A program made the translations under genes and the position numbers. From positions 1 through 24,508 of IMG/VR virus record IMGVR_UViG_3300027797_000133: a stretch of DNA of 24,508 nt. One strand, given 5' to 3'. Of this stretch, positions 1 through 24,508 are shown piece after piece. Each line of letters starts with the position of its first letter. Position 1 is the first letter of the stretch. The stretch is from a virus. The notes beneath the pieces were generated by a model. The model was not told where the DNA came from. It searched no databases and saw nothing but the letters and a program-made list of their open reading frames with translations.

Positions 1-2
1 CC

Positions 3-3000
3 AATGCAGCCCTCAAAGACGATCCAGAGAACGCGGATAAGCTTGAAGCAGCCCGATTGGCGCAGGCTACGCTTGATGGTAAGAACGCTGGATTTGAAGC
101 CGCTACCGACCAAGTCAGAGACATCACCGCTCAACTTGAGGCAGCACCTGCACCTACGGCTACACCTGTTGCAACCCCTGCACCAGCAGCCGCCCCTGTC
201 GCTCCTGCTCCTGCCGCTGCCGTTGAACCGCCCGCTCCAGCACCTACGCCCGCCCCAGCGCCGGCGCCTACTCCAGCCCCCGCAGCGACGCCTGCTCCCA
301 CACCTACGCCCGCCCCTGCTACGCCCGCACCCGCGTACGCCGGCGGCGACCCTCGCCAGGATCCTCGTTTCGACGACCTGCGGGCAGACGTTAAGACTGA
401 ACTGCGTAAACTGTTTGCCCGCCTAGAAGAGCAAGAGGCTAAACTGGCCGACATGAAGGCCAAGAACAACAAGACCGAACAGAAGGAAGAGCAGATCCGC
501 CGAACCAAGGCGGCTATTGCTGCGAAGCTTGGCGACGCTGCTCCTGCGGTTGCACCTACGCCCGCGCCTGTAGCTGCCCCTGCCCCTACCGCACAGGCTG
601 CTCCCGCTCCAGCTGTCGCTCCTGCGCCAGCACCTGCGGTTGCCCCAGCTCCTACTGCCCAGGCAGCTCCTGCGCCTACGGCAGCCGCTACGCCCGCTCC
701 AGCCCCTACCCCTGCTCCTGCTACCCCAGCCCCAGCAACCCAGACTGCCGCTGAAAACAACGTAGAACCTGCACCTGTTTACCCAGGAGACAAAGCTCCA
801 GTAGTTAAACGCAAGGCTTGGTCTGAACTTTACCAGAAATGGCGCGCAGAGTATTCCAAGACTCACTTTGATGACGGCACACCAAGGGTTGCTATCACAA
901 TCCCCGGCCCTACCGCATCTGCCAAACCTGCTGCAACACAGAAGCCAAATGCAGATGGCGATCCGCGCAATGACAGCCGGTTTGATGCCCTTCCGCTTGA
1001 GTCGCGTAGCGCAATCAATGTAGCCTACAACAAGGTTATCAACGACCAGAAGCAGCGTGATAGGACTTCCATAGCCGGACGATCCACCAAGAAACTGGAT
1101 GATAGTATTGCCAGGAACAAGGCAGAGATTGAACGACTGCTTGCTAACCAGCGCAATGCCCCGGTAAACCCGAACGCCGCGCCTATCGACCCGACCGCCG
1201 GCGACCAGACTTACGACTACGACGAGACGCCGGCTGCGCCGGTCGTTACTCCGGCAGAACCTGTTGCTGAAGTAGCGCCGGCAGCTGAACCTGCTGCCGC
1301 TACTGAAGTCGCCCCAGACGCTACGGCCAAGGAAGACTCAAAGGCAGTCGCGCAGGCTAGGGTGCAACTAGCTAACCTTGAGAAGGCCGGCAAGGGTGAC
1401 AGTAAGCAGGCAAATAAACTCCGCAAGAAGATCGAAGAAGCATCCAAGGGCGGTTCGCTTGCCCAGGCCGAACTGGACCTAGACGCTGAAATAAGGGACT
1501 TCACGGACAACAACCGCACCAATGACATCGTTGGTCTTGGTGGACAGTTCAGCTATCTTGTCGTCAAGAAGATGGCGCTGATGATTGCGCGCGGAGTCAA
1601 GGACTTCCCATCCGTAGCCAAGTCTATCAAGGAAAGCTTTGGTAATATCGACCAAAAAAAGCTCAAAGAGCTTTTCAATAAGGCTTTGAGCATCGCCGGT
1701 AAAAACGCTACGGAAACGGTTCAGAACCTAAAGGAATTCAACAAAACAAACGCACCGAAGTTTGATGAAGGATCTGAAGAAATCTCTACGAGACAGCCTA
1801 CTAGTAAGAAAGCCCCAGAAGACTTCGTAGCCCAGAAGCTAATCATTGGTACTGACGCTCTCAATTCGACTGAAAGCGTGGCTAAAAAATCCGCTGACGC
1901 TGTTGCCAGTTACCCGAACATGCGACCGGTAGAGGGTGAGACTGCCAGGGAGACGAACGAGCGTTTCATCAAAATGGTTAAGGAGAATCTGATCTGGCTC
2001 CACAACCAGGTTCCTCCCGCCGTACGCGCGAGAAGCAAGCTTTGGTATGACGGCGCCAACAAGATGGCTAATGAATTCTCTAAAAAGTACAACGCCACGG
2101 CGTCGCAGGTTGCCGGCGTAATGGCCGCTCTCTCCCCGCAGAAAGATTGGTTTATGAACGTGGCACTTGCCGAGTATGTCTTGAAGGTTGCAAGCGAACA
2201 CAAGAATGATCCGTTCTCGCAGGAGATGTACGACAGGGCTGCGTCCATGATGACCAAGCCAAAGAAAGGTCCGGAACGTCCGCTGTTCAAGCCGCAGCAG
2301 CTCGCGGCTATAAAGAAGCTTATCGGCACCAAGTACAAGGACATGGACCTTTCGCAGAAAGCCCTATTCACGAGAATCCATAGCGAAACCTATACTGACC
2401 GCTCTTATCACATCCTGGCTCCGGAAGGTAATCGCCTCAATCTTGCAAGGACGTCAGAGGGTGAGTTGAGCAGGTATGGCTGGGGATCAATGCGTGAAGT
2501 CAAGAAGGCCATTGCCTGTATCGAGGATGGAAGCCTTGCCAATATTTCCAGCCAGATGGGCAAGGAGCATAAGGTTCGTAACTTCTACAACAACATCATC
2601 GCTCCCAACAGCAAGGATGGACATGTCACTATCGACACTCACGCCGTAGCTGCGGCCCTCATTCGCCCCCTCGCTGGCAAGAGCATCGAGGTTAAGCATA
2701 ACTTTGGATCGTCCGGCGCCGACAAAGTGGTGGGTGTTAACGGCACCTATGCCTTATACGCAGAAGCCTACCGCCAGGCCGCTGCCGAAGTCGGCGTCTT
2801 GCCACGCGAAATGCAGTCTATCACTTGGGAGGCTATCCGTGGGGCATACCCCAAGGAATTTAAGGGTGCTAAAAATGTTGCAGCCATTAACAAAATTTGG
2901 AATTCTTACAAAAATGGAAACATCTCCCTCGCAGAAGCCCGACAAAAATCAATCGATGTCGGGAAGAAATTCACCGACAAAAACGGAGGAGGCATCGCCA

Positions 3001-6000
3001 ATTACAGCTGGCTGGGACAGCAGTCCGAATTCCGACCCGACGATGGACTTTCTCCGAGCGACGTCAACGCCGGTGACACGCGAGAACTACCTGGAGATAG
3101 CGTACCTGGGGGAAGCGCCGGATCCGTTCCCAGCGGAACTGGAAGCACTACTTCCACCGGAACTGCAAATCAACAGTCCGGAAGAGACGCAGGAGTAGGA
3201 TCAGATGCAACCGTAAAGGGTTGGGCGAAGACCGTTGCCGCCGCGCAGCGTGACAAGCCAGAGGCTGCCATGCTGGCAGCCCAAAAGGTCGTCAAGGGCG
3301 GGATCGTAAATTACGCGATCGAACACGCCGGCGACATTCTTCACCGAGTTTACCAGTCTTTGTCGCAGTCCGGCACCGATCCTAGCTTTGGGTATGAAAC
3401 GGTCAAATCAAAGGTTGATCGGATCCTTCGCAACTTCCGACTAGAAGGCATCGACACGGAGGCTGATTTCTGGGCCAAGGAAAAGGAACAGCATGACATG
3501 GAGGTTGCCAGCGGCAAGGAAGGCGTCCCTTCGTGGGAGCAACGTAAGCAGGAAATCACGGAGAAGATGAAGCAGTTCGCTGCGGAGCATGACTCCCTGC
3601 CGGCCGAAAACGATCTTCAAGCCACCGTGAAGAGCATCAATGTCGCACTTGGAAATCTTGATTTCCAGGCCGCCATCGAAGGGATGAACAAACTCAAGCA
3701 AAAGCTTGAGTCACAAGATTCCTGGAGGAACTACGCCAGGGAAGTCGGATCCAATACCGAAGAAAATGCCGGCAACAAATCCCAGTCTAAAGCAGTCCTA
3801 ACCCCAGCCGGCGGAGTCGCCCAGGTAACCGGCGACACAGACCGATTAAACGGTCACCAGGGAGGGTTTGAGACGGACGCATACCACGCCAGCGAAGAAA
3901 GTTTTAACTCATTTGATGACAAAAATCCGCGAGCAAAAGTTTACCTGGCGTTAGGCGCCGAAGACGGCATAAAGCAATTTGGTAAAAAGGTTGGCAAGTT
4001 TACAGTACGCTCACAAAACCCAATCAACATCTTGCCGGGCAAAGATGGAAAGCTTTCCGAAGATGCAGTAACATTCTTAAAAGACTTTTGGAGACAGTAC
4101 CTCAAAGGACGAAGGGATGAAGGAGGACGAAGCCTTGGTCAGCAGGACCTAATTTCACTTGCTAAAGATGGGTATCTTTTTAACGAGCATGATACAGCGC
4201 AAGGCGACATGGAGAACTTTGCGTTTAAAAGTGGTTATGATGCTATTGTAATGCTTGATGTATCATCTGCTGGTTCTCCGATTATCGTAACGAAACCAGG
4301 CAACGCAAACACCACAAGGGCGGCCCAAACAAAGGGAGCAGTCCTAACCCCAGAAGGCGACGTCGCCAACCACCGCGACGCCGACCTAGCGAAGCGTGGC
4401 TTCATCACGCAAGAGGCTACCAAGATGCCGGCAGACCTGGCCGGCGCCAAGCTGGTCATCGAGCAGTCTGGAAGCACAGCAGACAATCTTAACAATCAAA
4501 ACTTTGGCAAGGGCCGTGTAGTTCTAGACGGAAGAACAATTGCCGAATTCGACTTCCACGACTACGACGGAAACCGTAAGCTTGACCACATCCACGTCCA
4601 AAAGAAGCACCGTAATAAGGGGCTTTCAAAAGTAATCCAGGCAGAGATTATTGAGCGAGGAAAGCGCAGCGAAGAAAACACCGCAGAAACGTACAGCGCG
4701 ACCGTCAAGGATCCGCTCGATCGCCCGACGGCTGGAATGGTTTCTCTTCTTGGTGAAGAAAATGTAAACGACAATGGACCGGATTACGCTGAATCTGCTC
4801 GCGGAGAATCTTATGCTTTCAAAGATCCAGACAACGGAGAATGGATTACAAAGACAAATGAAGTTAATGCAAACATCCCCAATCAGTACACGCCGGAGCA
4901 GCGCAAGCTAATCGCCGACATCAAGGCCGCATCGAAGGGCGACCCTGCAACTCTGATGGAGCGTGTCACCAAGCTTCTCGACCAATGGGAACGCGACGTG
5001 TTGGGCGATCCGGACAAGCCGATGACCAAGCTGTTGTCAATCAACCCACAGGCTTTGTCCGCATGGGCGTACCGCATCTCCAAGCTGATCGCCAAGACTG
5101 GCATGAAATTCGGTTCGTGGGCGAAGAGCATGGCCGGCAAGATGACCAAGCAGAACATGAAGGATATCTGGCAGCTTGCCAAGGCTATCGCCAAGACTCC
5201 CGCCGCCATTGCCAAACACTTCCTGGATAGCCGCGCCGACAAGCTGTGGGAATACTACAATAAGCGCAAGAATTCCGCAGAGATGCGTAAGCTTGCCAAC
5301 CTTATCTTCACTAGGTCTGGACCAGACGCTGACGCCGAAATCACTACTACTGGACCGGACGGAAACCCTGTCACAGAAGCAGTCCGCAATTCCATTCCGC
5401 AGCGCATCAAGCAGATCCGCACCCAATTCGCCAACAAGTACTCTAATCTTCTAAACCGATTCGGTACTGAATTCGCCAACATGAGCGAAGACCAGCGTAA
5501 GGCTTGGGACAAGGAATTCCGCCGCGCCGTGATCGGCCTTGACCCTCTGCCTCCGGGTGAAAAGGGCAAGGCAGTACTGGAATTCCGAGAAATGATGCAG
5601 GAGCTGCTGCAATACCAGCGCGAAGCCGGCATCGACATCGGTGACTCTGGTGCCGGATACTTCCCGCGCATCTGGTCAAGCAAGCTGATCCAGGAGAACA
5701 TCCAGAAGTTCTACCAGGTCGCCAAGGAGATGTACAAGAAGCGCGATCAGCGTCTGCTCGATAAGGCCATCGCTGATATCAATGACGGAGTTGACGCAGA
5801 GGCTGCCCGAAAGAAAGAACTTGATCTAGAAGCAAACCGTCGTGGGGCGAACCGTCGCATTAAGCCAGACTCCGAGTACCAGCAGGACGCGCGCGATAAC
5901 GCCAATGATAAGATCGACGCCCTACAGTCTGCACATGACGCCAAGGATGACGCGCACTACCAGTCGATGGCTTCGGCCTGGGCCTTGCGCGCGCAGACCG

Positions 6001-7703
6001 GACGCCTCGATGAAGTTACGCTAAATGACAATGGCATCAACCAGGCTAACGCACCAGACCATGCAGATCCTCGCATGTTCACGGACGAAGAAGCTTCCCT
6101 TGCCGATGAATTCCAGGACGACGACATCGACAAGACCGTCATTCGCTACGTCCACGCTGCGGTAAAGAAGTCCGAACTTGCCCGCGTGTTCGGAGAGAAC
6201 GGAAAGAAGTTCGGCAAGATGCTTGAGCAGCTCCAGCGGGATGGATTCTCTGAAGAAGAGATTAAGCACATCGCAAAGCTGGTACGCCAGTCGCTCGACG
6301 TAACCTCCAACAAGCTTGAAGGATTTGAAGCCAAGTTCATGGACTGGGCTAACTTCGTCGTCGTCTCCGGTTACCTTGGGTTGAGCTATATCAACAACCT
6401 CTTCCTTGAACCTGTGTCGTACGGCATCCGCACCGGAAGCCCTGCCCTGGCCCTTGAGGCTGTGGTTCGCACATGGCATCAGTTCGGACGCGAGATTCTG
6501 AAGTCAGTCAACGACTCCAACTTCATCCGAAAGCACTACAAGAACCGGAAGGAATTCGCTCGGTCTATGGACATGGCCCTTGCCGAGACTCTTGGTCTTA
6601 CCCACGTCGAACTTGATCGCATCGCCCAGGACAGCCATTGGGACTTTAACGCTGACATGGAGGAAGCCGGCAGCCCTCTCGCCAAGTGGCTTACCCAGCG
6701 CGTACTAAAGGCTAACTTCATGGAGCAATCTGAACGCGCGAAGGTAGCCACTTCGATGGCTATCGCCAAGGGACATCTTTCCAATGTCGCCCGCACGTTC
6801 AACGGAGACTCATTCCTTCAGAACGTATTTTCCCAGACAGGCATGGACGTCACAGCTACGGCTGCCGCCAAGTCGATGCTCCGCGAAGCCGGCGTGGCGG
6901 ACGCTGATCATGCTGACTTTGTAGCTTTCGTCACGTCCCTGCAAGGGATGAGCGACTCTGATTACGAAGCCGCCATAATGAGCAACGAACGCCAGGCCAT
7001 TATCTACCGCCAGGCATTGCAGCGTACCAGCACAGGCATGGCAATCAGCACGGACGCTTCGATGAAGACCGAAGGTTCTGACACTATCTTCGGCAAGATG
7101 CTGATGCAGTTGATGAACTACTCCTACGCCTACTCCCAGTTGGTGAAGGACCGTATGTACGACAGCGCCCTTGGTGCGTTCAAGCGTTCGACGCCGGCTG
7201 AACAGATTTCTGGCATGGATCGCGTGAAGTATATGATGCCGATGGTAGCCGGCGGTACTATGACCGTTATCGCTTCTATCGCGACAAAGGCTTTGGTTGC
7301 GTCGATGTTCCCTTCCGACTCTGGAGACGAATGGATGGAGAAGGATCCCATGATCCAGGTCTTGGACGCAGCTTCCTACGCCGGCATGTTCGGCAAGAAG
7401 TTTGAATACCTGTCACGCATGGTAATCCGTGAGCAGGTGCCAATGGGTCCGATCCCGGAGGCTGCCGGCAAGGCTGTCATCGCCGCCTCTTCAGCCATCA
7501 AGAAGGAGGGGGACTCCGACCGCGCAAACTACAACGCCTTAAAGTCAGTCCAGCGTACAGGCTTGAATCCTGTCGTGGTAGGTGGGGCTTCGGCCTTCAA
7601 TCCTGTGGCCGGTGGTGTGGCTAACTACATTATGCGCGACCGGGACTACAGCGACGCTATCCTTGAGGGTCTGACTGGCGTAGAAAAACCCAAGAAGAAG
7701 TAA
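3..7703 (+). CDS. Giant polyvalent (PolyVal-type) phage protein, probable internal virion/ejection protein, 5' end cut by the window
   Basis: The frame is open from base 3 to a TAA at 7701, so more than 2,560 residues are present and the true start lies left of the window. Order by base position: a short helical segment; Pro/Ala-rich linkers (about 143-333 and 541-742) around a charged helix opening GDPRQDPRF; a second copy opening GDPRNDSRF (about 954); a helical module (about 1530-1710); a DUF7178-like phage domain (about 1821-3020, with WYDGA, ALSPQKDW and VTIDTHAV); a Gly/Ser linker; an ADP-ribosyltransferase-like module (about 3880-4320, starting AYHASEESFNSFD); a GNAT-like module (about 4440-4780, with HRNKGLSKVI); a second helical module (about 5050-5210); then a long helical C-terminus with GYFPRIW and hydrophobic stretches near 6350-6420 and 7230-7310. 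This mosaic is typical of proteins packaged in podovirus-like heads and injected with the DNA. The ejection role and the two enzyme assignments are inference. The ORF is certain and the family likely. Confidence 0.85.
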   Translation, partial: NAALKDDPENADKLEAARLAQATLDGKNAGFEAATDQVRDITAQLEAAPAPTATPVATPAPAAAPVAPAPAAAVEPPAPAPTPAPAPAPTPAPAATPAPTPTPAPATPAPAYAGGDPRQDPRFDDLRADVKTELRKLFARLEEQEAKLADMKAKNNKTEQKEEQIRRTKAAIAAKLGDAAPAVAPTPAPVAAPAPTAQAAPAPAVAPAPAPAVAPAPTAQAAPAPTAAATPAPAPTPAPATPAPATQTAAENNVEPAPVYPGDKAPVVKRKAWSELYQKWRAEYSKTHFDDGTPRVAITIPGPTASAKPAATQKPNADGDPRNDSRFDALPLESRSAINVAYNKVINDQKQRDRTSIAGRSTKKLDDSIARNKAEIERLLANQRNAPVNPNAAPIDPTAGDQTYDYDETPAAPVVTPAEPVAEVAPAAEPAAATEVAPDATAKEDSKAVAQARVQLANLEKAGKGDSKQANKLRKKIEEASKGGSLAQAELDLDAEIRDFTDNNRTNDIVGLGGQFSYLVVKKMALMIARGVKDFPSVAKSIKESFGNIDQKKLKELFNKALSIAGKNATETVQNLKEFNKTNAPKFDEGSEEISTRQPTSKKAPEDFVAQKLIIGTDALNSTESVAKKSADAVASYPNMRPVEGETARETNERFIKMVKENLIWLHNQVPPAVRARSKLWYDGANKMANEFSKKYNATASQVAGVMAALSPQKDWFMNVALAEYVLKVASEHKNDPFSQEMYDRAASMMTKPKKGPERPLFKPQQLAAIKKLIGTKYKDMDLSQKALFTRIHSETYTDRSYHILAPEGNRLNLARTSEGELSRYGWGSMREVKKAIACIEDGSLANISSQMGKEHKVRNFYNNIIAPNSKDGHVTIDTHAVAAALIRPLAGKSIEVKHNFGSSGADKVVGVNGTYALYAEAYRQAAAEVGVLPREMQSITWEAIRGAYPKEFKGAKNVAAINKIWNSYKNGNISLAEARQKSIDVGKKFTDKNGGGIANYSWLGQQSEFRPDDGLSPSDVNAGDTRELPGDSVPGGSAGSVPSGTGSTTSTGTANQQSGRDAGVGSDATVKGWAKTVAAAQRDKPEAAMLAAQKVVKGGIVNYAIEHAGDILHRVYQSLSQSGTDPSFGYETVKSKVDRILRNFRLEGIDTEADFWAKEKEQHDMEVASGKEGVPSWEQRKQEITEKMKQFAAEHDSLPAENDLQATVKSINVALGNLDFQAAIEGMNKLKQKLESQDSWRNYAREVGSNTEENAGNKSQSKAVLTPAGGVAQVTGDTDRLNGHQGGFETDAYHASEESFNSFDDKNPRAKVYLALGAEDGIKQFGKKVGKFTVRSQNPINILPGKDGKLSEDAVTFLKDFWRQYLKGRRDEGGRSLGQQDLISLAKDGYLFNEHDTAQGDMENFAFKSGYDAIVMLDVSSAGSPIIVTKPGNANTTRAAQTKGAVLTPEGDVANHRDADLAKRGFITQEATKMPADLAGAKLVIEQSGSTADNLNNQNFGKGRVVLDGRTIAEFDFHDYDGNRKLDHIHVQKKHRNKGLSKVIQAEIIERGKRSEENTAETYSATVKDPLDRPTAGMVSLLGEENVNDNGPDYAESARGESYAFKDPDNGEWITKTNEVNANIPNQYTPEQRKLIADIKAASKGDPATLMERVTKLLDQWERDVLGDPDKPMTKLLSINPQALSAWAYRISKLIAKTGMKFGSWAKSMAGKMTKQNMKDIWQLAKAIAKTPAAIAKHFLDSRADKLWEYYNKRKNSAEMRKLANLIFTRSGPDADAEITTTGPDGNPVTEAVRNSIPQRIKQIRTQFANKYSNLLNRFGTEFANMSEDQRKAWDKEFRRAVIGLDPLPPGEKGKAVLEFREMMQELLQYQREAGIDIGDSGAGYFPRIWSSKLIQENIQKFYQVAKEMYKKRDQRLLDKAIADINDGVDAEAARKKELDLEANRRGANRRIKPDSEYQQDARDNANDKIDALQSAHDAKDDAHYQSMASAWALRAQTGRLDEVTLNDNGINQANAPDHADPRMFTDEEASLADEFQDDDIDKTVIRYVHAAVKKSELARVFGENGKKFGKMLEQLQRDGFSEEEIKHIAKLVRQSLDVTSNKLEGFEAKFMDWANFVVVSGYLGLSYINNLFLEPVSYGIRTGSPALALEAVVRTWHQFGREILKSVNDSNFIRKHYKNRKEFARSMDMALAETLGLTHVELDRIAQDSHWDFNADMEEAGSPLAKWLTQRVLKANFMEQSERAKVATSMAIAKGHLSNVARTFNGDSFLQNVFSQTGMDVTATAAAKSMLREAGVADADHADFVAFVTSLQGMSDSDYEAAIMSNERQAIIYRQALQRTSTGMAISTDASMKTEGSDTIFGKMLMQLMNYSYAYSQLVKDRMYDSALGAFKRSTPAEQISGMDRVKYMMPMVAGGTMTVIASIATKALVASMFPSDSGDEWMEKDPMIQVLDAASYAGMFGKKFEYLSRMVIREQVPMGPIPEAAGKAVIAASSAIKKEGDSDRANYNALKSVQRTGLNPVVVGGASAFNPVAGGVANYIMRDRDYSDAILEGLTGVEKPKKK
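143..333 (+). repeat. Pro/Ala low-complexity linker 1
   Basis: The sequence encodes runs of PAPAPT-like residues built from repeated CC(T/A/C)GC(T/C/A) codons. It joins a short N-terminal helix to the first GDPR-type charged helix of the giant protein. Such linkers are usually flexible tethers between folded modules. Confidence 0.85.
541..742 (+). repeat. Pro/Ala low-complexity linker 2
   Basis: This is a second PA-rich tract with internal repetition (the unit APTAQAAPAP occurs twice). It separates the first charged helix from the KAWSELYQKWRAEY segment. It also creates long minus-strand shadow frames. Confidence 0.85.
3791..4353 (+). repeat. Direct 17-bp repeats flanking the ADP-ribosyltransferase-like module
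   Basis: The 17-bp sequence AGCAGTCCTAACCCCAG occurs at 3791-3807 and again at 4337-4353, in the same reading frame. The two copies encode the linkers AVLTPAGGVA and AVLTPEGDVA. The ART-like module lies exactly between them, so the repeats mark its edges. This suggests insertion, duplication or swapping of a cassette by homologous linkers. Confidence 0.8.
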
Positions 7704-7712
7704 TCGGTTGAC

Positions 7713-7758
7713 CAATGTTGGGTGTTGTGGGAGGATGATCTCGCAATGCCCAACATTG
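7713..7758 (+). promoter_or_regulatory. Inverted repeat looping out the ribosome binding site and start of the 7746 gene
   Basis: The arm CAATGTTGGG (7713-7722) is perfectly complementary to CCCAACATTG (7749-7758). The 26-base loop contains a purine-rich GGGAGGA, the best Shine-Dalgarno-like sequence in the window, and the ATG at 7746. The right arm lies inside codons 2-5 of the gene. A hairpin here could modulate initiation. That role is inference. Confidence 0.5.
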
Positions 7759-8081
7759 ATACCGACGCCCTGGCCGAGAAGCTCCACGCTGATCTCGGCC
7801 TACAGACTGAAATGGGACGCGAATACCTCCGCGCCATAATTCCCCTAGCCCAGCTTATGGACCGTAAGCAGCTGGACTATGGGAGTAGCAATATCAGTTT
7901 GAACGGCGAGTTGGGTGTCATGGTCCGCACCCAGGATAAGGTAAGCCGCATCCGGAATCTCCTCACCAGGGAGATGAAGGGCGAGCCGGCTGCCACCAAT
8001 GAACCGATTATCGATTCATGGTCCGATCTCGCAAACTATGGCGTTATTGGCCTGCTCCTACGGAGCGGCAAGTGGCGCTAG
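7746..8081 (+). CDS. DUF1599/NMAD1-like nucleotide-modification-associated protein
   Basis: The 111-residue protein contains KQLDYGSSNI, GELGVMVRTQDKVSRIRNLL and a C-terminal DSWSDLANYGVIGLLL. This pattern (aDYG, then a G-x-x-x-R-x-x-DK-x-x-R helix, then D-x-x-x-DLANY) matches the DUF1599 family, also called nucleotide modification associated domain 1. It is found in phages with modified bases or altered nucleotide metabolism and is thought to act on nucleotides, but no exact reaction can be assigned. I chose ATG 7746 because GGGAGGA lies upstream; in-frame GTG 7722 would add eight residues. It ends in TAG, one of only two TAG stops in the window. A second TAG follows one codon later, and the HNH ORF continues in the same frame. 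Confidence 0.6.
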   Translation: MPNIDTDALAEKLHADLGLQTEMGREYLRAIIPLAQLMDRKQLDYGSSNISLNGELGVMVRTQDKVSRIRNLLTREMKGEPAATNEPIIDSWSDLANYGVIGLLLRSGKWR

Positions 8082-8087
8082 ACCTAG

Positions 8088-8453
8088 ATTAGCACCGGCC
8101 AAGAGAAGGCCGCCTGGCTAAAGATATACCGGACCGCAAATCCGGCGAGATACCTTCTCGGCCTAGCCAAACAGAGGGCGTCCCGGTCCGGCCTAGAATT
8201 CGATCTAAAGCCCTCCGACATCCCGATTGGCAAAGTATGCCCAGTACTGGGCATAACCTTTAAGAGGGGTGTAGACGGCACTCCAATCGACAGCTCCCCT
8301 ACCATTGACCGGGTCGATAATTCCAAGGGTTACATAAGGGGCAATGTGGTGGTGGTTTGTTACCTGGCTAACCGAATCAAGTCTTCGGCCAATGCCCAGC
8401 AACTGGGCAAAGTCTATAGGTGGCTGAAACGGTTGACCAAACCCCAGTCTTGA
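8088..8453 (+). CDS. HNH endonuclease-like ORF without a canonical start codon
   Basis: After the amber codon at 8085 the frame stays open for about 121 codons to TGA 8451. The C-terminal two-thirds contain CPVLGITF, SPTIDRVDNSKGYIRGN and CYLANRIKSSA. This is the conserved core of small phage HNH nucleases, which cut DNA using a metal held by these residues. There is no ATG, GTG or TTG before the core. The only early candidate is ATT at 8088, directly after the second TAG. The ORF is in the same frame as the gene ending at 8081, so readthrough of TAG-ACC-TAG is an alternative. Intact length and a conserved core argue against decay, but it could be a start-less remnant. The start is uncertain; the homology is fairly clear. 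Confidence 0.6.
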   Translation: MSTGQEKAAWLKIYRTANPARYLLGLAKQRASRSGLEFDLKPSDIPIGKVCPVLGITFKRGVDGTPIDSSPTIDRVDNSKGYIRGNVVVVCYLANRIKSSANAQQLGKVYRWLKRLTKPQS

Positions 8454-8469
8454 TGACAATGGTTGGACT

Positions 8470-8607
8470 ATGCTATTCGCCTTCATCACGTTGGTCATCG
8501 GATTTGCCTGTGGCTTTGCCGCCGGCGTAAAGAACGCCAACTCATCCAAGGTCGATAAGGCCGTGGACATCCTCGACGCTCTCAAGGGCAAAGCCAAAAA
8601 GAAGTAA
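8470..8607 (+). CDS. Small single-pass membrane protein (45 aa)
   Basis: ATG 8470 opens a 45-residue ORF. The N-terminal hydrophobic segment LFAFITLVIGFACGFAAGV (residues 2-20) would span the membrane. A polar helix with a Lys-rich end (KAKKK) follows, consistent with N-out, C-in insertion. The stop TAA directly abuts the GTG start of the spanin-like lipoprotein, so the two are probably translated together. The location in a lysis-like cassette suggests an accessory membrane role, such as a holin partner or antiholin. That is a guess from context. Confidence 0.6.
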   Translation: MLFAFITLVIGFACGFAAGVKNANSSKVDKAVDILDALKGKAKKK

Positions 8608-9327
8608 GTGCGGTACGCCCTGCCAGTCGTATTGCTTACGCTGGCGGGATGCTCGTCCACGCCAGAACTGCCTGTCCAGCCGCCGGCTCCGACCAAGGCT
8701 GACGCAGTCACCACCCTGGGAAAGGACTTGGACAAGACCGACCATCGTGTCGGTGCTGCCCTGGTCGCCATTGAGCGGAACGCAGACAAGCCGAAGGTAG
8801 TGGTAGCTGAATCTCGCCTAGCCCAATCATACTTACCTGTCCCCCCGGAGCAGGACGTTTCGTTTAGCTTGGCGCGCGCGGCCAAGGGTAGCGAAATTGA
8901 CTACGCCAAGCAAATGGCCTTTGGGCGTCAGCTGGCGACGGCGGTGAATAAGGCATGGGAACGCCTAGAGGCTGACCAATCTGAAGCCAAGAGGGTGTCT
9001 GATTTAAAGGACAAGCGGATTGCCGAATTAACACAGGAGGTAGTTCGTGTTAAAAAGGAAGCGAGTAATAACGCTTGGACCTGGATTGCTGGAGGGCTGG
9101 CAGTAGCCGGCGCGCTGGCAACCTCGTTTCTAGGTCCAAAGATTGGGCTGCCGCTATTACTGTGCGGGATGCTGTGCGGTGCGGTGCCGTTCATTTACGA
9201 TTCAGAATATTTTGCCATTACCGCAGGTACTACGATTGCCGCTTCATGTGGACTAGGGCTGTGGTGGCTGTACGACCGAGTTAAAGACTCGGTGAACGAA
9301 AATGAAAAGACCGAAGATAAAAATTAA
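8608..9327 (+). CDS. Lipoprotein with coiled coil and C-terminal membrane segments, unimolecular-spanin-like
   Basis: The 239-residue protein starts at GTG 8608, directly after the previous TAA. Its N-terminus MRYALPVVLLTLAGCSS is a lipoprotein signal with lipobox LAGC, placing the acylated cysteine at residue 15. A polar region and a charged helix (about 111-153, with AKRVSDLKDKRIAELTQEV) follow. Three hydrophobic segments come at about 157-174, 179-197 and 202-221. An outer-membrane lipid anchor joined to an inner-membrane segment by a periplasmic helix is the plan of unimolecular spanins, which fuse the two membranes at the end of lysis in Gram-negative hosts. Three hydrophobic segments instead of one is unusual, so it may be another envelope protein. 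The holin-like gene close by supports a lysis role. Confidence 0.5.
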   Translation: MRYALPVVLLTLAGCSSTPELPVQPPAPTKADAVTTLGKDLDKTDHRVGAALVAIERNADKPKVVVAESRLAQSYLPVPPEQDVSFSLARAAKGSEIDYAKQMAFGRQLATAVNKAWERLEADQSEAKRVSDLKDKRIAELTQEVVRVKKEASNNAWTWIAGGLAVAGALATSFLGPKIGLPLLLCGMLCGAVPFIYDSEYFAITAGTTIAASCGLGLWWLYDRVKDSVNENEKTEDKN

Positions 9328-9562
9328 TTTTAAGGAACTGGGCGAACTTCCGCCCACTAACAAGAACGACACCGACTTCGGCCAGGCCGACAAGGTTACC
9401 GGAGAAGTAACTTTAGATCCTCGTCAGCCTGCATTTGAAATGCTGGATTCTGCCGTCCACGAATTTCTGCACGTTGCGAATCCATACGCAGGAGAAAAGA
9501 ACGTAGCAGCCACGGCTACGATTATTGCTGAAGCCCTATGGAGAATGGGTTACCGCCGATGA
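9302..9562 (+). CDS. Small HExxH (zincin-like) phage protein
   Basis: This 86-residue protein starts at ATG 9302 inside the end of the lipoprotein gene (26-base overlap). It carries HEFLH (residues 53-57), with Glu65 in NPYAGEKNV as a possible third ligand, and a closing helix TATIIAEALWRMGY. HExxH is the zinc-binding catalytic motif of metallopeptidases. This is about the smallest size such a fold could have, and similar small proteins occur in phages. Whether it cleaves peptides, peptidoglycan stems or anything else is not visible. Its stop overlaps the holin-like gene by ATGA, tying it to the same transcript. Confidence 0.55.
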   Translation: MKRPKIKINFKELGELPPTNKNDTDFGQADKVTGEVTLDPRQPAFEMLDSAVHEFLHVANPYAGEKNVAATATIIAEALWRMGYRR

Positions 9563-9870
9563 GTGAACCAGAAGACAGCTTTATTGACCAACTTCGCAAC
9601 GGAGGGTTGTGGGCGGCCATCATTGGTATGGCCGGCATGATCGCCAGGCTGTTACTTTCAACTACCCCTGGCATGACATGGGGCAAGGCCGCGCGGTATG
9701 TACTAGCAGCCGGCATCGTCGCATGGATCGTCGGCCAGGGGCTGAACGATGTTGGCATGACGCAGGGACTGAAGGATGCCTGCATCGGCATTGCCGGCGC
9801 CTCTGCCTCCCAGATCGTTGACTTCTCAATCCTGTGGGTGAAAGCAAAAGGCGCTAAAATTAAGGGTTAA
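9559..9870 (+). CDS. Holin-like membrane protein
   Basis: Starting at ATG 9559, which overlaps the previous TGA in an ATGA junction, the protein has 103 residues. In-frame ATG 9538 would add seven residues but lies deep in the previous gene. A short acidic N-terminus is followed by hydrophobic helices at about LWAAIIGMAGMIARLLL, YVLAAGIVAWIVG and CIGIAGASASQIVDFSIL, and a basic tail KAKGAKIKG. Size, topology and charge pattern fit small phage holins, which permeabilise the inner membrane and release the endolysin. The pattern recalls LydA/phage_holin_3-type proteins, but I cannot fix the family. Confidence 0.55.
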   Translation: MSEPEDSFIDQLRNGGLWAAIIGMAGMIARLLLSTTPGMTWGKAARYVLAAGIVAWIVGQGLNDVGMTQGLKDACIGIAGASASQIVDFSILWVKAKGAKIKG

Positions 9871-9962
9871 TAGTAGCTTTCAAAAAAAGCATAGTAAATT
9901 TAAAGTGGTGATTGACGCACCTACACCCAGTAGGCATACCCCTTTCCATCGGACCCAACACC
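9871..9962 (+). promoter_or_regulatory. AT-rich leader between lysis and replication blocks, possible promoter
   Basis: After the holin-like stop the sequence becomes locally AT-rich. A weak hairpin GCTTT-caaaa-AAAGC lies near 9878-9892. TTGACG at 9912 resembles a -35 box, but the candidate -10 (CATACC, 17 bases later) is poor. CCCAAC at 9954-9959 precedes the GTG at 9963. This is the only non-coding break before the replication genes, so a promoter is plausible here. Confidence 0.25.
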
Positions 9963-10250
9963 GTGGACATCAAACTCGACATTCAAAAGCTGGTCGCCTA
10001 CTTCGGCGGTCGCATCAATCTCTGGCGCAAACTCAACGCCGCCGGCTACAAGCTATCCGTTAAGACCATTGAGAAGTGGTCCGAACGTGACAGCCTTCCG
10101 GCTCACCGCATCGTCCAGTTAATGGACCTTGCCAAGCGCGATGGCCGTGTCATCGATCTAAACTCTTTCCTGCTGAACTCCGCCCCCAACGCCGAGACGA
10201 AGCTTTCCCCCAACCGACATGAAAAACAAAAAGTCCGCAGCAGCCGTTAA
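9963..10250 (+). CDS. Small helix-turn-helix DNA-binding protein, possible Cro-like regulator
   Basis: Read from GTG 9963 the protein has 95 residues. I prefer this start to the earlier in-frame TTG (9912) because the window's recurrent CCCAAC leader sits three bases upstream. The region FGGRINLWRKLNAAGYKLSVKTIEKWSERDSLPAHRIVQL fits a compact HTH bundle: a first helix, then a turn and recognition helix (SVKTIEKWSER), then a stabilising helix. Such small proteins commonly regulate phage transcription. As first gene of the replication block it may control that block. Its end overlaps the next gene by 32 bases. Confidence 0.5.
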   Translation: MDIKLDIQKLVAYFGGRINLWRKLNAAGYKLSVKTIEKWSERDSLPAHRIVQLMDLAKRDGRVIDLNSFLLNSAPNAETKLSPNRHEKQKVRSSR

Positions 10251-10665
10251 GGCTCTCACGGAGATGGATGTCTCGGAACTCCGAGACGCCGCCTCCATTC
10301 AGAACAACATCGTCGAAGCCGCCAAGGCTCGACTTGCCGACGTCCAGTCGGAACTGACCACCCGGTTCGCCGACGTGATCAAGTTCGCCTTGGAACAGGA
10401 TGGCAAGACCCACGGCCAGCACACCTTTGAGTCCGAGGGCGTCAAGCTCACGTCCGAGGTTCGCGCCACCGTCAAGTGGGACAGCACCAAGTTGGAACTG
10501 GTCGCCCGGTCCCTGCCTTACGACCAGGTCCAGCGTATGTTCAAGATCGAATTCTCCGTGCCAGAGAAGACGTTCCAGGCTGTCACCGAGAACGCCCTCC
10601 GCGACAAGCTGCTCGACGCCCGCACGGTCAAGTACAGCGACCCCAAGTTCACCTTCGTTTCCTAA
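10219..10665 (+). CDS. Unrecognised protein next to recombination genes (148 aa)
   Basis: ATG 10219 has CCCAAC at 10209-10214 upstream. The protein has an N-terminal helical half (ELRDAASIQNNIVEAAKARL) resembling a coiled coil and a C-terminal half of mixed strands and helices (KLTSEVRATVKWDST, KYSDPKFTFVS). No catalytic motif is visible. Position directly before a Sak4-like ATPase and an ssDNA-binding protein suggests an accessory role in recombination or protection of DNA ends. That is inference from neighbours only. Confidence 0.6.
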   Translation: MKNKKSAAAVKALTEMDVSELRDAASIQNNIVEAAKARLADVQSELTTRFADVIKFALEQDGKTHGQHTFESEGVKLTSEVRATVKWDSTKLELVARSLPYDQVQRMFKIEFSVPEKTFQAVTENALRDKLLDARTVKYSDPKFTFVS

Positions 10666-10682
10666 TCTCCCAACCCAACAAC

Positions 10683-11552
10683 ATGATCAAAATCATCAAG
10701 GCCGACGACCGCCTCAAAGCGGTCCCAAAAATCAACATCGCCCTGTTCGGCCCTGCCGGCGTCGGCAAGACCACCCAGGCTCGCACGCTCGACCCCAAGA
10801 CCACGCTGTTCGTGGACCTTGAGGCCGGCACCCTCGCCATCCAAGACTGGCCGGCAGACGTCATCGACGTCCGCGATGTCGCCCAGACCTTCGGGAAGTA
10901 TCCGTGGGAAATCGCCCGCGCCCTCGCCCTGTACGTTGGCGGCCACGATCCCAGCGACGCCACCGGTCCTTACTCCAAGCCTGTCCATGAGGCTGTCTCG
11001 ACCGCCTTCGCCAACATCGACCTCGCCAAGTACGACACGATCTTCATCGACTCGATTACGGTCGCCGGTCGTGAGTGCTTCAAGTGGGCCAAGGTCCAGC
11101 CGGAGACGTTCAATCGTGAAGGCAAGCCCGACACTCGCGGCGCCTATGGTCTGCTCGGTCAAGAGATGATCCGCTGGCTGACCCACCTCCAGCACAGCAG
11201 CAAGTCTATCATCCTGTCTGGCATCCTCGACCAAGAGGTCGATGACCTCAAGCGTGTGTCTTGGAATCCGCAGATCGAGGGCAGCAAGACTGGCCGTGAG
11301 CTTCCGGGTATCTTCGACCAGGTCATCACCCTCCAGAACTTCAAGAACGAGGACGGCTCAATGTACCGTGCCTTCTGTTGCCAGCAGCAGAACCCTTGGG
11401 GTTACCCCGCCAAGGACCGCTCCGGTCGCCTTGATATCCTTGAGGCTCCAGACCTCGGCGCCCTCATCAAAAAGATTCGTGAAGGTAAGCGTGTCGATAC
11501 CAACCTCGTCCGCACCATCCCCGCTTCCACCCCCAAACCCAACACCAAGTAA
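10683..11552 (+). CDS. Sak4-like RecA-fold ATPase (phage recombinase/annealing protein)
   Basis: The 289-residue protein starts at ATG 10683, preceded by a doubled CCCAAC (10669-10679). It has Walker A GPAGVGKTT (residues 23-31), a short acidic strand TLFVDLEAGTL typical of this group, and Walker B YDTIFIDSI. Motifs such as GAYGLLGQEM and FDQVITLQ match AAA_24/Sak4-type phage ATPases. Sak4 proteins are short RecA-core proteins that promote ssDNA annealing and act with an SSB. The next gene is an ssDNA-binding protein, as usual for Sak4 loci. Strand annealing during replication or repair is the likely role. Confidence 0.75.
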   Translation: MIKIIKADDRLKAVPKINIALFGPAGVGKTTQARTLDPKTTLFVDLEAGTLAIQDWPADVIDVRDVAQTFGKYPWEIARALALYVGGHDPSDATGPYSKPVHEAVSTAFANIDLAKYDTIFIDSITVAGRECFKWAKVQPETFNREGKPDTRGAYGLLGQEMIRWLTHLQHSSKSIILSGILDQEVDDLKRVSWNPQIEGSKTGRELPGIFDQVITLQNFKNEDGSMYRAFCCQQQNPWGYPAKDRSGRLDILEAPDLGALIKKIREGKRVDTNLVRTIPASTPKPNTK

Positions 11553-11560
11553 TACATACC

Positions 11561-12154
11561 ATGAGCATGTTCTCCCCCACCTCCGGCGCCGGCTCGGCCC
11601 CGGAACTCATCCCCAACGGCACCCTCGCATGGGCGTTGGTCACCGTCAGCGGTGCCAAGCAGTCGAAGACCAGCGGCGGCACCTACTACCCGGTGACGCT
11701 CACGATCATCGGCGGCGACTACGAGGGCCGCAAGGTCTTCGACATGATCCCCGACGTGCAGGACGATCGCAACGGCGAGAAGTGGCGCAAAATGGGCATC
11801 ACGTCCATCACCCGCATCTTCGAGTCCAGCGGTCACTTCAAGGTCGCTGACCCGAAGTCCTACGAGGCGTTCACCGGCAAGGATACTCTCGCCATTATGA
11901 ACTTCATGGACGGCCAGCGTGTCGCCATCAAGGTCAAGGTCGAGAAGAACACCGACCCTGCGTACGCCGACAAGAATAAGGTCGGTGAATGGCTGTCGCC
12001 CAACGCCGCTTCCGGTGGTTACCGCGACTTCCAGAAGCTGATCGCCGGCCAGTCCGGCGTCGTCGAACAGGCCCGCTCTGCGGCCTTCTCTGCGCCGGCT
12101 CCGACCGCCGCTCCGGGATGGGTGAAGACTCCGTCTTCCTCCAATCCGTTCTAA
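11561..12154 (+). CDS. Phage ssDNA-binding protein, DUF669-type
   Basis: The 197-residue protein has a mixed-strand core with YYPVTLTIIGGDYEGRKVFDM, an aromatic/basic segment EKWRKMGITSITRIFE and DGQRVAIKVKVEKN, consistent with the OB-like DUF669 proteins found beside Sak4/Erf recombinases. The C-terminus is a disordered Ala/Pro/Ser tail ending SSSNPF. The closing Pro-Phe recalls the tip of bacterial SSBs that recruits partner proteins, although the acidic residues are missing. The start at ATG 11561 follows the ATPase by eight bases; the leader CCCAAC lies inside the end of that gene. Confidence 0.65.
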   Translation: MSMFSPTSGAGSAPELIPNGTLAWALVTVSGAKQSKTSGGTYYPVTLTIIGGDYEGRKVFDMIPDVQDDRNGEKWRKMGITSITRIFESSGHFKVADPKSYEAFTGKDTLAIMNFMDGQRVAIKVKVEKNTDPAYADKNKVGEWLSPNAASGGYRDFQKLIAGQSGVVEQARSAAFSAPAPTAAPGWVKTPSSSNPF

Positions 12155-12170
12155 TCGGACACCATCCAGG

Positions 12171-12230
12171 CGTCCCTTGATTAAGATGCTGACAAACGAG
12201 AATAATATGTCAGCATCTTATCAAGGGACG
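12171..12230 (+). promoter_or_regulatory. Strong 23-bp hairpin with 13-base loop upstream of the helicase gene
   Basis: Bases 12171-12194 and 12208-12230 are complementary over 23 pairs with one bulged T, with loop AACGAGAATAATA. It is the longest stem in the window. The right arm covers the ATG at 12207-12209. There is no clean U-tract after it, so a simple terminator is less likely than a processing, attenuation or start-masking element. Both strands would form it. Confidence 0.75.
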
Positions 12231-12371
12231 TTTGTCCTTTTGCTCCTTAACATCAAGGGTGAGAGCGAGACGACAACCTGGCCGTCGGTCCAGCAACTTC
12301 CGTCTACGCTCGAAGCGGTGACGCAGATGTTGGGTTTGCCTCTCCCGCCACCCCCCACTTTCTCTCGATGA
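12207..12371 (+). CDS. Small ORF translationally coupled to the helicase (54 aa)
   Basis: ATG 12207 begins at the junction of the hairpin loop and right arm and runs 54 codons to TGA 12369, overlapping the helicase start in an ATGA. The product has a hydrophobic N-terminus (GTFVLLLLNIKGE) and TWPSVQQLPSTLEAVTQMLG, and ends in a Pro-rich LPLPPPPTFSR. The overlap and protein-like composition favour a real gene or leader peptide. Other in-frame starts (ATG 12186, TTG 12177) also lie within the stem. It may serve mainly to couple helicase translation. I do not recognise a family. Confidence 0.45.
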   Translation: MSASYQGTFVLLLLNIKGESETTTWPSVQQLPSTLEAVTQMLGLPLPPPPTFSR

Positions 12372-14023
12372 AGCTCCGGCCTAGGCAGGTGGACTTCGTT
12401 CACAAGGTCAACTATGCCCTCAAGGAAAAGGGCAACACGCTAGGCGTCGCCCCCACCGGCGCCGGCAAAACTGTCATGCTGTCATCTGTCATCAAGCATG
12501 CGGGCAAGGGCAAGACCATCGTCCTCCAGCATCGAGACGAACTGGTCGCCCAGAACCGTGCCACCTATCGGAGGATCGACGCCGATACACCGACCGACAT
12601 CTACGCCGCTGACCGCAAACGCTGGTCCGACGGCGTTACCTTTGCTATGGTCCAGACCCTGTCGAGGGATGAGAACCTAGCCACCATGCCACCTGTGGAC
12701 CTGCTCGTCATCGACGAGGCCCACCATGTGGCCGCAGATTCATACCTCCGTATCATCGACCGGGCCAGGGAGATTAACCCATCGGTACACATCTTCGGCG
12801 TCACGGCTACCCCACAGCGTGCCGACAAGAAAGCACTAGCTGCCGTATTCTCAAACGTCGCCGACGTCATCTCCATCAAAGAGCTGATCGACGCCGGCAA
12901 CCTAGTCCGGCCTAGGGTGTTCGTCATCGACTGCGGGCTACGGTCCGAACTGGCCGGCGTTAAGCGTACCGTCGCCGACTTCGACATGGCCGAGGTGGAG
13001 GCGATCATGGACAAGTCAGCCGTCACCGAGCGTGTCATCGCCGAGTGGCGTGAGAAGGCCGGCACCCGGAAGACCATAGCATTCTGCTCAACCGTTGAGC
13101 ATGCGGAGCATGTGACCCAGGCTTTCTGCGACGCCGGCATCAAGGCCGACATCGTCCACGGCAACCTATCAGACGGCGACCGACGTCGCGCCCTAATCGA
13201 CTTTGAGAAGGACCGCACCCAGGTGCTGGTCAACGTGGCCGTGCTTACCGAAGGCTATGACTGCCAGACGGTTAGCTGTATTATCTTGCTGCGTCCATGC
13301 TCATTTAAATCCACGATGATCCAGATGATTGGTCGTGGCCTACGCAAGGTAGACCCAGAGAAGCACCCCGGAGCTATCAAGTCTGACTGCGTGGTACTGG
13401 ACTTTGGTTATTCCATCCTCACCCACGGCGGGCTAGACACGGACGTCGTGCTGGAGCCTGTCAAAGGGTCAGCCAGGACCAAGGTCTGCCCATCATGTAA
13501 AATGGAGGTACCCCTAGGGGTAGCCGTATGCCCGGCATGCGAGCATATCTTCGACGGCGTCGAGCGTCGCCAGAAGGAAGCCGAGGAGAGGGGGGACCTA
13601 GTCAACTTCACCCTAACCGAGGTTGAGATCATGGACATGTCCCCATTCCGTTGGGAGTCATTCTGGGACGGCATGGTTACTATCGCATCGGCCATGACCG
13701 CATGGGCATGCGTCGTCCAGCATGACGGCAAGCAGTACGCCATAGGCGGTAAGGACGGAGCCACCGGCGCCACCCTCATCGCCGTCACCGACGATCGTCT
13801 CCAGGCCGTCGCATCCGCAGACGACTACCTCCGAGAGCATGGCGACAAGGACGCCGCCCGGAAGAGCAAGCGATGGCTGACCGAGCCTCCCTCCGACAAG
13901 CAATTAATCCAGCTTGGGCTTGATGTATTCTCCGCCGCAGGCATGACCAAGTACCGTGCCACATGTGCTTTAACATGGAAGTGGCGCGAGCGTTTTATTA
14001 AAGCCAAAGTACTTTCGATTTAA
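12368..14023 (+). CDS. Superfamily 2 DEAD/DEAH-type DNA helicase with zinc ribbon
   Basis: The 551-residue protein has the SF2 motifs in order: Q-like RPRQ (4-7), Walker A APTGAGKT (28-35), motif II DEAHH (116-120), motif III TATP (146-149), a second RecA domain with VHGNLSDGDR, and motif VI QMIGRGLRK (about 319-327). A four-cysteine zinc ribbon follows (Cys374, 377, 388, 391; CPSC and CPAC), then a C-terminal domain of about 150 residues. This layout is common in phage RadD/Irc3-like helicases that remodel DNA branches or open duplexes. ATG 12368 overlaps the upstream small ORF by ATGA. It probably works with the neighbouring Sak4, SSB and nuclease. Confidence 0.85.
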   Translation: MKLRPRQVDFVHKVNYALKEKGNTLGVAPTGAGKTVMLSSVIKHAGKGKTIVLQHRDELVAQNRATYRRIDADTPTDIYAADRKRWSDGVTFAMVQTLSRDENLATMPPVDLLVIDEAHHVAADSYLRIIDRAREINPSVHIFGVTATPQRADKKALAAVFSNVADVISIKELIDAGNLVRPRVFVIDCGLRSELAGVKRTVADFDMAEVEAIMDKSAVTERVIAEWREKAGTRKTIAFCSTVEHAEHVTQAFCDAGIKADIVHGNLSDGDRRRALIDFEKDRTQVLVNVAVLTEGYDCQTVSCIILLRPCSFKSTMIQMIGRGLRKVDPEKHPGAIKSDCVVLDFGYSILTHGGLDTDVVLEPVKGSARTKVCPSCKMEVPLGVAVCPACEHIFDGVERRQKEAEERGDLVNFTLTEVEIMDMSPFRWESFWDGMVTIASAMTAWACVVQHDGKQYAIGGKDGATGATLIAVTDDRLQAVASADDYLREHGDKDAARKSKRWLTEPPSDKQLIQLGLDVFSAAGMTKYRATCALTWKWRERFIKAKVLSI

Positions 14024-14029
14024 CCCAAC

Positions 14030-14809
14030 ATGTTCAAACCAGAATCCAAACCCTGCGAGATTGCCGAAGGTATCAAAGCCTTGATCGACGCAGCAACCAA
14101 GGCACACCGCAACAAGCAGGTGCAACGCCAGTACCTAGGGGCGTCTCGCATCGGCGACGAATGTGAGCGACGACTAGCGTACGAATTCCACATGACGCCG
14201 AAGGACGAGGGCGCAGAATTCAAGGCCAACACCCTACGCATCTTTGACATGGGACATGACGGCGAAAGCCGAGTCGCCGAGTATCTTATTATGGCCGGCT
14301 TCGATCTTCAGACCCACCAACTTGACGGCAAGCAGTTCGGTATCTCCGACGCCGGCGATAAGTTTAAGGGCCATCTAGACGGCATCATCAACGACGGTCC
14401 TGCCCTAGCCGGCGTGTTCTACCCATGCCTGTGGGAAAGTAAATCCCTGGGCGAGAAGAGCTGGAGCGACGTCGTAAAGAAGGGGCTGAAGGATTCCAAG
14501 CCTGTGTACTACGCCCAGGTCCAGATTTACATGGCCTATAAAGACCTGCTGTCTTGCCTGTTCACGGCCATCAACCGAGACACCGGAGAGATGCACATTG
14601 AGATGGTTCCGTTCAACGCCCGCGACGCCCAGACCTACATCGACCGGGCCGTGCGGATCGTGAAGACCGACAACCCAGAGCAGCTTGGCCGCATCGGTCG
14701 AGGCGTTGATGACTTCAAGTGCAAGTGGTGCGACTACAAGAAGCGTTGCCACGGCGTATCCGAACAGGTCGCCCCATCGGTCGAACCCCCCAAGACTTGG
14801 TCTTGGTAA
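14030..14809 (+). CDS. Cas4-like PD-(D/E)XK nuclease with Fe-S cluster cysteines
   Basis: The 259-residue protein carries GHLDG (114-118, metal-binding Asp117), the catalytic ESK (136-138) and the YAQVQIYM helix (from 151), the core of the PD-(D/E)XK exonuclease fold. Cysteines at 45 and at 221, 224 and 230 (CKWCDYKKRC) match the one-plus-three arrangement that holds a 4Fe-4S cluster in Cas4, AddB and Dna2 nucleases. Such phage proteins resect DNA ends to make ssDNA for annealing recombinases. ATG 14030 shares its A with the CCCAACA leader (14024-14030). It starts six bases after the helicase stop. Confidence 0.8.
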   Translation: MFKPESKPCEIAEGIKALIDAATKAHRNKQVQRQYLGASRIGDECERRLAYEFHMTPKDEGAEFKANTLRIFDMGHDGESRVAEYLIMAGFDLQTHQLDGKQFGISDAGDKFKGHLDGIINDGPALAGVFYPCLWESKSLGEKSWSDVVKKGLKDSKPVYYAQVQIYMAYKDLLSCLFTAINRDTGEMHIEMVPFNARDAQTYIDRAVRIVKTDNPEQLGRIGRGVDDFKCKWCDYKKRCHGVSEQVAPSVEPPKTWSW

Positions 14810-14818
14810 TTTTCCAAC

Positions 14819-15118
14819 ATGCGTATCCATAAAACCGAGAAGAGCCACCTCAAGCAGATGGCTAAAGAAAACCGTAAAAAGATCACCAAGCGACTGGAAG
14901 AGTTAGATGAAGCCACACTTACGGCAGACGGATTCGACGCAGCCATCATTGGCTTGACCGAGTCTTCCCCGATCCGCGTGGTCTACGATTGGGATGCCTG
15001 TGTCCGTGTGCTGATGTCAGAAGGTATGCCAGAACAAGACGCCGTTGAACACATGAACTTCAACGTCACAGGAGGTTACGTCGGAGAGCAGACTCCGATC
15101 TTTATCTACCCCCTGTGA
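14819..15118 (+). CDS. Unrecognised small protein of the replication block (99 aa)
   Basis: ATG 14819 is preceded directly by CCAAC (14814-14818). The N-terminal half is a basic helix (KSHLKQMAKENRKKITKRLEEL). The C-terminal half, YDWDACVRVLMSEG, HMNFNV and GYVGEQTPIFI, resembles a small conserved domain I recall in many phage hypotheticals, with no known function. The stop overlaps the next start in a GTGA junction, so it belongs to the same operon. Confidence 0.65.
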   Translation: MRIHKTEKSHLKQMAKENRKKITKRLEELDEATLTADGFDAAIIGLTESSPIRVVYDWDACVRVLMSEGMPEQDAVEHMNFNVTGGYVGEQTPIFIYPL

Positions 15119-15681
15119 AAATACGCATCAAGCTGGACGACATTACCATGACCCAGGCAGAGGCTGAAAGCCTCGCCAGGCATGAGTCGAGTCGAGCCGC
15201 CGGCGTACCAGATCAGCACGTCGGGAAGCAATCCGGAGCAGTCATGGACCTGGTCGGTTTACTGGGTGAGATCGCATTCTCCAAGCTGTTCAGCATGGAG
15301 CGTGACGACACAGTCTCACCCCGGTCTGGAACCGTGGACTTCATGGCCGGCAACGGCCAGTCCGTTGAGGTTAAGTCAAGCCACCACATCAACCCCCACC
15401 TGCTGGTTCCGTCTTACGAAATCAACGGAGAGATTACCACCAAGGAATTGGTAGACATCTACGCACTCATGCGTGTCGAGTACAACGACCGGGCCGTCAC
15501 ATTCATGGGCTGGGCCAACCGGGCCGAGGTGATCAGACCCGACCGGCTCCAACACTTCCGGGGCGCCGGCAGACTGTCCTTCGTGGTGCCACCGGATGAG
15601 ATGCATCAGCTCGACGAGGTGACGGCCACATGGCTGGCCCTAGCCCTCAAGGCCAAGGGTGAGATTGTGGAGTTGACCTAG
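15115..15681 (+). CDS. PD-(D/E)XK-like nuclease, probable
   Basis: The protein starts at GTG 15115, overlapping the previous TGA (GTGA), and has 188 residues. It shows the order GLLGEIAFSKLF (Glu52), a strand ending SGTVDFM (Asp75), then SVEVKSSH (Glu85, Lys87). This E...D...ExK pattern is the metal site of restriction-endonuclease-fold proteins. The next strand (TFMGWANR) and the basic segment also fit. Possible roles are junction resolution, nicking or host DNA degradation; the substrate is not readable. It ends in TAG, which is rare here. It would be the second nuclease of this fold in the block. Confidence 0.6.
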   Translation: MKIRIKLDDITMTQAEAESLARHESSRAAGVPDQHVGKQSGAVMDLVGLLGEIAFSKLFSMERDDTVSPRSGTVDFMAGNGQSVEVKSSHHINPHLLVPSYEINGEITTKELVDIYALMRVEYNDRAVTFMGWANRAEVIRPDRLQHFRGAGRLSFVVPPDEMHQLDEVTATWLALALKAKGEIVELT

Positions 15682-15713
15682 GACGCCCAACGCCCAGGAA
15701 TACCCGACCCAAC

Positions 15714-17978
15714 ATGACAGACATGATTCCAATCGACAATGACGCCGTCTCCACGCACGTCGAATTGCTCTTTGGCAAGGAAGCCAAGGGCTTCGTTTGC
15801 CTCCGTGGCATAGGTGAAAAGGGAACGTCCCGGGAAGGGGTGTTTCGCGAAGACATCTTCCTAGAGCCGGAGCGTATGGGGTGGGACAGGTTCGTGTCAG
15901 CCGTGATCTTCCACGCCACCCGGTGGGGGCAGCACGACGTCGCCACGTTCATCGTCCCTTGCACTTTGAAGGAAGACCGAGGTACCGCCGAGAACTGCGA
16001 CGTGTTCCGTACCGTGTGTGCCGACTTTGACACCGGCGACACCGATGCAAAGCTGGCCTTCGTCGAGCAGCACTTCGGGCCGGCAGCAATGGTGGTGCTG
16101 TCCGGAGGCATGACCGAGGAAGGCAAGGCCAAGCGTCATGCCTACTGGCAGGTTGCAGGTATGACAGTTGCCGAAGTCGTCGCTGCCAGAGACGCCATCG
16201 CCCGCAAGGCAGGAGCGGATATCCAATTCGGACTAGGCGTGGATGGCAACCCTTACGGACGTGCGCATCAGCCTATCCGTGTGGCCGGATCAATCCACGG
16301 CAAGTCCGGCGTTAAGCGACTGGTCGTCATCGAGCGTCACGCATCACACGCTTTTATTACCACGCCCTGCTCTTTGGCGTCGATGATGCCGGAGTCGGAG
16401 TGGGCAATCAAGGAAGCCCCTGTCGATCCGCTCATGCCCAAGTCGCATACCCCTGCCGTCCAGATGTTGACCGCAGACGTTGCCGCCGGCGGAGAAGGCA
16501 CCACTCGGTGGTCCGCATTTAATGGCGTCGCCGGCCATTACATCCACACCGCACGGATCGGCAAGATGACCCTCGATGCCGCCAGGCTTGCGACCTATGG
16601 GTGGATGCAGGCCCACATGAATCCGCCTTGGCCGGAGAATCGATTTGATACCGAGTGGCTGGGCCTACTCCGTAACGACATCCACAACAACGGACCCATG
16701 CCAGAACCGGAGAAGCCGATCCTAGACGACGGCAAGGGGCTGGCTGTATGGGCCGCCCACAGGTGGAGCCTATCGCCCCGACCGGAGCGTCAATTCCTAG
16801 TACAGAACTGGCTCCAGGCCGCCAAGCACCAGCTACTGGTAGCAGAGGGCGGTGCCGGCAAGACCTTCATGGTCCTAGACCTAGCCTTGAAGATCACCGC
16901 TCGACGAGACGGCGACACATGGTGTGGCATGCCGGTCATGCGTAAGGGAGCTGTCGTGATCCTTACGACCGAGGACGATAAAGACGAACTGCATATCCGC
17001 TTGGCCGACATGGACCCAGACGGAAGCAGACGTCGCGAAGCCGGCGACGATCTGATCATCCTGCCTTCGATCAACTCCGGCGGTGCGTTCGCACTCGTCG
17101 AGAAAGACCCGAAGACCCAGGAGTCTAGGCCGTCCCGCAAGTGGCTGGAATTCTTCGCCCTCCTGCGGCAGATTCCCAACCTCCAGCTAGTGGTCATCGA
17201 CACCCTTAACAGCGTGTTGCACGGCGAAGAGAACAGCGCGACTGTCATCAATGAATTCATCCGAGTAGCCAGCCAGGTCGGCGGCGAGCTAGGTGCGGCA
17301 TTGATCGTCATCCACCACATCAAGAAGCAGGGCGACGAACCGATCCGGAACGCCGAGCAGATGGCGTCGCAGGTCCGCGGATCGTCTGCCCTACTGGGTG
17401 CCTTCCGAGGTGCCATTGGGGTGTGGCATGCATCCGACTATGACCGTCGCATGAAGGGCATGGGTCTGGTACCCAAGCGCAAGCACCTGTGGAAGGCTGC
17501 TATCATCAAGGCAAACAACCCCGAGATGCTCGACACCGAGCGTACGCTATTGCGTACCGAGATCGGCACACTCATAGACGTCACCGACAAGGACAAGTTT
17601 AACGACGTCAACTTCCTAGAGCGGCAGGCATGGCTGGTGGCAGCCGTCACATTGGCCGCCAGGGCAGGGCATCCCTACTCAATCGAGGGCAAGAATGCCA
17701 AGTCCGGCCTGTACCGCCGGCGTGGCGAGCTTCCCTCCATCCTCCGGTCCATTGGACCGGGCGAATTCGCCCACCTTGTGGACGACATGCTCCTCCAGAA
17801 GGTGCTGGCAGCGGCCGCAGCCAAGGGCGGGAAGGAAAAGAAGTGGCTGGATTTACCCAATGGTCCGATCGCATCCGACGAGGTAGGTGCGGAGATTAAC
17901 TCCGGAGCCTATGATCCGGCAGAGTGGGAAGAGTTTGAATATGACAAAGACTCTCGTACAGTTATCCGAAAGCCATGA
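15714..17978 (+). CDS. Primase-helicase fusion: RepB-type primase N-terminus and RepA-like AAA+ helicase C-terminus
   Basis: The 754-residue protein starts at ATG 15714 directly after CCCAAC (15708-15713). The N-terminal third has DFDTGD (from 104), RHAYWQV (from 141) and HQPIRVAGSIHGK (from 185), the acidic and His/Arg motifs of the RepB/archaeo-eukaryotic-type primase fold. The middle region (about 225-345) is helical. The C-terminal part has Walker A AEGGAGKTF (from 377), Walker B LVVIDT (about 492-497), the HHIKK sensor (from 534) and RGSSALLGAFR, matching RepA/AAA_25 hexameric helicases. One polypeptide could thus unwind and prime phage DNA. No DNA polymerase is seen in the window, so the host enzyme or a gene elsewhere must extend the primers. 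Confidence 0.8.
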   Translation: MTDMIPIDNDAVSTHVELLFGKEAKGFVCLRGIGEKGTSREGVFREDIFLEPERMGWDRFVSAVIFHATRWGQHDVATFIVPCTLKEDRGTAENCDVFRTVCADFDTGDTDAKLAFVEQHFGPAAMVVLSGGMTEEGKAKRHAYWQVAGMTVAEVVAARDAIARKAGADIQFGLGVDGNPYGRAHQPIRVAGSIHGKSGVKRLVVIERHASHAFITTPCSLASMMPESEWAIKEAPVDPLMPKSHTPAVQMLTADVAAGGEGTTRWSAFNGVAGHYIHTARIGKMTLDAARLATYGWMQAHMNPPWPENRFDTEWLGLLRNDIHNNGPMPEPEKPILDDGKGLAVWAAHRWSLSPRPERQFLVQNWLQAAKHQLLVAEGGAGKTFMVLDLALKITARRDGDTWCGMPVMRKGAVVILTTEDDKDELHIRLADMDPDGSRRREAGDDLIILPSINSGGAFALVEKDPKTQESRPSRKWLEFFALLRQIPNLQLVVIDTLNSVLHGEENSATVINEFIRVASQVGGELGAALIVIHHIKKQGDEPIRNAEQMASQVRGSSALLGAFRGAIGVWHASDYDRRMKGMGLVPKRKHLWKAAIIKANNPEMLDTERTLLRTEIGTLIDVTDKDKFNDVNFLERQAWLVAAVTLAARAGHPYSIEGKNAKSGLYRRRGELPSILRSIGPGEFAHLVDDMLLQKVLAAAAAKGGKEKKWLDLPNGPIASDEVGAEINSGAYDPAEWEEFEYDKDSRTVIRKP

Positions 17979-18163
17979 GCCGCAACATTATACGACAAGC
18001 AGACGACGGACGTGATAACGTGTCCCTGTGGGATCGTTGTCGCATGATCGTCGAGAATGGAATCAAGAAATACGGAGACGCTGGCGGCCTGCCCATCTCC
18101 GGTACAGGTCGGGCCAGGAAAAAGAAAGCCGTTGAAAAAAAGAAGGTTGCCAAGAAGAAGTAA
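17975..18163 (+). CDS. Small basic protein with Lys-rich tail (62 aa)
   Basis: ATG 17975 overlaps the primase-helicase stop (ATGA). The N-terminal half (DNVSLWDRCRMIVENGIKKYGD) looks like a helical bundle. The end is strongly basic (RARKKKAVEKKKVAKKK), which could bind nucleic acid. No family is recognised. Translation coupling places it in the replication operon. Confidence 0.6.
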   Translation: MSRNIIRQADDGRDNVSLWDRCRMIVENGIKKYGDAGGLPISGTGRARKKKAVEKKKVAKKK

Positions 18164-18191
18164 GGAGTCAGCGTCGGTTTCCCAACCCGAC

Positions 18192-18632
18192 ATGACATCA
18201 ACACTAATGACCCTAGCCGCCTTCGTGGCGCCGTCTGTACCCGAGAAATGGGTAGACGCCGTAGAAATAATTGAATCCGGAGGGAGAGGTGCCAACACCC
18301 CACCCGGTGATCTTGGGTGTGCCATCGGCCCGTTCCAATTCTGGAAGAGGGCGTGGGAAGATACCACCCTCCTGCGGCAGGGAATGAAGGTCCAGACCTA
18401 CCCTTACTGGCGTGCTAATGAGCCGGCCATCGCTCGCATGTACGCCAAGACATGGCTGTCCCATCTGATGATGAGGTTGACCGATAAGCTTCAGAGGAAT
18501 CCAACAGCCGGCGAAACTTGGCTTGCTTATAACATGGGCATGACCGGATTCGGCCTGTACGATTATAACATCAACAAGGTGCCGAAGCATAAGCGTACGA
18601 AAGCACTAGCAATTAATGCCGCAGTCAAATGA
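18192..18632 (+). CDS. Lysozyme-fold endolysin / transglycosylase-like protein
   Basis: The start is ATG 18192, with CCCAAC at 18181-18186 upstream; a longer in-frame ORF exists but lacks support. The 146-residue protein has AVEIIESGGRG with Glu28 as likely catalytic acid, then AIGPFQFW (from 44) and later ETWLAYNMGMTGFG. This is the ES...GPFQ...YN-G pattern of SLT/goose-lysozyme-like muralytic enzymes, which cut peptidoglycan between MurNAc and GlcNAc. No signal peptide or membrane anchor is clear, so it would depend on a holin. It lies 8 kb from the holin-like gene. The role could be lysis or a virion-associated function. Confidence 0.65.
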   Translation: MTSTLMTLAAFVAPSVPEKWVDAVEIIESGGRGANTPPGDLGCAIGPFQFWKRAWEDTTLLRQGMKVQTYPYWRANEPAIARMYAKTWLSHLMMRLTDKLQRNPTAGETWLAYNMGMTGFGLYDYNINKVPKHKRTKALAINAAVK

Positions 18633-19066
18633 GCGAACTAATCACCAACGCCGACGCACCGATCCTGCGGTTCCAAAACCGAGGAGCCGTATCATTCCGG
18701 GGCAGGCTGATGTTCGCATCAAGGGCCGCACGCATTTGCGAGTATCGCGCCGATCTTCGTCGTCTGGCAGAGGCAGGACATTGCATGCCGGTGGTCGCAA
18801 GGAAGATGGGATTCTCCATCACCACGATCAAAAGCTGGGCCGAGATTCTCGGCATCGGATTCAAAAAGGTACGCTCCCGGAAGTGCCGCAGGTACGACAA
18901 ATCCAAGTGGGAGAGTGTGATTGTCCGGGCTGCCGGCGAGGGTAAGACCCAAGGCGACGTGGCTTTCATGCTCGGCGTCCCTCACGTCAATGTCCACCGG
19001 TGGTGCATTGAGAATGGCTTTAACTGGAAACAGACCAAACAAGATGCCAAAGCAAAACGATCGTGA
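18629..19066 (+). CDS. Double helix-turn-helix DNA-binding protein
   Basis: ATG 18629 overlaps the endolysin stop (ATGA). Two related HTH units are visible: residues about 41-78 (LRRLAEAGHCMPVVARKMG and TTIKSWAEILGI) and about 94-132 (VIVRAAGEGKTQGDVAFMLG and NVHRWCIENGF). The spacer is very basic (KKVRSRKCRRYDKSK). Each unit resembles the homeodomain-like HTH of transposases and small terminases. Its gene overlaps the small-terminase-like gene, so a role in DNA recognition for packaging or in regulation is reasonable. Confidence 0.6.
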   Translation: MSELITNADAPILRFQNRGAVSFRGRLMFASRAARICEYRADLRRLAEAGHCMPVVARKMGFSITTIKSWAEILGIGFKKVRSRKCRRYDKSKWESVIVRAAGEGKTQGDVAFMLGVPHVNVHRWCIENGFNWKQTKQDAKAKRS

Positions 19067-19580
19067 CCAATGGAAGGGCGGCCTGGTCATCCGCCACGAC
19101 GTCGAGCCTGTGCTGACCCAGCAACAGGAAGCTTTCGTCGCCGCTTACGTCGCCAATGGCGGCAATGCAGTACTGGCCGGCAAGACAGCAGGCTTCGCAG
19201 ACGGCAACTCACAGTTGTCTTCCCATAAGGTCCGGGAAGCGATCGAATTAAAGCGGGACATGGACATCAAGACCGGCGGCGCCACGCAGGCTTGGCAGGT
19301 CATGCAGTCCCTACTCACCGACCCATCAGCACCACCCCAGGTTCGCTTTCAAGCCGCACGATGGACGCTGGAAGCTTCCGGTCATGGCCTGTCAGCGATC
19401 GCCGCCGCTATCCACCTAGGCAACCGGAACAAGAAAGACCAACATGAGATGTCCGTTTCCGAGCTGATCGACCTAGTCGATAAGGGCCGGAAGCAATTGG
19501 AATCCATGAAGCAGGTAGCTAACGAACTAAAGAGCGTCGAAGACGCAATCATTCTCCCACCCAATAAAACCGATGAATAA
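19044..19580 (+). CDS. Small terminase subunit-like protein
   Basis: Started at ATG 19044 (23-base overlap with the double-HTH gene) the protein has 178 residues. The segment LTQQQEAFVAAYVANGGNA plus AGKTAGFADG is the characteristic N-terminal HTH of phage small terminase subunits, which recognise the packaging site. A central helix (QAWQVMQSLL, RFQAARWTLEASG) and a charged C-terminus follow, as in that family. No large terminase is encoded in the window, which is unusual because the two genes are normally adjacent. Confidence 0.65.
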   Translation: MPKQNDRDQWKGGLVIRHDVEPVLTQQQEAFVAAYVANGGNAVLAGKTAGFADGNSQLSSHKVREAIELKRDMDIKTGGATQAWQVMQSLLTDPSAPPQVRFQAARWTLEASGHGLSAIAAAIHLGNRNKKDQHEMSVSELIDLVDKGRKQLESMKQVANELKSVEDAIILPPNKTDE

Positions 19581-19941
19581 CGAACAAGCCCACGATCCTA
19601 CTGTCACCCTTCGCCTTGAACTTGGCCGGGTGACAGATCAACGCAACGCATATGAAGCCGCACTCCGCAAGGAAGTGCTGTCTGTCATCCGCAACGCCAT
19701 GCGAAACAACGAACATGCCGACACCATCGGCTGCATGGGCGTAGAGGTAGATGACTTGCGTAAAGAGAACGCCCGGCTCAAGGCCGAGGTGGAGCGGTTG
19801 AAGAATAACTGCGACTACTTGGACCGAAAGCTGGACGAGGAGATTGAACGCTCGGCTTCATTCGCCGGCGAGGTATCCAGGCTGAACGACGCCATTATGA
19901 CCGGCAACGCCATCACACCGGACGCCAGGATTGTGCCATGA
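19573..19941 (+). CDS. Coiled-coil protein of unknown function (122 aa)
   Basis: ATG 19573 overlaps the previous gene by eight bases. Much of the protein is heptad-like and charged (VDDLRKENARLKAEVERLKN, then LDRKLDEEIERSASF), predicting a dimeric coiled coil. No motif or family is recognised. It ends in an ATGA overlap with the next gene. Confidence 0.6.
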   Translation: MNNEQAHDPTVTLRLELGRVTDQRNAYEAALRKEVLSVIRNAMRNNEHADTIGCMGVEVDDLRKENARLKAEVERLKNNCDYLDRKLDEEIERSASFAGEVSRLNDAIMTGNAITPDARIVP

Positions 19942-20147
19942 TTCACGAATTCCGCAACCCCATCCTGGTCGAGACGCCGCTTGGCTACGGCATGCTGATC
20001 TACGTCCGTGATGGCGGCACGTTTAGCAACGACGTGTTCGCCGTGGTGCTGGACCATGACGGCGTCATCCGGCACATGACGACAGACCAGTTTAAGCTGG
20101 TTCGTAATGACACATTCGGAATCCGGGACAGGGAGGGTGACAAATGA
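19938..20147 (+). CDS. Small unrecognised protein (69 aa)
   Basis: ATG 19938 overlaps the previous TGA. The sequence (PILVETPLGYGMLIYVRDGG, then DVFAVVLDHDGVIRHMTTDQFKL) looks like a small beta-rich barrel, as in many phage accessory proteins. The TGA overlaps the next start by four bases. No function can be assigned. Confidence 0.6.
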   Translation: MIHEFRNPILVETPLGYGMLIYVRDGGTFSNDVFAVVLDHDGVIRHMTTDQFKLVRNDTFGIRDREGDK

Positions 20148-20305
20148 AGACAGCCAAGACACCCAAGGAAGCCAGGGCCAAGCCGGGGCTGAAGCTAATC
20201 ACCCCTTGGGAAAAGGAAGTGATCGATTACAAGGTCCAGCAACACAGGGAAAGGTGGGTCGCCTTGTTCGACGCCGTCCGCAACAAATGGAGGGCTAAAA
20301 AATGA
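20144..20305 (+). CDS. Very small basic protein (53 aa)
   Basis: ATG 20144 to TGA 20303 encodes 53 residues beginning MKTAKTPKEARAKPG and containing TPWEKEVIDYKVQQHRERW, ending WRAKK. Both ends overlap neighbours by ATGA. A GGGAGGG lies seven bases upstream of the start. The overlaps and protein-like helix support a real gene. Function unknown. Confidence 0.55.
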   Translation: MKTAKTPKEARAKPGLKLITPWEKEVIDYKVQQHRERWVALFDAVRNKWRAKK

Positions 20306-20562
20306 GAGAGGTAGACTTTACAGTAACCCATGCCGGCCATGAATACATCGTCGAGCTAGAGGTGGAAGTTCAATGGGTAGACGATAGCTTCGACCATGAG
20401 TTTGGCACCGAGGAGTGCGGCCATTGGGAGCTGGATTGGGACGAGACGAATGTACTTTCTTGCGCTGGGCCAGACGGCGACATTGAACCGGACAGCGTAC
20501 CCGGTCTGATGCGGGCGATCCAGCGTAAGGCTGAAGGGCTAGACTTCTCGGACTGGGATTGA
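20302..20562 (+). CDS. Small acidic protein (86 aa)
   Basis: ATG 20302 overlaps the previous TGA. The protein is very acidic (VELEVEVQWVDDSFDHEFG, DWDETN, GDIEPDS), with an N-terminal beta pair and a helical end (VPGLMRAIQRKAEGLDFSDWD). Acidity at this level is seen in some DNA-mimic or inhibitor proteins but proves nothing here. The reading region immediately after its stop remains protein-like in the +1 frame (see 20558). Confidence 0.55.
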   Translation: MREVDFTVTHAGHEYIVELEVEVQWVDDSFDHEFGTEECGHWELDWDETNVLSCAGPDGDIEPDSVPGLMRAIQRKAEGLDFSDWD

Positions 20563-20716
20563 TTCATCTCTGCCCTGTACCTCGGCCAAGGAGCGGCGGA
20601 TCAAGGCATGGCACGAAGTGCCACCCTACAGCATGTGGGAGAAAAGCGGGTTTGAGGAAGGGGTTTTCTACCCCCCTCTTCCCCGCTTCCTTTGGGCGTC
20701 GAGGATACTAGGTTAA
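20558..20716 (+). CDS. Possible ORF with non-canonical start or +1 frameshift extension
   Basis: After a stop at 20540, the frame is open to TAA 20714 and reads like protein: SAKERRIKAWHEVPPYSMW, then FEEGVFYPPLPRFLWASR. The first start-like codon is ATT 20558, overlapping the TGA (20560) of the preceding gene. The only ATG (20633) leaves 27 residues. A +1 slip at GAT-TGA would instead append this segment to the 86-residue acidic protein. It could also be chance. Confidence 0.25.
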   Translation: MDSSLPCTSAKERRIKAWHEVPPYSMWEKSGFEEGVFYPPLPRFLWASRILG

Positions 20717-20994
20717 GTCGTTGTTTGATATAGGGTTAACCCTGTTTGCACCCCCCCTTCCTCGCCTGTTTCTAGAAATTAGCTACCCCCCTTCCTCGTC
20801 CATAAGTGACGAAGGGCCAGTCACTTATAGACTGACGAGGAAGCGAGGATACCCCTTATATCAAGATAGATAGTCCATCCTCGGGCTTTGGCCCTATCCC
20901 TATGGGGAAGGGCGTCGCCTACGTCTACTATTCAATCGATACCAAACCAAGGACAGACACTTGACCGGATACCCATGACGACCATGATCCGGTC
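20717..20994. other. Repeat-rich intergenic region, candidate origin or regulatory hub
   Basis: No convincing gene is present. The region has a 12-bp perfect palindrome AGGGTTAACCCT (20732-20743), pyrimidine boxes CCCCCTTCCTCG(C/T)C at 20751-20766 and 20786-20800 (a reversed partial copy at 20654-20663), a nested hairpin (20791-20843), the 9-mer CGAGGATAC at 20700-20708 and 20844-20852, and an inverted repeat GACCGGAT/ATCCGGTC (20963-20970 and 20987-20994) ending at the rusA start. Such density suggests a replication origin or a promoter/operator region. Confidence 0.5.
20791..20843. promoter_or_regulatory. Nested two-stem hairpin
   Basis: The outer arms CTTCCTCGTC (20791-20800) and GACGAGGAAG (20834-20843) and the inner arms ATAAGTGAC (20802-20810) and GTCACTTAT (20820-20828) are both perfect. 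The apical loop is nine bases, with one unpaired base on the left side and five on the right between stems. There is no U-tract, so it is more like an origin or RNA regulatory structure than a terminator. Confidence 0.65.
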
Positions 20995-21441
20995 ATGGAC
21001 GACGTCGTGATGCTCAACATCGAAGGCACACCCAGGCCGCAACCCAGGCCGAGGTTCGTCAATGGTAGGGTGGTATCGACAGCCGATGCCAATGCACGCA
21101 TGTGGAAGGATCAGATCAACGCCACCGCCAAGATCGCCGTCGAGGCAAGGGGTATGCTGGAAGCTTCAGCCATCGCCGTCGTCATGCGTTTCGACATGCC
21201 CACCCCCAAGGCAGACCGGCATGGCAGGCCGCACACGTTCCGGCCAGACGCCGACAACCTAGCTAAACTTGCGCTGGATGCGGTCATGTCAGCCGGCCTA
21301 CTCAAGGACGACGCCGCCGTCTCGACCCTCGTCGTCACCAAGACATGGGCCGGCAAGGGCGGGCTGATCTTGACCCTGCACGACGACGACCGCACCCCTT
21401 CCCCTGTGCCGGCAGATCGGATTCCCGGGTGGATCAAGTAA
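20995..21441 (+). CDS. rusA: RusA-family Holliday junction resolvase
   Basis: The 148-residue protein begins at ATG 20995. It shows the RusA pattern: an N-terminal GTPRPQPRPRF, a helix WKDQINATAKIAV, then FRPDADNLAKLALDAVM and GLLKDDAAV, in which the aspartates of PDADN and KDD bind the catalytic metal. RusA dimers cut four-way junctions made by recombination or replication. It completes the set of Sak4, SSB, helicase and nucleases encoded upstream. An inverted repeat overlaps the bases just before the ATG. It converges with the minus-strand cassette across a hairpin. Confidence 0.85.
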   Translation: MDDVVMLNIEGTPRPQPRPRFVNGRVVSTADANARMWKDQINATAKIAVEARGMLEASAIAVVMRFDMPTPKADRHGRPHTFRPDADNLAKLALDAVMSAGLLKDDAAVSTLVVTKTWAGKGGLILTLHDDDRTPSPVPADRIPGWIK

Positions 21442-21448
21442 ACAAGAA

Positions 21449-21470
21449 GGCCAGCCGGTGAGGGCTGGCC
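21449..21470. terminator. Hairpin between convergent genes, probable bidirectional terminator
   Basis: GGCCAGCC (21449-21456) pairs perfectly with GGCTGGCC (21463-21470) around a six-base loop, eight bases after the rusA stop and 31 before the end of the minus-strand gene. There is no T-run on either side, so its strength as an intrinsic terminator is uncertain. Confidence 0.5.
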
Positions 21471-21501
21471 GATAGACCTATCTGGGTGGGCCGTGGCGGC
21501 C

Positions 21502-22059
21502 TTACGCACGCAGGCGGCGGTCGTCGATCCAAGACCCGGTGCCTCCGACCTTGTGGCGGATCCGGTCTAGCATGTCGGCGGTGTCCTTGAGATCGGCCGG
21601 CACACCGGGGCGATCGTCGTCGAAGTCCTCATGGTTTTCCACCCAACCGTCGAGGGCATACGAGGCAAGGTCGTCAAGCAAGGTGAGGCAGTCCTTGGCA
21701 TCCTGCTTGTCGAGGGTGACGTCGTCTGCCGTGGCGAAGGACATGGCGAAAGCATACTCATCCTTCCCGATATAGGTTTGCACCATATCAACCTTGCGGC
21801 ACCAGCACTCGTATCCGGTGAGGGATCGGAGTTTGGCGAGGCAGGCGAGTGCGGCCTTCTCATGCATGGCCGCCGTGTCCAAGCCGTAGTCCAAGGACAG
21901 GGTGACAGAGGCGGGGCGGTGGGACATGTCGTCGGTCAGCCAAGCCTTGACCCTGGCGCCCCGGGCAGGGGTGGGAGGGAGGAACCGGGTGCGGATCGCT
22001 CGGGCGGAGCGGCGGACAGTAGCGAGGCCGTCCGGTGTGGTGGTGATGTTGTCGGGCAT
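21502..22059 (-). CDS. Conserved-looking phage protein of unknown function (185 aa)
   Basis: I start the gene at the ATG complementary to 22057-22059 because the C/A-rich leader with CCCAAC lies just upstream. A longer frame to 22167 would overlap the neighbouring gene with a Pro/Arg-rich shadow. The N-terminal segment (FLPPTPARGARVKAWLTDD, then SVTLSLDYGLD) recalls a domain I associate with phage hypotheticals. An acidic segment near the C-terminus (NHEDFDDDRPG) follows. No catalytic motif is seen. Confidence 0.6.
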   Translation of the reverse strand: MPDNITTTPDGLATVRRSARAIRTRFLPPTPARGARVKAWLTDDMSHRPASVTLSLDYGLDTAAMHEKAALACLAKLRSLTGYECWCRKVDMVQTYIGKDEYAFAMSFATADDVTLDKQDAKDCLTLLDDLASYALDGWVENHEDFDDDRPGVPADLKDTADMLDRIRHKVGGTGSWIDDRRLRA

Positions 22060-22073
22060 GGGTGTGGGTGTGG

Positions 22074-22097
22074 GTGTTGGGTTAGGGTGAAGGGTTA
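22074..22097 (-). promoter_or_regulatory. C/A-rich leader repeat, copy 1
   Basis: The 24 bases differ from the copy at 23812-23835 at only two positions. On the sense strand it begins with the TAA of the upstream gene, runs through a CCCTAACCCAACAC core and leads into the C/A-rich spacer before the ATG of the 185-residue gene. The repeat may be a translation signal or an mRNA processing site. Confidence 0.6.
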
Positions 22098-22466
22098 AGC
22101 TTGGCCGTCGAGCCGGGCGTAGAATGCAACAGCGGCGGCCTTGGCTACGGCGGCGGTCTTGTGCCACTCTGCGGCGGCCTTGTCGAAGTCCAGCATGGCG
22201 TCACGGCGTAGGCCGGACAGGCGTGCGTGATTCAGATCGCAGGCGAGGACGGCTTCGTCGTCTACCTTGCCGGCCTTGTTGCGGGCTTCGAGGTGTTCGA
22301 GTTTGGTCTGCTCGACTGCGATCTCCCGGTCAAGGGAGCAGACGAGGCGGGCCAGATCGGCGGCTTCGCTGGATCGGTGGTGGTTGATAATGTCGGCGTC
22401 GGCCTTCGCTTCCCGGAGGAAGGTGAGGATGGCGTCGGGCTTGGGGGTGCGGGTGCGTTTGCTCAT
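22095..22466 (-). CDS. Helical unknown protein (123 aa)
   Basis: The ATG is complementary to 22464-22466; the leader upstream is C-rich (CCAATCCC just before ATG) with no Shine-Dalgarno. The protein is almost all helix, with a basic N-terminus (MSKRTRTPKPDAI) and charged helices (LDREIAVEQTKLEHLEARN, DKAAAEWHKTAAVAKAAAV) that could form a coiled coil. The stop TAA is part of the repeated leader of the next gene. No family recognised. Confidence 0.6.
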   Translation of the reverse strand: MSKRTRTPKPDAILTFLREAKADADIINHHRSSEAADLARLVCSLDREIAVEQTKLEHLEARNKAGKVDDEAVLACDLNHARLSGLRRDAMLDFDKAAAEWHKTAAVAKAAAVAFYARLDGQA

Positions 22467-22487
22467 GGGATTGGATAGGAAGGGGTG

Positions 22488-22507
22488 CCTACAGATTGGA
22501 GGGTGTC
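22488..22507 (-). promoter_or_regulatory. Repeated intergenic element, copy 1 (GACA...CTCCA...CTGTAGG)
   Basis: The sense strand reads GACACCCTCCAATCTGTAGG. A near match lies at 24176-24196 upstream of another minus-strand gene at a similar distance from its ATG. Here it is preceded by TT, giving a TTGACA hexamer, but no good -10 box is visible 17 bases later. It is a candidate promoter, operator or processing site. Confidence 0.4.
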
Positions 22508-22760
22508 AAGCCTGTTTGTCCATCTCGGGCTTGTACCGGAACAGGAAGTCGAGGCGGATGCATACGCCCCTTGCCCGATTCTCTTTCGCCTCGGCCTGGA
22601 GCATGTTCCGGTAAAGGATTGCCGACTCCGGGTCGTCGAAGCGGCCCGGGTGGGATCGATAGGCGGCCACGGCGGCCTTGACCGCTTCGCCGGCGGCGAT
22701 GCGTTTGGCCCATGCCCTGTCGAGGCTGGCCTGTTGGTGAGGGGGGAGGTTGATGATCAT
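22506..22760 (-). CDS. Small unknown protein (84 aa)
   Basis: The ATG is complementary to 22758-22760, preceded by CCCACCACC. The protein is helical and basic (LDRAWAKRIAAGEAVKAAV, then AILYRNMLQAEAKENRARG), with a C-terminal CIRLDFLFRYKP. Its TGA lies at the edge of the repeated element at 22488-22507. No function is recognised. Confidence 0.55.
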   Translation of the reverse strand: MIINLPPHQQASLDRAWAKRIAAGEAVKAAVAAYRSHPGRFDDPESAILYRNMLQAEAKENRARGVCIRLDFLFRYKPEMDKQA

Positions 22761-22774
22761 GGTGGTGGGTAGGA

Positions 22775-22894
22775 TTAGAGGTTGGGGTTGTCGATGATCT
22801 CCAGCAGGTCGGGGCCGGTCGCAAACGCCCAGAGGGCGAAGGCGATGAGGGCGGCCAGCATGAGGGCGATGGCGATGGTGCGAAGGGTGGACAT
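22775..22894 (-). CDS. Tiny membrane protein (39 aa)
   Basis: The ORF, complementary to 22892-22894 at its ATG, encodes 39 residues with a single hydrophobic span (IAIALMLAALIAFALWAF, about residues 7-24) and an acidic tail (LLEIIDNPNL). Its leader differs from its neighbours: an AT-rich stretch (GCAAAATAAAAGAC) instead of CCCAAC. One membrane span and a short tail fit many phage membrane peptides, including superinfection or lysis regulators. No specific role can be given. Confidence 0.5.
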   Translation of the reverse strand: MSTLRTIAIALMLAALIAFALWAFATGPDLLEIIDNPNL

Positions 22895-22931
22895 GGCGTC
22901 TTTTATTTTGCGCAAGTTAGAAAGCTTCCGG

Positions 22932-23336
22932 TTAGCGGCGGACGTGAGTAACCGGCACCATGCGGATCGTGCGGAGGTTGAATTCGACGAGGGCCTGGAG
23001 GGCGGCACGCTCAAGGGCGACCGCTCCCTCCATGTCGTCGATGTTCCCGGTGCGGTGGGCATACAGGGTATGCGTCCGGGCGAGGTGCAGATCGGCGTCG
23101 AGCATGGCACGCTCGGCGTCGTTGGACTGGGCGATCGACTGGGCGATGCCGTCGGCCATCCGCTCCAGATCGGCGGCACGATCCAGATCGGCGGCACGCT
23201 GGCCGGCCCAGATCGAATCCGGGAAGGCGGCGTTGGGGGCGTTGGTGCGGATGGATGCGGCGTGCCGGCGGAGGGCGTTGATCTCGCCCTTGGCGGCGGC
23301 GTGTTGGTGGGGGGACATGATCATGGGATTGGACAT
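22932..23336 (-). CDS. Helical unknown protein (134 aa)
   Basis: I begin at the ATG complementary to 23334-23336, right after a CCCACCACCACCACC leader. Longer translation to 23411 would include untranslated leader (TTTT). The protein is Ala/Arg-rich and helical. A tandem 16-bp duplication (23165-23180 and 23183-23198) encodes a repeated RAADL unit. No motif is recognised. Confidence 0.55.
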   Translation of the reverse strand: MSNPMIMSPHQHAAAKGEINALRRHAASIRTNAPNAAFPDSIWAGQRAADLDRAADLERMADGIAQSIAQSNDAERAMLDADLHLARTHTLYAHRTGNIDDMEGAVALERAALQALVEFNLRTIRMVPVTHVRR

Positions 23337-23362
23337 GGTGGTGGTGGTGGGTGCTGGGTGAA

Positions 23363-23800
23363 TTACTTGGTGACGTTGTGGAGGATGTCGGTTGACCAAT
23401 TGCAGGCCCACTCTTCGACGCTGTCGCAGATCACGTCGCCGATCCGCTCTTCGATCTCCTGCATGACCATGTCCTCGGCCTGCTTGACCGAGCCGGCTTC
23501 GACGATGAACCGGGCGATGATCTCAAACGAGCATGTCCAGCGTCCGATGTCTTCGCCGTCGCACTCGGGGCCGTTGTCTTCGACGGACTGGCCGATGACG
23601 TCGAAGCGATCGGCAAGGGCGGCCAAGCTTTTGTCGGTGGCCGCCTTGGCCGTGCGGCAGGTGGCCCGCTTGGCGATGAGGGCGTCGAGGTCGCCCCGGG
23701 TGTTCTTGAGGGCCGACTTGGCGGTCATGTATCCGGTGCCGGTGTCTTCGTAGCGATCGATGAGGAAGCGGACGAGGACGGCGTGGGTGGTGTCTTTCAT
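23363..23800 (-). CDS. Unknown protein with several cysteines (145 aa)
   Basis: The ATG is complementary to 23798-23800 and is preceded by two CCCAACAC units within a repeated leader. The protein is acidic, with helices (LIDRYEDTGTGYMTAKSAL, AEDMVMQEIEERIGDVI) and five scattered Cys (ATCRT, PECDG, WTCSF, VICDS, WACNW). The spacing does not form an obvious zinc site. No family is recognised. Confidence 0.6.
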   Translation of the reverse strand: MKDTTHAVLVRFLIDRYEDTGTGYMTAKSALKNTRGDLDALIAKRATCRTAKAATDKSLAALADRFDVIGQSVEDNGPECDGEDIGRWTCSFEIIARFIVEAGSVKQAEDMVMQEIEERIGDVICDSVEEWACNWSTDILHNVTK

Positions 23801-23811
23801 GTTGGTGTTGG

Positions 23812-23835
23812 GTGTTGGGTTAGGGGAAAGGGTTA
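23812..23835 (-). promoter_or_regulatory. C/A-rich leader repeat, copy 2
   Basis: This copy matches 22074-22097 at 22 of 24 positions. It again begins with the stop codon of the upstream gene and ends in a CCCAACAC core ahead of the ATG at 23800. Similarity in non-coding bases between unrelated genes suggests a functional leader cassette. Confidence 0.6.
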
Positions 23836-24147
23836 GACGGCGATCTCGTACTGGGTGCCGGCGATGGCAGGCACGTTGGTGAGGAAGTAGCCGATGCGGT
23901 TGACCCGGTGGTAGCCGTCGCAGATCAACAGGTCGCCGTCGTCGCCCTCGACGAGCGACCAGACTTGAAGGTGGCGGTGCTTACCGTCGGCCCAGATCAG
24001 CACCTCGGCGAGGTCGGCACCGAACGTCTCAAACATGGAGCCGTCGAAGGGTGCGTCCGGGGTGATGGTGTTGCTGATCGGGTTGAACGTCTCGACCCAA
24101 TTGTCGAAGGACATTTGGACGAAGGCGGGCTTGGTGGATTTGCTCAT
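23833..24147 (-). CDS. Conserved-looking unknown protein (104 aa)
   Basis: The ATG is complementary to 24145-24147; CCCAAC lies a few bases upstream (24151-24156). The sequence contains FDNWVETFNPISN, FDGSMFETFG, VWSLVEGDDGD and YHRVNRIGYFLT. I recall this W...DG(D/E)...G.H.VNRIGY pattern from small conserved phage and bacterial hypotheticals of unknown function. No catalytic residues are evident. Confidence 0.6.
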   Translation of the reverse strand: MSKSTKPAFVQMSFDNWVETFNPISNTITPDAPFDGSMFETFGADLAEVLIWADGKHRHLQVWSLVEGDDGDLLICDGYHRVNRIGYFLTNVPAIAGTQYEIAV

Positions 24148-24175
24148 GGTGTTGGGTTGGTGGATGAAGGTATGT

Positions 24176-24196
24176 CCTACAGGGTGGAGGTTTGTC
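24176..24196 (-). promoter_or_regulatory. Repeated intergenic element, copy 2
   Basis: The sense strand reads GACAAACCTCCACCCTGTAGG, close to the copy at 22488-22507. It lies in the gap between the stop at 24202 and the ATG at 24147. Conservation between two unrelated gaps suggests a shared promoter, operator or processing signal. Confidence 0.4.
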
Positions 24197-24201
24197 GAGG
24201 T

Positions 24202-24508
24202 TTATTTTCCGGAAGCTTTTGAGGCGGCGACGGCGATGTTGGTGATGACCATGAGGTCGTCGGACAGGCAGTCGGCGGTGCATGCCAGATCGCCGGCGTC
24301 GTCTTCGGTCAACACCCTAGGGGTGTCGCCGAAATTGAATCCGTCGAGCGTGCCTGCCACCTTGCCGGCACGGCGGGCGTGGTCGGCGATGAGGGCGAGG
24401 GCCGAGCGTTGGGCCTTGAAGGCCGCCAGCAGGGTCTGGAGGGCCAGCAGATCGCCGTCCCCGAGGCACCCGAGGGCCGGGTTGGAGATCGAGCGTGGGC
24501 CGGTGAGC
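24202..24508 (-). CDS. Unknown protein, 5' end cut by the right edge (at least 101 aa)
   Basis: The minus-strand frame ending in TAA (24204-24202) is open to the window edge with no stop. The visible part is helical (LLALQTLLAAFKAQRSALAL, then IADHARRAGKVAG), followed by FNFGDTPRVLTEDDAGDLA and an Ala/Ser-rich end (VAASKASGK). It continues the minus-strand cassette. The true start is outside the window; internal GTG codons are not convincing starts. No family recognised. Confidence 0.5.
   Translation of the reverse strand, partial: LTGPRSISNPALGCLGDGDLLALQTLLAAFKAQRSALALIADHARRAGKVAGTLDGFNFGDTPRVLTEDDAGDLACTADCLSDDLMVITNIAVAASKASGK

Follow-up and report, generated by a model that had tools for sequence, protein, structure and literature searches.

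A mosaic accessory cassette of a freshwater phage family has recurrent Shine-Dalgarno-free leaders and shares an operator-like element with the replication genes

In temperate phages, Cro/CI operators are dyads that lie in the divergent region between the regulator and CI genes and recur at other early genes. The described arrangement that appears nearest to the locus reported here is the SAS/ESAS system of cluster K mycobacteriophages: a short conserved sequence (SAS; 13-bp consensus GGGATAGGAGCCC, with the Shine-Dalgarno motif AGGAG) is found a few bases upstream of start codons, mostly ATG, is reused ahead of unrelated and exclusively non-structural genes, and is accompanied in about half of the cases by an additional imperfect inverted repeat (ESAS, paired 17-bp repeats) that is thought to be protein-bound. 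Repressor-bound stoperators in cluster A mycobacteriophages are mentioned in PMC3203893, and boundary sequences, that is, short conserved sequences at phage mosaic gene boundaries where exchange happens, are discussed in PMC3029335. Weak structure at starts and upstream A/C signals are features of Shine-Dalgarno-less initiation in SD-poor bacteria and of ACA translation enhancers in PMC5397173 and PMC3879156, respectively, where they represent host-wide base biases or Shine-Dalgarno-side enhancers.

The window analysed here, a stretch of 24,508 nucleotides of viral DNA, comes from a phage family that is freshwater as read from its record names. Based on gene calls from a custom script, seven complete genes (g1–g7) and a truncated g8 form a tandem array on the minus strand, separated by gaps of 35, 39, 14, 37, 26, 32 and 54 nt, and the cassette converges on the RusA gene (Table 1). 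Both the layout (eight small tandem genes converging on the replication block) and the lack of recognised function were thus as described by the initial annotation: Pfam, PHROGs and NCBIfam yielded no functional family for the cassette proteins, and no homology to known counter-defence or takeover proteins was found with these or with PADLOC, which consists of defence models without counter-defence proteins and itself gave no matches. An Rfam search likewise returned none. The cassette extends past the end of the window; in the relative G001 (44,683 bp, with a 127-bp end repeat) it consists of 14 called genes and is the sole minus-strand operon. The stem of the terminator-like hairpin beside RusA is preserved in relatives by paired changes (GGCCAGCC/GGCTGGCC, GGCCCGCC/GGCGGGCC and GCCCCGCC/GGCGGGGC), and g4 retains 86–92% identity in relatives despite changing neighbours. 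For g7, the structure model had a mean pLDDT of 42.6, a query against viral contigs gave five pattern stretches of which none was confirmed, and the plasmid neighbours of its relatives are mostly hypothetical genes.

Table 1. Coordinates of the features in the window.
Feature	Position	Strand	Description
Operator/promoter-like element	9912..9934	+	same element ahead of replication operon
Leader end CGGACCCAACACC	9950..9962	+	same leader end, before GTG of regulator
Cro-like regulator candidate	9963..10250	+	95 aa; carph-isopro domain match below cut-off; predicted helix-turn-helix
SAS-like leader	10666..10682	+	precedes Sak4-like gene 10683-11552
RusA-like resolvase	20995..21441	+	closes replication block
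Terminator-like hairpin	21449..21470	-	between convergent RusA gene and cassette; T-rich tail
g1	21502..22059	-	185 aa; last gene of operon; family in 7/11 cassettes; weak phrog_3199 match (E=6e-6)
g1 leader	22060..22094	-	Shine-Dalgarno-less; no G; follows g2 TAA
g2	22095..22466	-	123 aa; in 5/11 cassettes
g2 leader	22467..22505	-	holds operator-like element
Operator/promoter-like element	22488..22509	-	TTGACA-C-CCTCCA-ATC-TGTAGG; whole-element IMG/VR pattern scan
g3	22506..22760	-	84 aa; in 3/11 cassettes
g3 leader	22761..22774	-	similar leader after g4 in G001, where g2 comes next instead
g4	22775..22894	-	39 aa; hydrophobic single helix
g4 leader	22895..22931	-	exception, not C/A-rich; contains CTTGCGCAAA
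g5	22932..23336	-	134 aa; in 8/11 cassettes
g5 leader	23337..23362	-	C/A-rich
g6	23363..23800	-	145 aa; in 6/11 cassettes
g6 leader	23801..23832	-	matches g1 leader from stop codon
g7	23833..24147	-	104 aa; plasmid relatives at 33-40% (Vibrio, Methylomonas, Sphingopyxis)
g7 leader	24148..24201	-	operator-like element and ACCCAACACC-ATG end
Operator/promoter-like element	24176..24198	-	TCGACA-AA-CCTCCA-CCC-TGTAGG
g8	24202..24508	-	5' end outside window

A C/A-rich leader had been proposed for every gene. With C+A contents of 0.91, 0.69, 0.86, 0.62, 0.88, 0.88 and 0.78 for g1–g7, respectively, five leaders are clearly C/A-rich, that of g2 less so, and that of g4 (19% G) is exceptional. The reported match between two leaders was confirmed: counted from the TAA that ends the upstream gene, those of g1 and g6 are identical at 22 of 24 bases, whereas 1000 dinucleotide shuffles of the leaders gave a best stop-anchored match of 14.5 on average and of 20 at most. 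Lack of conservation in relatives had been named as evidence against the initial annotation, and the leaders turned out to be conserved across 11 related phages. Among 85 leaders from the 11 cassettes (111 called genes; adjacent pairs with gaps <6 or >75 nt were excluded), all precede ATG and 71 follow TAA, counts that represent non-independent events since the phages are kin. The consensus reads TAA-CCCTTC..ACCCAACACC-ATG, with the signal peaking in the last ten bases upstream of ATG (−7 C 0.86, −6 A 0.77, −2 C 0.82 and −1 C 0.82). Like SAS, this is a short conserved sequence placed a few bases upstream of starts, yet the two sequences are unrelated, the cassette leader being C/A-rich, free of Shine-Dalgarno motifs and G-poor (5.7% G over all leaders). 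A telomere-like TAACCCTAACCC within the g1 leader was dismissed as a coincidence of the C/A leader.

Shine-Dalgarno 4-mers were found at none of the cassette starts in the window (0/8), G001 (0/14) or G002 (0/13), compared with 9–14% of random places there, while the control, hand-picked annotated starts of two cultured structural relatives, carried them at 25 of 33 and 23 of 34 positions. Predicted folding around cassette starts is weak (mean MFE −1.9, versus −12.6 within genes and −7.3 at main-strand starts). Weak start structure and upstream A/C signals are shared with the initiation signals in PMC5397173 and PMC3879156; here, however, they belong to a recurrent leader of one phage gene class. 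At a leader-matrix score >5, with cassette genes scored leave-one-genome-out, 62 of 85 cassette, 13 of 91 replication and 0 of 90 late starts were recovered, a reuse ahead of unrelated non-structural genes that resembles SAS/ESAS. Since only 13 of the 91 replication starts carry a strong leader, it is not a mark of all early genes. Could the leaders instead represent the ordinary Shine-Dalgarno-less translation of the host plus low-complexity drift, with no early-class signal and with the genes as ORFan filler? Shine-Dalgarno frequency is near background at each of the 18 loci surveyed in the family, including those of late genes, and SD-poor phyla are reported in PMC5397173 to show C immediately ahead of starts and C/A near −15, both of which fit such a host. 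Against it stand the matrix contrast between gene classes, the weaker folding of the leaders than of main-strand starts, and leader-to-leader matches exceeding those of dinucleotide shuffles; we consider this explanation unlikely.

Of the 111 called genes, 24 are singletons and the rest form 24 labelled groups. When homology breakpoints between cassettes were counted from HSPs ≥100 nt (and again from those ≥200 nt), 106 of 228 unique breakpoints were located in leader zones, about 3.5-fold the expectation of 29.9 (no more than 48 in any of 2000 permutations); with short C/A-rich HSPs included, the count was 176 of 409 unique breakpoints. For example, G007 and G010 are near-identical through g4 and the entire leader up to ATG, with different genes thereafter. 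The suggestion of modular gain of genes together with their translation signal therefore holds for the mosaic gene content but not as worded for the signal, since genes do not simply bring along their own leader: mean leader similarity was 0.24 for the same gene behind different upstream neighbours and 0.21 for different genes behind the same one. As similarity tracks the upstream and downstream neighbours about equally, the leaders look like exchange joints shared by both sides, not part of one gene.

Coincidence of mosaic breakpoints with a conserved sequence is also the hallmark of boundary sequences, and the leaders might be conserved chiefly as DNA, as recombination joints driving exchange with translation secondary. 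The clustering of breakpoints, the near-equal similarities and the Sak4-like annealing protein encoded by the phage are in line with this. However, the strongest signal occupies the last ten bases ahead of ATG, fixed replication genes also have the leader, and the same pattern is expected from passive use of translation-selected leaders as joints, which makes a primary role as DNA rather improbable. Unlike boundary sequences, moreover, the joint here appears to be a translation start signal too, and it recurs in almost all gaps of a single operon.

TTGACA followed by the imperfect dyad CCTNCANNNTGTAGG is found in two gaps of the window, before g2 and g7 (thus two of seven leaders, compared with about half for ESAS), the dyad being of 15 bp with a 3-bp centre in contrast to the paired 17-bp repeats of ESAS. 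Under variable spacing (a fixed-spacing scan misses the g2 site), the element was detected in 10 of 11 cassettes and also at the replication operon, where in relatives it is faced by a divergent integrase, an Xre/CI-like gene or a 69-aa protein; the full element occurs at none of the structural operons. Among 2.9 million IMG/VR contigs, the element scan returned nine stretches, namely seven known family contigs, a new family member (L086) and a distinct phage (L088), in which the element precedes a CI-like gene, with a 40% relative of the regulator encoded divergently from it. Such a position at divergent regulator and repressor genes, with repeats before other early genes, is that of Cro/CI operators and stoperators, and TTGACA-CCTNCANNNTGTAGG is probably a lysogeny-type operator, although in contrast to those systems the sites here are putative, the −10 is weak and several sites fall within accessory-operon gaps. 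A sigma-70 consensus scan of the cassette detected no promoters. The hexamers downstream of TTGACA (CATACC, ACATAC and ACCCCT) include no canonical −10, so the element could be an operator without a promoter. The candidate regulator was assigned to it solely by neighbourhood, and its model weakly matches Cro/CI folds (best PDB match N15 Cro, E=0.8). That the cassette is late or constitutive and CCTNCANNNTGTAGG a host regulator site unconnected with lysogeny is very doubtful: the missing −10 is compatible with it, but in L088 the element is flanked by a CI-like gene and the regulator homologue, in relatives it adjoins integrase or Xre genes, and structural operons nowhere carry it in full.

Early-class expression, as originally proposed, is favoured because leader and element are common to the cassette and replication genes and absent from structural genes. 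With somewhat better than even confidence, we regard the cassette as an accessory early operon that shares its regulation with the replication genes and needs no Shine-Dalgarno motifs for translation, in a podovirus-like phage family of probable temperate ancestry. The operon layout, the leaders, the loss of Shine-Dalgarno motifs, the mosaic exchange, the shared element and the terminator hairpin can be read from the sequence itself, whereas early timing, promoter and operator activity, the identity of the binding regulator and the ribosome mechanism are inferred. Transcription would run against all other genes and stop at the terminator beside RusA, and the unstructured, almost G-free leader would replace the Shine-Dalgarno sequence, with ribosomes starting at an accessible AUG. 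Nearly the same leader at every gap would let homologous recombination swap genes cleanly between leaders, and an incoming gene would be translated immediately. The presence of the element in two cassette gaps as well as before the replication operon and Cro-like regulator suggests that cassette and replication genes may form one repressor-controlled early regulon. For the products, the likeliest class would be small accessory proteins that are made early and act on the host. A bolder version, which seems to us quite improbable, would make the C/A leader a dedicated early-class translation signal, in which ACCCAACACC-AUG is recognised, with a preference for early messages of the phage, either by a ribosome-associated factor that the phage makes or modifies or by a host-specific Shine-Dalgarno-independent route; the 30-bp joint would double as a recombination port, so that the family would run an operon into which counter-host genes are plugged, in a Shine-Dalgarno-less host. 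The leader matrix and operator-like element provide a sequence handle on early accessory genes of an uncultured family where homology is silent, the 85 Shine-Dalgarno-free leaders are a natural test set for Shine-Dalgarno-independent initiation, and the translation signal itself may be a recombination joint underlying phage mosaicism.

The C signals ahead of starts in SD-poor phyla prompted a look at cyanobacteria as hosts; this was not supported, since the leader matrix scored 0/38 and 0/38 on two cyanobacterial plasmids (plasmids being poor proxies for a chromosome) and 0/30 on Pseudanabaena phage Pam1. A helicase-profile scan of genome contigs gave 208 pattern matches but no relatives, while a capsid-profile scan identified four distant relatives, in a Deltaproteobacteria MAG, Pseudovibrio, Nitratireductor and Vibrio.

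The virus record (IMG/VR, 24,508 bp) carries g1 to g8, a tandem cassette of small genes (table below). In the related genome G001 (44,683 bp, end repeat of 127 bp), the cassette consists of 14 called genes and is the sole minus-strand operon, flanked by the convergent RusA gene and by a divergent structural operon encoding large terminase, P22-type portal and capsid. Stem pairing of the hairpin at the cassette end is maintained among relatives via double changes.

Features located in the window
Feature	Position	Strand
Giant protein (partial), then lysis genes, then replication block		+
Replication block: Sak4-like, SSB-like, helicase, Cas4-like nuclease, primase/helicase, RusA		+
Operator-like element of the same kind as in the cassette gaps, upstream of the replication operon	9912-9934	+
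Leader-matrix match, first gene of the replication operon	GTG 9963	+
Leader-matrix match, Sak4-like gene	10683	+
Hairpin with T-rich tail at cassette end	21470-21449	-
Cassette: seven complete small genes and one truncated	21502 to window end	-

The match of the g1 and g6 leaders (the short gaps before the start codons) at 22 of 24 bases from the TAA of the preceding gene, reported in the initial annotation, was confirmed; 1000 dinucleotide shuffles reached 20 at most. The C/A-rich character also ascribed to the leaders held strongly for five of seven and moderately for g2, with g4 as the exception. Genes were then called in 11 related cassettes (111 genes), where all neighbouring genes separated by 6-75 nt supplied 85 leaders. 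All 85 are followed by ATG and 71 directly preceded by a TAA stop, with a consensus of ACCCAACACC for the ten bases nearest the start (frequencies of C 0.86 at -7, A 0.77 at -6, C 0.82 at -2 and C 0.82 at -1) and only 5.7% G overall. Some cassette leaders (window 22907-22917; cassettes of L066, L055 and L056) contain a further small palindrome, TTTGCGCAAA or CTTGCGCAAA.

A matrix derived from the cassette leaders scored >5 at 62 of 85 cassette starts (the scored genome being left out), and, in five genomes, at 13 of 91 replication-block starts, so that most replication genes lack the leader, and at none of 90 late-gene starts. Thus, the leader is a trait of a non-structural gene class, on both strands.

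Shine-Dalgarno (SD) sequences were found at none of the cassette starts in the window (0/8), G001 (0/14) or the related G002 (0/13), and at main-strand starts their frequency was about background (5/24, 9/40 and 5/42, respectively), as it was throughout the 18 family loci examined (GC 42-64%). The measure is valid because two cultured structural relatives, Microcystis phage Mae-Yong1326-1 (25/33) and Rhizobium phage RHph_N65 (23/34), score high at hand-picked annotated starts. Mean predicted folding from -30 to +18 was -1.9 kcal/mol at cassette starts (n=110), compared with -12.6 kcal/mol inside cassette genes (n=93) and -7.3 kcal/mol at main-strand starts (n=143). SD absence together with weak predicted folding is consistent with open-start, SD-independent initiation, a route described for SD-poor bacteria (PMC5397173).

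The nearest known kind is the SAS/ESAS of cluster K phages, which are likewise start-linked, confined to non-structural genes, reused before unrelated genes and in part accompanied by an inverted repeat (PMC3203893); their function was still termed unproven in 2025 (PMC12699233). Yet the leaders are not SAS/ESAS members, because SAS is itself an SD sequence. No SD-free phage leader of this kind was found in the literature searched, most subscription journals being outside its reach.

Gene order varies among the 11 cassettes; 24 labelled gene groups recur across them, and a further 24 genes are singletons. Mean leader similarity for the same gene was 0.40 with the same upstream neighbour and 0.24 without, and for different genes 0.21 and 0.10, respectively (shuffled leaders, 0.04). 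Among blastn matches of >=100 nt, 106 of 228 unique ends fell inside leader zones versus 29.9 expected; since whole-unit genes would give some excess, this denotes clean exchange at leaders, not causation by them. For example, the related genomes G007 and G010 are near-identical across g4 and its 44-nt leader up to the ATG, and then carry different genes.

An operator-like element, T[TC]GACA-N(1-2)-CCTCCA-N3-TGTAGG, is present in the gaps upstream of g2 and g7. Defined as a dyad with >=10/11 matches plus a TTGACA-like hexamer, it occurs 4, 3, 5, 4 and 1 times in five genomes versus a mean of 0 to 0.1 in ten shuffles each, and at least once in 10 of 11 cassettes, the remaining one (L012) being partial. 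Since no -10 consensus was found downstream of TTGACA in the elements, a promoter function is putative. Variant dyads, CCTCCA-N3-TGTCGG, lie close to the upstream end of three cassettes (L050, L052, L053).

The divergent gene that faces the replication operon at the element encodes a tyrosine recombinase in five loci (L024-L027, L033), an Xre/CI-like protein in L029 and a 69-aa protein in G002 (L065:9396-9605), L018 and L021, which we take to resemble a single histone-fold protein. Pfam, run on the element-flanking proteins of L024, L029, L088 and G002 only, gave no match for the G002 copy. An exact IMG/VR scan returned nine stretches, of which seven belong to family contigs already known, one to a new family member (L086, whose terminase is 95% identical) and one to a different temperate phage, L088. 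In L088, the element lies upstream of a gene for a CI-like protein (HTH_26, E=2e-12), an integrase comes next, and the window's regulator has a 40% relative in the gene that diverges there. The regulator in the window, a Cro-like candidate encoded by the gene that opens the replication operon, scored 35.5 bits against the carph-isopro domain, just under the 38-bit cut-off; its predicted structure is a helical bundle (mean pLDDT 74.5), and the best PDB match of the model, N15 Cro, is non-significant (E=0.8).

With layout, leaders, element, hairpin and mosaicism read from sequence, repression at the element common to both would shut off replication and cassette alike; upon infection or induction, the cassette would be transcribed through to the hairpin, and each gene translated from its own open leader. 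Here, we infer repressor binding, early timing, the ribosome route and protein action. No function was returned for the cassette proteins by Pfam, PHROGs, NCBIfam or PADLOC, and an anti-defence role is at most a reasonable guess. Relatives of g7 (33-40%) are carried by large Vibrio, Methylomonas and Sphingopyxis plasmids, as would fit a mobile accessory gene, and g4, a hydrophobic 39-aa peptide, retains 86-92% identity across relatives despite changing neighbours.

Outside the cassette, the giant protein (window 3-7703) has at least 2566 aa, against 3108 aa in G001, and its N-terminal part is rich in proline and alanine; it is probably a virion or ejection protein. Upstream of RusA, a stretch of 424-439 nt without called genes (window 20563-20994), similar in length in four genomes and containing the repeats GGCACGAAGTGCC and CCCCTTCCTC, is a possible replication origin. 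Between cassette and structural operon (L062:756-1321; equivalents in G002 and G003), TGTAGGCAAAAAACTTTCTCCTACA is present, as is TTGCNT-N17-CACTAT; because the latter stops ~6 bases short of the first structural ATG, the first structural mRNA may be leaderless.
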